Source: Hyphomonadaceae bacterium (GTDB lineage Bacteria; Pseudomonadota; Alphaproteobacteria; Caulobacterales; Aquidulcibacteraceae). Taken from it: a stretch of DNA of 64,000 bases. A model generated the notes under the pieces. That model had not been told where the DNA came from and made no database searches. It saw nothing but the letters and a program-made list of their open reading frames with translations. Shown piece after piece: positions 1 to 64,000 of this stretch. The translations under genes were made by a program, and so were the position numbers. Each line of letters starts with the position of its first letter. The stretch's first letter is position 1. Where the stretch lies: positions 1-64,000 of the forward strand of contig JAHDXR010000004.1 of the NCBI GenBank assembly GCA_023384105.1. The letters are read 5' to 3'.

Positions 1-149
1 CGATCAGACGACACAGCCTTCAAACCACTGACAGGCGGTCCAAATAGCGGCGCGTCCGAGTCGGCGTGAGGCGTCAGCCGGGTTCGGAACTCGCCTCTCA
101 CGCGCGGCGTTTTCCCACGCGACACATTCCATGAACCGGAGACGCCGCC

Positions 150-323
150 ATGCTGAGCTGGGCGCTCGTGTTTTTCGTGCTGGCGGTGATCGCCGGTTTT
201 CTCGGCTTCGCCGCGCTGGCGGGGCTCGCCGCCGCCATCGCCAAAGTGCTGTTTCTGATCTTCCTCGTGCTGCTGGTGCTGAGCTTCGCGCTGCGCGCGT
301 GGCGCGGCAAATCCGTACTCTGA
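150..323 (+). CDS. DUF1328 family small membrane protein
   Basis: A 57-residue protein, too short for many gene callers, starting MLSWALVFFVLAVIAG. It is almost entirely two hydrophobic helices with a glycine/alanine turn and a short basic C-terminus (RAWRGK). This is the layout of the DUF1328 (YtjA) family of inner-membrane microproteins, whose biochemical role is unknown; members are often linked to stress conditions. A second copy lies at 1098-1262 and the two flank the superoxide dismutase gene. The ATG follows a GGAGACG ribosome-binding sequence. Confidence 0.8.
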   Translation: MLSWALVFFVLAVIAGFLGFAALAGLAAAIAKVLFLIFLVLLVLSFALRAWRGKSVL

Positions 324-401
324 AGATGGGCGCTCGCGCCGCGGCGCGGCAATTTGGCCTGCGCGCGCCGGAGGCCTATATGCTCGCAAGAAGGAGGACT
401 C

Positions 402-1034
402 ATGTTCAAGCTGCTGGATCTGCCGTTCGACGCCGCCGCGCTCGAGCCGCACATGTCGCGTGACACGCTCAACACCCACCACGGCAAGCATCACGCGGCC
501 TACATCAACAAGACCAACGCCTTCCTCAAGGAGCGCTCCAACGCGCCGGCCACGCTTGAAGAGGTTGTGCTGCTCGCCAGGCGCGAGAACGACAAGAAGC
601 TGTTCAACAACGCCGCCCAGGCATGGAACCACGGCTTCTTCTGGCATTCGCTGACGCCGGAAGCGCAAGGCGAGCCGCAGGGCGCGCTGCGCGGCGCCAT
701 CGAAAAGGCGTTCGGCGATCTGAAGACGTTCGGCCTGGAAGCCAAGGCGAAAGGCGAGGGCCATTTCGCCTCCGGCTGGCTCTGGCTCGTCGCCGATCGC
801 TCGGGCGCGGCGCAGCTGGTCGATCTGCACGACGCGGACACCCCGGTCGCCGACGACACGTACACGCCGCTCAGCGTCTGCGACCTGTGGGAGCATGCGT
901 ATTATCTGGATTACAAGAACGAACGCGGCCGCTTCCTCGACGCCTATCTGAACTCGCTGATCAACTGGCGCTTCGCCGAGCGGCAGTACGAGGCCGCACA
1001 AAGAGGTGAGCGCGGCTGGACATACCCGGTCTAG
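402..1034 (+). CDS. sodB: Iron superoxide dismutase
   Basis: Converts superoxide to hydrogen peroxide and oxygen in the cytoplasm. The 210-residue product has the usual SOD length and both domains. Metal ligands visible are His26 (in THHGKHHAAY), His77 (in AWNHGFFWHSL) and the Asp and His of SVCDLWEHAYYLDY near residues 163-167. Gln73 just before the second ligand (AAQAWNH) is characteristic of iron rather than manganese enzymes. The ATG at 402 is preceded by a strong AAGGAGG at 391-397; an in-frame upstream start at 354 lacks such a site. No signal peptide is present, so it is cytoplasmic. It is flanked by two DUF1328 genes. Confidence 0.95.
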   Translation: MFKLLDLPFDAAALEPHMSRDTLNTHHGKHHAAYINKTNAFLKERSNAPATLEEVVLLARRENDKKLFNNAAQAWNHGFFWHSLTPEAQGEPQGALRGAIEKAFGDLKTFGLEAKAKGEGHFASGWLWLVADRSGAAQLVDLHDADTPVADDTYTPLSVCDLWEHAYYLDYKNERGRFLDAYLNSLINWRFAERQYEAAQRGERGWTYPV

Positions 1035-1097
1035 GAACGAGGAACCCCATCGGAAGACCGGACGTTTGCTCGGCAACGGCTTTCCAGGAGGACGCAC

Positions 1098-1262
1098 ATG
1101 CTGAGTTGGGCCCTGATCTTCTTCGTGGTCGCCATCGTTGCGGCCATTTTCGGCTTCGGCGGCATTGCTTCCGCTTCGGCGGGCATCGCCCAGATTCTGT
1201 TCTTCATTTTCCTCGTTCTCTTCGTTGTCTCCCTCATCACAGGCATGGCCCGAAGAAACTGA
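1098..1262 (+). CDS. DUF1328 family small membrane protein, second copy
   Basis: A 54-residue two-helix hydrophobic protein beginning [20 protein letters not shown] and ending in the basic tail MARRN. It is a closer match than the copy at 150 to what I recall as the DUF1328 consensus (glycine-rich FGFGGIA turn). An AGGAGG site lies about six bases before the ATG. It follows sodB by 63 bases on the same strand and is followed by a hairpin terminator at 1379. Function unknown; the pairing with sodB suggests a shared stress context, which is inference. Confidence 0.85.
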
Positions 1263-1378
1263 AACGGGTCGCGCGCCGGTCTCTGGCGCGGGATCATCTC
1301 GGCGCTGCGTCAGCGGTTTCGCGCTGACGAACCGCCGTTGAACGTTTTCGCGCCAGGCGAGCGATCCGAGACGGCGTG

Positions 1379-1408
1379 AAGCGCGTCCGCTTTGGCGGGC
1401 GCGCTTTT
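1379..1408 (+). terminator. Rho-independent terminator after the sodB region
   Basis: A 12-base stem (AAGCGCGTCCGC pairing with GCGGGCGCGCTT, one G-T pair) around a TTTG loop is followed by TTTTG. It lies between the second DUF1328 gene on the plus strand and the convergent LysR gene, so it most likely ends transcription of the sodB/DUF1328 region. Confidence 0.65.
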
Positions 1409-1414
1409 GTATGC

Positions 1415-2311
1415 CTAGCGCGCCGCCTTTGGACGGGGCGGCGCCAGGTCCGCGCGCCGCGCGGCGACGGTGTCCTTGAGCCAGGCGTGGACGGCTTTCG
1501 TGCGCGCATTGTCGACGACATCGCGATGCGTGCCGAGCCACCAGCGCCGCGTGAGCCGCACGTGCGGCAAGACCCGCTTCAGATTGGGCCCGACAAGAAA
1601 GCACGGCAGCACGGCGATGCCGCCGCCATTGGCCACGATCTCATACTGCGCGCGAATCGATGAGCTGGAGAGCACCGGCCGCAGCTTCGGCGCGATCGCT
1701 TCCAGGTATCGAAGCTCTTCGGCATAGAGCAGATCGTCGACATAGCCGACTATGTCGTGCGCATGCAGATCGTGCACGGTTTCCGGCGCGCCGCGCCGCT
1801 TCAGATACGCGGCGGACGCGTAGAGCCCGAGATGATAATCCGTCAGCGGTTCGACCACCGTGCGCGCATTCTTGGGCTGCGCGAGCGTCACGACGACATC
1901 GACTTCGCGCTTCGCCGGCGAAAGAAAACCGGTTTGCGCGGCGAGTTCGATGCGTAAGCCGGGATGCGCGGCGTGCAGCGCGGGCAAAGCCGGCGCGAGG
2001 ATGGCCGCGCCGAAACCTTCGGACGCGCTGATCCGCACCGTCCCGCCGACGACGCTGGGCTCGGCCACGCGCGCGACCGCCTCCATCGCGCCTTCCGCCT
2101 CGGTCGCCGCCGCCAGCAGGCGCGAGCCCGCGGCCGTCAGCTGGATGCCGCTGGGGGAGCGGACCAACAGGGTCGACTTCAGCGCGGTTTCGAGCCGGGC
2201 GAGGCGCCGGCCCACCGTTGCGGCGTCGATGCCCAGGCGCTGCGCCGCGCCGGCGAGCGATCCCGCCCGCGTCGCCGCCAGGAAGACGCGCAGATCGTCC
2301 CAATCGTACAT
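1415..2311 (-). CDS. LysR-family transcriptional regulator
   Basis: A 298-residue regulator. Residues 1-60 form the winged helix-turn-helix (WDDLRVFLAATRAGSLAGAA, then GIDAATVGRRLARLETAL), followed by a periplasmic-binding-like effector domain to about residue 285. I place the start at the ATG at 2311 because the open frame upstream of it encodes nothing like LysR and the family begins with the DDLRVFL segment. It is transcribed divergently from mmsA across a 106-base gap that contains dyad-symmetric DNA, so it probably controls the valine catabolic genes; that is inference from position. The effector is unknown. Confidence 0.9.
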   Translation of the reverse strand: MYDWDDLRVFLAATRAGSLAGAAQRLGIDAATVGRRLARLETALKSTLLVRSPSGIQLTAAGSRLLAAATEAEGAMEAVARVAEPSVVGGTVRISASEGFGAAILAPALPALHAAHPGLRIELAAQTGFLSPAKREVDVVVTLAQPKNARTVVEPLTDYHLGLYASAAYLKRRGAPETVHDLHAHDIVGYVDDLLYAEELRYLEAIAPKLRPVLSSSSIRAQYEIVANGGGIAVLPCFLVGPNLKRVLPHVRLTRRWWLGTHRDVVDNARTKAVHAWLKDTVAARRADLAPPRPKAAR

Positions 2312-2342
2312 CGTTCGCACCTGCCCCGGCGCACCGCCATGC

Positions 2343-2368
2343 TGCAAAATTGCATTACTAGTATTGCA
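2343..2368. promoter_or_regulatory. Candidate LysR operator in the lysR-mmsA divergent gap
   Basis: Two overlapping dyads are visible: TGCAAAATTGCA (2343-2354), a perfect palindrome, and TGCATTACTAGTATTGCA (2351-2368), nearly palindromic around ACTAGT. The TGCA half-sites recur with the T-N11-A type spacing that LysR proteins favour, in an AT-richer patch of an otherwise GC-rich gap. This is seen in the sequence; binding by the adjacent regulator is inferred. Confidence 0.5.
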
Positions 2369-2417
2369 CGGATAGGCGTATGGGAAGGCCAGGAAACTCT
2401 CGAAGGACAAGGGCCGA

Positions 2418-3914
2418 ATGCGCGCGATCCATAATTTCATCAACGGCCAAAGCGCGTCCGCCAGCGGCGGGCGCGCTGGCCGCGTTTACAATCCCAACAC
2501 CGGCGCACAGCAGGCCGAGGTCGCCTTTTCCGCGGCCAGGGACGTCGACGCCGCCGTCCAGGCCGCTCTGAAGGCGCAGCCGGAATGGGCCGCCACCAAC
2601 CCGCAGCGGCGCGCGCGCGTGATGTTCGCGTTCAAGGCGCTGGTGGAAAAGAACATGGACGAGCTGGCGCAACTGCTCTCGTCCGAACACGGCAAGGTGA
2701 TCGCCGACTCCAAGGGCGACATCCAGCGCGGTCTTGAGGTGATCGAGTTCGCCTGCGGCATCCCGCATGCGCTGAAGGGCGAATACACCGAAGGCGCGGG
2801 GCCGGGCATCGACGTCTATTCGATGCGCCAACCTCTGGGAGTTGTCGCCGGCATCACGCCGTTCAATTTCCCGGCCATGATCCCGATGTGGATGTTCGGC
2901 GTCGCCATCGCCTGCGGCAACAGCTTCATCCTGAAGCCGAGCGAGAAGGATCCGTCCGTCCCGGTGCGTCTCGCCGAACTGATGCTGGAAGCCGGCGCGC
3001 CCGCGGGCGTCTTGAACGTCGTGCACGGCGACAAGGAGGCCGTCGACGCCATCATCGCCCATCCCGACATCAAGGCGATCAGCTTCGTCGGCTCCTCCGA
3101 CATCGCCCACTACATCTACAGCCACGGCACGGCGAACAATAAGCGCGTGCAGGCCATGGGCGGCGCCAAGAACCACGGCGTCGTCATGCCCGACGCCGAC
3201 ATGGATCAGACCGTGAAGGATCTCGTCGGCGCCGCCTACGGTTCGGCCGGCGAACGCTGCATGGCGCTGCCGGTGGTCGTGCCCGTCGGCAAGAAAACAG
3301 CCGACGAACTGCGCGCGCGCCTCCTTCCCGAGATCGAGAAGCTGAAAGTCGGCGTCTCCACCGATCCTGAAGCGCAATACGGCCCGGTCGTGAGCGCGGC
3401 GCACAAGCAGCGCGTGGAGGATTACATCGCCCTCGGCGCCAAGGAGGGGGCCGAACTGGTGCGCGATGGCCGCGGCTTCAAGCTGCAGGGCTATGAGGAA
3501 GGCTTCTTCATCGGCCCCACGCTGTTCGACGGCGTGAAGACCGAAATGCGCACCTACCAGGAAGAAATCTTCGGACCCGTCCTGCAGATCGTGCGCGCCG
3601 AGAGCTTCGAGGAAGCGCTCGCGCTGCCGAGCAATCACCAATACGGCAACGGCGTCGCCGTCTTCACCCGCAACGGCCGCGCCGCGCGCGAGTTCGCGAG
3701 CCGCGTCAATGTCGGCATGGTCGGCATCAACGTCCCGATCCCGGTGCCGGTCGCCTACCATACTTTCGGCGGCTGGAAGCGCAGCGCCTTCGGCGACACC
3801 AACCAGCACGGCATGGAAGGCGTGAAGTTCTGGACCAAAGTGAAAACGGTGACGGCGCGCTGGCCGGAAGGCATGACGGATGACTCAAGCTTCGTCATTC
3901 CGACGATGCGGTGA
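2418..3914 (+). CDS. mmsA: CoA-acylating methylmalonate-semialdehyde dehydrogenase
   Basis: Oxidises methylmalonate semialdehyde to propionyl-CoA in the last steps of valine breakdown. At 498 residues it has the normal family length. It starts with the FINGQ strand typical of MmsA and has the nucleotide-binding segments ITPFNFPAMIPMWM and ILKPSEKDPS. The catalytic cysteine is in AYGSAGERCMAL. The GAKNHGVVMPDAD stretch, where most aldehyde dehydrogenases carry a catalytic glutamate (ELGG), is diagnostic for the CoA-acylating type. It heads a probable three-gene set with the hydrolase at 4052 and the dehydrogenase at 5304, although repeats separate the genes. Confidence 0.95.
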   Translation: MRAIHNFINGQSASASGGRAGRVYNPNTGAQQAEVAFSAARDVDAAVQAALKAQPEWAATNPQRRARVMFAFKALVEKNMDELAQLLSSEHGKVIADSKGDIQRGLEVIEFACGIPHALKGEYTEGAGPGIDVYSMRQPLGVVAGITPFNFPAMIPMWMFGVAIACGNSFILKPSEKDPSVPVRLAELMLEAGAPAGVLNVVHGDKEAVDAIIAHPDIKAISFVGSSDIAHYIYSHGTANNKRVQAMGGAKNHGVVMPDADMDQTVKDLVGAAYGSAGERCMALPVVVPVGKKTADELRARLLPEIEKLKVGVSTDPEAQYGPVVSAAHKQRVEDYIALGAKEGAELVRDGRGFKLQGYEEGFFIGPTLFDGVKTEMRTYQEEIFGPVLQIVRAESFEEALALPSNHQYGNGVAVFTRNGRAAREFASRVNVGMVGINVPIPVPVAYHTFGGWKRSAFGDTNQHGMEGVKFWTKVKTVTARWPEGMTDDSSFVIPTMR

Positions 3915-3921
3915 TGGCTTC

Positions 3922-4040
3922 ACCTCTCCCTCCGCGAGGGGGCGGGTGAGGGGGCGGGTGTCCGAATGAAGTGCTTGGTTCTGGAGCGCACCCCCTCATC
4001 CGGCGCTTCGCGCCACCTTCTCCCCTCGTGGGGGAGAAGG
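3922..4040. repeat. Palindromic interspersed repeat, family A, copy 1
   Basis: The gap between mmsA and the hydrolase gene is filled by a palindromic element. The left part (CTCTCCCTCCGCGAGGG and a GGGTGAGGGGGCGGGT tail) is answered on the right by CCCCCTCATCCGG, then CTTCTCCCCTCGTGGGGGAGAAGG, each part able to fold on itself and with the other. Related elements occur at 5121, 19980, 45003 and, inside a gene, 53307. The transcript would form strong hairpins between the two valine genes. Confidence 0.75.
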
Positions 4041-4051
4041 AAGGAGACTGA

Positions 4052-5113
4052 ATGACTGACATCCTTACTTCCGCCTCCGCCGGCCTCGCGCGCATCACGC
4101 TGAACCGCCCGCAAGCGCTGCATGCGCTCAGCACGCATATGTGCGCCAACATGATCCAGGCGCTGCTGGCGTGGCGCGACGATGCAAGCGTCCACGCCGT
4201 TCTGCTCGATCACGCGCCCGGCACGCGCGGCTTCTGCGCCGGCGGCGACATCCGCATGCTGGCGGAAAGCGGCGCCAAGGACGGGAAGGAAGCACGCGAC
4301 TTCTTCTTCACCGAGTATCGGCTCAACCATCTGCTCTTCCACTATCCGAAGCCGGTCGTGGCGCTGATCGACGGCGTCACCATGGGCGGCGGCGTCGGCA
4401 TTTCGATGCCCGCGCGCTTCCGCATCGCCACCGAGAACACGACCTACGCCATGCCCGAAACCGGCATCGGCCTGTTTCCCGATGTCGGCGGCGGCTGGTA
4501 CCTGCCGCGCAAGCCCGGCCACATCGGCATGTGGCTCGCGCTCACCGGCGCACGGCTGAAAGCCGCCGATTGCCTTATTGCCGGCGTCGCCACCCATTAC
4601 GTGGAAGCAGCGAAACTTGATGCGCTAAAGCACGCGCTCATGGCGCATCTTCCCGGGGGAGTAAAACTGGAGGCGCTCTTTACAGGGTTCGCCGCCGACC
4701 CCGGCGCCCCGCGCGAGCTGACGCCCGAAAACATCGAACGCATCAACCGCATCTTCGCGCTCGACAGCGTCGAAGCCATCTTCGCCGCGCTTGAAGCGGA
4801 CGGCTCGGCGTGGGCCGGCGCGCAGCACGCAACGCTCAAGACGAAATCGCCGCAGACGCTGAAGGTGGCTTTCCGCCAGCTCCGCGAAGGCGCGCGGATG
4901 GCCAGTTTCGAGGACGAGATGCGCCAGGAATATCGCATCGCCGCCCGCGTCGTGAGCCGGCACGACTTCCAGGAAGGCGTCCGCGCGCTGATCGTCGACA
5001 AGGACAACAAGCCGCAATGGAATCCGCCAACCCTCGCCGGTGTCGCCGATGCGATGCTGGACGAGATCTTCGCCCCGCTGCCGGCGGATCAGGAGTGGAA
5101 GCCGCTGAGCTGA
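4052..5113 (+). CDS. 3-hydroxyisobutyryl-CoA hydrolase (enoyl-CoA hydratase/isomerase fold)
   Basis: Releases 3-hydroxyisobutyrate from its CoA ester, the valine-pathway step just before MmsB. The 353-residue crotonase-fold protein has the HIBCH form: LNRPQALHALS near the N-terminus, GFCAGGDIRML (oxyanion hole), VVALIDGVTMGGGVGIS, and MPETGIGLFPDVGGGWYLPR, which separates hydrolases from ordinary enoyl-CoA hydratases. The C-terminal third is also present, whereas simple hydratases are about 260 residues. It sits between mmsA and mmsB, which fits this assignment. The start follows AAGGAGACTGA. A generic enoyl-CoA hydratase is the less likely alternative. Confidence 0.88.
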   Translation: MTDILTSASAGLARITLNRPQALHALSTHMCANMIQALLAWRDDASVHAVLLDHAPGTRGFCAGGDIRMLAESGAKDGKEARDFFFTEYRLNHLLFHYPKPVVALIDGVTMGGGVGISMPARFRIATENTTYAMPETGIGLFPDVGGGWYLPRKPGHIGMWLALTGARLKAADCLIAGVATHYVEAAKLDALKHALMAHLPGGVKLEALFTGFAADPGAPRELTPENIERINRIFALDSVEAIFAALEADGSAWAGAQHATLKTKSPQTLKVAFRQLREGARMASFEDEMRQEYRIAARVVSRHDFQEGVRALIVDKDNKPQWNPPTLAGVADAMLDEIFAPLPADQEWKPLS

Positions 5114-5120
5114 ACTTCAG

Positions 5121-5270
5121 CTCTCTCCCGTGAGGGGGAGAGGCCGCGCCGGATTTGATCCGGGGCAGGCGAGGGGGCGCGTGTCAGGACGCAGCACGAC
5201 CTTTCGCCCTGAACCCCGCCCCCTCATCCGGTCGCTCCGCGACCGCCTTCTCCCCCGCGCGGGGGAGAAG
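5121..5270. repeat. Palindromic interspersed repeat, family A, copy 2
   Basis: The gap before mmsB holds CTCTCTCCCGTGAGGGGGAGAG at the left and, at the right, CCCCTCATCCGGTCGC followed by CTTCTCCCCCGCGCGGGGGAGAAG. The right end matches copy 1 at 3991-4040 base for base over much of its length (CCCCTCATCCGG then a GC arm then CTTCTCCCC). Both copies lie directly upstream of a valine catabolic gene in the same orientation. Confidence 0.75.
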
Positions 5271-5303
5271 AGATATGTAGAGCCAAGATCAGGAGACCAA
5301 CAC

Positions 5304-6188
5304 ATGACCCGCATCGCATTCATAGGCCTCGGCAATATGGGCTCGGGCATGGCGGCCAATCAGGCCAAGGCCGGGCGCGAGGTCGTCGCGTTCGATCTCT
5401 CGGCGGAAGCGCTGGCGCGCGCCAAGGAGCAGGGCATGACGCCTGCCGCCAGCGCCGGAGAAGCGGTGAAGGACGTCGATGTCGTCATCACCATGCTGCC
5501 GGCCGGCCAGCATGTCCGCGACGTCTATGAGCAGGCGATCCTGCCGAACGCGCGCAAGGACGCGCTGCTGATCGATTGCTCCACCGTCGACGTCGATTCC
5601 GCGCGCACCGTGAACCGCGACGCGTCGATGCAAGGCTTCCGCGCCGCCGATGCGCCGGTATCGGGCGGCACGGCCGCCGCGCAGGGCGGCACGCTCACCT
5701 TCATGGTCGGCTGCCGCGAACAGGATTTCGCCGAGGTCGAAGACGCGCTGAAGCCGATGGCGAAGGCGATCATCCGCGCCGGCGATTCCGGCACGGGCCA
5801 GGCCGCCAAGATCTGCAACAACATGCTGCTCGGCATTTCCATGATCGGCACGTGCGAGGCGTTTGCGCTGGCCGAGTCGCTGGGTCTCGACGCGCAGAAG
5901 TTCTTCGACATCGCCTCGAAGGCGTCGGGCCAGTGCTGGTCGCTCACGTCCTACTGCCCCTGGCCCGGCCCGGTTCCGGCCGCGCCGTCGAACCGCGACT
6001 ACGAAGGCGGCTTCGCCGCGGCGATGATGCTCAAGGATCTGAAGCTCGCCCAGGAGGCCGCGGACAGCTCCGGCGCGCCGACGCCGCTCGGCGGCGCAGC
6101 GGAGGCGCTTTATGAAGAGCTGGTCGGTCGCGGCTTCGGCGGCAAGGATTTCTCGTTCATCCTGCAGATGCTGCGCGGCCGGACATAA
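5304..6188 (+). CDS. mmsB: 3-hydroxyisobutyrate dehydrogenase
   Basis: Oxidises 3-hydroxyisobutyrate to methylmalonate semialdehyde, the substrate of MmsA. The 294-residue protein opens with the NAD-binding Rossmann motif IAFIGLGNMGSGMAANQAK. It has the substrate-binding stretch DAPVSGGTAAAQGGTLTFMV and the catalytic lysine in GQAAKICNNMLLGI. C-terminal GGFAAAMMLKDLKLA is also typical. The ATG at 5304 follows AGGAGACC; an open frame extends upstream through the repeat but is not protein-like. The NAD preference fits the family; it is not read directly from a discriminating residue. Confidence 0.95.
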   Translation: MTRIAFIGLGNMGSGMAANQAKAGREVVAFDLSAEALARAKEQGMTPAASAGEAVKDVDVVITMLPAGQHVRDVYEQAILPNARKDALLIDCSTVDVDSARTVNRDASMQGFRAADAPVSGGTAAAQGGTLTFMVGCREQDFAEVEDALKPMAKAIIRAGDSGTGQAAKICNNMLLGISMIGTCEAFALAESLGLDAQKFFDIASKASGQCWSLTSYCPWPGPVPAAPSNRDYEGGFAAAMMLKDLKLAQEAADSSGAPTPLGGAAEALYEELVGRGFGGKDFSFILQMLRGRT

Positions 6189-6208
6189 GCGCGGCCCGGG
6201 CCGGCCGC

Positions 6209-6586
6209 CTATTTCATCACGGTTTCGATCGTCTCCAGCAGTGCGCGGGGCGACACCGGCTTCACCAGCACCGCGTCCGCGCCCGCCGCGTGCGCCGCCT
6301 CCCTGTGCTCGCCGCCGCTTGCGCCGCTGATCATCACGATCTGCACGCCGCGCAGGGTCTCCTCGGCGCGCGCCGCGCGGATGAAGGCGAGCCCGTCCAT
6401 TCCCGGCATGCGCTGATCCGCCAGCACCAGATGCGGGGCCTGTTCGGCCATTTTGAGCAGCGCCTCGGCGCCGCTCGCCGCGGCGCGCACCGAGCGCACG
6501 CCGGCGCGCACGAGCACCCGCGTCAGCATCACGCGCATCGCTTCGTGGTCGTCGACGATCAGCACGTCGAGGTCGGAGAGCCGCAT
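6209..6586 (-). CDS. Single-domain response regulator (CheY-like receiver)
   Basis: A stand-alone 125-residue receiver domain with no output domain. It has the acidic pair in VLIVDDHEAM, the phosphoacceptor aspartate in LVLADQRMPGMDGLAF, a serine in IVMISGASG at the switch position and the conserved lysine in AVLVKPVS. Such proteins act by protein-protein contact in phosphorelays. The partner kinase is not in this window. It converges with mmsB and lies downstream of the TonB receptor on the same strand, 87 bases away. Confidence 0.88.
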   Translation of the reverse strand: MRLSDLDVLIVDDHEAMRVMLTRVLVRAGVRSVRAAASGAEALLKMAEQAPHLVLADQRMPGMDGLAFIRAARAEETLRGVQIVMISGASGGEHREAAHAAGADAVLVKPVSPRALLETIETVMK

Positions 6587-6673
6587 GGCGCACGGCTTAG
6601 GACAACGCGCCGCAAAAGCAAACGGCCGGAGCGAAAGCTCCGGCCGTCGCGTTCTGCGTCGTGCTTACGCCGC

Positions 6674-9340
6674 TCAGTACTGCAGGCGCAGCGTGACGCC
6701 GTAAGTCGCCGGCTCGTTGGGGTAGCCGACATATGTGGCGAATGTCGGATTTGAGCTGGAATCCTGCAATGGCGGGACGAATGCGCCAATGAGGTAGGTT
6801 TCGTCGGTGAGGTTGCGGCCCCAGAATTCCACCGACCAGCGCTCGTCTTCCGGACCGATCCCAATACGGCCATTGAAGATGGCGAAGGAGTCGTTGTCAG
6901 TGGCGCCGTTCGCCTCCCGGCTCAGTGTTTGCGTCCGGTATTCGCTGTTCCAGCGGCCGTCCAGATAGAACAGCGCCCGCAGGTTGCCGCCGAGTGATTG
7001 TTCGTAGGCAATGCCGCCGGTGACGGTCCACTCAGGCGCAAAGGCGAAGGGAGTGCCGGCGAACACGACGTTTCGATCGAACGGATCGGCCACGCCCGGC
7101 GCATTGAAATCTACCGTCGTGTCAAAGTAGGCGTCGTTGTACACTACGCCACCGCTCAGCGTCAGATTGTCCGTTGGGCGCGAAGCAATTTCCAGCTCGA
7201 CGCCCTGGCTAATGGCTTCAGGCACATTGCGTGTGATGAAGTTGAAGCCGTTGAATGCGTTCAGCTGATAGTCGTGAATCTCTTGATAGAACGCCGTCAG
7301 GTTCAGGGTCGTCGTGCCGCCCAGGATTGTGGACTTCAGGCCGATTTCGTAAGAGTCCGTGAACTCCGGATCGAATGCCAGCTGTCCGACATTCAGCGTC
7401 GTGGGATCGACCGTCGCGGGGGTCATCGAGAAGCCCGAACGGTCAACGTTGAAGCCGCCCGCTTTGTAGCCGCGCGAATAGCCGCCATAGATCATCACGT
7501 CGTCGGAGACGTCGTAAGCGAGTGAAATCGTACCGCTGAACTCATTCTCTTCGCTGTCGCCAGCCCAATTGCCGTTTGCGATTGGATTGATCGCCGGATT
7601 GCAGGCGAGGTTCATGAGCGAGGCGCCGGGCGAATTGACGATCGCCGCCACAACGCCGCCAGGTCCTGGCACCAAAGCGTCCGTCAAGACTTCGATGCCT
7701 TGCAGCGTGGTGCAAGACATCGACGTCGACGCCAGGCTTGCAGACAAATCCTTGGTTTCTTGGCTGTAGCGCAGACCGACCGTCAGCATCAGGCGGTCGC
7801 TGAGACTGATTTCGTTGTGCGTGAATAGCGCCAAGCTTTGGGTGTCAATGCTCCAATTGTCGGCCGACTGGCCTTGGCCGGCGGTGTTGCCGGTTAAGTA
7901 AACGTCGGCCAACCCCGGATTGCCAGTCGCGCACATGAAGAACGACGGAATCGGATCGGTCACTCCATCGGCGTCCGCAGCCGTGCTGTCATAGAGTTGG
8001 CAGCCGTTAGGAGTTGCGAGCGAGACGGTGTTCGCTTGCGTGATTAGGTTTGCATACAGGTTCGCGTGCGCGCCGATACGGATCGTGTCGGTCGTGTTCA
8101 TTTGCTCGTCGGCATAGAACACGCCAACGAGCCAGTTCACCCGGCCATTCTCGCCTTGCAGCCGGAATTCCTGGGTAAAGGTCTCGAACGAAATTTCCAG
8201 ACCGTCTCTGTAAGCGATGTCCACCGAGCTGAAGTCGATGTCCTGGTCACGCAGTGCGCTCCAGTCGCGATAGGCGGTGATCGACGTGAAGTTCACTCCG
8301 CCGATGTCCCAGTCGAGCTGGCCCGATACGCCAAAATCTTCGGTCTCTTCAGCATAACCGCGAGCGGCGGTTGCTGGCTGCGCCGGAAGACCGGGGCCGA
8401 GCGCCGGGAGACCTGGATAAGCCGGCGTCACCGTCATCGTGCGCCTGTCGAAGTTTGGATTGGCGCCGGGAACGGTTGCGCCCGACACAGTCGGCGAGGG
8501 CAAGCCGAGCGCGCCAGCAATTCCGGCCAGAACACTCTGCGACGAACCGTACAGGATCGGTGAAATGCCGCAGCAGACTTCGTCCGTTTCCGCGCCGTCG
8601 ACAATCACGCGCAGTGTCGCGTCGGACGAGATATCCCAAAGCGCCTGGGCCCGCGCCGACCAGCGGTCACGATTGTTGATGTCCTGGCCCGAGATTTCAT
8701 CCGTGATGTAGCCATCGCGCGCTCGGATGGAGCCGTCGAGACGGAACGCGAATGTATCGCTCACCGGCACGTTCACGCCGGCCTTTAATCCGTTCTCTTC
8801 CAGATCGTCGAGCCCGAGCGTACCCTCAAGGTACATGCCCGGATCGAAGTCCGGCCCCGCGGTGATGACGCTGATGGCGCCGGCCGACGTGTTGCGTCCG
8901 AACAGCGTGCCTTGCGGGCCGCGCAGGATTTCAACGCGTTCAAGTTCAGGAAGATCGGCGAGCGCTGCGCCGGCGCGGGCGCGATAGACGCCGTCGATAA
9001 AGATGCCGACTGCGGCTTCAAAGCCCGGATTGTCGGAGCCGGTGCCGACGCCGCGAATACGCGCGGTGGTGCCGGAAGAGTTCGACTGGCCGCTGGCCAT
9101 CGAGAAGGACGGGGCGACCTGGGTGATGTCGCGCAGGTCTTGCACGCCGGTGTTTTCAAGCGTTTCGGCGCCGATCGCCGTCACCGCCAGCGGGACGTCC
9201 TGGATCGCCGCCGCGCGGCCTGTCGCCGTGACCACGATTTCGTCGGACACTTGGTCCTGCGCCAGGGCGGGGCTCGCGCCGATCGCCGCGACGGACGCGC
9301 CCGAAAGCAGAATCCGAGTCCAACTAATTTTCTTGCTCAT
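6674..9340 (-). CDS. TonB-dependent outer-membrane receptor
   Basis: An 888-residue outer-membrane transporter. Residues 1-27 are a Sec signal peptide ending ASPALAQ, followed by a TonB-box-like DEIVVTAT. The plug domain (about 40-155) contains RIRGVGTGSDNP and VEILRGPQGTLFGRNTSAGAI. The rest is a beta-barrel ending in LRLQY with a terminal aromatic residue. It belongs to the large group of receptors with a cirA/pesticin-like layout whose ligand cannot be told from sequence; siderophore, vitamin or oligosaccharide are all possible. Codon use looks less GC-rich than in neighbouring genes. Its upstream gap contains a dyad that may be an operator. Confidence 0.92.
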   Translation of the reverse strand: MSKKISWTRILLSGASVAAIGASPALAQDQVSDEIVVTATGRAAAIQDVPLAVTAIGAETLENTGVQDLRDITQVAPSFSMASGQSNSSGTTARIRGVGTGSDNPGFEAAVGIFIDGVYRARAGAALADLPELERVEILRGPQGTLFGRNTSAGAISVITAGPDFDPGMYLEGTLGLDDLEENGLKAGVNVPVSDTFAFRLDGSIRARDGYITDEISGQDINNRDRWSARAQALWDISSDATLRVIVDGAETDEVCCGISPILYGSSQSVLAGIAGALGLPSPTVSGATVPGANPNFDRRTMTVTPAYPGLPALGPGLPAQPATAARGYAEETEDFGVSGQLDWDIGGVNFTSITAYRDWSALRDQDIDFSSVDIAYRDGLEISFETFTQEFRLQGENGRVNWLVGVFYADEQMNTTDTIRIGAHANLYANLITQANTVSLATPNGCQLYDSTAADADGVTDPIPSFFMCATGNPGLADVYLTGNTAGQGQSADNWSIDTQSLALFTHNEISLSDRLMLTVGLRYSQETKDLSASLASTSMSCTTLQGIEVLTDALVPGPGGVVAAIVNSPGASLMNLACNPAINPIANGNWAGDSEENEFSGTISLAYDVSDDVMIYGGYSRGYKAGGFNVDRSGFSMTPATVDPTTLNVGQLAFDPEFTDSYEIGLKSTILGGTTTLNLTAFYQEIHDYQLNAFNGFNFITRNVPEAISQGVELEIASRPTDNLTLSGGVVYNDAYFDTTVDFNAPGVADPFDRNVVFAGTPFAFAPEWTVTGGIAYEQSLGGNLRALFYLDGRWNSEYRTQTLSREANGATDNDSFAIFNGRIGIGPEDERWSVEFWGRNLTDETYLIGAFVPPLQDSSSNPTFATYVGYPNEPATYGVTLRLQY

Positions 9341-9656
9341 TCGCCGTCCTCCCAGAGCCGGCCCACCGCCTTCTTGTGGGCGGAACCGGCCAAACTTATC
9401 GGCAAAACAGGGCCCGGCGCGAGCTTGAGCTGCTCCCCCGCTACCCTACCTGTCCAGTATGCTATACCAGTCACGCGACGGCGGCGTGTCAACCGGGGCC
9501 GAGCCCGATAATTGACGCCCGCGTCATACCAACAGGCGCCTGCGGCAACTGCGCCACACTGACGCAGCGTGAAAGCCGATAGCCCGCGGCGCCGGGTTAA
9601 GCAGCGGGTTTCAGCGGGCCGCGTGGCGCTTGTCGTCCGTGCGATTATGATTGGAC
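9341..9656. promoter_or_regulatory. Divergent regulatory gap between the TonB receptor and queC
   Basis: This 316-base gap must hold promoters in both directions. The clearest structure is GTATGCTATAC at 9457-9467, an inverted repeat of GTAT/ATAC around GCT within CCAGTATGCTATACCAG. It lies about 117 bases before the receptor start in an AT-richer spot. The receptor start has TCCTCC (GGAGGA on its strand) just upstream. I see no preQ1 riboswitch or other recognisable RNA motif before queC. Confidence 0.4.
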
Positions 9657-10361
9657 ATGCTCCCAGGCGCTCTCGTCCTCCTTTCGGCCGGCCAGGATTC
9701 GGCCACCTGCCTCGCCTGGGCGCTCAGCCGCTATGAGCGGGTTGAAACCATTGGATTTTTCTATGGACAGCGGCACGCCGTCGAGATGAGCCGGCGCGGC
9801 CCGGTCCGCGACGCCGTGGCGCCCATCCGGCCGGACTGGAGCGCGCGCCTGGGCGGCGACCTGGTTGTGGATATCTCCGGCTACGGCGCGCTGGCCGAGA
9901 GTGCGCTGACCGGCGATCGCGCAATCGAGATGGCCCGAAACGGCCTGCCTTCCACCTTCGTCCCCGGCCGCAATTTGGTGTTTCTCGCCGTCGCTGCGGC
10001 GCACGCCTATCGGCTGGGCGTCGGCGTTCTGGTCGGCGGCATGTGCGAGACCGACTATTCCGGCTACCCCGACTGCCGGCGCGACACGCTCGATGCGATG
10101 CAGACCGCGCTCACGCTCGGCCTCGGCGAAACCATGCAGGTGAAAACGCCGCTCATGCATCTGAGCAAGGCGCAGACCTGGGCGCTCGCGCACGACCTCG
10201 GCGGCGACGCGCTGGTGGACGTGATCCTGGAGCAAAGCCACACCTGCTACGAGGGCGACCGCAGGCATCGGCACGACTGGGGCTATGGCTGCGGCGCCTG
10301 CCCCGCGTGCGCGTTGCGGGCGAAAGGCTGGGCGCAGTGGCGCGAAGGACGGCCCGCGTGA
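9657..10361 (+). CDS. queC: 7-cyano-7-deazaguanine synthase
   Basis: Makes preQ0 from 7-carboxy-7-deazaguanine with ATP and ammonia in queuosine synthesis. The 234-residue protein has the N-type ATP pyrophosphatase loop [19 protein letters not shown]. The zinc site at the C-terminus comprises SHTCYEGDR and [15 protein letters not shown] (four cysteines). The loop reads SAGQDS where many homologues have SGGxDS. The ATG at 9657 is chosen; a TTG two codons earlier is in frame. The stop overlaps the queE start as GTGA, so the two are translationally coupled. Confidence 0.93.
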
Positions 10362-10987
10362 CCTACAGCGTCAAGGAGATGTTCTACACGCTGCAAGGCG
10401 AGGGCGCGCGCGCGGGGCGGCCCGCGGTGTTCGTGCGCTTCTCCGGCTGCAATCTCTGGAGCGGGCGCGAACAGGATCGCGCCCAGGCCGTCTGCCAGTT
10501 CTGCGACACCGATTTCGTCGGCGCGGACGGCGACGGCGGCGGAAAGTTCGACTCCGCCGAAGCGCTTGCACGCGCCGCGGCGTCGCTATGGCCCGGCGGC
10601 GGCGCGTCCTATGTCGTCTGCACCGGCGGCGAACCCACGCTGCAGCTCGACGCGCCGCTGATCGACGCGCTGCATGCGCGCGGTTTCGAGATCGCCATCG
10701 AGACCAACGGCGTGCTGCCGACGCCGGCCGGCGTCGACTGGATTTGCGTCAGCCCGAAAGCCGGCGCCGATCTGGCGCAGATCACCGGCGACGAATTGAA
10801 GCTGGTCTATCCGCAAGCCGGGGCCGAGCCGGAGCGCTACGCGGCGCTTCGGTTCAAGCACCATTTCCTGCAGCCGATGGACAACGCCGCGCGCGCCGAG
10901 AATACGCGCGCCGCCGTCGCCTATTGTCTTGCGCATCCGCGCTGGCGGCTCAGCCTGCAGACGCACAAGGATCTCGGCCTGCGTTAA
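10358..10987 (+). CDS. queE: 7-carboxy-7-deazaguanine synthase (radical SAM)
   Basis: Converts 6-carboxytetrahydropterin to 7-carboxy-7-deazaguanine, the step feeding QueC. The 209-residue protein starts at a GTG overlapping the queC stop. It has [19 protein letters not shown] and an atypical cluster motif, a CX14CX2C arrangement (CNLW ... VCQFC), as in the compact QueE subgroup rather than the usual radical SAM CX3CX2[10 protein letters not shown] is the SAM-binding GGE motif, and ETNGVLP follows. The queD and folE-type partners are not in the window; queG is at 56230. Confidence 0.92.
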
Positions 10988-11028
10988 GCGTGTCCGATAT
11001 TCAGCGCGACGCTTTAACTTATAAAGGT

Positions 11029-11120
11029 TGGACCGCGCGGCTCCGCCGTGCATGCGACGCAGCTCCGCCGTGCTCCCTTTCAAAAGTACGCGCATGCCGG
11101 CGAGGACGCCGGCGGTCCAT
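11029..11120. repeat. Palindromic interspersed repeat, family B, copy 1
   Basis: The right end (AAAAGTACGCGC, then GCCGGCGAGGACGCCGGCGG, then TCCAT) is the same module seen at 35190-35227 and, in shorter form, at 29930-29963, 51480-51506 and 58640-58672. The left end (GGTTGGACCGCGCGGC) is degenerate. The element lies in the convergent gap between queE and the hypothetical gene at 11141. Confidence 0.65.
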
Positions 11121-11140
11121 GGGGCGTTAGCGTGCGGCGC

Positions 11141-11659
11141 CTAGTCGGCGGCGTTTGCCGCGTAGGCGTCGGCGATCTCCGCGGCGAAGCGGCGGATCGC
11201 CCGGCGCGCTTCGGTCCAGGTGGATTCGGCGCCTGACAGGTCGCGCAGGTCGTGATTGTAGCGGCGGTGTTCGATCTCGCTGACGATGCGCCCGTCGCGC
11301 GTCCGCAGCACGCCGCGCAGTTCAGCGCCGCCAATCGAGATCGAGCGCATCGGGTCCAGCCCCGGGCGGCGGCGCACCTGCTCCATGGTCGGCCGGTTCG
11401 GATCGGCGTCGACGACCGTGACCTCCACCGTCAACGGCGCCCCTTCGGCGATTGTCGCGCCGCGTTCGGCCAGCGCGGCCGTAAGCGCTTCGTGAACCCA
11501 GCGCTGCAGGTATTCGCCTTCGCGCGCGCCGTAGTCTTCGGCGATCTCCCGCTGCAGCTCGTCCGAGAACGATACGGGCGCGATGGATACCGGGGCGGCG
11601 AACGCCGCGGTCGAGACGGCGAGAGCGGCGATGCCGGCGAGCATGGATGCGAGGCGCAT
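11141..11659 (-). CDS. Hypothetical exported protein
   Basis: I do not recognise a family. The 172-residue product begins MRLASMLAGIAALAVSTAAF and has a clear signal peptide likely cut after AFA, with no lipobox, so it is probably periplasmic. The mature part mixes acidic and arginine-rich segments and ends in an AADAYAANAAD-like alanine tail. The start at 11659 is favoured over upstream ATG 11671 and TTG 11683 because GGAG lies six bases before it. It converges with queE. Confidence 0.6.
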   Translation of the reverse strand: MRLASMLAGIAALAVSTAAFAAPVSIAPVSFSDELQREIAEDYGAREGEYLQRWVHEALTAALAERGATIAEGAPLTVEVTVVDADPNRPTMEQVRRRPGLDPMRSISIGGAELRGVLRTRDGRIVSEIEHRRYNHDLRDLSGAESTWTEARRAIRRFAAEIADAYAANAAD

Positions 11660-11753
11660 GAGAAGCTCCATGAACTGACGCAATGGCGCAACTATGCGGT
11701 CGCTCGGCCGCGAGCGCCATTCACGTTCCCGTTTTTTTCGCCTTTTCCGCGCG

Positions 11754-11942
11754 CTATTCGCGGTCGTCGTCTTCGTCCTTGTCGTCGCCGTCTGGGATGG
11801 CGGCGCCGATCACCGCCCCGGTGGTCTTGACCGTCGTGCCGACCACGGCGCCGGTGACTTCGACCGCCGCGCCGACCACCGCGCCCGCCAAACATGAACT
11901 CAGCGGCAACATCAGCAGCAGAACGGCAAGCGTCCGGACCAT
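11754..11942 (-). CDS. Small lipoprotein with acidic tail
   Basis: A 62-residue protein: MVRTLAVLLLMLPLSSC is a lipoprotein signal peptide with lipobox LSSC, so the mature protein starts at Cys17. Then come repeated valine/threonine/glycine segments (GAVVGAAVEVTGAVVG, TTVKTTGAVIG). It ends in a strongly acidic tail (DGDDKDEDDDRE). The glycine-zipper-like repeats suggest membrane association. No known function; similar short lipoproteins occur in related bacteria. It sits 70 bases from the response regulator at 12013 on the same strand. Confidence 0.65.
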   Translation of the reverse strand: MVRTLAVLLLMLPLSSCLAGAVVGAAVEVTGAVVGTTVKTTGAVIGAAIPDGDDKDEDDDRE

Positions 11943-12012
11943 GATCGTCTCCCCGTGCGAGCGTCGGCGAAGGTGCGCGCTCGCCGGCGCCGGCGCAAGC
12001 GTCCGCCGCAGA

Positions 12013-12549
12013 TCATGCGCGGATGCGGATGTCCTCGAGGTCCACCAATTCCTCCGGCGCCTGCGCATCCGTGCTGCGCCGGAAGGGGCCGGCGTAACCG
12101 GGGTCGTTGAAGCGGCGCCGGTCCGGGCCGAAGAAGCCGGGCGCGCGCACGAACAGGCGCGTGTCCGTGAGCGCGAACGTGATCCGCTCAAACAGCAGCC
12201 GGGCGCTGATCGGCTTCTTCACGAAGCCGGTGACGCCCGCGTCGCGCGCGGCGGCGACGCGCGACGCCTCGGTGTGCGCGGTGAGCATCAGGATCGGCAC
12301 GAACGGGTTCGGGCTGTCCTCGCTCCAGCGCAGACGCCGCGCGAACGCCAGCCCGTCCACCGGCGCCATCTTCCAGTCGAGGATGACCAGATCGATCTGG
12401 CGCTCGCGCATGGCGTCGAGCGCTTCGGCTGCGGTTTCGGCTTCGGTGATCCGGAAGACGCCGACCGCGCGCAACAGGCAGCGGAGCAGGTGGCGCATCT
12501 GCTGATTGTCGTCCACGACGAGCAGCTGCATGTCACTCAGCGACGTCAT
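12013..12549 (-). CDS. Response regulator with C-terminal GPDRRR tail
   Basis: A 178-residue protein. Residues 5-125 are a receiver domain: LLVVDDNQQM (acidic pair), LVILDWKMAPVDGL (phosphoacceptor Asp), MLTAHTE (switch threonine) and GFVKKPIS (lysine). The remaining 50 residues have no DNA-binding or enzymatic fold but carry FFGPDRRRFND, a motif that recurs in small receiver proteins of alphaproteobacteria. It therefore probably signals through protein contacts. No cognate kinase gene is adjacent. Confidence 0.88.
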   Translation of the reverse strand: MTSLSDMQLLVVDDNQQMRHLLRCLLRAVGVFRITEAETAAEALDAMRERQIDLVILDWKMAPVDGLAFARRLRWSEDSPNPFVPILMLTAHTEASRVAAARDAGVTGFVKKPISARLLFERITFALTDTRLFVRAPGFFGPDRRRFNDPGYAGPFRRSTDAQAPEELVDLEDIRIRA

Positions 12550-12708
12550 GTCACCCTCTGATCACGTCCCGCAGTAGAACAGCGCCAGAAGAAAACAGCC
12601 GGTAAATATCGGGCTTGCGCGCAAGAATAATCGCCGGCGGCGGGCGCCGCCGGCGATGGAGTTCAAGTTGCGGCGCAAGATGCCGCATATCAGCAGTTGT
12701 GCTTAACT

Positions 12709-13413
12709 TTACGGCGCGTCGACCAATACAATCTCGGCGTCCGCCTCCGCTTCCACCCGGATCTGGGCTTCATCGGCGATCGCTGCGCCGTCGCGCGGGC
12801 CAAGCTCGACGCCGTTCACGCGCGCCTTGCCCTTGGCCAGCGCCAGATAGGCGTGCCGGCCGTTCCCCAGCGCATACGCGACGCTCTGGCCGGGCTGCAG
12901 CGTCGCCGCCAGCACGCGCGCGTCCTGGCGGATCGGCAGCGCGCCCTCCGCCTGATCGTCGGCGAATCCCGATGCGAGGGTCACCAGCGAACCGGCGCGG
13001 TCGCCCTTGGGAAACTGCGCCGAGCCCCAGAACGGTTCGCCGCCGCGCTGCTTCGGGATGATCCAGATCTGATAGATCGTGGTGGCTTCATCTTCGAGAT
13101 TGTACTCGGCGTGGGTCACGCCGGCGCCCGCGCTCATCACCTGCACGTCGCCTGCGACGGTGCGGCCCTTGTTGCCCATCGAGTCCTGGTGCGTGATCGC
13201 GCCGGAGCGGACATAGGTGATGATCTCCATGTCCGCGTGCGGGTGCGGCGGGAAGCCGGTCTTGGGCTGGATGGTGTCGTCGTTCCACACCCTGAGCGCG
13301 CCCCAGTGCACGCGCGCGGGGTCGTGATAGCCGGCGAAGCTGAAATGATAGCGGGCCGCGAGCCAGTCGGCGTCATGCCGGCCCAGCGTGTCGAAAGGAC
13401 GTTTCTCGATCAT
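12709..13413 (-). CDS. Pirin family protein (YhhW-like bicupin)
   Basis: A 234-residue bicupin of the pirin family. The N-terminal cupin carries the metal-binding histidines in FPPHPHADMEIITYVRSGA and HAEYN, with WNDDTIQPKTGF ahead of them. The C-terminal half is a second, degenerate cupin ending in EIVLVDAP. Some members (YhhW) have quercetin 2,3-dioxygenase activity in vitro; the physiological role here is unknown. AGGTGACC precedes the start. Its upstream gap of 136 bases is shared with the divergent lipoprotein gene. Confidence 0.9.
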   Translation of the reverse strand: MIEKRPFDTLGRHDADWLAARYHFSFAGYHDPARVHWGALRVWNDDTIQPKTGFPPHPHADMEIITYVRSGAITHQDSMGNKGRTVAGDVQVMSAGAGVTHAEYNLEDEATTIYQIWIIPKQRGGEPFWGSAQFPKGDRAGSLVTLASGFADDQAEGALPIRQDARVLAATLQPGQSVAYALGNGRHAYLALAKGKARVNGVELGPRDGAAIADEAQIRVEAEADAEIVLVDAP

Positions 13414-13549
13414 GGGTCACCTCTTTCGCCAGCCCATGTGGGGGAGGGCCCATTCTGCTCTCAAGGCACAGCTTTGACACCGCCCGTCGCGCGTCCGCTT
13501 GACGAAAATGGCGGCTGCGTCACACAACCCGCCACGGGAGGAACCACCC

Positions 13550-14035
13550 ATGAAGCCGATCTACGCCGTTATCTGCGCCGCCGCCGCGGCGCTCGCCGCC
13601 TGCGGCCAGCAAACCGGGACCGAGACCCCGGAAGCGCCGGCCGCGCCCCAAAGCCTGCTTGAGCAGGTGCAGGCGATGTCGCAGGAACAGCAGCTGGTGT
13701 TCGCCACCACGCAGCTCGCCGCCTACCAGCAGGCGCATCCGGACGCGCAGCCGACGTGCGCCGCCATTCGCGGCACGGAATCGCGCGGCGTCATCCCGCC
13801 GAACATCGACCCGGACAGCGCGTACGCGCCTTATGTCGGCGCGCTCGCCATTTCCGTCCAGTGCGGCGAGCTGCGCAGCATGACGCGCATGGACCCGAAC
13901 GAGCAATGGCTGGTCGTGTTCGCGCCGGGCGCGGCGGAGGTGCAGGTCGTCAATTGCGGCGGCGGCCCCAACGGCTCGAGCCGCTGCTCGCGCACGCTGC
14001 CGCTGGTCGAGATCGCGCCGCCGGCCGCGCCGTAA
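13550..14035 (+). CDS. Putative lipoprotein
   Basis: A 161-residue protein whose first 18 residues (MKPIYAVICAAAAALAAC) form a signal peptide with lipobox LAAC. The mature part starts with a proline/alanine/threonine-rich linker. It then has a small domain with four more cysteines (PTCAAIRG, QCGELR, NCGG, RCSR) that could form two disulfides. The start at 13550 follows GGGAGGAACC; the open frame upstream is not signal-like. I do not recognise a family. Confidence 0.7.
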   Translation: MKPIYAVICAAAAALAACGQQTGTETPEAPAAPQSLLEQVQAMSQEQQLVFATTQLAAYQQAHPDAQPTCAAIRGTESRGVIPPNIDPDSAYAPYVGALAISVQCGELRSMTRMDPNEQWLVVFAPGAAEVQVVNCGGGPNGSSRCSRTLPLVEIAPPAAP

Positions 14036-14047
14036 GCCGCAGCGAGG

Positions 14048-14437
14048 CTAAGGCTGGCGCGTGAACCGCGCCAGCTCGCGCCGGTTGACGTCCTGCAGCA
14101 CCAGCACGTCGCCATCGATGTGCGCCGAGTTCGTGCTTTCAAGCTGCGCCACGAACGCGCGCTCGATCTCGGTCAGATCGGGCGAGCACGCGCGCCGCGT
14201 CGTGCCGACGGCGCTGAACCTCAGCATCGGCCCGTTCTGCTCCACCTGCGCGAAGAAGAGGTTGCAGCCGGTGAAGCCGTTCGCGCGCGAGCCGCTGAAC
14301 GCGATCGTAGGCGCGTTGAGCCCGCCGGCGCTCGACACCCATTGCGTGCCTTCGAGCTGCACGGCGGGCGGCGGAGCCGGTGTCGGCTTTTGGTCGGCGC
14401 AGGCGGCAAGCACGAGCGCCAACAGGAGCGTTCGCAT
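14048..14437 (-). CDS. META domain lipoprotein (HslJ-like)
   Basis: A 129-residue protein with lipobox in MRTLLLALVLAACADQ, then a proline-rich linker and a META domain. Recognisable are LEGTQWVSSAGG, the FTGCNLFFAQVE strand (family pattern GxxGCNxxxG) and the TRRAC...EIERAF segment. META proteins such as HslJ are envelope proteins linked to stress or antibiotic tolerance; the exact role is unknown. The start overlaps the stop of the upstream SDR gene by ATGA, so the two are cotranscribed. Confidence 0.82.
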   Translation of the reverse strand: MRTLLLALVLAACADQKPTPAPPPAVQLEGTQWVSSAGGLNAPTIAFSGSRANGFTGCNLFFAQVEQNGPMLRFSAVGTTRRACSPDLTEIERAFVAQLESTNSAHIDGDVLVLQDVNRRELARFTRQP

Positions 14438-15354
14438 CAAACAGGATCCCAGGGAAACACCGAAGCGCTCGCCCCCACGTCCGTATAGTTCGCCTTCATC
14501 GCCGGCAGCGCGTGCTCGATGATGCTCGACGGCGTCCAGCCTTCCAGGCGCGCCATGCCGCGGATCGGACGCGGCTGGCTGAACAGGAATACCTCGTTGC
14601 CGCGCACGGCGAAAATCTGTCCGGTCGTGTCCTTGGCGCCGTCGGCGCACAGCGCCACCGCCACCTGCGCCACCTGATCGGCGCGCATCGAGCGCTTGAA
14701 CCGCTCCACGCGCTGGGCGCTGGCTTCGTCCTTCACCGGGATCGACGCGATCATGCGCGTCCAGGCGAACGGCGCGATGATATTGGAGCGCACGTTCTTC
14801 TGCGCGTTCTCCATGGCGACGATCCGCGACAATCCCATCACGCCCAGTTTCGCAGCGGCATAATTCGCCTGGCCGATATTGCCGATCAGACCCGAAGTGG
14901 ACGTGAACAGGACGTAGCTGCCGTCCTGCTGTTCGCGGAAATGCTCGATCGAGGCGCGGGTGACGTTGAACGCGCCGTGCAGGTGCACGTCGACGACCGC
15001 TTTCCAATCGTCGGGCGTCATCTTGTGGAACATGCCGTCGCGCAGGATGCCGGCCGGATTGATCACGGCGTGCAGTCCGCCGAATTCCTTCTTCGCCTGC
15101 TCCATCATGGCGACGACGGCGTCGTAATCGCTCACGCTGTCGGAATTGGAGATCGCCTTGCCGCCGCCGGCGCGGATTTCCTGCGCCACCTGTTCGGCCG
15201 GACCCGCAGACCCGCTGTCCTCGCCTTTCAGGCCGCCGCCCAGATCGTTCACCAGCACGCAAGCGCCTTCGCGGCCGGCCAGCAACGCGCACTCTTTCCC
15301 GATCCCGTTGCCGCCGCCCGTAACGACGACGACTTTTCCGTCCAGCACGCCCAT
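14437..15354 (-). CDS. SDR family oxidoreductase (multifunctional-enzyme type 2-like)
   Basis: A 305-residue NAD(P)-dependent short-chain dehydrogenase. Seen are VVVTGGGNGIGKECAL (cofactor glycine motif), VLVNDLGGG, the catalytic serine region FTSTSGLIGNIGQ and YAAAKLGVMGLS (catalytic Tyr and Lys). The VNDLGG sequence and the long loop after it resemble the 3-hydroxyacyl-CoA dehydrogenase domain of peroxisomal multifunctional enzyme 2, so a fatty-acyl substrate is plausible but unproven. GGAGGA precedes the ATG closely. It is coupled to the META gene downstream. Confidence 0.85.
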   Translation of the reverse strand: MGVLDGKVVVVTGGGNGIGKECALLAGREGACVLVNDLGGGLKGEDSGSAGPAEQVAQEIRAGGGKAISNSDSVSDYDAVVAMMEQAKKEFGGLHAVINPAGILRDGMFHKMTPDDWKAVVDVHLHGAFNVTRASIEHFREQQDGSYVLFTSTSGLIGNIGQANYAAAKLGVMGLSRIVAMENAQKNVRSNIIAPFAWTRMIASIPVKDEASAQRVERFKRSMRADQVAQVAVALCADGAKDTTGQIFAVRGNEVFLFSQPRPIRGMARLEGWTPSSIIEHALPAMKANYTDVGASASVFPWDPV

Positions 15355-15427
15355 GATGTCCTCCGAAGGCCGCAGGCTTTAGCGCCTGGTGCGTTCGTGC
15401 GGTAGGGGTATCTGAGGCAAACGCTGC

Positions 15428-16789
15428 TCAGCGCTGCAGTTCAGGCTCGAACCCGTCGGCTTTCGCGAGGTCGGGGAACAGCCGCATCCAGGCCAGGGAG
15501 GCCACAACCGCGGCCGCGCCGCCGAGCGACACCGCCAGCACCGGCCCGAAAATCCGCGCCATCAGTCCGGCTTCGAAGTCGCCGAATTCGTTCGAGGCTG
15601 AAATGAACACGAAGCTCACCGCCGCCACGCGGCCGCGCATGGCGTCGGGCGTCGCCAGCTGGATCAGGCTCTGGCGGACGTACACCGAAATCATGTCGAC
15701 GCCGCCGGCGACCGCGAGCGCGGCCGCGGTCAACCACAGGTATTGCGACAGGCCGAAGGCGATGGTGGCCAGCCCGAACACGATCGTCGCGCCGAACATC
15801 CACAGCCCGACGCGCGTGCGCAGCGGCTTCACCGCCAGCCACAGCGCCACCGCCGCCGCGCCCACGCCCATCGCCGAACGCAGCACCCCAAGCTCGCTCG
15901 GCCCCGCGTGCAGGATGTCGCGCGCGAACACCGGCAGCAGCGCCACCGCGCCCGCCAGCAGCACGACGATCAGGTCGAGCGAGATCGCGCCCAGCACGAT
16001 CTTGTTGCTCCAGACGAAGCGCAGGCCCTCGACAATCATGCCGATGGTGCGGGCGTCCTTCACCGGCTCCTGGGCCGGCGGCTTCAGCACGAACATCAGC
16101 AGCGCCGCGAACGCCGCCAGCGCGAACGCGGTCAGGTAGGCCGCGACCGGGCCCGCGCCGTAGAGCAGCCCGCCCACCGCCGGGCCGACGATCAGCGAAA
16201 ACTGGAATGCGAGCGACGACCAGGCGATGCCCGGCGGCAGCTCCTCGCGCGGCAACAGCATCGGCAGCAGCGCGCTCGCCGCCGGCGGCATGAACGCATT
16301 GATGATCCCGGCGCTGACGGCGGCTGCGAACACGGCCGGGATGACGATCTCCGGGCCCATGTTCGACACCAGCGCCAGCCCCAGCACGATCAGCGCCTTG
16401 GCGACGATGCAGGCCGTGAGGATGAGGCGGCGGTTGTAGCGGTCCGCAGCCTGGCCGCCGAACAGCGACAGCACCAGCAGCGGCAGGAACTGCGCCAAGC
16501 CGACGAGCCCCAGCACGAACGCCGCTTCGGCGATGGTCTGCCCATGTGCGCGCGCGGCGTCGTAGACCTGCCAGCCCATCGCCGTCGACTGGATCTGCAC
16601 GGCCATGGTCGCGAACATCCGCCCCGCCCAGAACTGGGCGAACAGCCGGTGGCGGAAGATGTCGAGTGAAGGGATGCGAAGGGCGGCCAAGGCGGCGCGG
16701 ACCATGCGCCGGGCGCGCGCGAGTCGCAACCAAGCCACGGGGGCCGGATTGACGGGCACACTCAGCGGCCCTATGCGCTCGCGCCTCAT
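15428..16789 (-). CDS. MFS transporter, EntS-like
   Basis: A 453-residue inner-membrane protein with about twelve hydrophobic segments between residues 45 and 430. FGGQAADRYNRRLIL is the MFS loop 2-3 signature. The N-terminal IFRHRLFAQFWAGRMFATMA is typical of the MFS_3 / enterobactin-exporter-like group. Substrate unknown. The stated ATG leaves only 14 bases to the divergent GNAT start; Met29 at 16705 is an alternative that would give room for a promoter. Confidence 0.85.
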   Translation of the reverse strand: MRRERIGPLSVPVNPAPVAWLRLARARRMVRAALAALRIPSLDIFRHRLFAQFWAGRMFATMAVQIQSTAMGWQVYDAARAHGQTIAEAAFVLGLVGLAQFLPLLVLSLFGGQAADRYNRRLILTACIVAKALIVLGLALVSNMGPEIVIPAVFAAAVSAGIINAFMPPAASALLPMLLPREELPPGIAWSSLAFQFSLIVGPAVGGLLYGAGPVAAYLTAFALAAFAALLMFVLKPPAQEPVKDARTIGMIVEGLRFVWSNKIVLGAISLDLIVVLLAGAVALLPVFARDILHAGPSELGVLRSAMGVGAAAVALWLAVKPLRTRVGLWMFGATIVFGLATIAFGLSQYLWLTAAALAVAGGVDMISVYVRQSLIQLATPDAMRGRVAAVSFVFISASNEFGDFEAGLMARIFGPVLAVSLGGAAAVVASLAWMRLFPDLAKADGFEPELQR

Positions 16790-16803
16790 GAGGGGGCGCC
16801 GCC

Positions 16804-17298
16804 TTGGCCCACACGCTTGTCGCCGAAAAGCTTGAACACGCCGCCGGCGTCGAGCGCGTGCTCGACCGCGCGTTCGGGCCGGGCCGCTTCGCCAAGACCA
16901 GCGAACGCGTGCGCGAGCGCGGCGCCGTGCTCGAGCCTTCGCTCTCGCGCGTGGCGCTCAACGCTGCGGGCGACGTGATCGGCGTGTGCCGCATCTGGCG
17001 TGTCGAGGCGGGCGCGCCGCTTTTCTTTCTTGGCCCGCTCGCGGTTGACCCCGACGCGCAGTTGACGGGCCTCGGGCTGGCGCTCGTGCGCGATTGCGTC
17101 GCCGCCTGCCGCGCGGCGGGCGGCAATGGAATCGTGCTCGTCGGCGCGGAGCGCTTCTTCCGCGCGGCAGGGTTCAGCATCGTCCCGCCCGGCCGCATCG
17201 TGCTCCCCGGCCCGGTCGACCCGGCGCGGCTGCTCTGGTGTGAGCTGCGCCCCGGCGGCTTGGCCGACGTCGCAGGCGCCGTCACCGCGCCGCGCTAG
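16804..17298 (+). CDS. GNAT family N-acetyltransferase (YhbS-like)
   Basis: A 164-residue acetyltransferase. Central LFFLGPLAVDPDAQLTGLGL holds the acetyl-CoA-binding loop in a slightly changed form (usually Q/R-x-x-G-x-G/A), followed by VLVGAERFFRAAGF, which is typical of the YhbS-type subgroup. The C-terminal PGPVDPARLLWCEL also fits. The start is a TTG; a GTG at codon 19 is a possible alternative. It is divergent from the MFS gene. Confidence 0.75.
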   Translation: MAHTLVAEKLEHAAGVERVLDRAFGPGRFAKTSERVRERGAVLEPSLSRVALNAAGDVIGVCRIWRVEAGAPLFFLGPLAVDPDAQLTGLGLALVRDCVAACRAAGGNGIVLVGAERFFRAAGFSIVPPGRIVLPGPVDPARLLWCELRPGGLADVAGAVTAPR

Positions 17299-17359
17299 GT
17301 TTGCGAAATCGCAATTACGTGTGGTATCGCCGCACCTGAGGGCATCAGGGAGCGGGGCT

Positions 17360-17884
17360 ATGGCCAAGACATCTGCATATCAGAAATCTGAAAGCGACGG
17401 CGTCACGACGTTCGCCGTTACGCCGGCGGAGGCGCCCAAATTCATTTACGGCTTGGTGCTGGGCGTGATTTTCCTGCTGCTCGGTCTGATGCTCGGCGGT
17501 TTCGGCGTCATCGTGATCGCCGCGGCGGGCTTTCTCATCTGGTTCAGCTTGCGCGATCTGCGCCCGAAGGAGCATCGCGCCACGGCGACTTTTCGCGTCG
17601 CGCCCGACCGCGTCGAGGTCGCCGGCGAGACTTTCCGGCGCGATGACATCCATCGCATCATCATCCGCAACGGCGTCACCGGTAAGGAAGTGCTGGAGCA
17701 CTACACCACCAACATGAACGCCGCCGCCGGCCTTGCGCACCGCGCGCATACGGCGCGCGTGGCCAACGCGCTCACACTCGAAAGCGGCGGCCGCGCCACC
17801 TTCCTCGCCGGCGGCATGGATGAAGTGACTGCGTACGGTCTGTTGCACGACGTCTGCAGAATCCTCGGTTTCGACACCAACTAG
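17360..17884 (+). CDS. Hypothetical membrane protein
   Basis: I do not recognise a family. The 174-residue protein has a soluble N-terminus (MAKTSAYQKSESDG) and two adjacent transmembrane helices at about residues 30-70 (FIYGLVLGVIFLLLGLML, then VIVIAAAGFLIWFSL). A cytoplasmic PH-like domain may follow (ATFRVAPDRVEVAG, DDIHRIIIRNG). The layout resembles membrane-anchored PH-domain proteins (bPH2) of bacteria. The longer open frame upstream overlaps the GNAT gene and is not used. It converges with the gene at 17913. Confidence 0.65.
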   Translation: MAKTSAYQKSESDGVTTFAVTPAEAPKFIYGLVLGVIFLLLGLMLGGFGVIVIAAAGFLIWFSLRDLRPKEHRATATFRVAPDRVEVAGETFRRDDIHRIIIRNGVTGKEVLEHYTTNMNAAAGLAHRAHTARVANALTLESGGRATFLAGGMDEVTAYGLLHDVCRILGFDTN

Positions 17885-17912
17885 GCGCCGCGTCCAAGCG
17901 GACCGGCGGCGG

Positions 17913-19958
17913 TCACGCCGCCTCCCTGCGCCAGCCCAGCATCAGCAGCGCGACGCCGATGAAGGCCCAGGCCCAGCCGGGGCCGAGCGGCGTCGCGCGG
18001 GCGGCGCGCACGACATAGGCGCCGTTGCGCTCGACGCCGATCCAGTCGCCGCCGCTTGCGCGCGCGCCGCGATCGACGCGCCGCACCTCCGGCAAGCGCC
18101 GCCCGTCCTCGCCGGTCATGAACACGCTGCCGCCGGTCGCGTCCGCGAACGGGCGCAGAATCTCGGGCGCCGCCGCCAGCGCCGCCGCTTCGCGCGGATT
18201 GAGCGGGCCTACTGCTGCGAACGCGCGCAGAGTGCCGCTGCGCGCCTCGTACAAGCCTTGCTCGTCCGCCGCCGCTGCGCCTGTGAACAGCCCCGGCGCG
18301 CTTTCGCCCAGCGCGATGGTCGAGCGTGCGCCCGACGGCGCGACGATCTCGACGGCGCCGACGCCCGGCGCCAGCGTCGAGCGTTCGATCTCCAGCCCGC
18401 GCGGGCCGGGCTCGAGCGAAAGGCGTTCGTCTTCCAGCTCCGGCTCCTGCATCAGCCAGTGCGCAAGCCGGCGCAGCAATTCGCCGTGCGGGCCGCCGCC
18501 GTCATAGCCGCGCGCCCATAGCCACGGCTGATCCGACCACAGCTGCGCCACGCGGCCGTTGCCGGCGCGGTCCAGCACCAGGAGCGGCGCGCCGCTCGCG
18601 CCCTGCAGCACGGTTTGCCCGCCAGACGCCTGCGCCTGCACCTGCATGGTCCAGCGTCCCCAGCGCTCCGGCGAGGGGAGTCCGCGCACCACCGGATGGC
18701 GCCGCCCGAGCGCCGTCGGCGCCGGCCGGTACGGCGTCGTCGCGACATTGCCGGTCGGCTGCGACGGCAGGATGCCAGCGAGCGCCGTGCGGTGAACGCC
18801 GTCGAGGCCCGCCTCCGCTTCGCCCGCGGTGATCAGCAGTGCGCCGCCTTGCTCCACCCGCCGCGCGATCGAAGCGAAATAGTACGCCTGCAGGATGCCG
18901 CGGCGGCGATAGCGGTCGAAGATGATCAGGTCGAATTCGTTGAGGCGCCGCTCGAACAATTCCTCGGTCGGAAAGGGGATCAGCGCCAGTTCGTTCAGCG
19001 GCGTGAAGTCCTGCTTATCCGGCGGACGCAGGATCGAGAAGTGAACCAGGTCGACGGCGGGATCGCTCTTCAGCAGGTTGCGCCAGACGCGCGCGCCCTG
19101 ATGCGGCTCGCCCGTGATCAGCAGCACGCGCAGCCGGTCGCGCACGCCGTTGGCGGCGAACGCGGCGCGGTTGTTCGACAGCGTGATCTCGCGCGGCCCT
19201 TCTTCCGCCTCCACCACCACCATGTTGCGCCCGCGCTTGGGCAGCCGCACGCTGACGGAGAAGTCCTGGTTCGGCCGCGCATTGGTCTGAGCCGCCCGCA
19301 CGCCGTCGATGCTGAGCGTCACGCGCACCGGCGTATTCGAGCCTTCGTCGATCACTCGCCCGGTGATGCGCATGGGTTCGTTGACGATGCCGAACGTCGG
19401 GGCGGAGACGAGTTCAAGCCGCCGGTCGCCGCGGTCCGGATCGCCGACGATCAGGATATGCGCCGGGCCCAGATGGCGCAGCTGCGCCGGCGCCGCCGGC
19501 GGATCGGCCGCCTGGCCGTCGGTGATCACGACAACGCCGCCGATGCGGTCCGGCGCGAGATCGCTCAATGCGTCTTCGATCACGGACGCGATCATCGTGC
19601 CGTCCGGCCCGCCGCGCGTTTCGCGCACGCGCACGTCCAGGCCCGGCTCGCGCGCCAGCGCCGCCGCCATTGCCTCGCCCGCCGCCCGCGCCGCCTCGCG
19701 CCGTCCCGCAAGCCCCAGGCTTTCGCTCTGATCGACGACCACCAGCGCGACGTCTTCCGCCGGCTCGCGCGTCTCGCGCACCCACTGCGGCTGCATCAGC
19801 CCGAGAAACACGAATGCAAGGCCGACGGCGCGCAGGACCGGCGCGCCGCCCCCGCGCCAGACATAGAGCGCAAACGACGCCAGCGTGAGCACGCCAAGTG
19901 CGATCAGCGCCGCACTCGGCAGCGCCGGATCGAAGCCGATGCGCGCGCCCGCAATCAC
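17913..19958 (-). CDS. Large membrane protein of the MoxR/DUF58/DUF4159 cluster
   Basis: A 681-residue protein with a GTG start. Two N-terminal helices (residues 15-55) anchor it and one C-terminal helix (GPGWAWAFIGVALLMLGW) ends it. Between them is a von Willebrand A-like start (VALVVVDQSESLG, VVVITDGQAA), then a beta-rich region. A class I glutamine-amidotransferase-like fold follows (LIIFDRYRRRG, GGALLITAGEAEAGL) without obvious catalytic residues. Genes with this layout sit last in MoxR-DUF58 operons of alphaproteobacteria. The role is unknown; a chaperone or envelope-stress function is suggested for such systems. Confidence 0.75.
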   Translation of the reverse strand: MIAGARIGFDPALPSAALIALGVLTLASFALYVWRGGGAPVLRAVGLAFVFLGLMQPQWVRETREPAEDVALVVVDQSESLGLAGRREAARAAGEAMAAALAREPGLDVRVRETRGGPDGTMIASVIEDALSDLAPDRIGGVVVITDGQAADPPAAPAQLRHLGPAHILIVGDPDRGDRRLELVSAPTFGIVNEPMRITGRVIDEGSNTPVRVTLSIDGVRAAQTNARPNQDFSVSVRLPKRGRNMVVVEAEEGPREITLSNNRAAFAANGVRDRLRVLLITGEPHQGARVWRNLLKSDPAVDLVHFSILRPPDKQDFTPLNELALIPFPTEELFERRLNEFDLIIFDRYRRRGILQAYYFASIARRVEQGGALLITAGEAEAGLDGVHRTALAGILPSQPTGNVATTPYRPAPTALGRRHPVVRGLPSPERWGRWTMQVQAQASGGQTVLQGASGAPLLVLDRAGNGRVAQLWSDQPWLWARGYDGGGPHGELLRRLAHWLMQEPELEDERLSLEPGPRGLEIERSTLAPGVGAVEIVAPSGARSTIALGESAPGLFTGAAAADEQGLYEARSGTLRAFAAVGPLNPREAAALAAAPEILRPFADATGGSVFMTGEDGRRLPEVRRVDRGARASGGDWIGVERNGAYVVRAARATPLGPGWAWAFIGVALLMLGWRREAA

Positions 19959-19979
19959 GCGACGCCCTTAGCTGAGCGC

Positions 19980-20119
19980 CACCCCCTCCCCGCGAGGGGA
20001 GGCAGGGGGCGGGGAGAAACGCCGACGTTGCGGGAAACGCGGCGCGGCAGAGTGCTTGCGGCAATATCTTCGCGTCGAGGATCACCCCGCCCCCTGCCTC
20101 CCCTCGCGGGGAGGGGGTG
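19980..20119. repeat. Palindromic interspersed repeat, family A, copy 3
   Basis: A long inverted repeat: left arm (about 19980-20015, CACCCCCTCCCCGCGAGGGG then AGGCAGGGGGCGGGG) is mirrored by a right arm (about 20084-20119, CCCCGCCCCCTGCCTCCCCT then CGCGGGGAGGGGGTGTG). The centre of about 70 bases is unique. It occupies most of the gap between the DUF4159 gene and the gene at 17913, within a single operon, so the mRNA would carry a very stable stem there. Confidence 0.8.
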
Positions 20120-20133
20120 TGCCCCAACGCTTT

Positions 20134-22782
20134 TCATCGCTCGCGCCCTATCCGTTCGAGCAGCGCCGGCACGTGCACCTGGTCGGCCTTGTAGTTGCCG
20201 GTCAGCGCCACCATCACGATGTTGACCCCGAACCGCAGCGCCATTTCGCGCTGGCGCGCGCTGTTCAACTCGCCCGCCCACGCCGAGGCCCAGTCGCCGT
20301 CGCCGATGAAGATCGCCGCCACGCCGTCGCGCGATTGCGCGGCGGCGGCGTCTTCGGCCCAGAGCGTCGTCGATTGGGTGCGGCCGGGGAAGCTGCGCAT
20401 CAGGTAGAAGGCGCGCGCGACGACGTGTTCGGTCGTCACCTGCTGCAGCGGCGGCACATCGACGCCCGCAAGCATCAGCTGCGCCGGCCGCCCGCGCCCG
20501 CCGCCGCTTGCGTCGCGCGTATCGACCAGCAGCAGGCCGCCGATGGCGAGATAGCGGTCGATGTTCGCGAGCGCCGCATCCGGCAGCCGCTGCGGCGCGG
20601 ACGGCGCGGGCCAATAGAGGAACGGATAGGCGGCGAGATTATCGCGCGCGAGATCGATCGCCACCGGCTCGCCGGGTTCGACCGAGGTCCGCTCCGTCAG
20701 CACCTGCGACAAGGCCTGCAGCCCCGCGTGCGACATGCGGTCGACGCGTGCATCGCCGGTGCGCACATAAGCGAGCCTGAGCGTTTGCGTCGGATCCTCG
20801 CGCCGCGTCTGCGCGTGCGCGTCGCCGCCGAACACCATCGCCGCGACCAGCACAGCCGCGCCGGCGCGCGCCAGGCGCGGCAGCTTGCCGAACAGATGGA
20901 GCGCAATCATCAGATCGAGCGCCAGCAGGAACGCCGCCGCAGCGAACAGCCAGCCCGACAGCGGCCGCTCCACGACCCCGCTCAAGCCCTCGCGCGCGAC
21001 GCCGCCGGGCAGCGCCAAGGGCGCCAGCGCTTCGTCGGGCCGCGCGGCGTCGATCGCCGCGCTGACGCCCGCGCGTTCGTAGAGGCCCGGCGGCGTCGCC
21101 GGCGAGGCGACAGCGAGCGCAAACGCATCCGGCGCAATCGGCTCCGCATCCGGCGGCGCCGGCGCCAATGATCCGAAGCCGTCGAGCAAACGCTGCGCTA
21201 CGAACGGCCCGCCGGTGATCTCGCGCTCGCCCGCGCCGTCGGGCCGCGCGGAGAACGCCAGCGTCCGCCGCAGCATCTCCACGAACAGGCCCGACAGCGG
21301 CGCGTCGGACCAGTCGGGCGTGGCGCTCACGTGGAACAGCACGATCAGTCCGCGCCCGCGCGCCTGCGCCGTCACCAGCGGCGAGTTGTCCGACAAGGCC
21401 GCCCACACGCGCGCCTGTTCGAGCGAGGCCGGCTCCGCCAGCACTTGCCGGCGCACGCTCACGTCGTCCGGCACGGCGATGCCGGCGAACGGCGAGTCGG
21501 CGGGGAAGGGCGCGATCGCCAGCGGCGTCTCCCAGGCCAGCGCCCCGCCGAGCGAGCGCGATCCGGGCCGCAGCCGCACCGGCAGCAGATCGTCCGCATC
21601 GTTGGCGAGCCGCGGCCCGGCGAAGCGCACCAGCAGGCCTCCGTCTTCGATCCAACGCTCCAGCGCGCTCGCGTCGGTCGGCGCCACGCGTCCGGCGTCG
21701 GGAAGGATCAACGCCTGCGCGCGCGCTTCGATCAGCGCGTCGATGCCGCCGCGCTGCAGGCTCGCATAGGGCTGCAGCGCGCGGTCGACGTAGAACAGTT
21801 CGGACAGAAGCGGCTGGTTCGCGCCGCCGGGGTCGACCAGGCCGACGAACGGCCGCCCCGCGCCGGACGGCAGCAGCTTCACCGCGCCCGCGCTCTGCTC
21901 GCCGACAATGCGCACGCGCGCCGCGCGCGCCGCGATCTCCGGCGGCAGCTCGATCCGCGCCGACGTGCTGGCCGCGTCGCCCGCGAAGCGCGCCTCCGCC
22001 GCGCCGAGCGAACGGCCCTCCGCCGTCTCCGCCGCGATGGCGACGACCGGCGATTCGTTCTCCGCCCGGCGAATGTCCGCCGTCACGCCTTGCGGCGTCA
22101 CCGCGCCGGAGACGATCGCCCGCGCCGTTTGCGGCGGCGTGCGCGCCGTCACCGGCCCGCGCCGCTGAAGCTCCGCCGCCAGCGCTTGCGCGCCGTCGTC
22201 ATGCAAGCCGTCCGTGATCCAGACGATGCGGTCGAAGCGGCCTTGCGTTTGCGCCAGCCGCGCCGTCGCCTGGGCGCGGTCCGGCCGCCAGGGGCGCGGT
22301 TCGAGCCGTCCGATCGCCGCTTTCGCATCCGCCGCCGTCAGCGCTTCGCCGGGATCGCGCGGGCGCGCGCTCGGCGCCGTCAAGAGTAGGAACACCGGCG
22401 CGCCGGTGCGCTCCGCCTGCGTCGCCGCTGCGACGGCAGCGGCGCGCGTGTCGCTCCAGAACGGCGCCGAGGTCCAGCCGTCGTCGATCACGATCAGCGT
22501 GCGCCCGCCTTGGGCGCTCTCCGCCGCGCTCGGCGCAAGCGACGGCCGCGCGAATGCGAGGATCAGCAGCGCCGCCGCCAGCGCGCGGAACAGCACCAGC
22601 TGCCAGGGGGCGCGTTCGCGGCTCTGATCTTCCGTGCGCACGCCTTCCAGCAGCCGCGTCGGCGGAAACGGCGTGCGCTGGGGCGGCGGCGGGGTCGCCC
22701 GCATCAGCCACCACAGCGCCGGCAGTGTGAGCAGCGCCGCCAGCGCCCACGGCGCGCCGAATAGGATCGGGCCCAAAGTCAC
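20134..22782 (-). CDS. BatA-like N-terminal and DUF4159 domain protein
   Basis: An 882-residue inner-membrane protein. Residues 1-90 are the BatA/Aerotolerance regulator N-terminal module (FGAPWALAALLTLPALWWLM and an APWQLVLFRALAAALLILAF helix), followed by a VWA-like region (TLIVIDDGWTSAPFW). A membrane segment lies near residues 640-680. The C-terminal 200 residues form a DUF4159 domain (LRLAYVRTGDARVDR, PFLYWPAPS, GLLLVDTRD, FPGRT). The GTG start overlaps the DUF58 stop as GTGA. Known in MoxR-linked operons; molecular function not established. Confidence 0.85.
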   Translation of the reverse strand: MTLGPILFGAPWALAALLTLPALWWLMRATPPPPQRTPFPPTRLLEGVRTEDQSRERAPWQLVLFRALAAALLILAFARPSLAPSAAESAQGGRTLIVIDDGWTSAPFWSDTRAAAVAAATQAERTGAPVFLLLTAPSARPRDPGEALTAADAKAAIGRLEPRPWRPDRAQATARLAQTQGRFDRIVWITDGLHDDGAQALAAELQRRGPVTARTPPQTARAIVSGAVTPQGVTADIRRAENESPVVAIAAETAEGRSLGAAEARFAGDAASTSARIELPPEIAARAARVRIVGEQSAGAVKLLPSGAGRPFVGLVDPGGANQPLLSELFYVDRALQPYASLQRGGIDALIEARAQALILPDAGRVAPTDASALERWIEDGGLLVRFAGPRLANDADDLLPVRLRPGSRSLGGALAWETPLAIAPFPADSPFAGIAVPDDVSVRRQVLAEPASLEQARVWAALSDNSPLVTAQARGRGLIVLFHVSATPDWSDAPLSGLFVEMLRRTLAFSARPDGAGEREITGGPFVAQRLLDGFGSLAPAPPDAEPIAPDAFALAVASPATPPGLYERAGVSAAIDAARPDEALAPLALPGGVAREGLSGVVERPLSGWLFAAAAFLLALDLMIALHLFGKLPRLARAGAAVLVAAMVFGGDAHAQTRREDPTQTLRLAYVRTGDARVDRMSHAGLQALSQVLTERTSVEPGEPVAIDLARDNLAAYPFLYWPAPSAPQRLPDAALANIDRYLAIGGLLLVDTRDASGGGRGRPAQLMLAGVDVPPLQQVTTEHVVARAFYLMRSFPGRTQSTTLWAEDAAAAQSRDGVAAIFIGDGDWASAWAGELNSARQREMALRFGVNIVMVALTGNYKADQVHVPALLERIGRER

Positions 22783-23612
22783 CCGTAGCGCTCCGAGATG
22801 AAGGCGATCAGCATCGACAGCGCCGGCGCGGCGTTGTGATCGGTGCGGTGCAGCAGCGCCGGAAAGCCAAGCTCGGCGCCGAGCGTGCGGATCTCGCGCC
22901 GCTGCTGCGCCAAGCGCTCGGCATACGCTGTGCGCGCCGCCTCGGCGCGCCCGATCAGCACGTCGCCGCCGCGCCCCGGCGCTTCAAACAGCGTGCGGCC
23001 CTGGAACGGAAAGTCCTCTTCCGCAGGATCGGCGATCATCGTCAGCGCGCCGGTCGCGCCCGCGCGCGCGCAGGCAAGCAGGCGCTCCCGCCAGATCGCC
23101 GCCGGCGCGTAGAAGTCGCTCAGGAAGATGACGCACGAATTGCTCGGCGCCTCCACGTCCTGCACGGGCTGCAGCAGATCGACCGCGAGCCGGTCCACCG
23201 CGCGCGCCCCGCGCCGCGGCTGCCGCCCCAATGCGCCGACGCGCTCGCCGCCGCGCGAAAGCAGGATCGCCAGCGCCAGCGCCATCGTGCGCGCGCGATG
23301 CAGTTTCGTCGGCCGCGCCGGGTCGCTGCTCCAGTCGAAGCCCGGTTCCGGATCGATCCAGAACCACGCCGTCTGCGCCGCCTCGCGTTCGCGCTCGCGC
23401 ACGAAGAAGCGGTCGCCGCGCGCGGACCGGCGCCAGTCCACCAGCCGCGCGCCGTCTTCGGCGCGGTGATCGCGATATTGCCAGAAGTCTTCGCCCTGGC
23501 CGGCGCGGCGCCGCCCATGCACGCCCGGCGCGCTCGCGGCGAGGCGCTTCGCATCGAGCAGCACGCCGGGAAGATCGCCGGCGAGGTTGAGAGCGTCGAG
23601 ACGGGCTGTCAT
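22779..23612 (-). CDS. DUF58 domain protein
   Basis: A 277-residue protein with the DUF58 signature near its N-terminus: GRRRAGQGEDFWQYRDH, then DGARLVDWRRSARGDRFFVRE. The C-terminal half is VWA-like (SCVIFLSDFYAP). DUF58 proteins are encoded next to MoxR ATPases and are thought to be their substrates or partners; this copy is cytoplasmic with no membrane helix. It is translationally coupled to the DUF4159 gene and separated from moxR by a repeat of family E. Confidence 0.88.
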   Translation of the reverse strand: MTARLDALNLAGDLPGVLLDAKRLAASAPGVHGRRRAGQGEDFWQYRDHRAEDGARLVDWRRSARGDRFFVREREREAAQTAWFWIDPEPGFDWSSDPARPTKLHRARTMALALAILLSRGGERVGALGRQPRRGARAVDRLAVDLLQPVQDVEAPSNSCVIFLSDFYAPAAIWRERLLACARAGATGALTMIADPAEEDFPFQGRTLFEAPGRGGDVLIGRAEAARTAYAERLAQQRREIRTLGAELGFPALLHRTDHNAAPALSMLIAFISERYG

Positions 23613-23630
23613 TGGTTCACCAAGGACAGA

Positions 23631-23721
23631 AGTCGGAAATCAGAAGCCAGAAGCCAGACAAACGCGGATCGTGCGCCCGCACCTGTTCTGACTTCTGATT
23701 TCTGGCTTCCAATTTCCGACT
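23631..23721. repeat. AT-richer inverted repeat (family E) between DUF58 and moxR
   Basis: The left arm (AGTCGGAAATCAGAAGCCAG and a further AAGCCAG) faces the right arm (TTCTGACTTCTGATTTCTGG then CTTCCAATTTCCGACT). The arms share an internal GAAGCCAG/GAAATCAG repetition and pair across about 28 unique bases. Base composition is far less GC-rich than the surroundings. The right arm abuts the moxR stop codon. Confidence 0.75.
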
Positions 23722-24716
23722 CACGCCGCCCGCTCCGCCAACTCGTCCACCAGCGTGTCGATGTCCAGGCCTTCGGCGCGCGCGCCGAAGCTCAGCTGCA
23801 TGCGGTGCGCCAGCGCCGGGCGCGCCAGCGCCGCCACATCGTCCACCGCCGGCGCCAGGCGTCCGCGCAGCAGCGCGCGCGCCCGCACCGCCAGCATCAA
23901 GGCCTGGCCTGCGCGCGGGCCGGGACCCCACGCCACGTGCTGGTTCACGCGCGGGTCGTGGCTCGAGCCCGGCCGCGCCGAGCGCACCAGCTCCAGGATC
24001 GACGCCAGCACTTTCTCGCCCACAGGCATCGCCCGCACCAGACGCTGCAGGCGCATCAGCGAGTCCGGATCGAGCACCGGCTGCGGCGTGACGTCCTCAA
24101 GGCCGGTGGTCTCGATCAGGATCTTCCGCTCGATTTCCGCATCGGGGTAGGGCACGTCGACCTGCAGCAGGAAGCGATCCAGTTGCGCCTCCGGCAGCGG
24201 GTAGGCGCCTTCGTGCTCGATCGGGTTCTGCGTCGCCAGCACATGGAACGGCCTCGGCACGTCGTACGCCGCGCCGGCCACCGTCACATGATGTTCCTGC
24301 ATCGCCTGCAAGAGCGCCGATTGCGTGCGCGGGCTGGCGCGGTTGATTTCGTCGGCCATCAGGAGCTGGGTGAAGATCGGCCCCTTCACGAAGCGGAAAT
24401 GGCGCCGGCCGGTCTCGTCCTGGTCCAGCACCTCCGAGCCCAGGATGTCAGCCGGCATCAGGTCGGGCGTGAACTGCACCCGCGCCCAGTCGAGCCCCAG
24501 CACCCGCGCCATGGCTTCCACCAGCCGCGTCTTGGCGAGGCCCGGCGCGCCCACCAGCAGCACGTGCCCGCCCGCCAGCACGGCCGCGAGCGTCAGCTCG
24601 ATCACCCGCTCCTGGCCGAACACCGCCCTGCCGATCTCGGCGCGCACCCGCGCCAGCGCCTCGCCGGCGGCCTCGGCCTCGGCCACCAAGGCGTCCGGAT
24701 TGTCGTGATTGCTCAT
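23721..24716 (-). CDS. MoxR family AAA+ ATPase
   Basis: A 331-residue ATPase of the MoxR type. It has AEIGRAVFGQERVIELTLAA, Walker A in LLVGAPGLAKTRLVEAMA (GxxGxxKT), QFTPDLMPADILGSEVLD, Walker B LLMADEINRASPRTQSALLQ, sensor region VLATQNPIEHEGAYPLPEAQ and the lid domain beyond residue 240. MoxR proteins act as chaperone-like ATPases that activate or insert cofactors into VWA-containing partners. The start at 24716 is chosen because the frame upstream overlaps the divergent DUF1285 gene. It is the first gene of the cluster running to 17913. Confidence 0.93.
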   Translation of the reverse strand: MSNHDNPDALVAEAEAAGEALARVRAEIGRAVFGQERVIELTLAAVLAGGHVLLVGAPGLAKTRLVEAMARVLGLDWARVQFTPDLMPADILGSEVLDQDETGRRHFRFVKGPIFTQLLMADEINRASPRTQSALLQAMQEHHVTVAGAAYDVPRPFHVLATQNPIEHEGAYPLPEAQLDRFLLQVDVPYPDAEIERKILIETTGLEDVTPQPVLDPDSLMRLQRLVRAMPVGEKVLASILELVRSARPGSSHDPRVNQHVAWGPGPRAGQALMLAVRARALLRGRLAPAVDDVAALARPALAHRMQLSFGARAEGLDIDTLVDELAERAA

Positions 24717-24749
24717 GGGGGCGAAGCTCGCGTAGTTGGGGGCAGAAAT

Positions 24750-25313
24750 ATGACGGCGCCTGAAGACCATACGTCCCTGGAGCAATTGCTGGCCCTGCTC
24801 AAGAGCCAAGCCGGTTCCGGCAAAGGGCCGCCGCCTGTCGACAAGTGGAACCCCGCCCATTGCGGCGACATCGGCATGGAGATTCTGGCCGACGGCGCGT
24901 GGAAGCACGCCGGAACGCGCATCGCCCGCGAGCCGCTGGTCAAGCTGTTCGCCTCGATCCTGCGCAAGGACGAAGATGGGCAGACTTATCTGGTCACGCC
25001 GGCGGAGAAGATCGTCGTCCGCGTCGAGGACGCGCCCTTCGTGGCGATCCGCGCCGACCGCGTCGGCGAAGGCGAAGACCAAACCATCGTCTTCACCACC
25101 AATGTCGGCGACGTGGTGCAGGCCGGCCCCGAGCACCCGCTGCGCGTCGCCCTGCGCGACGGCGAACCGCGTCCCTATGTACATGTGCGCGGGCGGCTGG
25201 AAGCGCGCGTGCTGAGGGCGCCGTTCTACGAACTGGTGGAGTGGAGCGAAACGCGCGACGGCAAGCAGGGCGTTTGGAGCGGCGGTGCGTGGTTCGAGTT
25301 GGGCACGGCATGA
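24750..25313 (+). CDS. DUF1285 domain protein
   Basis: A 187-residue protein of the DUF1285 family, recognised by WNPAHCGDIGMEILADGAW near residue 32, REPLVKLFASILRKDEDG and YLVTPAEKIVVRVEDAPF. The fold is known from structural genomics but the function is not. Only 33 bases separate it from the divergent moxR start. Its stop overlaps the NUDIX gene start as ATGA, so the pair is coupled. Confidence 0.88.
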   Translation: MTAPEDHTSLEQLLALLKSQAGSGKGPPPVDKWNPAHCGDIGMEILADGAWKHAGTRIAREPLVKLFASILRKDEDGQTYLVTPAEKIVVRVEDAPFVAIRADRVGEGEDQTIVFTTNVGDVVQAGPEHPLRVALRDGEPRPYVHVRGRLEARVLRAPFYELVEWSETRDGKQGVWSGGAWFELGTA

Positions 25314-25927
25314 ATTGGGCGGACTTGGAGTCGCTGTTGCGCTCGCGCCTCGATCCGCTGGATCAGATCGGGCGCGGACTGAGCACGCGCAGCGACGGCG
25401 ACCTCAACCCCGATTGGCCGGATCGCCCGGCGACGTTCCGGCCCGCGGCGGTGCTCGCGCCGATCGTCAAGCGCCCGGAAGGCTGGACCATGATCTTCAC
25501 CGAGCGCTCGGTCGAAACGCCCGCGCATCCGGGGCAGATTTCGTTTCCGGGCGGGCGCGTGCAGGCGAGCGACGCCGACGCCGTCGAAACCGCGCTGCGC
25601 GAAACCCGCGAGGAGATCGGCCTCGGCGGCGATTTCATCGAGCCCATCGGCGCCTGGGACCGGTACGAAACCGGCACCGGCTATCGCATCACGCCGGTCG
25701 TCGGCTTGATCGAGCCGGGCTTCACCCTGACGCTCGATCCGCGCGAAGTGGCGAGCGTGTTCGAGGCGCCGCTCTCGTTCCTGCTCGATCCCGCCAACCA
25801 TGAGCGCCGCGAGGGCGAATGGCGCGGTCTCAAGCGCGCCTATTACGCCATGCCCTACGAAGGCCGCTTCATCTGGGGCGCCACCGCCGGCATGATCCGC
25901 GCGCTCTACGAGCGGCTCCACATTTGA
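25310..25927 (+). CDS. NUDIX hydrolase, probable CoA pyrophosphatase (NudL-like)
   Basis: A 205-residue NUDIX enzyme. The NUDIX box starts GGRVQASDADAVETAL and ends RETREEIGL. Upstream HPGQISFPGGRV is the extended motif of the CoA diphosphohydrolase subgroup, which cleaves CoA to phosphopantetheine and 3',5'-ADP. The C-terminus (GRFIWGATAGMIRALYERL) also matches that subgroup. In many alphaproteobacteria it lies between DUF1285 and cca, as it does loosely here, with five small genes in between. Confidence 0.9.
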   Translation: MNWADLESLLRSRLDPLDQIGRGLSTRSDGDLNPDWPDRPATFRPAAVLAPIVKRPEGWTMIFTERSVETPAHPGQISFPGGRVQASDADAVETALRETREEIGLGGDFIEPIGAWDRYETGTGYRITPVVGLIEPGFTLTLDPREVASVFEAPLSFLLDPANHERREGEWRGLKRAYYAMPYEGRFIWGATAGMIRALYERLHI

Positions 25928-26002
25928 GTCGTCGTTAGCTTGACTCATTCATAGCTGGGCAGCTATATGCCAATACATAGCCGAACGGGTATGAATTAAG
26001 CC

Positions 26003-26326
26003 ATGTCGAAGGCGCACGATGTTCTGTTCAGCGCGCTGGCCGATCCCACGCGGCGGGCCATCTTCGAGCGCCTGTGCCGCGAGGGCGAAAACACGGTCTC
26101 CGCGCTTACCGCCAAGGCCGGCGTGTCGCAGCCGGTCGTTTCCAGGCATCTCGGCGTGCTGAAGAAAGCCGGGCTCGTGCGCGGTCGCCAGGATGGGCGC
26201 CAGACGCACTATAGCGCCCGGCTCAAGGCGCTCGCGCCCTTGATCGACTGGACCAGCCGCATGGCCGGCTTCTGGGAAGCCAGGTTCGACGCCCTCGAAG
26301 ATCTCCTCAAAAGGATGGACCAATGA
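26003..26326 (+). CDS. ArsR family transcriptional regulator
   Basis: A 107-residue winged helix-turn-helix protein: ADPTRRAIFERLCREGENTV, VSQPVVSRHLGVLKKAGLVR (recognition helix) and GRQTHYSA (wing). No metal-binding cysteines are present, so it is not a typical metal sensor. It overlaps the SRPBCC gene by ATGA. This regulator plus AHSA1-like pairing is common and usually autoregulated. The upstream AT-rich gap has TAGCTGGGCAGCTA (25956-25969), an interrupted dyad that could be its operator. Confidence 0.92.
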   Translation: MSKAHDVLFSALADPTRRAIFERLCREGENTVSALTAKAGVSQPVVSRHLGVLKKAGLVRGRQDGRQTHYSARLKALAPLIDWTSRMAGFWEARFDALEDLLKRMDQ

Positions 26327-26745
26327 CCGCAGAAACGCGCTCCGTCGTCGTCGAACGCGAATTCGCGCATCCGCCCGAAAAGCTCTGGCGCGCGCTCACG
26401 CAGCCGCACCTGATCGAGGAATGGCTGATGAAGAACGATTTCGCGCCAACGATCGGTCACCGCTTCAAGCTGACCGGCGAGTGGGGCGGGGTACTCGATT
26501 GCGAAGTGCTCGAGATCGAGCCGTACAGGACGCTCTCCTACACCTGGAACTTCGCGCACGACGATCCCGCCTACGGTCTGCAAAGCACGGTGACCTTCAC
26601 GCTGACGCCAACTGCGGCGGGCACGCATCTGCGCATGGAGCAGGAAGGTTTCCGTCCCGAGCAGAAGCAGGCCTTCGGCGGCGCGCACGCCGGCTGGAGG
26701 CAATTCTTCGAAAGACTGGATCAGCTTCTGGCGCGCGCGGCGTGA
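26323..26745 (+). CDS. SRPBCC / AHSA1-like domain protein
   Basis: A 140-residue START-like (SRPBCC) protein: REFAHPPEKLWRALTQPHLI at the N-terminus, EWGGVLDCEVLEIEPYRTLS and a C-terminal helix GGAHAGWRQFFERLDQLLA. It is related to the activator-of-Hsp90 domain; such proteins bind hydrophobic ligands but the ligand is unknown. Expressed with the ArsR regulator directly upstream. Confidence 0.9.
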   Translation: MTAETRSVVVEREFAHPPEKLWRALTQPHLIEEWLMKNDFAPTIGHRFKLTGEWGGVLDCEVLEIEPYRTLSYTWNFAHDDPAYGLQSTVTFTLTPTAAGTHLRMEQEGFRPEQKQAFGGAHAGWRQFFERLDQLLARAA

Positions 26746-26762
26746 GCCAGAGGGAGGCGCTT

Positions 26763-26978
26763 TTGAACAGGTTCGTTCGGCAGGTTCACCGCTGGGTGTC
26801 GATTGCGTTCACGCTGGGCGTGATCGCCAACACCGTCATCATCTCGTCCCTGAGCGGCGCGCAGCCGGACTACTGGGTCTATCTCTTGGCTCTGGTCCCG
26901 CTCGCGCTACTTCTGGTCACGGGACTCTACCTGTTCGTGCTGCCTTACGCCGCGAACTGGCGCAGCGCCCGCCGGTAA
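26763..26978 (+). CDS. Small two-helix membrane protein
   Basis: A 71-residue protein starting at TTG with AGGGAGG five bases upstream; a GTG at 26742, overlapping the previous stop, is also in frame. It has FVRQVHRWVSIAFTLGVIAN and LLALVPLALLLVTGLYLFVL as two membrane helices. The QVHRW start resembles the first helix of PepSY-type membrane proteins. Likely third gene of the ArsR-SRPBCC operon. Function unknown. Confidence 0.6.
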   Translation: MNRFVRQVHRWVSIAFTLGVIANTVIISSLSGAQPDYWVYLLALVPLALLLVTGLYLFVLPYAANWRSARR

Positions 26979-26989
26979 GAGCAAACGCA

Positions 26990-27445
26990 ATGGCCAAGAA
27001 AGCGCCGACGAAGTCCGCGAAGCAAGCGCCCGCCAGAAGCGACGCGGCCAAGCTGCTCTCCGGCGACAATCCGCAGATCGCGAAGGGTTACGGCGAAGCG
27101 CCGGTGAAGGCCTACATCGCCGCTATTCCCGGCTGGAAGCAAGACGTCGCCAAGCGCATCGACGCCTTGGTCGCGCGCGCCGTGCCTGGGGTGAAGAAGG
27201 CGGTGAAGTGGAATTCGCCGCTCTATGGCGTTGAGGAAGGTCTTTATTTCCTCAGCTTCCACATGTTCACGAACTACGTGAAGGTCGCGTTCCACAACGG
27301 CGCCGAGCTGCGACCGCCGCCGCCCGGCGTCTCGAAACATAAGCGTGTGCGCTATCTCGACATCCGCCGAGACGATGCGTTTGACGAGGCGCAGTTCGTC
27401 AGCTGGGTGAAACAGGCGAGCGCACTGCCGGGCGAGAAGATGTGA
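26990..27445 (+). CDS. DUF1801 domain protein
   Basis: A 151-residue protein with a lysine/alanine-rich start (MAKKAPTKSAKQAPARSDAA) and a DUF1801 (YdhG-like) domain. Seen are VKAYIAAIPGWKQDVAKRID, VKKAVKWNSPLYGVEEGLYF and YVKVAFHNGAEL. The family has an iron-chaperone-frataxin-like fold in some annotations, but no function is established. It overlaps the next, related gene. Confidence 0.82.
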   Translation: MAKKAPTKSAKQAPARSDAAKLLSGDNPQIAKGYGEAPVKAYIAAIPGWKQDVAKRIDALVARAVPGVKKAVKWNSPLYGVEEGLYFLSFHMFTNYVKVAFHNGAELRPPPPGVSKHKRVRYLDIRRDDAFDEAQFVSWVKQASALPGEKM

Positions 27446-27864
27446 TGGCCGTCAAGAAAGCGAAGACAAGCAAAAGCGCCGCGTCCGAGCAGATCGACGC
27501 AAAGATCGAAGCGCTTAGCGACTGGCGCGGCGAAACCCTCGCGCGCGCGCTCATCCGTGACGCCGATCCCGAGGTGATCGAGACGGTGAAATGGGGCGGC
27601 GTGCCGGTGTGGGAGCACGCCGGCGTCGTCTGCACCGGCGAGTCCTATAAGGACAAGGTGAAGCTCACCTTCGCCAAGGGCGCAGCGCTGAAGGACCCTT
27701 CCGGTCTGTTCAACGCAAGCCTCGACGGCAACGCTCGCCGCGCCATCGACATCGGCGAGGGCGAAAAGATCGACGGGACGGCGTTCAAGGCGCTGATCCG
27801 CGCCGCCGTCGCGCTGAACGCCGCCAAGCAAGCGGCCAAGCGGAAGCGGGCGCCCGATAGTTGA
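27445..27864 (+). CDS. DUF1801 domain protein, second copy
   Basis: A 139-residue paralogue of the gene before it, with a similar basic N-terminus (MAVKKAKTSKSAASEQ) and the DUF1801 core EVIETVKWGGVPVWEHAGVV and YKDKVKLTFAKGAALKD. The ATG at 27445 touches the previous stop codon; a GTG at 27442 is equally possible. Tandem DUF1801 genes suggest a local duplication or a hetero-pair. Confidence 0.8.
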   Translation: MAVKKAKTSKSAASEQIDAKIEALSDWRGETLARALIRDADPEVIETVKWGGVPVWEHAGVVCTGESYKDKVKLTFAKGAALKDPSGLFNASLDGNARRAIDIGEGEKIDGTAFKALIRAAVALNAAKQAAKRKRAPDS

Positions 27865-27894
27865 AGACGCGCGCAAACTGCGTAAAGACAAACC

Positions 27895-29127
27895 ATGACC
27901 AGCATCGCTCAGGCCGCCTGGTTCAAGGCCAAGGAAACCCGGGCGCTGATTGCGGCGCTCGACGAAGCGCGCCCGGGCGGCGCGCGCTTCGTCGGCGGCT
28001 GCGTGCGCAACACGCTGATGGGCCGCGAGGTCGACGACATCGACATCGCCACCCAGCTCACGCCCGACCGGGTGGTTGAGGTTTGCGCCAAGGCCGGCTT
28101 CGCCGCGCACCCCACCGGCATCGAGCACGGCACCGTCACCGTCGTGGTCGATCGCAAGCCGTTTGAGGTGACGACGCTGCGCCGCGACGTCAGCACCGAC
28201 GGGCGCCGCGCCACCGTCGCCTTCACCGAAAGCTGGGAGGAGGACGCCGAGCGGCGCGACTTCCGCATGAACGCGCTCTACGCCGATGCGTCCGGCGCCG
28301 TGCATGATCCCACCGGCGGCCTTGAGGACGTGCGTAAAGGCCGCGTCATCTTCATCGGCGATGCGGCGATGCGCATTCGCGAAGACTATTTGCGCATCCT
28401 GCGCTTCTTCCGTTTCAACGCCTGGTATGCGCGCGGCCCGATCGACCCCAAGGGACTCGATGCGTGCGCCGATCTCGTCGCCGGCCTCGACACGCTTTCG
28501 GTGGAGCGCATCTGGAAGGAAGTGAAGAAGCTGCTCGGCGCGCCCGATCCGCGCGCGGCGTGGGAGGGCATGACGGCGATCGAGGCGCGCGCCCGCGCAC
28601 TGCCGGAATTGTCCAACGAAACCCGGCTCGACGCGCTGGTGACGATCGAAGCCGATCTGATGCTGTCGGTCGATGCGATGACGCGCGTCGCCGCCGCACT
28701 GACGGATCAGGAGCGCGCGCGCACGCTCGCGCGCCGGCTCAAGCTTTCCAACGACGAGCGCGATCGGCTCGTGGCCGCGCTCGGCGAGGATGTGAAGATC
28801 ACCTCCTACATGTCGCTGCGCGAGATGCGGCGCGCCATCTACCGGATCGGCAACGAAGCCTTCCGCGACCGGGTCATGCTGGCCTGGGCCGACGCCGGCG
28901 GGGCGAAGGCCCAGCAATGGCGCGCGCTCACCGCCCACGCCCAGATGTGGACGCCGCCGAAGCTGCCGCTCACCGGCGATGAGGTGATCGCCGCCGGCGT
29001 GCCGGCGGGCCCCAAGATCGGCCTCGTCATGCGCGAGGTCGAAGACTGGTGGATCGACGCCGACTTTCCCGACGACAAGCTCAGCGTGATCGAGCGGCTG
29101 AAGGCCGTGGCGCAGGGACTGGCCTAG
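27895..29127 (+). CDS. cca: CCA tRNA nucleotidyltransferase / poly(A) polymerase family
   Basis: Adds or repairs the tRNA 3' CCA end (class II enzyme). The 410-residue protein has RFVGGCVRNTLMGREVDDID with the GG and DxD catalytic elements, HGTVTVVVDRKPFEVTTLR and the ERRDFRMNALYAD motif. IREDYLRILRFFRFNAWYA follows. The downstream helical domain is full length. Poly(A) polymerase shares this fold; with no other copy visible the CCA role is preferred. Confidence 0.9.
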   Translation: MTSIAQAAWFKAKETRALIAALDEARPGGARFVGGCVRNTLMGREVDDIDIATQLTPDRVVEVCAKAGFAAHPTGIEHGTVTVVVDRKPFEVTTLRRDVSTDGRRATVAFTESWEEDAERRDFRMNALYADASGAVHDPTGGLEDVRKGRVIFIGDAAMRIREDYLRILRFFRFNAWYARGPIDPKGLDACADLVAGLDTLSVERIWKEVKKLLGAPDPRAAWEGMTAIEARARALPELSNETRLDALVTIEADLMLSVDAMTRVAAALTDQERARTLARRLKLSNDERDRLVAALGEDVKITSYMSLREMRRAIYRIGNEAFRDRVMLAWADAGGAKAQQWRALTAHAQMWTPPKLPLTGDEVIAAGVPAGPKIGLVMREVEDWWIDADFPDDKLSVIERLKAVAQGLA

Positions 29128-29154
29128 CGCCGGCAAAATCCACACGGCCCCCTT

Positions 29155-29174
29155 GTTATAACGCAAGTTATAAC
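29155..29174. promoter_or_regulatory. Tandem palindromic operator before the toxin-antitoxin pair
   Basis: GTTATAAC occurs twice (29155-29162 and 29167-29174), separated by GCAA, 16 bases before the antitoxin ATG. Each copy is a perfect 8-base palindrome, and their centres are 12 bases apart, about one helical turn. It lies in the AT-rich stretch where the promoter should be. AbrB-type antitoxins usually repress their own operon, so this is the likely binding site. Confidence 0.7.
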
Positions 29175-29190
29175 TTAGATTGCCCGGGCC

Positions 29191-29499
29191 ATGACCGACG
29201 AAACCAAGAAGCCCAAAGGGGTCCAGGACTCCGAGCAGTACGACTTCCGGGCCCAGGCGCCCGCGAAGCCGGTCGGCTGCACCCTCAAGGTCCGCAAGAT
29301 CGGCAACTCGCTCGGCGTCGTCCTGCCCAAGGACGTGCTGGCGAAGCTGCGGGTCGGCGAAGGCGACGAACTCAGCGTCAGCGAAACGCCCGACGGCGTG
29401 GCGCTTAGGGCCGCAGATGAAGACACCGCCGAGCTGATGAAGCTGGCGGAGGACATCATGCGCAAGCGCCGCCGCGTGCTTAAGGCGCTGGCGCAGTGA
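29191..29499 (+). CDS. AbrB/MazE-family antitoxin
   Basis: A 102-residue protein with an AbrB/SpoVT swapped-hairpin DNA-binding domain in the middle: GCTLKVRKIGNSLGVVLPKD, then LRVGEGDELSVSETPDGV. A disordered N-terminus (TDETKKPKGVQDSEQYDF) and a C-terminal helix (DEDTAELMKLAEDIMRKRRR) flank it; the latter probably neutralises the toxin. It overlaps the Doc gene by GTGA. The extended N-terminus is longer than in most such antitoxins. Confidence 0.88.
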   Translation: MTDETKKPKGVQDSEQYDFRAQAPAKPVGCTLKVRKIGNSLGVVLPKDVLAKLRVGEGDELSVSETPDGVALRAADEDTAELMKLAEDIMRKRRRVLKALAQ

Positions 29500-29882
29500 A
29501 GGAGCCCCGCTGGCTCCCGAAAGACCTCGTTCTCGCCGTGCACAATCGCCAGCTCGCCGAGCATGGCGGCGCGACCGGCGTTCGCGATGCGGGCTTGCTC
29601 GAGTCCGCCTTGGTGCGGCCGCAGAACCTCTTTGCCCATGGCGAGAGCGACGCGGCTGCGCTTGCGGGCGCATATGCGTTCGGCATTGCGCGTAATCATC
29701 CCTTCGTCGATGGCAACAAGCGCACGGCGTTCGTTGCGTGCGAGTTGTTTCTGGCGGCGAACGGCTATGAACTTGCAGCCGCTGACGAAGAATGTCTGGC
29801 CATGATGCTGAGCCTCGCCGCCGGCGAGATCGACGAGGCGGAGTTCGCTGCGTGGCTGCGCGAGAACGTGCGAGCGCGCTGA
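29496..29882 (+). CDS. doc: Doc-type (death-on-curing) toxin, Fic fold
   Basis: A 128-residue Fic/Doc protein. The active-site motif is NHPFVDGNKRTAF, matching the Doc consensus HxFx(D/N)(A/G)NKR; Doc uses it to phosphorylate elongation factor Tu and halt translation. WLPKDLVLAVHNRQLAEHGG and VRDAGLLESALVRPQNLF are the family's N-terminal segments. The GTG start overlaps the antitoxin stop. The stop is followed two bases later by a palindromic repeat. Confidence 0.9.
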   Translation: MKEPRWLPKDLVLAVHNRQLAEHGGATGVRDAGLLESALVRPQNLFAHGESDAAALAGAYAFGIARNHPFVDGNKRTAFVACELFLAANGYELAAADEECLAMMLSLAAGEIDEAEFAAWLRENVRAR

Positions 29883-29884
29883 TC

Positions 29885-29963
29885 TATGGACCGCCGGCGT
29901 CCCGCCGGCCTGCGCCGAACTTTCAGAACGAAGCGCAAGCCGGCGGGACGCCGGCGGTCCATA
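29885..29963. repeat. Palindromic interspersed repeat, family B, copy 2
   Basis: A complete copy with perfect ends: TATGGACCGCCGGCGTCCCG on the left and GGGACGCCGGCGGTCCATA on the right, each arm also partly self-complementary through CCGGCG. The core TTTCAGAACGAAGCG is unique. It fills the gap between the convergent genes doc and hemF, two bases after the doc stop and directly against the hemF stop codon, so it may act as a two-way terminator. Confidence 0.85.
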
Positions 29964-30851
29964 TCAAGGCCACTTCGCTGCCGGCGGCATGCTGGAGAGG
30001 ATGCTCTCGACATTTCCGCCTGTCTTCAGCCCGAAGGTTGTGCCGCGGTCGTAGAGCAGGTTGAACTCGACATAGCGGCCGCGCTGGATCAGCTGTTCTT
30101 CACGGTCCGCCTCCGTCCACGGCTTGTGCATGTGCTTGCGCAGCAGCGGAGGGTAGGCGGCCAGGAAGGCGCGACCGACGGCTTGCGTGAAGGCGAGGTC
30201 GCGCTCCCATGAGTCTTCGCCGCGTTCGCGTCCGCTATTGTGGTGGTCGTAGAAGATCCCGCCGACGCCGCGCGGCTCGCCGCGGTGCGGCAGCCAGAAA
30301 TACTCGTCCGCCCATCTCTTGTAGCGATCGTAGAGGCCCGCTTGGTGCGCCTCGCACGCCTCGCGGTAGGGCGCATGAAACGCAACCGCATCCGCGCTGG
30401 CCCCGTCGCGCTGGTGCGCCTGGGTCGGGTTCAGATCGCCGCCGCCGCCGAACCACCATTGCGTCGTGACGATGTGGCGCGTGTTCATGTGCGCGGCCGG
30501 GCAGTGCGGATTGCGCATGTGCGCGATCAGCGAAACGCCTGAAGCCCAGAACCGCGGATCGTCCGCCGCGCCGGGAATGGTCTTGGCGAAGTCCGGCGAG
30601 AACGCGCCGTAAACCGTGCTGACGTGTACGCCGACCTTCTCGAAGAAGCGCCCCCGCATCATCCCGGCCACGCCGCCGCCCTGATCCGCGCCGCCGTCGC
30701 CCCGCCGCCAGGGCGTGCGCGCGAACCGGCCCGGCGCGCCGGGGTAGAGTTCGGCCGGCGCTTCGTCTTCGAGCTGCTCGAACACGGCGCAGATTTGGTC
30801 GCGCAGGTGTTCGAACCAGGCCTTCGCCCGAGCTTTGCGGTCTTCGCTCAC
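29964..30851 (-). CDS. hemF: Oxygen-dependent coproporphyrinogen III oxidase
   Basis: Converts coproporphyrinogen III to protoporphyrinogen IX using oxygen in haem synthesis. The 295-residue protein shows family signatures [60 protein letters not shown] and the C-terminal [19 protein letters not shown]. The usual C-terminal ESILSSMPP is intact right up to the repeat. GTG start. One base separates it from the end of the upstream trmL on the same strand, so they are one transcript. Confidence 0.96.
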
Positions 30852-30852
30852 G

Positions 30853-31314
30853 TCAAAATTTCTCCCAGGCGCCTGTCTGGCGCATTGCTTCGGTCAGCAC
30901 CACCGCCGCCGCCGTCACCACGTTGAGCGAACGCAGGCCCCGCGCCATGGGCACGCGCACGCTCGCCTGCGCCGCCTCGTAAAGCTCGCCCGGCGAGCCG
31001 GCGCTTTCGCGGCCCAGCACCAGCGTGTCGCCTGTGGAAAACGAGAAGTCCTGGAAGCTCACGGCGCCATCGGTCTCCACCAGCACCAGCCGTCCGGCCT
31101 GACGTTCCGGCGCCGAACGGAAGGCGGTCAGACTGGCGTGGCGCGTCACCTTGGCTTTGTCCCCGTAATCCAGCGCCGCCCGCTTCATCGCGGCGTCGGT
31201 GAGGGGAAAGCCGCAGGGCTCGATCACGTCGAGCGGCACGCCCAGACAGGCGCAGAGGCGAAGTGCCGCGCCGAGATTTTGTGGGATGTCTGGTTGATAG
31301 AGCGCAAGCCGCAC
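30853..31314 (-). CDS. trmL: tRNA (cytidine/uridine-34-2'-O)-methyltransferase
   Basis: Methylates the wobble ribose in certain leucine tRNAs using SAM. The 153-residue SPOUT protein has the N-terminal [20 protein letters not shown], the first SAM-knot element [11 protein letters not shown] and [14 protein letters not shown] followed by a short helix. GTG start. It runs into hemF one base downstream. Its start is 136 bases from the divergent petA. Confidence 0.93.
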
Positions 31315-31450
31315 GGTAAGGCCTCCGGCGCCGGAGAATCGGGGCGAAATCGGGGAATCGGTCTGGCAGGCGTGCGGCGACGCGCCGCGCGCTGGCCACC
31401 CCCAACTAGCCTAGCTTCGCCGGCGGACCAAAGCCGGGAGATATAAGGCG

Positions 31451-32008
31451 GTGGCTGAAGCAGCAAGCAGCGCGCACGGTGGCGAAGAAACCACCCGGCG
31501 CGACTTCATTTACATCGCTGCAGGTGCGGCGGCTGCGGTTGGCGCCGCGGCGACGGTCTGGCCCTTCATCGATCAGATGAACCCCGCCGCCGACACCCGC
31601 GCGCTGTCCACCACGGAAGTGGACCTGACCGCGGTCGAACTCGGCCAGCAGATCAAGGTGATGTGGCAGGGCAAGCCGGTGTTCGTGCGTCACCGCACCC
31701 CGGCTGAGATCGCAGCCGCGCAGCGCGACGACTTCGCCAGCCTGAAGGATCCGCAGACCGACGCCGAGCGCCTGGTGCAGGAGAACGGCCAGCCGGGGCG
31801 GCCCGAATGGCTGATCCTGCAAGCGAGCTGCACCCACCTGGGCTGCGTGCCGACCTTCGTCGACGGCTCGTCCTTCGGCGGCTGGTTCTGCCCGTGCCAC
31901 GGGTCCGACTACGACACCTCGGGCCGCATCCGCCGCGGGCCCGCGCCCGCAAATCTCTTCGTCGCGCCGTACGTCTTCACCGGCGAGACCTCCATCCGTA
32001 TCGGCTAA
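31451..32008 (+). CDS. petA: Ubiquinol-cytochrome c reductase, Rieske iron-sulfur subunit
   Basis: The iron-sulfur subunit of the bc1 complex, taking electrons from ubiquinol. The 185-residue protein carries a twin-arginine signal-anchor (TTRRDFIYIAAGAAAAVGAA) and a periplasmic head with cluster motifs CTHLGC and CPCHGSDYD. RGPAPANLFVAPY is also conserved. GTG start after TAAGGCG. It leads petA-petB-petC, with 17 bases to the next gene. Confidence 0.96.
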   Translation: MAEAASSAHGGEETTRRDFIYIAAGAAAAVGAAATVWPFIDQMNPAADTRALSTTEVDLTAVELGQQIKVMWQGKPVFVRHRTPAEIAAAQRDDFASLKDPQTDAERLVQENGQPGRPEWLILQASCTHLGCVPTFVDGSSFGGWFCPCHGSDYDTSGRIRRGPAPANLFVAPYVFTGETSIRIG

Positions 32009-32025
32009 AGCTTGGAGCCCCTTAA

Positions 32026-33624
32026 GTGAGCGGACCTTCGACCTACGAGCCGAAAACGGCTTTCACGCGCTGGCTCGATAAGCGCCTGCCGATCGTTCGG
32101 CTGAGCCATGACAGCTTCGTCGCCTACCCGACGCCGCGCAACCTCAACTATTTCTGGACCTTCGGCGCGATGCTGTCGCTCTGCCTGGTCGTCCAGATCG
32201 TCACCGGCGTCGTGCTGGCGATGCACTACGTGCCGCACATCGACATGGCGTTCGCCAGCGTTCAGCGCATCGACCGCGACGTCCCGTTCGGCTGGCTGAT
32301 CCAGAACATCCACTCGGTCGGCGCATCGATGTTCTTCCTGGCCGTTTACGTCCACATGTTCCGCGGCCTCTATTACGGCTCCTACAAGGCGCCGCGCGAA
32401 CTGCTCTGGATTCTGGGCTGCATCATCTACCTGTTGATGGTCGCCACCGCCTTCCTCGGCTATTCGCTGCCGTGGGGCCAGATGTCGTTCTGGGCCGCCA
32501 CCGTCATCACCAACCTGATCGGCGCGCTGCCGCTGGTGGGCGAGAGCATCAAGAACTGGCTGATGGGCGGCTTCTCCGTCGACCAGCCGACGCTCAACCG
32601 CTTCTTCTCGCTGCATTATCTGCTGCCGTTCGTGATTGCGGGCGTCGTCGCGCTCCACGTCTGGGCGCTGCACGAGGCGGGGCAGAACAACCCCGCCGGC
32701 GTCGACGTGAAGTCGAAGGCCGACACCGTGCCGTTCACGCCGCACGCGACGATGAAGGATCTGTTCGCGACGGGCCTGTTCCTGATCCTGTTCGCGGTCT
32801 TCGTGTTCTACATGCCGGACGCGCTCGGCCACGCTGACAACTATATCCCGGCCAACCCGTTGCAGACGCCGCCGGAAATCGTGCCGGAATGGTATCTGCT
32901 GCCGTTCTACGCGATCCTGCGCGCCGTCGATTTCAATATCGGCCCGATCGATTCCAAGCTCGGCGGCGTGCTGGCGATGTTCGCCTCGATCGGCATCCTC
33001 TTCGTCCTGCCGTGGCTCGACACCTCGCGCGTGCGCTCGATGCGCTACCGCCCGATCGCGCGCCAGTTCTTCCTGATCTTCGTGGTGGCGTGCATCGTCC
33101 TGGGCTGGTGCGGCGGCCAGAACCCGGGCCGCATCCTGGTGCCGGCGACGTTCTCGGCCGAGCTGCGCTGGGTCGAGGGCGGCGCGGTCGCGGAGCAAGC
33201 GGTGCGCGCGCCGGGCGCCTCGCAATGGGCGGCGCACGCCGAGGCCGAGCGTCAGCGCCACACTCAGGCCGGCGCGACCATGGTCGCGATCAACCGCACC
33301 TCGGCGTCGGAAGGGGTTGCGCGCATCGTCACCGGCGGCGCCGTGCAGGCCCGGGCGCTGCGCGCCTCGTCCCAGGACGATCTCGAAAACGCAATCAGTG
33401 CGGCGAAAGCGGAGATCGGCGTCGTCGCGCCGTTCTTCAGCGTCGAGCGGCACATTCCGTTCACCTTCACCGTGACGCGCCTGTCGCAGATCATGACCGC
33501 CTACTACTTCCTCTTCTTCCTGGTGATCCTGCCGCTCCTGGGCCTGCGCGAAAAGCCGGGCCGCGTGCCGGACACGATCGCCAAGCCGGTGACGGCCGAC
33601 GGCCAAGCGCAGGGGGCTTCGTAA
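32026..33624 (+). CDS. petB: Cytochrome b of the bc1 complex, with long loop insertion
   Basis: The haem-bearing membrane subunit of bc1. Eight helices can be traced; haem-ligand segments are in [20 protein letters not shown] and the 180s ([20 protein letters not shown]), and the Qo motif [13 protein letters not shown] (PEWY) is intact. At 532 residues it is about 100 longer than typical homologues. The excess lies at about residues 366-478, between helix 7 (ending LGWCGGQ) and helix 8 ([20 protein letters not shown]), in a hydrophilic, alanine/arginine/glutamate-rich segment predicted on the periplasmic side. Confidence 0.95.
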
Positions 33625-33626
33625 AC

Positions 33627-34469
33627 ATGTTGCGCGCACTCACAGCGGCCGCCGCTCTACTGATCGCAAGCGCCGGCCCGGCTCTCGCCGCCGGCGACGC
33701 CGAGCATCCGCACGATCATCGCTTCAGCTTCGACAGCCCGCTCGGCGGCTACGACATGGGCGCCGTGCAGCGCGGCTTCCAAGTCTATCAGCAGGTCTGC
33801 GCGGCCTGCCACGGCATGGACCATCTCGCCTATCGCCATCTCGGCGAGCGGGGCGGCCCGTTCGCGCTCTACATGGTGCGCAACCATGAGACCGGCGAAC
33901 TCGAACCGCACGTCGGCAAGCCCGCGCACGGCGGCGCGTTCGTCGACGTGACCGAGAACCCGTATGTCCGCGCGATCGCAGCGGGCGTGATGATTTCCGA
34001 CGTCGATCCGAACACCGGCGAGATCGTCGATCGTCCAGGCCGCATCTCGGACCGCTTCCGCCGGCCGTTCCCGAACGAGATCGCGGCGCGCGCCGCCAAT
34101 GGCGGCGCCTATCCGGCCGACCTGTCGGTGATCACGGCGGCCCGTCACGGCGGCGCCGACTATGTCTATGCGCTGCTCACCGGCTACACCGGCGAAAGCG
34201 AAGGCGCGCTCTACGAGAACCCGTACTTCGCGGGCCACATGATCGCGATGCCGCCGCCTCTGGCCGAAGGCTCGGTCGCGTATTCCGACGGCTCGCCGGG
34301 CACGGTCGAACAATACGCCGCCGACGTGACCCACTTCCTGCAATGGGCGACCGACCCGCACATGGAGGAGCGCAAGCGCCTCGGCGTCGTCGTGCTGGCC
34401 TTCCTGATCGTGCTCTCGGGCCTGCTGTACCTTTCCTACAAGCACGTCTGGCGCAACGAGAGCCACTGA
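33627..34469 (+). CDS. petC: Cytochrome c1 of the bc1 complex
   Basis: The c-type haem subunit passing electrons to soluble cytochrome c. The 280-residue precursor has a signal peptide (MLRALTAAAALLIASAG to ALAA), the haem site VCAACH at about residue 51, a distal methionine probably in HMIAMPPPL, and a C-terminal anchor helix (GVVVLAFLIVLSGLLYLSYK). It starts two bases after petB ends. Confidence 0.95.
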   Translation: MLRALTAAAALLIASAGPALAAGDAEHPHDHRFSFDSPLGGYDMGAVQRGFQVYQQVCAACHGMDHLAYRHLGERGGPFALYMVRNHETGELEPHVGKPAHGGAFVDVTENPYVRAIAAGVMISDVDPNTGEIVDRPGRISDRFRRPFPNEIAARAANGGAYPADLSVITAARHGGADYVYALLTGYTGESEGALYENPYFAGHMIAMPPPLAEGSVAYSDGSPGTVEQYAADVTHFLQWATDPHMEERKRLGVVVLAFLIVLSGLLYLSYKHVWRNESH

Positions 34470-34494
34470 TTGAGCGAGTAGCGCGTACAGGGTA

Positions 34495-34593
34495 GCATTC
34501 CAGCAGCCGAAGGGCCGCGCTGGAACCCATGGGTCAAACGCTCGGCGTTCGCTCCTGGGGTTCCGGATCGCGACCCGCGCGTCTGGGATGACC
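34495..34593. repeat. Inverted repeat, family C-like, after petC
   Basis: CATTCCAGC at the left is answered by TCTGGGATGACC at the right, and an inner pair GGAACCCATGGGTC / CTGGGGTTCC lies at 34522-34564. This resembles the fuller element at 41875-41982 (GTCATTCCGG ends, GGAACCCAGG core). It forms the petC-cupin gap and probably terminates the bc1 operon. An ATG inside its right end (34588) is why the cupin start is placed at 34603. Confidence 0.55.
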
Positions 34594-34602
34594 CTGTTCG
34601 CC

Positions 34603-35097
34603 ATGACTGAGAAACCTCGCGGCCCCATAGACATCGACAGCGTGCCCTGGGAGGAGTTCTTCAAGGGGCGGCGTTTCGGCAACCGCTTCCGCGTGCTCTC
34701 AAACACGCGCGGGGAGAAGTCCAACCGGATCGGCGTTTCGTACGAGGAGCTGCTCCCAGGCAAGCAGAGCGTGCCGTTCCACTATCATCTGATGGAGGAG
34801 GAGCACATCGTCGCGCTCGAAGGCGAATGCACGCTGCGCCTCGGCGATGAGCGCTACACGCTGCGCGCAGGCGAGTACGTTTGCTTCCCGGCGGGCCAGC
34901 GCGCGGGCCACTGCCTGATCAACCACACCGACAAGCCGTTCCGCTTCATCATGATCGGCACGCACGAGCCGAACGAAGTCGCCGTCTATCCGGATTCCGG
35001 CAAGATCCTGATCCGCGGCCTGGACCGCGCCATCCTCCGCGACGGCGAACGGCACGATTATTTCGACGGTGAGAAGGCAGGCGAGCCGCCCGTTTGA
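34603..35097 (+). CDS. Cupin domain protein
   Basis: A 164-residue single-domain cupin. The metal site is in VPFHYHLMEEEHIVALEGE (two His and a Glu) and AGHCLINH (third His), with GEYVCFPAGQ between. N-terminal IDSVPWEEFFKGRRFGNRF is shared by a group of uncharacterised cupins. Substrate unknown. ATG 34588 is in frame upstream but lies inside a repeat. Confidence 0.82.
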   Translation: MTEKPRGPIDIDSVPWEEFFKGRRFGNRFRVLSNTRGEKSNRIGVSYEELLPGKQSVPFHYHLMEEEHIVALEGECTLRLGDERYTLRAGEYVCFPAGQRAGHCLINHTDKPFRFIMIGTHEPNEVAVYPDSGKILIRGLDRAILRDGERHDYFDGEKAGEPPV

Positions 35098-35111
35098 GGG
35101 GTTCGCCATAT

Positions 35112-35227
35112 TATGGACCGCCGGCGTTCCGCCGGCATGGACTGACCTTAGAAGGTGGGGCGCGCGGCTTCGCTGCACTCCACCTTCTAAAAGTACGCGC
35201 CGGCCGGCGGGACGCCGGCGGCCCACA
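35112..35227. repeat. Palindromic interspersed repeat, family B, copy 3 (long form)
   Basis: The outer arms are TATGGACCGCCGGCGTTCCG and GGGACGCCGGCGGCCCACA. Inside them is a second pair, CTTAGAAGGTGGGGCGCG against CACTCCACCTTCTAAAAG. The right half shares AAAAGTACGCGC with copy 1 at 11029. This long form contains a nested stem absent from copies 2, 5 and 6. It lies in the cupin-SleB convergent gap. Confidence 0.8.
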
Positions 35228-35249
35228 GGGGCGGGCGCGCCCGCTTGCT

Positions 35250-36167
35250 TCAGCGCGCCGTCAGCGCCGTCACCGGCTCGCCGTTCAGCGTCGGCGTCGC
35301 CGCCGCGTTCACGTCGACCGTCTCGCTCGGCAGCGGCTGGCGCGCCATCGATTGCGGCGCGTACTGGATCACGCCGTTCACACGGCCTACGCGCGGCCCT
35401 TCGGCCGACTCGCCGATCGGCAGCGGCTGCGAAAACGTCTGCGTCACCTGCGTCACCTGCGTTACGCGCGTTAGCGTCGGCGGCGTGCGGCGCACGCCGG
35501 GGTCGGGCACGTCGGCGTAGAATACGTGTGCGCCGATCACTTGCCGGCCCACGCCCCGGCGCGCCCAGGCCGGCCGCACGGCGCGGGTGTGATAGAAGAG
35601 CGCGCCGCCGGTGGGATCGATCGATTGTCCCGAAAGCACCTCGCGCGCGATCCGCTGCGCCTGCTCCCATGTTTCCTGCGCAACGCCGTCGGTCGCATAC
35701 CGCTCCGGGTTCGACACCAGGCGCCGGTTCGGATCGCCGCGATTCCAGACCGAGAACTGGTACGGCGTCATGATCACCGTTTCGAGGTTTTCGCCGAAAC
35801 GCGACCCGACCCGGTTGACCATCACATGCGCCACCGCGCGCATGCCGTCCTCGCCTTCGCCGCGCGCTTCGCCCCATGCGGTGGCGGCGAGCAGGCGCAC
35901 TTCGGCTTCGTTCAGCGCAACGGCCGGCAGCTGTTCCAGCGCGCCGGCTGACGGTTCGTCCGGAACGAAGCCGACGATCTCACGCTCGCCCGTTACAACG
36001 GCGGCGAGCGCATCCGGATGCAGCGCGAAGTTGAACGCCGCCGCCATGACGAGAACGCCCGTCGCGCCGAGCGCGTGAAGCGATTGTCCCCGTCTGCGCT
36101 TTGCGGCGCGGGTAGGCGCCCTGGTTCTGCTGCTTGGACGCACAAGTCCGACCCACCGAGCGGCCAT
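35250..36167 (-). CDS. SleB-type cell wall hydrolase
   Basis: A 305-residue protein with a basic N-terminus, one membrane or signal segment (LHALGATGVLVMAAAFNFAL) and a Hydrolase_2 (SleB catalytic) domain at about 95-220. Recognisable are LLAATAWGEARGEGEDGMRA (catalytic glutamate), VAHVMVNRVGSRFG, YQFSVWN and the later FYHTRAVRPAW. It should cleave peptidoglycan in the periplasm. The 85-residue C-terminal tail is threonine/glutamine-rich (TRVTQVTQVTQ repeat) and of unknown role. ATG 36167 preferred to 36260. Confidence 0.86.
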   Translation of the reverse strand: MAARWVGLVRPSSRTRAPTRAAKRRRGQSLHALGATGVLVMAAAFNFALHPDALAAVVTGEREIVGFVPDEPSAGALEQLPAVALNEAEVRLLAATAWGEARGEGEDGMRAVAHVMVNRVGSRFGENLETVIMTPYQFSVWNRGDPNRRLVSNPERYATDGVAQETWEQAQRIAREVLSGQSIDPTGGALFYHTRAVRPAWARRGVGRQVIGAHVFYADVPDPGVRRTPPTLTRVTQVTQVTQTFSQPLPIGESAEGPRVGRVNGVIQYAPQSMARQPLPSETVDVNAAATPTLNGEPVTALTAR

Positions 36168-36397
36168 CTTGGTCTCTCTCGTTTTTGGGCGCGCAGTGCG
36201 GCGCGCCGTCGCTATTGAACGGAAGTTGGTCGCGTCCACCCCGCTACGCGCTGCGGACACACGGTTTGCGTTCTATTTCTCCACAGGGCGAAATTGGGAC
36301 GCACAAGCGGCGAAGCCAGCACGGCTCCGTCCGCTTTTCCTAAGATTTTTGTCAGATACGGAAAGACGAGATCGCCCGACTGGAGAAAATTAGTCAT
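36168..36397. other. Gene-free stretch upstream of the SleB-type gene
   Basis: No credible coding sequence is seen in this part of the 314-base gap. It is AT-richer than its surroundings, especially 36330-36397, and must hold the promoter of the SleB-type gene (minus strand). The minus strand reads CTGACAAAAATCTTAGG near 36340-36357, which could contain a promoter element, but I cannot assign -35 and -10 boxes with confidence. Confidence 0.35.
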
Positions 36398-36434
36398 GAA
36401 AAAACGGACAGGAACTTGGAGTTCCCGCCCGTTT
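36398..36434 (-). terminator. Rho-independent terminator of the ClpP-like gene
   Basis: On the minus strand the stem ACGGGCGGGAACT pairs with AGTTCCTGTCCGT around a CCA loop, followed by six T residues. It starts about 48 bases after the ClpP-like gene ends. The inner GGAACT/AGTTCC part is perfect. Confidence 0.7.
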
Positions 36435-36481
36435 CAACTTCAGCTGCGCTTGTATTCTACTGCGCGTCCTCGACGCGCAGC

Positions 36482-37084
36482 TCAGCTCAACTCGCGCTGA
36501 TGGTTCACGATACGGCCGACAAGGCCGTACGCTTTCGCTTCGTCCGCCAGCATCCAGTAATCGCGGTCGACGTCCTTCTTGATCTTGTCGACCGGCTGGC
36601 CGGTGGCCTCGGCGAAGATCTTGTTCAGGCGCTCGCGCATGCGCAGGATTTCACGCGCCTGGATCTCCACGTCGCTGGCCATGCCGCCGACGCCGCCGCG
36701 CGGTTCGTGCAGCAGGAAGCGCGTGTTCGGCAGACAGAAGCGGCGTTCGCGCGGGGCGGCGCAATAGATCAGCGCGCCGGCGGACGCGACCCAGCCCGTA
36801 CCCAGCATCTGCACCGGCGCGTCGATGAATTTCACCACGTCGTGGATCATGTCGCCGCTTTCGACGTGGCCGCCGGGCGAGGAAATCACGAACGTGATCG
36901 GCTTCGAACTCTGCGCCGAGAGCGCCAGCAGCCGCTCGCTGACGCGGCGGGCCTGAATATCGTTCACTTCGCCCGTCAGCATCACCACCCGGGCCTCGAA
37001 CAGCGCCTTCTCGATCACGTCGGGGGCGTTGCGGCCGTCAGCCGGGTTCTTTTTCTCGTCTTCGTCGTCCAGGCGGTAAGTCAT
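36482..37084 (-). CDS. ClpP-like serine protease subunit
   Basis: A 200-residue ClpP-family protein. The catalytic serine is in LGTGWVASAGALIYC (canonical GQAASMGA is changed), the histidine in TRFLLHEPRGG, and the aspartate probably in DRDYWM. An acidic start (TYRLDDEDEKKNPADG) replaces the usual propeptide. It resembles the secondary ClpP paralogues of alphaproteobacteria, not the main clpP next to clpX. Whether it works with ClpA/ClpX is unknown. ATG 37084 has TAGGAG upstream; a TTG at 37123 is an alternative. Confidence 0.88.
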   Translation of the reverse strand: MTYRLDDEDEKKNPADGRNAPDVIEKALFEARVVMLTGEVNDIQARRVSERLLALSAQSSKPITFVISSPGGHVESGDMIHDVVKFIDAPVQMLGTGWVASAGALIYCAAPRERRFCLPNTRFLLHEPRGGVGGMASDVEIQAREILRMRERLNKIFAEATGQPVDKIKKDVDRDYWMLADEAKAYGLVGRIVNHQRELS

Positions 37085-37226
37085 CTGGGGCAGGGCTCCT
37101 AATCTGGGCTCAGACGTAGGCAAGTTCGCCCGGATTTCCTAGCCCAGGCCGGCGCCGCCGCGCCCCCGGCGGCCCAAAGCCGCCGCAATCGGAGCGGAGC
37201 TTTCGCGCCACCGGAGGCTGCGTCCC

Positions 37227-37379
37227 ATGCACACCCTTGTCGTGATCGCCGCGCTCGCCTTGTTCGCCGCCGCGCCGTTCATGGGCGCGCCGCCGCCGGG
37301 CGGCCAATCCGGCGTCAGCGACGAGGCTGGCCTGGAGGAGCCGTCCGGCCCCGCGGAGGCCGGGCCGGACGGCGAATGA
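37227..37379 (+). CDS. Possible small exported peptide
   Basis: A 50-codon open frame with a good GGAGG site ten bases before the ATG. MHTLVVIAALALFAAAPFMG looks like a signal or anchor sequence; the rest is proline/glycine/glutamate-rich (EEPSGPAEAGPDGE). Divergent from the ClpP-like gene. No family recognised; could be spurious. Confidence 0.4.
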   Translation: MHTLVVIAALALFAAAPFMGAPPPGGQSGVSDEAGLEEPSGPAEAGPDGE

Positions 37380-37491
37380 TCGCCTGCGACTCGGCTCTCA
37401 CGCGCTTTGCTCTATCCTGTGGGTCATGCCTCAGCGTGAGACTTGTGCGTGCTCAACACCGAGCGCCGAGTTCATGTGAACAAGATCCCTC

Positions 37492-38004
37492 ATGCACTCC
37501 AAACGGCGCCTCATCCTGGTGACCCTGATTGCCTGGTTCTCGATGCTGGGCTTTGATTTCTTGTTGCATGCGGGCGTGTTGGCTCAACTTTACGAGGCGC
37601 CCAGCTCATTCCTGCGGCCCCCGATGGAAGCCTTTGCGCTGATACCGGTTGGCTATGTCTCGTTCCTCTTGTTCGCCATCCTCCTCACCTGGCTGATGAA
37701 GCGCCTCAACGTGGTCGGGTGGCGCGCAGGCGCCGTGTTCGGTGCTCAACTCGGCGCCTTGGTTTGGGGCGCCTTGGCGCTCGGCTTGTTTTCGGTATCG
37801 ACGGCCAGCGCATCGCTCCTGATCGGCTGGCTCATCGGTCAGACCCTCGAACTCGCGCTGGCGGGTGCGGTGGTGGGCAGCGGTTTGGCCGGCGCTCGAT
37901 TGGGATGGCTGTTTGGCGTCGTACTCGCCTTGGTCGTGCTATCGGCGGTAGCGGCCATTGTGCTGCAAACCTTGGGCGTGGCGCCGTCGCAGCGTGTATC
38001 TTGA
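37492..38004 (+). CDS. Hypothetical polytopic membrane protein
   Basis: A 170-residue protein with four or five hydrophobic helices: LILVTLIAWFSMLGFDFLL, PVGYVSFLLFAILLTWLM, GAQLGALVWGALALGLFSV, LLIGWLIGQTLELALAGAVV and WLFGVVLALVVLSAVAAIV. The FDFLLHAGVL segment near the first helix is typical of a widespread uncharacterised family. Function unknown. It converges with thiE. Confidence 0.7.
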   Translation: MHSKRRLILVTLIAWFSMLGFDFLLHAGVLAQLYEAPSSFLRPPMEAFALIPVGYVSFLLFAILLTWLMKRLNVVGWRAGAVFGAQLGALVWGALALGLFSVSTASASLLIGWLIGQTLELALAGAVVGSGLAGARLGWLFGVVLALVVLSAVAAIVLQTLGVAPSQRVS

Positions 38005-38030
38005 ATGTCGGCACCGCGGCTGCATCTCGT

Positions 38031-38681
38031 TCATGCGCCTGCGCGCCGCGCGCTGCTGCTGTCGAACAGCGCGTTGAACGCCGCCACGGCCGCGCGCGGT
38101 CCCTGCGGATGCTCCCAGACGCCTGCCGAGACGGCCAGGAAATCCGCCCCCGCCCGCACCAGCGGCTCGGCGTTGTCGACCGTGACGCCGCCGATGGCGA
38201 CGCACGGCGTCTCGGCGATCTCGCTCCAGATTTCGAGGATTTCAGGCTCGGCCCAATGCGCCGGGTCCTTGGTGCGCGTGGGGTAGAAGGCGCCGAACGC
38301 GACATAATCGGCGCCGGCTTCGGCGGCCTCCATCGCCAGATGGCGCGAGTTGTGGCAGGTGACGCCGATAATGGCGTCTTTCCCGAGCGCGGCGCGCGCG
38401 TCCGCATAGCCCGCATCCCCCTGGCCCACATGGGCGCCGTCGGCGCCCAGCTTTGCGGCGAGGTCGGGGCGGTCGTTCAGAATGAACGCAGCCCCCGCGC
38501 CTTGCACGATCGGCTTCAGCGCCGCGCCGATGCGCAACACCTCGGCGTCGCTCACGTCCTTCAGCCGAAGCTGCACGCACGCGACGTCGCCGCCGCCGAG
38601 CGCATCCGCCAGCGCGGGCGTGAAGGCGGCGAGGTCAAACGCCGGCGGCGTGATGAGATAGAGGCGGCAGCGTTCGCGCAT
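38031..38681 (-). CDS. thiE: Thiamine phosphate synthase
   Basis: Joins the thiazole and pyrimidine moieties to thiamine phosphate. The 216-residue TIM-barrel protein has [35 protein letters not shown] (substrate-binding NDR and GxHxGQ), [32 protein letters not shown] and [18 protein letters not shown] (phosphate loop). It lies 31 bases downstream of the DUF805 gene, too close for its own riboswitch; no TPP element is visible. Confidence 0.92.
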
Positions 38682-38712
38682 GCGCCTTTCCTAGCTGCGC
38701 GCGCGCGAGATG

Positions 38713-39328
38713 TCAGCGCGCGGGACGCCGGCCGAAGCTGGGCTGGGCCGGCGCTCGCGTCGCGCCCGCCGCGGCGGCGGATCGCGCCGGAGCTGGGGCG
38801 GCGCGCAATTTCTGCTCCGCCAGCGCGCGCTCCATCGCCGCTTCCGCGCCGAGCAGCGAGTTGGCGGCCTGCTTGACCGGGCGCGGACCTTTGAGCGCGC
38901 CGGACGCGCCGGGCGGCGAGCCAAACCGGTTCTCGCCTTCCTGCCCCGGCAGGAATCCAAGATTGACCAGGAACGCGAGCTGCACGAGCCAGAGAATCGG
39001 TGCGACGAAGATCAGGCCCACGCCGATCAGGAAGCCCAGCCCCGCCGGCAGCAGCGCCCAGAAGCCGCTCTGCCCGCGGTCGTGAAAGCGCTTCACCTGG
39101 AGTGCGGTGCTCACCCACGCCACCGCGCCGAACACCGGGATGAGCGCGAGCAGGAACTGCATCAGCGCGCGCCATCTCCTCCTTGGTCGAGCCCCAGCCG
39201 AGGCCCGTATTCAAGGCCAGCGCGGCGACCGCGAGCAGCGCGAGAAATCCCAGCGCGATGCCGACTGTCCAATATTGCGCGCGATTGATCCGGCCTTCGA
39301 AGCCGAACAGCAGCTGAACCATACCCAC
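38713..39328 (-). pseudogene. DUF805 membrane protein, apparently frameshifted
   Basis: Two frames together make one DUF805 protein. Frame one (from 39328) gives LLFGFEGRINRAQYW and a helix up to GWGSTKEEM. The other frame (from about 39170 to 38713) gives MQFLLALIPVFGAVAWVST, the DUF805 hallmark KRFHDRGQSGFW and further helices, then a proline/alanine-rich tail. The switch point lies at about 39165-39185 in the purine-rich AAGGAGGAGATGG. Neither frame has a stop that would allow coupled translation. It may be a broken gene, a programmed shift or a base-calling error. Confidence 0.7.
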
Positions 39329-39499
39329 GGCGCACTCCGGCGGATTTGGTCCGATGCTACCGTATCGACCTTAAGCGCCGGCTAAGCCGGCGCGGATAGC
39401 GCCAACTCTTGCGCGTGCCGTTTTGGCACAGCGCGCAAAAGCAAGGGCCTCGCATTGCAACGAGGCCCCGATGCGAAGCGGCGAAGCAGCCGGCGCGGT

Positions 39500-40519
39500 T
39501 TACGCCGCCTGCTTCTCCAGGTCCGGCTTCCACTCGCCCTTGCTGGCGAGGCCGTTCATGCGGGCGCGGTGCAGGAACGCGGCTTGCGCCTTGGCGACGT
39601 TCTCGGCCTTGCCGCTCCACGCCTTCTGCGGCGCCGCCTGCAGCGCGCGGCCGTAGGAGAACGTCATCTTCCACGGGAAGCCGCCGATTTCGTTCATGCG
39701 CGAGAGGTGCGCCGTCGCCAGTTCGTCCGACTGGCCGCCGGAGAGGAACGCGATGCCCGGAACCACGCTCGGCACGCAGGCCTTGAGGCACTTGATGGTC
39801 TTTTCCGCGACCTCGTCGACGGACGCCTGCTTCGCCGCCTTCTTGCCCGGCACGATCATGTTCGGCTTCAGCACCACGCCTTCGAGCGCGACGTTGAGAT
39901 AATAGAGCTGCTGGAAGGTTTCCTTCAGCACCCATTCGGTGACGGCGTAGGTCGTGTCGATGTCGTTGTCGGCGTCCATCAGCACTTCCGGTTCGACGAT
40001 CGGCACGATGTCGAACTCCTGGCAGAGGTTGGCGTAGCGCGCGAGCGCGTGCGCGTTGGCCAGCAGGCCCGCATAGGAGAGGTTGGTCGGATCAATCACC
40101 GCGCGCCATTTCGCGAAGCGCGCGCCTTGCTCGTAATATTTCGGCAGGCGCTTATCGAGGCCGTCGAGGCCCTTGGTCACCAGTTCGCCCGGCTTCGCGC
40201 CATGCAGCGGCCGCGTGCCTTCGTCGACCTTGATGCCCGGGATCGCGCCGGCTTGCTCGATCAGCTTCACCAGCGGCGCGCCGTCCTTGGCCTTCTGCCA
40301 GATGGTCTCGTCGAACAGGATGACGCCGGAGACGTACTTCATCGCCTCGGCCGCCCGGAACATCAGCTCGCGATAGTCGCGGCGGTTGTCTTCGGTGTTC
40401 TCCACGCTGATCGCGTCGAACCGCTTCTTGATCGTGCCGGTGGATTCGTCCGCCGCCAGAATGCCGCGCCCCGGCTCGACCATGGCGATGGCGACTTTGT
40501 TCAATGCCTCGAGATTCAC
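39500..40519 (-). CDS. fba: Class I fructose-bisphosphate aldolase
   Basis: Splits fructose-1,6-bisphosphate by Schiff-base chemistry. The 339-residue protein has EPGRGILAADESTGTIKKRF, the catalytic lysine in EGVVLKPNMIVPG, and AFLSGGQSDELATAHL at the phosphate site, as in animal-type class I enzymes. I place the start at the GTG 40519 giving VNLEALNKVAIAMV; ATG 40558 is 13 codons further upstream. Close to pgk and gap, so part of a lower-glycolysis cluster. Confidence 0.93.
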   Translation of the reverse strand: MNLEALNKVAIAMVEPGRGILAADESTGTIKKRFDAISVENTEDNRRDYRELMFRAAEAMKYVSGVILFDETIWQKAKDGAPLVKLIEQAGAIPGIKVDEGTRPLHGAKPGELVTKGLDGLDKRLPKYYEQGARFAKWRAVIDPTNLSYAGLLANAHALARYANLCQEFDIVPIVEPEVLMDADNDIDTTYAVTEWVLKETFQQLYYLNVALEGVVLKPNMIVPGKKAAKQASVDEVAEKTIKCLKACVPSVVPGIAFLSGGQSDELATAHLSRMNEIGGFPWKMTFSYGRALQAAPQKAWSGKAENVAKAQAAFLHRARMNGLASKGEWKPDLEKQAA

Positions 40520-40660
40520 GTGTCCGCGCCCCGTTTTGGCGGGCCTTACGCCCCGCATCTGATTGGATGGCGGGGGTGTAGCCCGGACCGCCGAAAAAGG
40601 CCACGCCGGGAAGGAGCATGGGGAAAAGTATCTCAGCAAAACCCATTTGCGGGGCTGCGT

Positions 40661-41845
40661 TTACCGTTTCAGCGCCTCGACGCCAGGCAGCGCTTTGCCT
40701 TCCATCCATTCCAGGAACGCGCCGCCTGCCGTGGAGACGAACGTCATGTCGTCCGCCACGCCGGCGTGGTTCAGCGCCGCGACCGTGTCGCCGCCGCCGG
40801 CGACCGCGATCAGCTTGCCGGCCTTCGCCAGTTCCGCCGCCTCCTGCGCGGCGATCACCGTGGCCTGGTCGAACGGCGGCGTTTCGAACACGCCGAGCGG
40901 GCCGTTCCAGATCAGCGTGCGCGAGCGCTTCATCGCGTCGCGCAGCTTCCGCACGGTTTCCTCGCCTGCGTCGAGGATCTTCTCGTCCGCGCCGATGTCG
41001 TTCAGCCCCGTCATCCGCGCTTCGGCGTGCGGCTTTACCTCCTTGGCGACGACGACATCGACCGGCAGCAGGATTTCGCACTTGCCCTTGGCAGCCGCCA
41101 GGATCGCGCGCGCGGTGTCGGCCATGTCCTTTTCGGCCAGCGAGCCGCCGATCTCCACGCCTTGCGCGTAGAGGAAAGTGTTGGCCATGCCGCCGCCGAT
41201 GGCGAGCCTGTCGAGCTTGTCGATCAGGTTCTGCAGTAGGTCGAGCTTGGTCGAGACCTTGGCGCCGCCGACGATGCCGAGCACCGGGCGCTTCGGATCG
41301 CCGAGCGCGCTGTTCAGCGCGTCAAGCTCGCGCTCCATCTGCTTGCCGGCGTAAGCGGTCAGCACGTGGGCGAGGCCTTCGGTGCTGGCGTGGGCGCGGT
41401 GCGCGGCGGAGAAGGCGTCGTTGACGTAGAAATCGCCCAGCGCCGCGATCTCTCCGGCGAGTTCCGGATCGTTCTTCTCTTCGCCGGCGTGAAAGCGCGT
41501 GTTCTCCAACAGGATCACGCCGCCGGCCGGCAGCGCCTCGATCGCGGCTTTAGCCGCGTCGCCCACGCAATCGTCCGCGAACGCCACCGGCGCGTCGAGC
41601 AGCTTCGCCAGCGCCGGCGCCACGGGCGCGAGCGACATCTCCGGCACGCGCTTGCCTTTCGGCCGGTCGAAATGCGCCAGGAGCGCAATCTTGCAGCCCT
41701 TCGCCCGCAGCGCCTCGATCGTCGGCAGCGCCGCGCGCAAGCGCGTATCGTCGCTCACCGCGCCGTCGGCCATCGGCACGTTGAAATCCACGCGAACCAG
41801 GGCGGTCTTGTTCGACGGCGCGTCTTCGATGCGGCGGAAACTCAT
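40661..41845 (-). CDS. pgk: Phosphoglycerate kinase
   Basis: Transfers phosphate from 1,3-bisphosphoglycerate to ADP. The 394-residue protein has [26 protein letters not shown] (usually HLGRPKG), [44 protein letters not shown] and [11 protein letters not shown]. The HFDRP variant of the substrate-binding HLGRP motif is worth noting. An interspersed repeat lies 30 bases upstream. Confidence 0.96.
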
Positions 41846-41874
41846 TGTTCTTGCACCAACTCCACAAAGCTCAA

Positions 41875-41982
41875 GTCATTCCGGCCGGAGGCGCGGCACG
41901 CGCCGTAGAGCCGGAACCCAGGGCAAGCGACGCGCCGGCGGCCCTGGGTTCCGGGTCTCCGCTTCGCTTCGCCCGGAATGAC
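41875..41982. repeat. Inverted repeat, family C, upstream of pgk
   Basis: Ends are the perfect inverted pair GTCATTCCGG (41875-41884) and CCGGAATGAC (41973-41982). Inside, GGAACCCAGGGC faces GCCCTGGGTTCC, and GGTCTCCGCTTCGCTTCGCC follows. Elements of this kind are common in alphaproteobacterial genomes. It separates pgk from the DUF1993 gene on the same strand. Confidence 0.8.
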
Positions 41983-42010
41983 GGACGGGGTTGTTTAGAA
42001 GCGAAGCGGG

Positions 42011-42517
42011 TTAGGAGATCAAGAAGTCCTTCTTGCCCAGGTCCACTCCGTTGGCGCGCAGGATCGCGTAGGCGGTGGCGACGTGGAAATAGAAGTTCGG
42101 CATCGCCCATTGGTTGAGATAGTCGAGGCCCGAGAATTTCAGTTCGGCGTTCGGGATCTTCACGCTGATCTCGCGGCTCTCCGAGCCGTCGAGCTGTTCG
42201 GGCCTGTAGCCGTCGATAATGGCGATCACCTTTCTGATCCGCGCTTGCAGCTCGGCGAAGGTGGTTTCCGTATCCTCGATCGCCTCCGGCTGATGGCCGG
42301 CCAGGCGCGCGACGCAGCCCTTGGCGTGATCGGCGGCGATCTGCACCTGGCGCGTGAGCGGGAACATGTCCGGCGCGAGCCGCGCGTTCAGCAGTGCGGC
42401 GGGGTCGTAGCCCTTGGTCCTCGCTTGCTGTTCCGCCTTCGCCAGGAAGGCCGAGAGATTGTTCAGCATGCGCACGAACACGGGCGTGCTGATCGCGTGC
42501 ATCGAAAGTTTCGTCAT
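42011..42517 (-). CDS. DUF1993 domain protein
   Basis: A 168-residue helical-bundle protein: MHAISTPVFVRMLNNLSAFL, LAPDMFPLTRQVQIAADHAK, LAGHQPEAIEDTETTFAEL and FYFHVATAYAILRANGVDLGK. These are the DUF1993 signatures, a DinB-like four-helix fold without established function. Lies between the pgk-side repeat and a small membrane gene on the same strand. Confidence 0.88.
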   Translation of the reverse strand: MTKLSMHAISTPVFVRMLNNLSAFLAKAEQQARTKGYDPAALLNARLAPDMFPLTRQVQIAADHAKGCVARLAGHQPEAIEDTETTFAELQARIRKVIAIIDGYRPEQLDGSESREISVKIPNAELKFSGLDYLNQWAMPNFYFHVATAYAILRANGVDLGKKDFLIS

Positions 42518-42529
42518 TCGAACGTCCCC

Positions 42530-42808
42530 CTAGAACGAGCCGCCCATGCCGAGGCCGAGCCAGTAGGCGCCGCCAAGGATGGCGATCAGCACCGCGATTG
42601 CGAGCGACGTCTGGCTCGCCCACGCCGCGCCGTGCAGCCGGTTCAGCACCGCGCGCCGCGTCCAGCTCCAATAGGCCAGCATGCCGAACGCCGCCAGCCC
42701 CGCTGTCCATAGCGGCGCGTCGAACAGCCCGCACGCGAACATAGCGACGGCGAACGCGAGGTCGCCGAACGCGACGGCTAGTTCATCCGGTTTGCGGCGG
42801 ACGCGCAT
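42530..42808 (-). CDS. Small membrane protein
   Basis: A 92-residue protein with three hydrophobic segments (LAFAVAMFACGLFDAPLW, AGLAAFGMLAYWSWT, TSLAIAVLIAILGGAYWLGL) and a basic start (MRVRRKPDEL). Not recognised. It is 12 bases upstream of the DUF1993 gene and probably cotranscribed. Confidence 0.65.
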   Translation of the reverse strand: MRVRRKPDELAVAFGDLAFAVAMFACGLFDAPLWTAGLAAFGMLAYWSWTRRAVLNRLHGAAWASQTSLAIAVLIAILGGAYWLGLGMGGSF

Positions 42809-42888
42809 GAATGCATCAACGCACGAAACGTCTTATCGTGCAGTCTGAGACAACCGCGCGACGCAATGCGGCCCGCCGGCGCCCTGGT

Positions 42889-43164
42889 TCAGGGACGAAG
42901 CGCCTGCAGCAGCCACGCGGCGGCGATGCCGACGGCTGGAAACGCCAAGCCGCTGGCCACGGCGAGCGCGATGGTCCTGCCGTCTGCGCCGGTGAGGCGC
43001 GGCGCCAGGTAGCGCTCGCTCGCCACCCACGCCGCGAGCATGCCGATGACGAAGATCGCGTACGAAAGTTCAAGCTTTTCGCAGGCGAGCAGCCCCAGCG
43101 CGAAGCCGACCAGCATCCCCCACAGCTGACCTTTGGCGACAGCTGTGAGGCGTGGCAGACGCAT
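42889..43164 (-). CDS. Small membrane protein
   Basis: A 91-residue protein with three helices (LWGMLVGFALGLLACEKL, YAIFVIGMLAAWVASERYL, IALAVASGLAFPAVGIAAAW). No recognised family. Its start is four bases past the gap stop on the same strand, so it looks like the second gene of a gap-led transcript. Confidence 0.6.
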   Translation of the reverse strand: MRLPRLTAVAKGQLWGMLVGFALGLLACEKLELSYAIFVIGMLAAWVASERYLAPRLTGADGRTIALAVASGLAFPAVGIAAAWLLQALRP

Positions 43165-43168
43165 GCGC

Positions 43169-44176
43169 CTAGATCAGCTTCGCCAGCGCCACGGCCGTGT
43201 CGGCCATGCGGTTCGAGAAGCCCCATTCGTTATCGTACCAGGAGAGCACCGACACGAACTTGCCTTCCATCACCTTGGTCTGGTCGTTGTGGAAGATCGA
43301 CGAACGCGGATCGTGGTTGAAGTCCATCGAGACGTTCGGCGCGTTGGTGTAGCCCAGCACGCCCTTGAGCGGGCCATCGGCCGAGGCCTTGATCGCGGCG
43401 TTCACTTCGTCCTTCGTCGTCGCCTTCTTGGCCACGAACTTGAAGTCCACCACCGAGACGTTCGGCGTCGGCACGCGGATCGAGACGCCGTCGAGCTTGC
43501 CCTTGAGATCGGGGATGACGAGGCCGATCGCCTTCGCCGCGCCGGTGCTCGTCGGGATCATGTTCAGCGCCGCGGCGCGGGCGCGGTAGAGATCCTTGTG
43601 CAGCGTGTCGAGCGTCGGCTGGTCGCCGGTGTAGGAGTGGATCGTCGTCATCATGCCGTGATCGATGCCGATCGCGTCATGCAGCACCTTCGCCACCGGC
43701 GCGAGACAGTTGGTCGTGCACGAGGCGTTCGAGATGACGACGTGATCCTTGGTCAGCCCTTGATGGTTCACGCCATAGACCACCGTGTAGTCCGCGCCGT
43801 CCGCCGGCGCCGAGACGATCACGCGCTTGGCGCCGCCTTCGAGGTGCGCGGCCGCCTTGTCGCGGGCGGTGAAGATGCCGGTGCATTCGAGCGCGATGTC
43901 GACGCCCAAAGCCTTGTGCGGCAGTTCGGCCGGATTCTTGACCGCCGTGACCTTGATCTTGCCGCGGCCGATGTCGATCCAGTCCTCGCCCGATTTCACC
44001 TCGCCCGGAAACTTGCCGTGAACGCTGTCGAAGCGCAGCAGGTGGGCGTTGGTCTCGACCGGGCCGAGGTCGTTGACGGCGACGACTTCGATGTCCTTGC
44101 GGCCGGATTCGTGGATCGCGCGCAGCACGTTGCGCCCGATCCGCCCGAACCCGTTGATCGCCACCTTTACGCTCAT
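43169..44176 (-). CDS. gap: Glyceraldehyde-3-phosphate dehydrogenase
   Basis: Phosphorylating GAPDH. The 335-residue protein starts [19 protein letters not shown]. It has [20 protein letters not shown], the active-site cysteine in [14 protein letters not shown], the catalytic histidine in TIHSYTGDQ, and [13 protein letters not shown] near the end. The aspartate in ND of VAVND fits an NAD-dependent enzyme. ATG 44176 follows AGGAGCAGG; the longer open frame upstream is not GAPDH-like. Confidence 0.96.
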
Positions 44177-44291
44177 GATCCTGCTCCTGATTTTGTGGCG
44201 CTGGGATAGCTGCAAAGAGTCCTTGCGTCCACGTCCGGAACCGCAATGCAGGCTTTCTTCGAATCGCACTTCGCCGTAACATTTCGTCGCA

Positions 44292-44474
44292 ATGGCGAGC
44301 GATTCCCCATCCGCGCCGCGTCAGGCCGCCGCCGAGCGGATCGGCGCGGTTTTGGACGCGCTGGAAAAACGCCTGGACCGGCTGGAACCGGGCGTGTCTC
44401 CCGGGCTTGTGATAGAAGCGCTGGCTGAGCCCGTGCGCGCTCTGGGCGCCGCCGTGCGGGAGGGGGTCCGCTGA
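44292..44474 (+). CDS. Small coiled-coil protein upstream of zapA
   Basis: A 60-residue helical protein ([20 protein letters not shown] then VREGVR) starting [13 protein letters not shown]. Its stop overlaps the zapA start by one base. A small helical ORF in this position before zapA is common in alphaproteobacteria, possibly of the DUF4164 type. Divergent from gap. Confidence 0.65.
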
Positions 44475-44803
44475 TGCAGGCCAACGTCACCATTCTTGGC
44501 CGCGAGTTCGCCATCGCGTGCGCGGAGGGCGACAGCCGCCGCCTGGAAGACTTGGCCCGCGCGCTCGAAGCGCGCCTCGCGCATTTTTCGGGCGACGACG
44601 ACGCCATGCGTCGGCTGGTGCTCGCCGCGCTGTCGCTGCTTGACGAAACGCAAGCCACGAGCGCCGCGCTCATGCGCGCCCGCAACGAAATCGAGCGGTT
44701 GAGCGACATGCTGGTGGAAGCCCGCCTCGAAGCCGCTGCCGCCGGCGAGGCCGACGATCGCGGCCGCGTCGAGGCGCTGCGCGCCGCGCAAGGCGCGGCT
44801 TGA
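44474..44803 (+). CDS. zapA: Cell division protein ZapA
   Basis: Promotes FtsZ bundling at the division ring. The 109-residue protein has the ZapA N-terminal head (ANVTILGREFAIACAEGDSR, then LEDLARALEARLAHF) and a C-terminal coiled coil (ARNEIERLSDMLVEARLEAA). Its position just before 6S RNA and fau is the conserved order in proteobacteria. Confidence 0.9.
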   Translation: MQANVTILGREFAIACAEGDSRRLEDLARALEARLAHFSGDDDAMRRLVLAALSLLDETQATSAALMRARNEIERLSDMLVEARLEAAAAGEADDRGRVEALRAAQGAA

Positions 44804-44834
44804 GCGCGCCGCCGCGCTATCCTAGATTCACCGC

Positions 44835-44999
44835 GGGCGGTTTCTGCGGCGTGCGAGAGGCGCTTTCATCCCTGGGACCGTATCATCTCTCTCGGGAGCT
44901 GGCTCTGTTCCGGACCGTGGTCTGGAGCACCTGGCGCCCACCTAGTCTTGCTAGGGTTCGAGAGGATGAGCATTCCTCACGGCGCACGTGGTTCCGCCC
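44835..44999 (+). ncRNA. ssrS: 6S RNA
   Basis: The 165-base segment between zapA and fau folds as 6S RNA. The closing stem pairs GGGCGG (44835-44840) with CCGCCC (44994-44999), then GCGTGCG with CGCACG. The inner strands hold CCTGGGACCG and GGACCGTGGTCTGGAGCACC around the large central bubble that mimics an open promoter, and CCTAGTCTTGCTAGG is an apical stem. 6S RNA binds sigma-70 RNA polymerase in stationary phase. The location zapA-6S-fau is a further strong argument. Confidence 0.85.
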
Positions 45000-45002
45000 A
45001 AC

Positions 45003-45137
45003 TCCTCCTCCGTGTGCGGGGGAGGCGCCGACCCCGGCGCAAAGGCGGGGGAAGCGGAGGGGGAAAGTCCGCCTGCCGTTTGCGTCGTCCCCCCTCAGTC
45101 ACGCTGCGCGCGACAGCTCCCCCGCAAGCGGGGGAGC
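45003..45137. repeat. Palindromic interspersed repeat, family A, copy 4, abutting fau
   Basis: Left arm CTCCTCCGTGTGCGGGGGAG (about 45005-45025), a purine-rich GGGGGAAGCGGAGGGGG, its complement-like CCCCCCTCAGTCACGC, then GCTCCCCCGCAAGCGGGGGAGC at 45116-45137. That last 22-base hairpin is identical to the one inside gltB at 53398-53419, and the preceding GACA is shared too. The fau ATG starts at the very next base, so the hairpin carries the only purine-rich (GGGGGAG) ribosome-binding sequence of fau. Confidence 0.85.
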
Positions 45138-45740
45138 ATGACGATTCCGGACCCCGCCCTCGAAGCCGCCAAGGCCGACGCGCGCATGCTGATGCGCGCC
45201 GCGCGCAACGCCGTCACGCCCGGCGACGCCTCGCTCAAGCTGATCGAACGCTTCCCGCTCGAACTGGCGCGGCTGTCGCCCGTCGCCGGCTATTGGCCGG
45301 TGGGCGGCGAAATCGACGACCGCCCGCTGCTCGCCGCGCTCGCCAAGGCCGGCCGCACCATCTGCCTGCCGCGGATGGAGACCCGCACCGGCCCGGCCCG
45401 CTTCCTCGCCTGGCGCGGGACGGAGGCGTTGAGCGCGGACGCGTTCGGCGTGCCGTCGCCGCCGCCCACCGGCGCCGATCTCGCGCCGCGCCTGCTGCTG
45501 GTCCCGCTGCTGGCGTTCGACCGCGCCGGGGGCCGTCTCGGCCAGGGCGGGGGCCATTACGACCGCATCATCTCGCTCTATCGCGCCCACGGCGCGGTGG
45601 CGGCGGGGCTCGCCTACGCCGAGCAGGAGATGGAGCGCGTCCCCACCGGTCCCCACGACGCCTGCCTCGACTGGGCGATCACGCCCGAAGAAGCGATCCG
45701 CTGCACGCGCATCGAGGGGCTGCGGGAGTTCAGCAGCTAG
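45138..45740 (+). CDS. fau: 5-formyltetrahydrofolate cyclo-ligase
   Basis: Converts 5-formyl-THF to 5,10-methenyl-THF. The 200-residue protein starts MTIPDPALEAAKADARMLMR. It shows VAGYWPVGGEIDDRPLLAAL, ICLPRMETR, LLLVPLLAFDRAGGRLGQGG and GGHYDRIISLYR (ATP-binding end). The frame is open upstream through the family A repeat and 6S RNA, but the protein family starts here. Translation probably starts from a site embedded in the repeat hairpin. Confidence 0.92.
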   Translation: MTIPDPALEAAKADARMLMRAARNAVTPGDASLKLIERFPLELARLSPVAGYWPVGGEIDDRPLLAALAKAGRTICLPRMETRTGPARFLAWRGTEALSADAFGVPSPPPTGADLAPRLLLVPLLAFDRAGGRLGQGGGHYDRIISLYRAHGAVAAGLAYAEQEMERVPTGPHDACLDWAITPEEAIRCTRIEGLREFSS

Positions 45741-45744
45741 CCCC

Positions 45745-45790
45745 CATGGACCGCCGGCGTCCCGCCGGCCTGCGCAAACCTTGAGAAACG
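45745..45790. repeat. Palindromic interspersed repeat, family B, copy 4 (left half)
   Basis: CATGGACCGCCGGCGTCCCG then CCGGCCTGCGC and AACCTTGAGAAACGGC match the left half of copy 2 (29885-29930) closely. The right arm is missing, so it is a truncated copy or half-site. It lies between fau and yebC on the same strand. Confidence 0.7.
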
Positions 45791-45817
45791 GCAGGCCTCC
45801 CGCTAAACCCCCGCGCC

Positions 45818-46564
45818 ATGGCCGGTCATTCCAAATTCGCCAACATCATGCACCGCAAGGGCGCGCAGGATAAGAAGCGCGCTCAGATGTTCACTAAGCT
45901 CGCCCGCGAAATCCAGGCGGCGGTGAAGCTCGGCGGCGCCGATCCCGAGTCCAATCCGCGCCTTTACCGCGCCATCGCCGCCGCGCGCGCGCAATCGATG
46001 CCGAAGGACAATATCCAGCGCGCGGTCGATCGCGGCTCGGGCGCGGGCGGGGAGAACCTTGAGGAAATCCGCTACGAGGGCTTCGGCCCCGGCGGCGTCG
46101 GCGTCATCGTCGAATGCCTCTCCGACAACAGGAACCGCACTGCCGGCGAGGTCCGCGCCGCGTTCGCCAAGAACAGCGGCAACATGGGCGAATCGAACTC
46201 CGTCTCGTTCGCCTGGAAGAAGCTCGGCGAAGTGCGCTATCCGCTCGCCGCCGCCAGCGAGGACGCGATGCTCGAGGCCGCGATCGAGGCCGGCGCCGAC
46301 GATTGCGTCGTCGAGGACGAACAGCACGTCATCACCTGCGAGATGTCTGCGCTCGCCGGCGTCGCCCAGGCGCTCGGCAAGACCTTCGGCGATCCTATGT
46401 CGGCCAAGTTCGTCTGGCGCACGGACATCGCCGTTCCGGTCGAAGGCGACAACGCCGAGACGCTGATGAAGCTGCTGGACCAGCTCGACGACCTGGACGA
46501 CGTCCAGGACGTCTATTCCAACGAAGACATCAGCGAAGCCGAACTGCAGCGCCTGAGCGCATAG
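45818..46564 (+). CDS. yebC: YebC/PmpR family protein
   Basis: A 248-residue protein beginning MAGHSKFANIMHRKGAQDKK. AREIQAAVKLGGADPESNPR, SMPKDNIQRAVDRGSG and the C-terminal DLDDVQDVYSNEDI complete the three-domain family pattern. Family members are described as DNA-binding regulators or, more recently, as translation factors helping at difficult proline stretches. GGCC-rich upstream repeat separates it from fau. Confidence 0.93.
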   Translation: MAGHSKFANIMHRKGAQDKKRAQMFTKLAREIQAAVKLGGADPESNPRLYRAIAAARAQSMPKDNIQRAVDRGSGAGGENLEEIRYEGFGPGGVGVIVECLSDNRNRTAGEVRAAFAKNSGNMGESNSVSFAWKKLGEVRYPLAAASEDAMLEAAIEAGADDCVVEDEQHVITCEMSALAGVAQALGKTFGDPMSAKFVWRTDIAVPVEGDNAETLMKLLDQLDDLDDVQDVYSNEDISEAELQRLSA

Positions 46565-46570
46565 CCCAAC

Positions 46571-46602
46571 GGACCGCGGGTCTGAAGACCCGCGGTCCTT
46601 TT
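46571..46602 (+). terminator. Rho-independent terminator of yebC
   Basis: GGACCGCGGGTC(T) pairs with (A)GACCCGCGGTCC across a TGAA loop, followed by TTTT. The perfect 12-base stem begins six bases after the yebC stop and its T-run touches the stop codon of the convergent gene at 46602. Confidence 0.8.
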
Positions 46603-46829
46603 CAATTCCGCGCGAAATATTCGCCGACGCGTTCGAGGAAAATCCACGCCGGCGGGATCAGGAACCCGATCGCCGCCGCCCAGAACGCCGCCACCAGCGC
46701 CCCCCACAGCATTTTCAGCGCGCGGCGCTTGCGCCCGACGACCTTGTAGCGCGCGTCGATGACCTTCGCCGCCTCGAGCGGCGGCGCGGCTTCGACCTCG
46801 CGCAGGCGTGTCGGGTGCGGCTGGCCCAT
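46602..46829 (-). CDS. Small single-helix membrane protein
   Basis: A 75-residue protein: a soluble, positively charged N-terminal half (VIDARYKVVGRKRRALKM), one membrane helix (LWGALVAAFWAAAIGFLIPP) and the short tail LERVGEYFARN. Unknown family. Converges with yebC; divergent from the SDR gene at 46958. Confidence 0.62.
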   Translation of the reverse strand: MGQPHPTRLREVEAAPPLEAAKVIDARYKVVGRKRRALKMLWGALVAAFWAAAIGFLIPPAWIFLERVGEYFARN

Positions 46830-46957
46830 GGGGCGGGTGAGTCCTTCAGAAAATGGGCCAGCATGTGGCGTCTGGCCCGGTTGCCAACAGATGCGGAACT
46901 GTTCATATCCCGCGTCAAATCAAGGTTCGCGGGCATCCGGCCCACGGGGCGTATTTC

Positions 46958-47947
46958 ATGAGCAATGAACTGGTCGTTGTCTTCGGCGGCTCTGGCTTCA
47001 TCGGCAAGCAGGTGGTGCGCGCGCTGGCCAAGCGCGGCTACCGCGTGCGCATTCCGATGCGCCGCCCGCACCTCGGCCATGAACTGCGCGTCATGGGCGA
47101 TGTCGGCCAGATTCAGCTGGTGCAGGCCAATCTGCGCTTCCCGGAATCGGTAGACGCCGCGGTCGAGGGCGCCGACGCCGTCATCAACCTCGTGGCCGTG
47201 CTGCATGAAAGCGGCAAGCAGACGTTCGAGACGCTGCACGTCGAGGGCGCGAAGGCGGTCGCCGAGGCCGCGGCCCGGCATGGCGTGAAGCGGCTTGTGC
47301 ACGTCTCCGCACTGGGCGCCGCGGCCAAGGGCGCGCACTACGCCCGCAGCAAGTATCGCGGCGAGCGCGCCGTGCTCGAAACGCTGCCGAGCGCGGTCAT
47401 CCTGCGCCCGTCGATCGTGTTCGGTCCCGAGGACAATTTCTTCAACCGCTTCGGCCGGCTCGCCGCCATGGCGAGCGCGCTGCGCCCGTTCGGCATGCTG
47501 CCGCTGATCGGCGGAGGAAACACGCGCTTCCAGCCCGTTTTCGTCGGCGACGTCGCCGACGCCGTCGTCGCGGCGGTCGAGAACGACAAGGCCCGCGGCC
47601 GCGTGTTCGAACTTGGCGGTCCGCGCGTCTACAGCTTCCGCGAACTGCTCGACTACATCCGCGACGAAACCGAGCGCGACGCGCCCTATCTGCCGCTACC
47701 GTTCTTCATCGCGCAGCCGTTGGGGCTTCTGCTCGGCTGGCTGTTCGGTCCGTTCGGCAATCCGCCGCTCACCGGCGATCAGGTGGCGATGCTGAAGCGC
47801 GACAATGTCGTCGGCGCCGATCCGAACGCCGGCGTGATCCAGGATCTCGGCGTGACGCAGCTCGAGACCGTCGAGGCCATCGCGCCGGCCTATCTCTGGC
47901 GCTTCCGCCCCTACGGCCAGTTCCAGACCCGGCAGAATCCGGCGTGA
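46958..47947 (+). CDS. NAD(P)-binding protein, complex I NDUFA9-like
   Basis: A 329-residue atypical SDR. VVVFGGSGFIGKQVVRALAK is the dinucleotide site; AVINLVAVLHESGKQTFETL, LVHVSALGAA, YARSKYRGERAVLETLPSAV, ILRPSIVFGPEDNFFNRFG and FQPVFVGDVADAV identify the NDUFA9-like group found as an accessory subunit of alphaproteobacterial and mitochondrial complex I. Role in complex I here is inferred from family membership; no nuo genes are in the window. GTGA overlap with the next gene. Confidence 0.88.
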   Translation: MSNELVVVFGGSGFIGKQVVRALAKRGYRVRIPMRRPHLGHELRVMGDVGQIQLVQANLRFPESVDAAVEGADAVINLVAVLHESGKQTFETLHVEGAKAVAEAAARHGVKRLVHVSALGAAAKGAHYARSKYRGERAVLETLPSAVILRPSIVFGPEDNFFNRFGRLAAMASALRPFGMLPLIGGGNTRFQPVFVGDVADAVVAAVENDKARGRVFELGGPRVYSFRELLDYIRDETERDAPYLPLPFFIAQPLGLLLGWLFGPFGNPPLTGDQVAMLKRDNVVGADPNAGVIQDLGVTQLETVEAIAPAYLWRFRPYGQFQTRQNPA

Positions 47948-48639
47948 GCACGCGCGGCTGGGCGCTCGCCACCGTCGTGACGGGGCTCGTCACGTTCGCC
48001 CTGTTCGTCGTGTTCGCGCTGCTGCCGGAAATGCGCGCGGCGGCGGATTGCCTGCCGCGGGGCGCGGTGGTGCAGTTCGAACTCGCGCGCGACGCCAACG
48101 ACCTCGCCGCCATTTTCGGGCCGCCCGGCGGCGCCTGCCGCGCGCTCGGCGCCGCGGCGATGGATGCGGTCAACCGCGTCGACCTCACGGCCTTCATTCC
48201 GGCCTACACCGCGTTCTGCATCAGCGCCGCGCTTTATGTCGCGCGCGGGCGGTGGGGCAGGCCGCTGGCCGCCGCCGCCGTCGCCGCCGCGATCCTCGCC
48301 GCGCTGGCCGACGTGCTCGAAACCGCGACGCTGCTGGACGTCACGGAGACGCTCGATGCGCCGGGCGATCTGCTCGCGACCTCGCAGTTCGCGGCCTGGT
48401 CCAAGTTCGCCTTGCTCGCGGCGCACGCGCTGTTCTGCGCCGGCCTTTGCCTGATCGGGCAAAACCGGCGCTGGGGTCTGGGCGTTGCGCTGCTGGCGCC
48501 GGCGCCCGGCGTCGCCGCAGCCGCCTTGAGCCCGCTCGCGCTGTCCGGCGTCATGACCGCGAGCTTCGCGATCGCGTGGATCGCGCTGCTCGGTTTTGCG
48601 GTCAGGGACTCGCTTGCGGCGAAAGGTGCGTCGGCTTGA
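47944..48639 (+). CDS. Hypothetical polytopic membrane protein
   Basis: A 231-residue protein with six likely helices, from TVVTGLVTFALFVVFALLPE to MTASFAIAWIALLGFAV. A soluble loop follows the first helix (DCLPRGAVVQFELARDANDL). GTG start coupled to the NDUFA9-like gene. Function unknown. Its 3' end overlaps the convergent DUF488 gene by 38 bases. Confidence 0.7.
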   Translation: MSTRGWALATVVTGLVTFALFVVFALLPEMRAAADCLPRGAVVQFELARDANDLAAIFGPPGGACRALGAAAMDAVNRVDLTAFIPAYTAFCISAALYVARGRWGRPLAAAAVAAAILAALADVLETATLLDVTETLDAPGDLLATSQFAAWSKFALLAAHALFCAGLCLIGQNRRWGLGVALLAPAPGVAAAALSPLALSGVMTASFAIAWIALLGFAVRDSLAAKGASA

Positions 48640-49057
48640 CGCCGAACTCGTCTTCGAGATGACGCACCACGATTGAGCGGTGGCAGTCGCGCCAATCGTG
48701 TTCGAGGCACATCAGGCACACGCGGCCCTGCTTCGCCAGCTCCGCCGTCTCCGCCAGCGCCAGCTGGCTCTCCGGCACCGCCAGCTTCGCCTCGAAGATG
48801 CGCTGCATCGTCTTGGCGTCGCCCTTGCGCGCGGCTTCGCGGCCGGCTTTCGGCGTGCCCAGCGGCTTCATGTGGATGTAGGCGATGCCGGCCTCGTCCA
48901 GCGCCGCCGCCAGCGACTTCTTCGAGAACCCGGCCCGGCGCGAGTTCGCCACCTCGCGCACGTCGATCAGCGTCTTGATCTTGGCCTGCTTCAGCGCCGC
49001 GACGAAATCGGCCTGGCCAACGTTTTCGTATCCGATGGTCCAGACCTTGCCGCTCAT
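48602..49057 (-). CDS. DUF488 family protein
   Basis: A 151-residue DUF488 protein: KVWTIGYENVGQADFVAALK, LIDVREVANSRRAGFSKKSL and VCLMCLEHDWRDCHRSIV, a cysteine/histidine cluster seen throughout the family. The biochemical role is unknown. The start overlaps the uppP stop by ATGA. Confidence 0.9.
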   Translation of the reverse strand: MSGKVWTIGYENVGQADFVAALKQAKIKTLIDVREVANSRRAGFSKKSLAAALDEAGIAYIHMKPLGTPKAGREAARKGDAKTMQRIFEAKLAVPESQLALAETAELAKQGRVCLMCLEHDWRDCHRSIVVRHLEDEFGVKPTHLSPQASP

Positions 49058-49863
49058 AGCCAGCCCAGCGCCACGAGGCCGAAGATGAATATCCCGAACA
49101 CGATCCGGTACCACGCGAACGGTCCGAAGCCTACGCGCGTCACGAAATTCAGGAACGGCTTCACCACCAAAGCCGCGGAGATGAACGCAAATACGAAGCC
49201 GACGGCGATCTCGGCGATGCGGTCGCCGGTGATGCTGTCCTTCACCGTCCAGAAGTCGAGAATGAACGCGGCCACCATGGTCGGCATCGCCAGGAAGAAC
49301 GAGAATTCGGCCGCTGCGCGCCGGTCGAGCCCGAGCGCCAGGCCGCCGAATATCGTCGCCCCCGAGCGCGACACGCCCGGGATCAGCGCCAGGGTCTGAA
49401 ACGCGCCGACCCCGACCGCGCGCCAGATCGGCGTCTCGGCCGCATCCTTCACCTCGATCTTCGGCGGCCATTTCTCGATCGCCAGCATGGCGAAGCCGCC
49501 GAGGATCAACGCGATGGCGATGATGTCGAGCCGCAGATAGAGTTCGTTGCGGATGTAGGAATTGGCGATCAGCCCGACGAACGCCGCCGGCAAGAACGCC
49601 AGGAACAGCATGATCGCGAAGCGCCGCGCCTCCGGCTTGCTGCGCAGCCCCAGCACCACGTCGACGATCCGCTGCCGGTAGAGCCACATGATGGCCAGGA
49701 TCGAGCCGAGCTGGATCATCACCGTGAACACGCCGCCCGGGTCGTCGTAGCCGATCATGCGACCGAAGATCAGCAGGTGGCCGGTCGAGGAGACCGGCAG
49801 GAACTCGGTCAGCCCCTGCAGAACGCCGAGGATGGCCGCACGGATGAGGTCGAGAAAGTCCAA
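49054..49863 (-). CDS. uppP: Undecaprenyl-diphosphatase
   Basis: Recycles the undecaprenyl carrier for peptidoglycan and other envelope polymers by removing a phosphate. The 269-residue membrane protein has both signature regions: LQGLTEFLPVSSTGHLLIFG at residue 17 and IPGVSRSGATIFGGLALG at about 160, with seven or eight helices. Also known as BacA. Coupled to the DUF488 gene downstream. Confidence 0.95.
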   Translation of the reverse strand: MDFLDLIRAAILGVLQGLTEFLPVSSTGHLLIFGRMIGYDDPGGVFTVMIQLGSILAIMWLYRQRIVDVVLGLRSKPEARRFAIMLFLAFLPAAFVGLIANSYIRNELYLRLDIIAIALILGGFAMLAIEKWPPKIEVKDAAETPIWRAVGVGAFQTLALIPGVSRSGATIFGGLALGLDRRAAAEFSFFLAMPTMVAAFILDFWTVKDSITGDRIAEIAVGFVFAFISAALVVKPFLNFVTRVGFGPFAWYRIVFGIFIFGLVALGWL

Positions 49864-50028
49864 AGCGGTTCGGCCCCCAGCAAGATTCCGGCCGCGACCA
49901 TGGAGCGCGTCGGCGCCAGCGGCAATTCAGCCCTTTAGCGGAACTAAGGCAGCGTTTCTCTTGCTGCAGCTGCGAAATTAGGCATAAGGGAAAATTCTCC
50001 CGCGCAACCGCCAGTTCGGAGGGCGTTC

Positions 50029-51432
50029 GTGGCCGAACGCATGCAGAAATTCGTCTCTGTTGGGCAGAAATGGCCCGACAAGCGCCCCGCGACCGAGCGC
50101 GCGGGCGATTTCCACGAAATTTACCGGGAATTCATTGCCGAAAAAGCGGCCGTTCAGGCGGCGCGTTGCGCTCAGTGCGGCGTGCCGTTCTGCCAGAGCG
50201 GCTGCCCGCTTCAGAACAATATCCCCGACTGGCTCAAGCTGACGGCCGAGGGCCGGCTGCAGGAAGCGTACGAAGCCTCCGCCGCCACCAATCCGATGCC
50301 GGAAATCTGCGGCCGCATCTGCCCGCAGGACCGGCTCTGCGAAGGCGCGTGCGTGATCGAGCAGAGCGGCCACGGCGCGGTGACGATCGGCGCGGTCGAG
50401 AAGTACCTGACCGACAACGCCTGGCGCGAGGGCTGGGTCGCTCCGATCAAGCCGCTTGCGGAGCGGCGCGAAAGCGTCGGCATTGTCGGCGCCGGCCCCG
50501 CCGGCCTCGCCGCCGCCGAGCGCATGCGTCTGCGCGGCTACCGGGTCACGGTCTATGACCGCCACGACCGCATCGGCGGCCTGCTGATCTACGGCATCCC
50601 AAGCTTCAAGCTGGAAAAGGAGGTCGTGCAGCGCCGCGCCCAGCGGCTCATCGACGGCGGCGTGACGTTCGAACTCAATTGCGATGTCGGCGAAACCGTC
50701 AGCTTCGAAGATCTGCGTGCACGGCACGATGCGGTGCTGATCGCCGCCGGCGTCTACAAGCCGCGCCCGCTTACGGCCCCGCACGATCAAAGCGTGGTCG
50801 CCGCGTTCGACTACCTCATCGCCTCCAACCGCGTCGGCCTCGGCGACGACGTGCCGGACTTCGCCAGCGGCAGGCTCGACGCCAAGGGCCGCCGCGTCGT
50901 CGTCATCGGCGGCGGCGATACGGCGATGGACTGCGTGCGCACCGCGCGCCGCCAGGGGGCCAAGAGCGTCACCTGTCTCTATCGGCGCGACCGCGCCAAC
51001 ATGCCGGGCTCGCAGCGCGAGGTGGGCCATGCCGAGGAAGAGGGCGTCGGCTTCGACTGGCTGGCCGCGCCGAAATCGGTCAGCAAAGGCGCCGTCCGCG
51101 CCGCGCGCATGCATCTCGGCGCGCCCGACGCAAGCGGGCGCCGTTCGCCCGAGGAAGCCCCGGACGGCGCCTACGAAGCGCCGGCCGATCTCGTCATCGC
51201 CGCGCTCGGCTTCGATGCGGAGGATTTCAGCGGCTGGGGCGTCGCCGCCACGCGCTGGGGCACGATCGAGGTGAATCCGCTGACGTTCGCGACCAGCCAG
51301 CCCGGCGTGTTCGCCGCCGGCGACATCGTGCGCGGCGCCTCGCTCGTCGTCTGGGCCATCCGCGAAGGCCGCGACGCCGCCGACGCGATGCATGCGTGGA
51401 TTCAAGAACAAGCAAGAGTGGCTGCAGAATGA
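50029..51432 (+). CDS. gltD: Glutamate synthase [NADPH] small subunit
   Basis: Supplies electrons from NADPH to the large subunit. The 467-residue protein has two cysteine clusters for 4Fe-4S centres (CAQCGVPFCQSGCPLQNNIP and CGRICPQDRLCEGACV), the FAD site VGIVGAGPAGLAAAERM and the NADPH site VVVIGGGDTAMDCVRTARRQ. A C-terminal GVFAAGDIVRGASLVVWAI completes it. GTG start after GGAGGG. It precedes gltB and overlaps it by ATGA, the reverse of the E. coli gltBD order. Confidence 0.95.
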   Translation: MAERMQKFVSVGQKWPDKRPATERAGDFHEIYREFIAEKAAVQAARCAQCGVPFCQSGCPLQNNIPDWLKLTAEGRLQEAYEASAATNPMPEICGRICPQDRLCEGACVIEQSGHGAVTIGAVEKYLTDNAWREGWVAPIKPLAERRESVGIVGAGPAGLAAAERMRLRGYRVTVYDRHDRIGGLLIYGIPSFKLEKEVVQRRAQRLIDGGVTFELNCDVGETVSFEDLRARHDAVLIAAGVYKPRPLTAPHDQSVVAAFDYLIASNRVGLGDDVPDFASGRLDAKGRRVVVIGGGDTAMDCVRTARRQGAKSVTCLYRRDRANMPGSQREVGHAEEEGVGFDWLAAPKSVSKGAVRAARMHLGAPDASGRRSPEEAPDGAYEAPADLVIAALGFDAEDFSGWGVAATRWGTIEVNPLTFATSQPGVFAAGDIVRGASLVVWAIREGRDAADAMHAWIQEQARVAAE

Positions 51433-54400
51433 AGCGCGACCAATATGGACCGCCGGCGTCCTCGCCGGCCGGCGCGGCGCATGCCGGCGAGACGCCGGCG
51501 GTCCATGACGAGATCGCGCGCTATGTCGGCGAGCGCGCCAAGCTTGAAACGCACGGCCTCTACAGCGCCGCGCACGAGCGCGACGCCTGCGGCGTCGGCA
51601 TGGTGGTCTCGCTCGACGGCAAGCCGCGCCGCGACGTCGTCACCCTCGCCATCGCCGCGCTCAAGGCGGTCTGGCACCGCGGCGCCGTCGACGCCGACGG
51701 CAAGACCGGCGACGGCGCCGGCATTCTGATCGAGGCGCCGCAGGAATTCCTGCGCGAAGTCGTGATCCGCACCGGCCACACGCCGAAGGACGGCCAGGTG
51801 TTCGTCGGCCAGATCTTTCTGCCGCGGCTCGATCTCGGCGCCCAGGAGCGCGCGCGCGTCATCGTCGAAAGCGAGATCATCCGCGCCGGCTTCGTCATCT
51901 ATTCCTGGCGCCAGGTGCCGGTGAATATCGCCCAGATCGGCGAGAAGGCGAACGCCACTCGGCCCGAGATCGAGCAGATCCTGTTCTACGATCCCCAGGG
52001 CCGCGACAGCGTCACCGTCGACCGCGACCTCTTCATCGTCCGCCGCCGCATCGAAAAGCGCGCGCTGAAGGACAACATCACCGAGCTTTACGTCTGTTCG
52101 CTCTCGGCCAGGCGGCTCGTCTACAAGGGCATGTTCCTGGCCGCGCAGATCGACGCCTTCTATCCCGATCTGCGCGACGAGCGCTTCACCTCCTCGGTCG
52201 CACTCTATCACCAGCGCTATTCCACCAACACGTTCCCGCAATGGCGCTTGGCGCAGCCGTTCCGCATGCTCGCGCACAATGGCGAGATCAACACGCTGAA
52301 GGGCAACGTGAACTGGATGCGCTCGCACGAGGTGCGGATGGCGTCCGAAGCGTTCGGCGACGCCGATTCCGACGTGAAGCCGATCGTCCAGCCCGGCGGC
52401 TCGGATTCCGCGGCGCTCGACAATGTGTTCGAGGTGCTGGTGCGCGCCGGCCGCTCCGCGCCGATGGCGAAGTCGCTGCTGATTCCGGAGGCGTGGGCCA
52501 AGTCGCGCACGATGAAGGAAAGCCACCGCGCGCTCTACGCCTATTGCAACGCGGTGATGGAGCCGTGGGACGGCCCGGCCGCGCTCGCCATGTTCGACGG
52601 CCGCTGGGCCGTGGCCGGCCTCGACCGCAACGGCCTGCGCCCCCTGCGCTACGCGCTGACGCAGGACGGCTTGCTCGCCGTCGGCTCCGAAACCGGCATG
52701 TGCCCGCTCGACGACCGCGTCATCACCGAGCGCGGCCGCATCGGCGCCGGCCAGATGGTCGCCGTCGACACGCACGAAGGCCGGCTCTATCACCACGAGG
52801 AGCTGGTCGATGCGCTCGCCGCGCAGCACCCGTACGGCGAATGGCTGAAGAACGTCATCGATCTCGACAAGAGGCTCGAAGGCCCCGAGCCGCGCCTGTT
52901 CGGCGACCGCGCCGAGCTGCTGCAGCGCCAGGCCGCCGCCGGCTACACCATGGAAGACATCGAACTGCTGCTGCAGCCGATGCTCGAAGAGGGCAAGGAA
53001 GCCATCGGCTCGATGGGCGACGACGCGCCGCTGGCCGTGCTCTCCGAGCAGAACCGGCCGCTCTCGCATTATTTCCGGCAGAATTTCAGCCAGGTCACCA
53101 ATCCGCCGATCGATCCGCTGCGCGAAGGCCGCGTCATGAGCCTCGCCACGCGGTTCAAGAACCTCGGCAACATCCTCGCCCAGGACGAGGCGCAGTCGCG
53201 CGTCTACGTGCTGTCGAGCCCGATCCTCACCAACGGCATGTACGCGCGCCTGCTGCGGGAGCTGGGCGACGACGCCGTCAGGATCGACTGCACCTTCGCC
53301 GTTAATCCTCCCCCGCAAGCGGGGGAGGTCGCGAGCGGAGCGAGCGGGAGGGGGGTGTCGACGACGTCCCCCTCGGTCTCGCGCTCCGCGTTCGACAGCT
53401 CCCCCGCAAGCGGGGGAGCGCACGACGTCGGCGCTGCACTGCGCCAAACCATCGCCCGCATCCGCGCCGAGGCGGAACAGGCGGTCGCCTACAACAACCG
53501 CTCGCACATCGTGCTCACCGACGAGGGCCAGGGACCGGACCGCATCGCCTGTCCGATGATCCTGGTCGCCAGCGCCGTGCATTCGCATCTGGTGGCGAAG
53601 GGCCTGCGCTCGTTCTGCTCGATCAGCGTGCGCAGCGCCGAGTGCCTCGATCCGCACTACGCCGCCGTGCTGATCGGCTGCGGCGCCACGACGGTGAATC
53701 CCTATCTCGCCTTCGACACCATCGCCGAGCGCACCGCCCGCAGCCTCTCCGGCGATCTGACGCAGGAGCAGGCCGCCGCGAACTATCGCGCCGCCCTCGA
53801 AGGCGGGCTGCTCAAGATCGTTTCGAAGATGGGCATTTCGGTGATCTCGTCCTATCGCGGCGGGCTCAATTTCGAGGCGCTGGGCCTGTCGCGCGCGCTG
53901 GCGGACGAGTTCTTCCCCGGCCTCACCAGCCGCATCTCCGGCATCGGCCTCTCCGGCCTTGCGCTCGAAGCTGCGGAGCAGCACGCCAAGGCCTATGACG
54001 GCGCGCTCGCGGCGCTGCCCGTCGGCGGGCTGTATCGCCTGCGCGCGAGCGGCGAACGCCATGCGCTCGAATCCACGCTGATCCACCAGCTGCAGCGCGC
54101 TTGCGACACCGGCGACTACAAGGCGTACCTGAAATACGCCGAAGCCGTGCGCGAGCGCCGGCTGAACCAGCCGATCCAACTGCGCGATCTCCTGGAAATC
54201 CGCGAAGAGAAGATGCGCCCGACCCCGCTCAGCGAGGTCGAGAGCGTCAACGACATCCGCAAGCGCTTCCTCACGCCCGGCATGAGCATGGGCGCGCTGA
54301 GCCCGGAGGCGCACGGCGCGCTGAACATCGCCATGAACCGCATCGGCGCGCGCAGCGTCAGCGGCGAGGGCGGCGAGGATCCCGAACGCTACAAGCCGCT

Positions 54401-56150
54401 GGCCAACGGCGACGACGCCAATTCCGCGGTGAAGCAGATCGCCTCGGGCCGCTTCGGCGTCACCGCCGAATATCTGAACCAGTGCCGCGAGATCGAGATC
54501 AAGATCGCCCAGGGCGCCAAGCCCGGCGAGGGCGGCCAGCTCCCCGGATTCAAGGTCACCGAACTGATCGCGCGCCTGCGCCACGCCACGCCCGGCGTCA
54601 CGCTGATCAGCCCGCCGCCGCACCACGACATCTACTCGATCGAAGATCTGGCCCAGCTGATCTACGATCTGAAGCAGATCAACCCGGTGGCGCGCGTCAC
54701 CGTGAAGCTGGTGGCGCAATCGGGCATCGGCGCGGTGGCCGCGGGCGTCGCCAAGGCCGGCGCGGACACGATCCTCGTCTCCGGCCATTCCGGCGGCACC
54801 GGCGCCAGCCCGCAGACCTCGATCAAGTATGCGGGCATCCCGTGGGAGATGGGCCTCGCCGAAGCGCATCAGGTGCTGATGCTCAACAACTTGCGTCACC
54901 GCGTGCGGCTGCGCACCGACGGCGGCATCCGCACCGGCCGCGACGTCGTCGTCGCCGCCATTCTTGGCGCGGAGGAGTTCGGCATCGGCACGGCGTCGCT
55001 CATCGCCATGGGTTGTCTCATGGTGCGCCAGTGCCATTCCAACACCTGCCCGGTGGGCGTCTGCACCCAGGACGAGGAGCTGCGCAAGCGCTTCAGCGGC
55101 ACCCCGGAGAAGGTCGTCAACCTGATGAGCTTCATCGCCGAGGAAGTGCGTGAACTCCTCGCTCTCATCGGTTTCCGCCGCCTGGAGGAGGTGATCGGCC
55201 GCACCGACCTCATCGAACAGATCAGCCGCGGCGCCGAGCATCTCGACGATCTCGACCTCAACCCGCTGCTGGTGCGCGTCGACAGCCCCTATCCGGCGCA
55301 CTGCACCCAGCTCGGCCGCAACGAGCCGCCGCTCTCGCTCGACATCGAGTTCATCAACGAAGCGCCGGCCTTCTTCGAGCGCGGCGAGAAGCGCCAGCTC
55401 GACTTCGCCGTGCGCAACACCCAGCGCGCCATCGGCACGCGCGCGGCCGCCCATGTCGTGCGCAAGTTCGGCATGGACGCGCTGCCGGAGGGCCAGCTCA
55501 GCATCAATCTGCGCGGTTCGTGCGGTCAGAGCCTCGGCGCCTGGCTGGTGCAGGGCATCGCGCTGCACGTCACCGGCGACGCCAACGACTATGTCGGCAA
55601 GGGCCTCTCCGGCGGCCTCATCACGCTGAAGCCCGCGCCGGAGGAGGCGAACCGCCTCGGCGCCATTATCGGCAACACCTGCCTTTACGGCGCAACCGGC
55701 GGCAAGCTGTTCGCCGCCGGCCTCGCCGGCGAACGCTTCGCCGTGCGCAATTCGGGCGCCGTCGCGGTGGTGGAAGGCGCGGGCGCGAACGCCTGCGAAT
55801 ACATGACCGGCGGCGTGATCGCGATCCTGGGCGCCGTGGGCGACAATTTCGGCGCCGGCATGTCGGGCGGCATGGCCTTCGTCTATGACGAAGCCGGACG
55901 GTTCGAGCAGCTTCTGAACGGCGACAGCGTCGTCGCCCAGCGCATTGCCTCGGCCCACTGGGAAGGCGTGCTCAAGGCGCTGATCGAAGAGCACGTCCAG
56001 CGCACCGGTTCGCCTCGCGCCAAGCACATGCTGGCGCACTGGAAGCAGGCGCGCGCCCGCTTCTGGCAGGTCTGCCCGAAAGAGATGCTGCCGCGCCTGA
56101 AGCATCCGCTCAGCGACAAGGCCCCGGCCGCGGCGGGCGCGGCCGCGTAG
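51429..56150 (+). CDS. gltB: Glutamate synthase large subunit, with two in-frame repeat insertions
   Basis: Makes two glutamates from glutamine and 2-oxoglutarate. The 1573-residue product has the nucleophile Cys54 in HERDACGVGMVV (amidotransferase domain, after removal of a propeptide), LKAVWHRGAVDADGKTGDGA, RYSTNTFPQWRLAQPFRMLA, FMN-domain motifs (GMSMGALSPEAHGALNIAMN, EGGQLPGFKV, SGHSGGTGASPQTS) and the 3Fe-4S cysteines CHSNTCPVGVC. Residues 6-26 and about 627-664 are encoded by interspersed DNA repeats of families B and A, without loss of frame. All catalytic segments are intact, so it should be active. Confidence 0.95.
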   Translation: MKRDQYGPPASSPAGAAHAGETPAVHDEIARYVGERAKLETHGLYSAAHERDACGVGMVVSLDGKPRRDVVTLAIAALKAVWHRGAVDADGKTGDGAGILIEAPQEFLREVVIRTGHTPKDGQVFVGQIFLPRLDLGAQERARVIVESEIIRAGFVIYSWRQVPVNIAQIGEKANATRPEIEQILFYDPQGRDSVTVDRDLFIVRRRIEKRALKDNITELYVCSLSARRLVYKGMFLAAQIDAFYPDLRDERFTSSVALYHQRYSTNTFPQWRLAQPFRMLAHNGEINTLKGNVNWMRSHEVRMASEAFGDADSDVKPIVQPGGSDSAALDNVFEVLVRAGRSAPMAKSLLIPEAWAKSRTMKESHRALYAYCNAVMEPWDGPAALAMFDGRWAVAGLDRNGLRPLRYALTQDGLLAVGSETGMCPLDDRVITERGRIGAGQMVAVDTHEGRLYHHEELVDALAAQHPYGEWLKNVIDLDKRLEGPEPRLFGDRAELLQRQAAAGYTMEDIELLLQPMLEEGKEAIGSMGDDAPLAVLSEQNRPLSHYFRQNFSQVTNPPIDPLREGRVMSLATRFKNLGNILAQDEAQSRVYVLSSPILTNGMYARLLRELGDDAVRIDCTFAVNPPPQAGEVASGASGRGVSTTSPSVSRSAFDSSPASGGAHDVGAALRQTIARIRAEAEQAVAYNNRSHIVLTDEGQGPDRIACPMILVASAVHSHLVAKGLRSFCSISVRSAECLDPHYAAVLIGCGATTVNPYLAFDTIAERTARSLSGDLTQEQAAANYRAALEGGLLKIVSKMGISVISSYRGGLNFEALGLSRALADEFFPGLTSRISGIGLSGLALEAAEQHAKAYDGALAALPVGGLYRLRASGERHALESTLIHQLQRACDTGDYKAYLKYAEAVRERRLNQPIQLRDLLEIREEKMRPTPLSEVESVNDIRKRFLTPGMSMGALSPEAHGALNIAMNRIGARSVSGEGGEDPERYKPLANGDDANSAVKQIASGRFGVTAEYLNQCREIEIKIAQGAKPGEGGQLPGFKVTELIARLRHATPGVTLISPPPHHDIYSIEDLAQLIYDLKQINPVARVTVKLVAQSGIGAVAAGVAKAGADTILVSGHSGGTGASPQTSIKYAGIPWEMGLAEAHQVLMLNNLRHRVRLRTDGGIRTGRDVVVAAILGAEEFGIGTASLIAMGCLMVRQCHSNTCPVGVCTQDEELRKRFSGTPEKVVNLMSFIAEEVRELLALIGFRRLEEVIGRTDLIEQISRGAEHLDDLDLNPLLVRVDSPYPAHCTQLGRNEPPLSLDIEFINEAPAFFERGEKRQLDFAVRNTQRAIGTRAAAHVVRKFGMDALPEGQLSINLRGSCGQSLGAWLVQGIALHVTGDANDYVGKGLSGGLITLKPAPEEANRLGAIIGNTCLYGATGGKLFAAGLAGERFAVRNSGAVAVVEGAGANACEYMTGGVIAILGAVGDNFGAGMSGGMAFVYDEAGRFEQLLNGDSVVAQRIASAHWEGVLKALIEEHVQRTGSPRAKHMLAHWKQARARFWQVCPKEMLPRLKHPLSDKAPAAAGAAA
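51444..51506 (+). repeat. Family B repeat embedded in frame in the gltB propeptide
   Basis: TATGGACCGCCGGCGTCCTC opens it and GAGACGCCGGCGGTCCAT closes it. The arms match intergenic copies at 29885, 35112 and 58640. It is exactly 63 bases and codon-aligned, encoding residues 6-26 (YGPPASS... to ...ETPAVH) of GltB, before the nucleophilic Cys54. No stop or frameshift is introduced. Confidence 0.85.
53307..53419 (+). repeat. Family A repeat embedded in frame in the gltB central domain
   Basis: Hairpin CCTCCCCCGCAAGCGGGGGAGG (53307-53328) and hairpin GCTCCCCCGCAAGCGGGGGAGC (53398-53419) flank GCGAGCGGAGCGAGCGGGAG and CGTCCCCCTCGGTCTCGCGC. The second hairpin is identical to that at 45116-45137 before fau. 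It encodes about residues 627-664 (NPPPQAGEVASG... to ...FDSSPASGGA) in a loop between a beta strand (DCTFAV) and a helix (AALRQTIARIRAEAEQAV). Confidence 0.88.
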
Positions 56151-56229
56151 CCGGCGCGCGCCGCCCAGCTGCGCTGGGGCTCGGCCCGGCATCGACGCGC
56201 CCGCCGCGCTGCGGCATAGGACTGGGCCC

Positions 56230-57360
56230 GTGACTACGATCTCGGCCATCGCCAAGGCGGACATCGCCGCGCGCGCCCGCGCGCTCGGTTTCGACGCGTT
56301 CGGCGTCGCCGCCGCGGGCGCGCCGTGGCCCAACGGGGCGCGGCTGCATCAGTTCATCGAAGCCGGCCGCCATGGCGACATGGATTGGCTCGCGCGCGAG
56401 TCCGAGCGCCGCAGCCATCCGCACGAACTCTGGCCCGACGCAAAAAGCGTCATCGTCGTCGGCCAGTCCTACGCGCCGCAGGACGATGCGATCGCGCTGC
56501 TGGCGGAGAAGAGTTGCGGCCTCGTTTCCGCTTACGCCGCGCGGCGCGATTATCACGACGTCGTCAAGGGCAAGCTGAAACAGCTGGCGCAATGGCTGGC
56601 CCACGAAAGCGGCGAGGCGGTGAAGGTGTTCGTCGACACCGCGCCGCTGATGGAAAAGCCGCTCGCGCAACGCGCCGGCCTGGGCTGGCAGGGCAAGCAC
56701 ACCAATCTCGTCTCGCGCGAGCACGGCTCGTGGCTCTTTCTCGGCGCCGTTCTCTCCGCCGCGGAGATCGAGCCCGATCCCCCGCACGAAGACCATTGCG
56801 GCTCCTGCCGCGCCTGCCTCGACGCGTGTCCGACCGCCGCTTTCCCGGCGCCGTTCCAACTCGATGCCCGCCGCTGCCTCGCCTATCTCAGCATCGAGTC
56901 CAAGGCGCAGATTCCGCGCGCGTTCCGCGCCCCCATGGGCAACCGCGTGTTCGGCTGCGACGATTGCCTCGCCGTCTGCCCGTGGAACAAGTTCGCGGCG
57001 CAGGCGCGCGAGGCGCGCGAGGCGCGCATCGCGCTGCGCGAAGACCTGCGCCTTGCGCCGCTCGCGGACCTCGCCGCGCTCGACGACGCCGCGTTCCGCA
57101 CCCGCTTCGCCGGAACGCCGGTGAAGCGGACCGGGCGCGACCGCTTCGTCCGCAACGTGCTCGTCGCCATCGGCAATTCCGGCGATCCCGCGCTGGCGCC
57201 GGCGGCGGAAGCGCGGTTGGGGGATAACTCGCCCCTGGTTCGCGGCATGGCGGTCTGGGCTTGCCGGCGCCTGCTTGACGGCCCAGCCTTCGCCCGCCTC
57301 AAATCGGCCTGGACGCCGCGCGAAGCCGACGCGAGCGTGGCCGAGGAATGGGACGCATGA
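56230..57360 (+). CDS. queG: Epoxyqueuosine reductase
   Basis: Reduces epoxyqueuosine to queuosine in tRNA, the last step of the pathway begun by QueC/QueE at 9.7 kb; the enzyme uses cobalamin and two 4Fe-4S clusters. The 376-residue protein has DMDWLARESERR, KVFVDTAPLMEKPLAQRAGL, GWQGKHTNLVSREHGSW, and clusters CGSCRACLDACPTAA and CDDCLAVCPWNKFA, followed by a HEAT-like tail. GTG start. ATGA overlap with mtgA. Confidence 0.94.
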   Translation: MTTISAIAKADIAARARALGFDAFGVAAAGAPWPNGARLHQFIEAGRHGDMDWLARESERRSHPHELWPDAKSVIVVGQSYAPQDDAIALLAEKSCGLVSAYAARRDYHDVVKGKLKQLAQWLAHESGEAVKVFVDTAPLMEKPLAQRAGLGWQGKHTNLVSREHGSWLFLGAVLSAAEIEPDPPHEDHCGSCRACLDACPTAAFPAPFQLDARRCLAYLSIESKAQIPRAFRAPMGNRVFGCDDCLAVCPWNKFAAQAREAREARIALREDLRLAPLADLAALDDAAFRTRFAGTPVKRTGRDRFVRNVLVAIGNSGDPALAPAAEARLGDNSPLVRGMAVWACRRLLDGPAFARLKSAWTPREADASVAEEWDA

Positions 57361-58259
57361 GTCCGGACCAGAACGATCCAGAACGACAGCCGGAGCCTCT
57401 GCACGGCGAACCCGCGTTCGAGCCCGCCGTTCCCGCGCCGGACGATTTCGGCGAACCGGAGATTCCGCTGCCGCCGCAGAACCGCCGCAGCGACCGCCAG
57501 CGCGCGCGCGATGCGCGCACCAACCTCGATCTCGATCTCAACCGCATCAAGCGCCGCAAGCGCTTCGGCCTGTTCGGCACGTTCTTGTCCGTCGTGTTCA
57601 TCGCTTTCGTGCTGATCCCGGTGACGTGGGCGGGCGTCTATCTGTTCGTCGATCCGCCGGCGACGATCCTGATGCTGCAGCGCGCGGCGGAAGGCGAGAC
57701 CATCCGCCATCGCCCGGTGCCGCTGAGCCGCATCTCGCCGCACGTCGTGCGCGCCGTGATCGCGGCGGAGGACGGCAATTTCTGCAGCCATGACGGCTTC
57801 GACGTCGAAGCGATCCAGCGCGCGCTCGAATCCAACCAGCGCGGCGACGGCCCGATGCGCGGCGGCTCCACCGTCAGCCAGCAGACGGCGAAGAACCTGT
57901 TTCTCTGGCCGGAGCGTTCATGGGTGCGCAAAGGCCTCGAAACTTATTTCACCGCGCTGATCGAATTCATGTGGCCGAAGCAGCGGATCATGGAGGCGTA
58001 CCTGAACGCCGCCGAGTGGGGCGACGGCGTGTTCGGCATCGAAGCCGCCGCGCAGGCGCGCTTCGGCGTCTCCGCCGCCGATCTGACGCCGCTGCAGGCC
58101 GCGCGCCTCGCCGCCGTGCTGCCGAACCCCAACCGCTGGAGCGCCGACAGTCCGGGACCTTATGTGCGCCGCCGCTCGGCCACGCTGGTCGCCCGCGCGC
58201 GGGTGATCCGCAACGAGGGCCTCGCCGCCTGCGTGCTGCAGCAGGACCGGCGCGGCTGA
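57357..58259 (+). CDS. mtgA: Monofunctional biosynthetic peptidoglycan transglycosylase
   Basis: Polymerises lipid II glycan strands at the inner membrane. The 300-residue protein has a proline/acid-rich cytoplasmic N-terminus of about 65 residues, one membrane helix (FLSVVFIAFVLIPVTWAGVY) and a GT51 domain: VRAVIAAEDGNFCSHDGFD (catalytic Glu), MRGGSTVSQQTAKNLFLWPE, WPKQRIMEAYLNAAEWG and FGIEAAAQARFGV. The N-terminal tail is longer than in E. coli MtgA. Coupled to queG. Confidence 0.93.
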   Translation: MSPDQNDPERQPEPLHGEPAFEPAVPAPDDFGEPEIPLPPQNRRSDRQRARDARTNLDLDLNRIKRRKRFGLFGTFLSVVFIAFVLIPVTWAGVYLFVDPPATILMLQRAAEGETIRHRPVPLSRISPHVVRAVIAAEDGNFCSHDGFDVEAIQRALESNQRGDGPMRGGSTVSQQTAKNLFLWPERSWVRKGLETYFTALIEFMWPKQRIMEAYLNAAEWGDGVFGIEAAAQARFGVSAADLTPLQAARLAAVLPNPNRWSADSPGPYVRRRSATLVARARVIRNEGLAACVLQQDRRG

Positions 58260-58357
58260 CCGCCGGCCGCGTCCCTGCGGCGCCCGCTTGCCGGAGGCTT
58301 GGCCGTCCTGCATGAGAAGATCGCGCGCCCAGGGGTGGGCAGGATCGTGAGGCTGGC

Positions 58358-58630
58358 GTGGACAATATGCGGCTGTTGCTCAGCGTCGGCGCCTTCGTCG
58401 GCATGGTGGCGCTGTGCGTGCTGGGCTGGAGCTATGGCGGCTGGGGCGGGCTCATTGGCGGCGCGCTCGGCTTTCTGTTGCGCCTGGGCGGGCGCGGCCT
58501 CGACTGGGGCGAGCGGCTCGGCAACGGCTATGTCGGCGCTTTGATGGGCTTGCCCGTCGGCCTGCTGGTCGGCGGCGCCTACGCGCTCGGCGTGCCGTAC
58601 CTGCTCGATCTGATCAGCAACGGCGGCTGA
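58358..58630 (+). CDS. Small membrane protein
   Basis: A 90-residue, glycine-rich membrane protein with about three helices (LLLSVGAFVGMVALCVLGW, GGLIGGALGFLLRLGG, ALMGLPVGLLVGGAYALGV). GTG start; ATG 58367 is four codons in. Family not recognised. Followed ten bases later by a family B repeat. Confidence 0.6.
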   Translation: MDNMRLLLSVGAFVGMVALCVLGWSYGGWGGLIGGALGFLLRLGGRGLDWGERLGNGYVGALMGLPVGLLVGGAYALGVPYLLDLISNGG

Positions 58631-58639
58631 GGCGCCGCT

Positions 58640-58672
58640 TATGGATCGCCGGCGGGACGCCGGCGGTCCATA
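58640..58672. repeat. Palindromic interspersed repeat, family B, copy 6 (minimal)
   Basis: TATGGATCGCCGGCG and CGCCGGCGGTCCATA meet over GGA, giving a compact 33-base hairpin with a single mismatch (T against C). It lies between two convergent genes, ten bases from each, and may serve as their terminator. Confidence 0.8.
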
Positions 58673-58681
58673 GCACGCCGA

Positions 58682-59365
58682 TCAGTCTTCGACCGGCGTG
58701 CCGGTGCGCCGGCTCTCGCGCACGTTGCCCAGGGTCAGGAAGTTGTCGACGTTGTCGGGCTCGAGCCGCGTCGCCGCCAGCGCGTCGGTCTCGGCCAGAT
58801 CGAACGCCCGCTGGCGCATCCGCGCCGCCGCCCTGAGCCGCAGCGCCAGCGCATCGTCGCCGCGAAGATCGAGCGCGGACGACAGATCCTCCTCCGCCTT
58901 GCGCCAATCGCCCTCCATCGCGTAGGCGCGCGAACGGTCGATCAGCAGATCGGGCAATTGCGCCGGATCGCTCGCCACCGTCGAGATCGCGCGCGTGAAC
59001 GAGCTGCGCGCCCGCGCCGGTTCGTGCGCCAGCAGCCACGCATTGCCGGCCTGGCTGAACAGCTCGGCGCGCATCGCCGTCTCCGCTGGGTTCACCGCGC
59101 CGCCGAGCGAGTCCAGACGGCGCGCGCCTTCGTCGAACCGGTTTTGCGCGATCAGCGCCATCGCCGCGCAGCGATAGGCGCCGACGGCCTGCCCTTCGGC
59201 GGCCCACGCCATCGCTTCTTCGTAAGCGCGGGTCGCGTCGTCATCGATCATCGCCACGCAGCCCGCGAAGCGCTGTTCGGCGACCGCGGCGGCCGATCCG
59301 GCTGTCGCTCCGCCCGACTGCAGAAGCGCGAGCGGCAGCATCAAGGCGGCGATCGTCGTCATCAT
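58682..59365 (-). CDS. Exported TPR-like repeat protein
   Basis: A 227-residue protein with a signal-like start (MMTTIAALMLPLALLQSGGA) and several helical pairs of TPR type: ALIAQNRFDEGARRLDSLGG, LFSQAGNAWLLAHEPARARS, RSRAYAMEGDWRKAEEDLSS, ALDLRGDDALALRLRAAARM. GGAGGAGC precedes the paired ATGs. TPR proteins act in protein complexes; the partner is unknown. Probably periplasmic. Confidence 0.75.
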   Translation of the reverse strand: MMTTIAALMLPLALLQSGGATAGSAAAVAEQRFAGCVAMIDDDATRAYEEAMAWAAEGQAVGAYRCAAMALIAQNRFDEGARRLDSLGGAVNPAETAMRAELFSQAGNAWLLAHEPARARSSFTRAISTVASDPAQLPDLLIDRSRAYAMEGDWRKAEEDLSSALDLRGDDALALRLRAAARMRQRAFDLAETDALAATRLEPDNVDNFLTLGNVRESRRTGTPVED

Positions 59366-59452
59366 GGCGTGCTGCTCCTCCCCCGCATCCCGCAATAGTT
59401 CATGCGGCCCCGAAGCGATGCCCGAAGCGGGGCCGAAATCCAAGCGCTTCGC

Positions 59453-60214
59453 TCAGGGCGAGAGCTGTTGGGACAGCGCATTCGCGGCGGAAACAAGGCG
59501 CTCCAGGTCCTGCGGCCGCGACAGGCGGTGATCGCCGTCCGCGATCAGATCGAAGCGGAGGTCCGGCGAGCGGATCAGCTCCGCCAGCGCCCGCGCGTGC
59601 GCCTCCGGCACGTCCGGGTCGCGCCCGCCCTGCAGGATGCGCACCGGTCCGGCGAAGGGGATCGGCCCGTCCATGATCAGATGGCGGCGCCCGTCCTCGA
59701 TCAGCTGGCGCGTGATCGCGTACGGTTCCGGATCGTAGGCGGAGGGCCGTTCCCAGCGCCCGGTCTCCAGGATCCGGCGGCGCATGTCCTTGTCGAAGCC
59801 GGCCCACATCAGCCGCTCGGTGAAATCCGCCGCCGGCGCGATCAGCAGCAGCGCCTTCACCCGCTCCGGCCGCTCCCGCGCCGCCAGCAGCGCCAGCCAT
59901 CCGCCCATCGACGAGCCGACCAGCACCAGCGGCCCCTCGGTCAGCCGGTCGATCACCGCCAGCGCATCCGCCAGCCAGCGGGAGACGGTCTGCTCCTCGA
60001 ACCGGCCTTCGGAGCGGCCGTGCCCGGCATAATCGAAGCGCACGAACGCCCGGCCGCCCGCGCGCGCCCACGCCGCCAGCGCCTCCGCCTTGGTCCCGGC
60101 CATATCCGACCTGAAGCCGCCCAGCCAGACGAATGTCGGCGCGGCGCCGGGCAGGCGCTCATAGGCCAGCTGCAGTCCCGCTTGCGCGAGCGCCTCGACT
60201 TGGCCAAACCCCAA
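59453..60214 (-). CDS. Alpha/beta hydrolase
   Basis: A 253-residue serine hydrolase. Nucleophile elbow is LVGSSMGGWLALLAA (GxSxG); FVWLGGFRSDMAGTKAEAL near the N-terminus and FDYAGHGRSEGRFEE are typical of ABHD10/BEM46-type enzymes. The acid is probably in ILQGGRDPDVPEAHA and the histidine in IADGDHRLSRPQDL. The start is put at a TTG (60214) preceded by GGGAG at seven bases; a further TTG at 60295 extends it without family support. Substrate unknown. Confidence 0.85.
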   Translation of the reverse strand: MGFGQVEALAQAGLQLAYERLPGAAPTFVWLGGFRSDMAGTKAEALAAWARAGGRAFVRFDYAGHGRSEGRFEEQTVSRWLADALAVIDRLTEGPLVLVGSSMGGWLALLAARERPERVKALLLIAPAADFTERLMWAGFDKDMRRRILETGRWERPSAYDPEPYAITRQLIEDGRRHLIMDGPIPFAGPVRILQGGRDPDVPEAHARALAELIRSPDLRFDLIADGDHRLSRPQDLERLVSAANALSQQLSP

Positions 60215-60303
60215 CGTTCTACTCCCAGGCGAAACATGGGCCGCAGCCGCGGCCGAAAGCGCGTCTTTAACGAAAGCCAGCGCCAAGATCGGCAAACTCG
60301 TGT

Positions 60304-60319
60304 CTAAACATTAGTTTAG
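60304..60319. promoter_or_regulatory. Palindrome in the hydrolase-glycosyltransferase divergent gap
   Basis: CTAAAC-ATTA-GTTTAG is a perfect 6-base inverted repeat with a 4-base spacer, AT-rich in a GC-rich setting, between divergently oriented genes and 34 bases before the TTG of the glycosyltransferase. It could be an operator or overlap a promoter; the binding protein is unknown. Confidence 0.5.
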
Positions 60320-60352
60320 CCGAAATGGGCGCGTCCGGGCGGCATCGAAGCA

Positions 60353-61552
60353 TTGCAAGAAGGTCACATCCCGACGGTTCTGCAGGTTACGCCTGAGCTT
60401 AATGCTGGCGGCGTCGAGCGGACCACGCTTGAAATAGCGGAAGCGATCAGTCGCGCCGGGGGGCTCGCTTTGGTCGCTAGCGCCGGCGGCCGTCTTGAGC
60501 CGGACCTCAAGACGGCCGGCGGCGAGCTGATCAGGCTCCCGCTCCAGACCAAGAACCCGTTCATCGCCCTCGCCAATGCGTGGAAGCTCGCCGCGATCGC
60601 GCGCAGGCGCGGCGCGGACATTATCCACGCGCGTTCGCGCGCGCCGGCCTGGAGCGCGCTGCTGGCGGCGCGCCTTTCCGGCAGGCCGTTCGTCACCACC
60701 TTCCACGGCATCTACAACGCGCGCTCGCCGCTGAAGCGGTTCTACAATTCGATCATGACGCGCGGCGACGCCGTCATCGCCAACTCGCATTACACGCGCG
60801 AACACATTCTCGAACGGTATCAGATCGAGCCTCAGCGCATCAGCGTGATCCCGCGCGGCGTCGATCTTTCCGTGTTCGACCGCGCCAGGGCGAAGCAGAG
60901 CGACGTCGAGATCACGCGCGCCGATTGGGGGCTTGCGGCGAGGGACGCGCGCTGCGTCGTCATCGCGCCGGCGCGGCTTACGCGCTGGAAAGGCCAGCTC
61001 GTGCTGATCGAAGCGGTGAAGCTGATCGAGGCGCGCCGGCCCGGCGCGCTCAAGGTGATCCTCGCCGGCGACCCGCAAGGGCGCCAAGGCTATGTCGACG
61101 AACTGAAGCAGGCGATCGACGGCGCAGGCCTCGGCGAAGTCGTGTTCCTTGCCGGGCATCTGCGCGACATGCCGCTGGCGTTCGCCGCGTCCGACATCGC
61201 CGTGTTCCCGGTAATCGAAGCGGAAGCGTTCGGCCGCGGCGCGATCGAAGCGCAGGCGATGGGCGTGCCTGTCGTCGCCAGCAATCTCGGCGGCTACACC
61301 GAGACGGTGGTCGAAGGCGAAACCGGGTTCCTTGTTCCATCGGGCGCCGGCCAGGCGCTCGCGGGCGCGCTTGAGCGGATGATCGATTTGGGCTCGGAAA
61401 ACCGCGCCGAAATGGGACGCCGCGGCGCGCTTCGTGTGCAGTCGCAATATTCGAAGACGGCGCTCCAAACCGCCACATTAGCGGTTTACCAACGAGTTTT
61501 GCGCAATGCAGAGCAGCGCAGGACCGTGACGAAGCACAAGCCAGTGCTGTAA
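60353..61552 (+). CDS. Glycosyltransferase family 4
   Basis: A 399-residue GT-B fold enzyme. The N-terminal domain has LQVTPELNAGGVERTTLEIA, IIHARSRAPAWSALLAARLS and FVTTFHGIYN; the nucleotide-sugar domain has VIAPARLTRWKGQLVLIEAV, EAEAFGRGAIEAQAMGVPVV (EX7E motif) and GGYTETVVEGETGFLVP. Likely acts on lipopolysaccharide core or another surface glycan; the sugar is unknown. TTG start. Followed by a family 9 enzyme 25 bases later. Confidence 0.9.
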   Translation: MQEGHIPTVLQVTPELNAGGVERTTLEIAEAISRAGGLALVASAGGRLEPDLKTAGGELIRLPLQTKNPFIALANAWKLAAIARRRGADIIHARSRAPAWSALLAARLSGRPFVTTFHGIYNARSPLKRFYNSIMTRGDAVIANSHYTREHILERYQIEPQRISVIPRGVDLSVFDRARAKQSDVEITRADWGLAARDARCVVIAPARLTRWKGQLVLIEAVKLIEARRPGALKVILAGDPQGRQGYVDELKQAIDGAGLGEVVFLAGHLRDMPLAFAASDIAVFPVIEAEAFGRGAIEAQAMGVPVVASNLGGYTETVVEGETGFLVPSGAGQALAGALERMIDLGSENRAEMGRRGALRVQSQYSKTALQTATLAVYQRVLRNAEQRRTVTKHKPVL

Positions 61553-61577
61553 AAAAAGCTTCCAGGAGTCTGCGGGA

Positions 61578-62591
61578 ATGATTTGGCGCAAGCCAGCTGC
61601 GTCTTCCGATGACGAAACGAACGCCAAGCGCGTGCTGGTGATCCAGCTCGGCGGCCTCGGCGCGTTCGTGCTGGCGCTGGGCGCGGCCAAGCGCATCCGC
61701 GAAGCGCATGTCGGCGCGCGCGTCACGCTGCTCACCACCGAAGCCACCAAGGAGCTGGCCGAGAAGTCGCCGTACTTCGACACCGTGGAGGCCGACGGCA
61801 AACCGGTCGAGCCGCAGGCGATCACCAAGCTGATCGCGCGCATCCGCGCCGCCAAGTACGACATGATCTACGACCTCGAAGGATCGAGCCGCACCAACAA
61901 CTATTTCCAGGGTCTGCGTCCGTGGCCGCCGAAATGGTCCGGCCCCGCCGCCGGCGCCTCGCACGCCTATCTCGCGCCCGACCGCAACCAGCTGCATCCG
62001 CTCGACCGCTACGCCGCCCAGCTTGCCGCCGCCGGTCTGGGCGAGGAGCCGCTGACGCCGGACCTCACCTGGCTGCGCCATGTGATGCGCGATCCGCCGC
62101 GCCTGAGCCCGGAATATTTCGGCATCCGCGGGCGCTACATCGTGCTGCTGCCGCGCGGCTCGAACGCGGACCCCGCGCGCCGCTGGTCGGAGGAGGGCTA
62201 CGCCGAACTCGCGCGCCGCGCCGCCGGCTACGGGGTGACGCCGGTCGTGCTCGGCGGGCCGGAGGAGCGCCCGGTCGGCGCCGCCGTCGCCAAGGCCGAA
62301 CCGCGCGCCAAGAACCTCGTCACCCGGCCGGACCTGTTCCAGACCATCGCGCTGATCGAGCGCTCGTCCTTCGCCGTCGGCGACGATGTCGACCTGATGC
62401 ACGTCGCCGCCGCCGCCGGCGCGCCGTGCCTAGTCTTCCTGTCGGCCATGAGCCACCCCGAACTCAGCGCCCCGCGCGGGCCCGGCGGCGTGGTCACCCT
62501 GACCGCCTCGGTGATCGCCGATCTGCCGGTGGAGCAGGTCGAGCGCCAGGTCCGGAATTGCGGCGTTTTCCGCCAGATCGCCACGGCTTGA
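61578..62591 (+). CDS. Glycosyltransferase family 9 (heptosyltransferase-like)
   Basis: A 337-residue GT9 enzyme: VLVIQLGGLGAFVLALGAAK (family start), YDMIYDLEGSSRTNNYFQGL, the second domain YIVLLPRGSNADPARRWSEE, VVLGGPEE and SSFAVGDDVDLMHVAAAAGA. Family members transfer heptose in lipopolysaccharide core assembly; here it pairs with the GT4 gene. AGGAG-like site before the ATG. Confidence 0.9.
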   Translation: MIWRKPAASSDDETNAKRVLVIQLGGLGAFVLALGAAKRIREAHVGARVTLLTTEATKELAEKSPYFDTVEADGKPVEPQAITKLIARIRAAKYDMIYDLEGSSRTNNYFQGLRPWPPKWSGPAAGASHAYLAPDRNQLHPLDRYAAQLAAAGLGEEPLTPDLTWLRHVMRDPPRLSPEYFGIRGRYIVLLPRGSNADPARRWSEEGYAELARRAAGYGVTPVVLGGPEERPVGAAVAKAEPRAKNLVTRPDLFQTIALIERSSFAVGDDVDLMHVAAAAGAPCLVFLSAMSHPELSAPRGPGGVVTLTASVIADLPVEQVERQVRNCGVFRQIATA

Positions 62592-62622
62592 TGAAAGCCG
62601 CCGCAACAGCGATATTCCATTC

Positions 62623-62694
62623 ATGAGTCACGCACCCCATAAGGGCTGCGGCGATTGTCATTGTATCAACAACCCCAAGGAGAATGCCCGATAG
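62623..62694 (+). CDS. Possible 23-residue leader peptide overlapping infC
   Basis: ATG AGT CAC ... CGA TAG encodes [20 protein letters not shown] followed by NAR. The stop (62692-62694) overlaps the ATA start of infC as ATAG, and the SD of infC (AAGGAG) lies within it. No good SD precedes it. It is cysteine/histidine-rich. If translated it would couple to infC; otherwise it is chance. Confidence 0.35.
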
Positions 62695-63236
62695 CTAGAC
62701 GTCCGTACGCTGCGCCGCCCCCTCAAAAGGACGGGCCGCGCGTGAACGAGGAAATCCGCGGCGTGCCGCGCGTGCTCCTCATCGATGAAGAAGGAGAGAA
62801 GCAGGGGGAAATGCCGATCTCGGCGGCGCTCGAAGCCGCGCGCGAAGCCGGCCTCGATCTGGTCGAGGTGGCCCCCAACTCGAATCCGCCCGTCTGCAAG
62901 ATTCTCGACTACGGCAAGTTCCGGTTCGAGGAGCAGAAGAAAAAGGCCGAAACCCGGAAGAAGGCCAAGCGGGTCGAGCTTAAGGAGATCAAGGTCCGTC
63001 CCAACATCGACGACCACGATTACGAAGTGAAGATGAAGGCCATCCATCGCTTCTTCGAAGAGGGCGACAAGGTGAAGGTCACGCTTCGCTTCCGTGGCCG
63101 CGAAATGGCGCACACCCATCTCGGCATGGAATTGCTCGAACGCATGCGCAACGAGCTCGACGACATCGCCAAGGTCGAACACGAGCCGCGCTTCGAGGGC
63201 CGCCAGGTCGTCATGGTGATGGCCCCGCGGGCGTAA
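62691..63236 (+). CDS. infC: Translation initiation factor IF-3 (ATA start)
   Basis: Prevents premature subunit joining and discriminates against wrong start codons. The 181-residue protein begins [20 protein letters not shown] after the initiator and has the N-domain [15 protein letters not shown], the linker [20 protein letters not shown] and the C-domain [20 protein letters not shown]. The start is placed at ATA 62691 because AAGGAGA ends eight bases before it and no ATG, GTG or TTG follows within the conserved start. Non-standard AUU/AUA-type starts let IF-3 repress its own synthesis in other bacteria. Confidence 0.92.
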
Positions 63237-63254
63237 AGCCCCGGCAGAACCAGT

Positions 63255-63406
63255 CACCCATTCCCGGATTGGCGCGCAGCGCCAACTCCGGGACCCATTA
63301 ACGCTGGCTTCAGCAAGTAGAGCCTTACTGGCGCCGCTTCTTCGGTTTTCGGCTTCGAGTTAATGGGTCCCGGGTTTTCGGCTTCGCCGAACCCCGGGAA
63401 TGGGTG
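63255..63406. repeat. Long inverted repeat, family D, after infC
   Basis: Left arm 63255-63301 (CACCCATTCCCGG ... CCGGGACCCATTAA) and right arm 63360-63406 (TTAATGGGTCCCGGG ... CCCGGGAATGGGTG) are inverted copies with different 15-20 base interiors, each interior a small hairpin (TTGGCGCGCAGCGCCAA; TTCGGCTTCGCCGAA). The right arm fuses into the end of a GIY-YIG reading frame. Confidence 0.85.
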
Positions 63407-63558
63407 CTTGCGTACTTGCGCGCGAACTTCGACCCGACGCCGTTCTTGTGGTCCCACACACGGACGATGAGATCGAGCGCCGAGCCAAGATAGAGCGTCC
63501 CATGCCGGCGGCTCGCCATCATGTACGCCGCCGTCAGCCGGCTTTCACCTACACGCAT
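63325..63558 (-). pseudogene. GIY-YIG nuclease fragment truncated by a repeat
   Basis: The first 45 residues match the start of a GIY-YIG endonuclease (AAYMMASRRHGTLYLGSALD, then LIVRVWDHKNGVGSKFARKY). The usual remainder of the domain, including the later conserved residues, is missing. From about 63407 downward the frame runs into the family D repeat and encodes low-complexity KPKTRDPLTRSRKPKKRRQ. The full domain is usually about 90 residues. Confidence 0.65.
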
Positions 63559-63562
63559 TGCA

Positions 63563-63985
63563 TCAGCCCCGCGTGTGTCTCCGCCGTCTGGTCATGATCG
63601 TCATGTTGATCAGCAGCAGGACGAGGCCGCCGCCTGCGCCGGCGGCATTGATCAGCGGAACGTAGTCCGGGTTGGCGTCGGCCCAGCTCTGGCCGCGCTC
63701 GCCCAGCGCCTCGCGCTCGGCCGCTTGCCGCGCCTCGCGCGCCTGTTCGCCCACGACGCCGAAATCGACGCTCTCCGGCAGCCCCACCGCCGCCAGCGAG
63801 AAGCCGCCGAAACTCGGCAGCTGGGTCGGCGAGTAGATCAGGTTGACGCCGAACGCGATCACCAGCGTCGCCAGGATCGCCGTCAGCCAGCGCGAGCCGG
63901 CGATGGCCGAGAGCGACGAGGCGATTTTGGCCTTCTCCTCGCGGAAAACGGCCTTCGCCTCGTCCAAGGATTGCGGCTGCCGCAT
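63563..63985 (-). CDS. Hypothetical membrane protein
   Basis: A 140-residue protein with a helical cytoplasmic start (LDEAKAVFREEKAKIASSL), a membrane segment (WLTAILATLVIAFGVNLIY), a soluble glutamate/alanine-rich middle (EQAREARQAAEREALGERGQ) and a second hydrophobic segment (AGAGGGLVLLLINMTIM) before RRRRHTRG. No recognised family. It ends four bases before the GIY-YIG fragment. Confidence 0.62.
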   Translation of the reverse strand: MRQPQSLDEAKAVFREEKAKIASSLSAIAGSRWLTAILATLVIAFGVNLIYSPTQLPSFGGFSLAAVGLPESVDFGVVGEQAREARQAAEREALGERGQSWADANPDYVPLINAAGAGGGLVLLLINMTIMTRRRRHTRG

Positions 63986-64000
63986 CGGCTCCTCCCACGC

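Follow-up and report, generated by a model that had tools for sequence, protein, structure and literature searches.

Among the Alphaproteobacteria, repeats of about 100 bp with large palindromes are represented by the rhizobial RIME and the Caulobacter CIR, the latter containing CcrM GANTC sites. Other palindromes lie inside genes. The parts of the 2024 MITE review and of Di Nocera et al. 2013 (PMC3733652) that deal with Rickettsia palindromic elements describe them as repeats of about 150 bp, found in frame in unrelated metabolic genes and predicted to produce translational fusions. In its sections on intragenic REPs of the CGTC/GTAG type, the latter paper reports palindromes of 20-40 bp, single or in dimers and groups, within ORFs, many of them in genes of DNA synthesis and repair including uvrA, uvrB, and dnaE2. 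In recB, two Xanthomonas species have them at nearly the same position, and other genes are struck at different sites (PMC3733652).

We analyzed a window of 64,000 nucleotides from a Hyphomonadaceae bacterium (positions 1 to 64,000 of contig JAHDXR010000004.1), in which the gene gltB carries a copy of a palindromic repeat that we call family A. The unit measures some 100-145 bp; GC-rich hairpins form its two ends and enclose inverted repeats. By description, family A is like the Rickettsia elements in being multicopy, palindromic, and in frame in unrelated conserved genes, and unlike them in having a GC-rich environmental bacterium as host. When set against CIR as described above, the gltB copy has no GANTC, and we rejected its assignment to them. 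Compared with the CGTC/GTAG REPs as presented in those sections, family A is a two-hairpin unit of greater length and its sites in UvrC, UvrA, and UvrD recur within the genus. A limited search of open-access papers gave none on family A or on in-frame palindromes in Hyphomonadaceae. The kind of element is already known from Rickettsia palindromic elements and intragenic REPs; what is unexpected here is its recurrence in excision-repair genes.

The gltB insert and the corresponding site in relatives

The features of the window on which the analysis bears are the following:

44838-44998: 6S RNA (Rfam match)
45002..45139, + strand: second family A copy of the window (77 bits with the R1 covariance model)
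51429..56150, + strand: gltB, glutamate synthase large subunit, with ATG at 51429 (translation; PDB relatives 6s6s and 1ea0)
51444..51506, + strand: family B palindrome, in frame close to the N-terminus of GltB and ahead of Cys54; the same palindrome flanks a Y1 transposase gene
53305..53421, + strand: family A element, full length and in frame (113.8 bits with the R1 covariance model, which was built from 24 family A copies, this one included)
53307..53328, + strand: left hairpin, CCTCCCCCGC-AA-GCGGGGGAGG, exact arms
53330..53396, + strand: inner inverted repeats, which pair with one another in the minimum-energy fold (evidence: fold and family alignment)
53398..53419, + strand: right hairpin, GCTCCCCCGC-AA-GCGGGGGAGC, exact arms, same 22-mer at 45116

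The preliminary description had announced a complete family A element with both hairpins in gltB, and both are there, each with 10-base arms that pair exactly around AA. It had also noted that the right hairpin is the same over 22 bases as the one before fau: this 22-mer has just two occurrences on the + strand of the window, 45116 and 53398, which are identical over 27 bases. The in-frame stretch, estimated at about 38 residues, has 39 by translation (GltB residues 626-664). They are rich in Pro, Ser, Gly, and Ala, and are flanked by a strand (IDCTF) and a helix (ALRQTIARI). The element was correctly placed within gltB; of the central domain and the catalytic core region, both named there, we take the site to be in the former. 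In the alignment with PDB chain 6s6s, the site falls between residues 617 and 616; the chain is aligned to query residue 630 and resumes at 668 (the query being numbered from its second residue), so that most of the insert is unmatched. The 113-nt RNA of the element folds with a z of -6.5, and none of 200 shuffles was equally good. The fold of minimum energy pairs the left with the right hairpin instead of closing each by itself; this end-to-end pairing follows from the fact that both ends of family A are themselves palindromic.

An alignment of GltB homologues, which had been proposed as a check, revealed a short empty site in all of the 107 other ORFs that span it. These have 13-18 residues between IDCTF and LRQ (16 or 17 in 101 of them) where the GltB of the window has 52, i.e., a net gain of 35 codons (105 nt). 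The ORFs come from two sets of 27 and 80 loci, with ten genomes in both and hence at most 97 genomes, and the larger set consists of the 80 best among the relatives found, which number at least 560. The nearest GltB among the 107 is 88-89% identical and lacks the insert; within the best 80 of at least 560, the closest relative is Hyphomonadaceae bacterium ES-bin-98. When 61 genomes were searched (own genome included), 54 had a GltB match. In relatives with both halves of GltB, the match is interrupted around the insert. The exception is genome G015, excluded from the 107 because of an assembly frame break at the site, where the match continues into that break and direct inspection gave a short loop too. 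We also looked in close relatives for an equally long loop of unrelated sequence, and it is absent from all 107 ORFs. Compared with four relatives, the gltB junction shows no target-site duplication. The net gain of 105 nt from an element of about 114 nt implies that some 9 nt would have been lost at the site.

The structure prediction proposed alongside gave a low-confidence loop at the insert. We modeled GltB residues 455-830 with AlphaFold, using 46 relatives, and Foldseek matches the model to the glutamate synthase large chain (6s6s, 2vdc, 1ea0). The insert corresponds to model residues 172-210, preceded by a strand (168-170) and followed by a helix (213-233); pLDDT is below 50 at 183-209 and above 80 in blocks 141-170 and 211-340. 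By itself a low pLDDT says little, since the conserved residues 73-116 and 348-370 of the model are also below 50 (mean pLDDT 71.8). Together with the short loop of the 107 ORFs, it argues for a lineage-specific insertion that, judging from the model, probably persists as a disordered loop. The insert of gltB is thus real, lineage-specific, and in frame.

That gltB holds a second repeat family was also correctly announced. Both families are palindromic, multicopy, and in frame in this gene, and family B, with 96 matches in the genome (both strands counted), is the one that flanks the Y1 gene of the genome. Its gltB copy lies before Cys54, in what is presumably the cleaved propeptide. It should therefore be absent from the mature enzyme, which makes its presence less surprising.

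Families A and B across genomes

Family A occupies at least 39 distinct places in the 3.67 Mb of the genome (61 covariance-model rows), a lower bound since 150 of 6401 first-look candidates were scored with the model. Two weak matches in the window, at 3921-4041 and 5120-5270 (E about 4e-4 to 6e-4), are possibly decayed copies or related repeats. The copy at 45002 begins 4 positions past the 6S RNA match (region 44838-45139) and could alter the 3' end of 6S RNA or the transcript of the next gene. Above the gathering score, Rfam has no family for family A, 6S RNA being its sole match in the window, and the plasmid collection gave no family A match at E 1e-5.

Family B looks like the REP of the Y1 (RAYT-like) transposase of the genome: the only Y1/RAYT match has family B palindromes on both sides (L189:3104-3195 and 3756-3851), and similar hairpins are found near Y1 genes of relatives (L447, L448, L451, L456). 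Family A was not found beside this gene. The genus has 34 Y1 places; at 30 of them, the family A model gave six weak rows in four loci, the best of them (L437, 39.6 bits) about 0.8 kb away from the Y1 gene. The own Y1 gene and these 30 places give no support for Y1/RAYT as the mobilizer of family A, and none of them tied a transposase to it. One of the genomes (G006) has a 24.5-bit family A match with two CCCTCTCCC hairpins close by a Y1 fragment (L452:1323-1473). This related two-hairpin element may have a RAYT link, and its hairpins are a possible lead to the mobilizer of other palindrome families.

To count copies within coding sequences, we used the codon-position bias of the flanks in one open frame, blind to gene names, and named the genes by HMM afterwards. 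For the own genome, copies were picked by eye and then filtered for bias on at least one side; for the relatives, the stricter demand was bias on both sides. Eight of the 39 places of the own genome were accepted: gltB, uvrC, putA, uvrA, a uvrD/pcrA-type helicase, mnmG, an E2 acyltransferase, and pdhB, where the helicase and the E2 protein do not reach the NCBIfam cut-offs and are identified by Pfam domains. In three relatives (G009, G019, G021), 7 of 87 places are in frame: priA, leuS, E2 (also below the cut-offs), uvrC, a chromate transporter, a ligase-associated DNA-damage DEXH helicase, and queG. An additional copy is in frame at the gltB N-terminus of G021; like pdhB, whose upstream flank has no bias, it was accepted through HMM support only. 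This gives 16 copies within coding sequences in four genomes, beyond which family A was seen in uvrC of G006 and dnaX of G010. The gltB copy of G021 is near the position of family B in the window (L231, G021:C1:790500-800500; L346), and the queG copy lies a short distance downstream of the same gene. Two candidates of the own genome were rejected. One (G000:C22:34985) is a weak partial match (E 0.003) in the opposite sense with good codon bias on both sides, dropped since its ORF has no NCBIfam match. At the other (G000:C24:193072), taken at first for an interrupted gene, one ORF ends just before the element and another starts just after it.

The empty gltB sites and the in-frame copies in other conserved genes bear out the earlier proposal that such elements can enter coding sequence and persist there if the frame is preserved. 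Family A is very probably a non-autonomous mobile palindromic repeat, one copy of which inserted in gltB and survived owing to an open frame and a tolerant loop. The family would have spread through a genus of Caulobacterales/Hyphomonadaceae, presumably by a transposase acting in trans. The gltB insertion would date from after the lineage split from all sampled relatives, and the copy would survive by having entered the loop between IDCTF and the helix in a stop-free frame. The insert would be translated and nearly neutral. The same filter would explain the copies in uvrA, uvrC, the uvrD/pcrA-type gene, mnmG, putA, pdhB, and E2.

Copies in uvrA, uvrC, and uvrD

Three of the eight in-frame copies of the own genome are in uvrA, uvrC, and a uvrD-type gene. 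If insertion in coding DNA were uniform, and with assumed gene lengths, at least three of eight would fall in uvrABCD with a probability of about 1.4e-6. This class of genes was picked after seeing it, and Di Nocera et al. 2013 (PMC3733652) had reported repair genes in the sections cited above. A simple tolerance filter would not predict such a concentration.

The sites were then compared between genomes. At the UvrA site, family A is present in 3 of the 28 genomes that could be read in one frame (G000, i.e., the own genome, G003, and G012) and absent from 25; two further genomes could not be read. At the UvrC site, 23 of 25 genomes tried were extracted, with five more uvrC loci outside this step. 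Family A is found in 5 of the 23 (with a fold z of only -1.2 in G023) and other palindrome-like inserts in 12, whose fold z, relative to codon shuffles, ranges from -2.3 to -8.7. The loop is 16-25 residues long in five genomes, and G002 has an unstructured one of 36. The UvrD site has inserts of other kinds in G003, G005, G010, and G022 (z from -6.7 to -12.8), a weaker one in G025, and only a few residues in 13 relatives. The insert of G011 in uvrC shares DNA with family A loci, and those of G010 and G022 in uvrD share DNA with uvrC inserts of other genomes. One UvrC loop (L357-L386) and one UvrD loop (L387-L416) carry palindrome-like inserts that differ between species, even between close relatives.

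On the UvrA tree, of which 9 of the 26 inner branches are well supported, the presence of family A in uvrC requires three changes, a number as low in 16 of 500 label shuffles. This suggests that it was partly inherited (G019 with G023) and is partly scattered. Between the uvrC elements of G019 and G023, the latter a single-contig MAG in which homopolymer errors are possible, small indels change the peptide and the frame stays open, as expected if only the frame matters.

One might see in the UvrA, UvrC, and UvrD loops preferred landing sites, re-used by several palindromic families with turnover between close relatives and causally linked to excision repair. Hairpin or cruciform DNA would then be a substrate of excision repair or a signal to it, and either insertions altering UvrABC or UvrD would shift the survival of the elements or repair factors would guide insertion. 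We regard this as unlikely.

Orientation, alternative explanations, and significance

The copies within coding sequences are mostly in the sense orientation: 15 of 16, where the open frames seen in 101 non-CDS copies predict a fraction of 0.578 (p = 0.002), or 15 of 17 when the dropped match G000:C22:34985 is included. The set comprises 30 own places, the 39 minus the 9 that were weakest or partial, and 87 in G009, G019, and G021, at E <=1e-5. The strand was that of the better model score; leuS tied on both strands, and priA, the sole opposite-sense copy, scored 2.0e-18 against 2.8e-15. Among the 101 non-CDS copies, those between codirectional genes also lean to the sense orientation (33 sense, 19 antisense, p = 0.07), so the bias may partly stem from insertion or transcription rather than from coding.

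A sense bias in excess of what stop codons predict, together with the concentration in repair genes, would fit an adaptive insert, whose peptide or RNA hairpin tunes the activity or expression of GltB, the repair-gene copies being kept similarly. Yet the gltB insert is confined to one lineage, the sister genomes G019 and G023 have very different uvrC peptides in a frame that stays open, and the same loop is filled by other palindromes in other relatives, which together make adaptation quite improbable. An artefact of assembly or binning that stitched a repeat into gltB might be suspected in a draft genome of 28 contigs with a multicopy repeat. It is very improbable, given that the flanks are the two halves of one gltB, ordered and in frame, that, elsewhere in the genome, the DNA closest to this copy matches it at 80% identity along most of its length, and that there are more in-frame cases in the own and other genomes. 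Pro/Ser/Gly-rich loops being common, the loop could in principle be ancestral and hypervariable, resembling the repeat by composition only, which is hardly credible given its exact hairpins at both ends, the 32 genomic DNA matches to it (itself included, both strands counted, 40 of 58 candidates scored), and the short, near-constant loop of relatives.

As a probably mobile repeat kept in what would be a tolerant loop, the gltB copy of family A is a fresh case of a little-studied route by which proteins gain extra segments. In the parts of the literature cited above, most accounts of in-frame palindromic inserts concern Rickettsia, an intracellular lineage for which tolerance is easily invoked. 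A GC-rich environmental genus with 30 genomes, where filled and empty sites occur together, makes it possible to test directly if such inserts are neutral filler. The pattern in repair genes, reported in 2013 for distant bacteria in the sections cited (PMC3733652), is met again here, and its reason can be tested in this genus.
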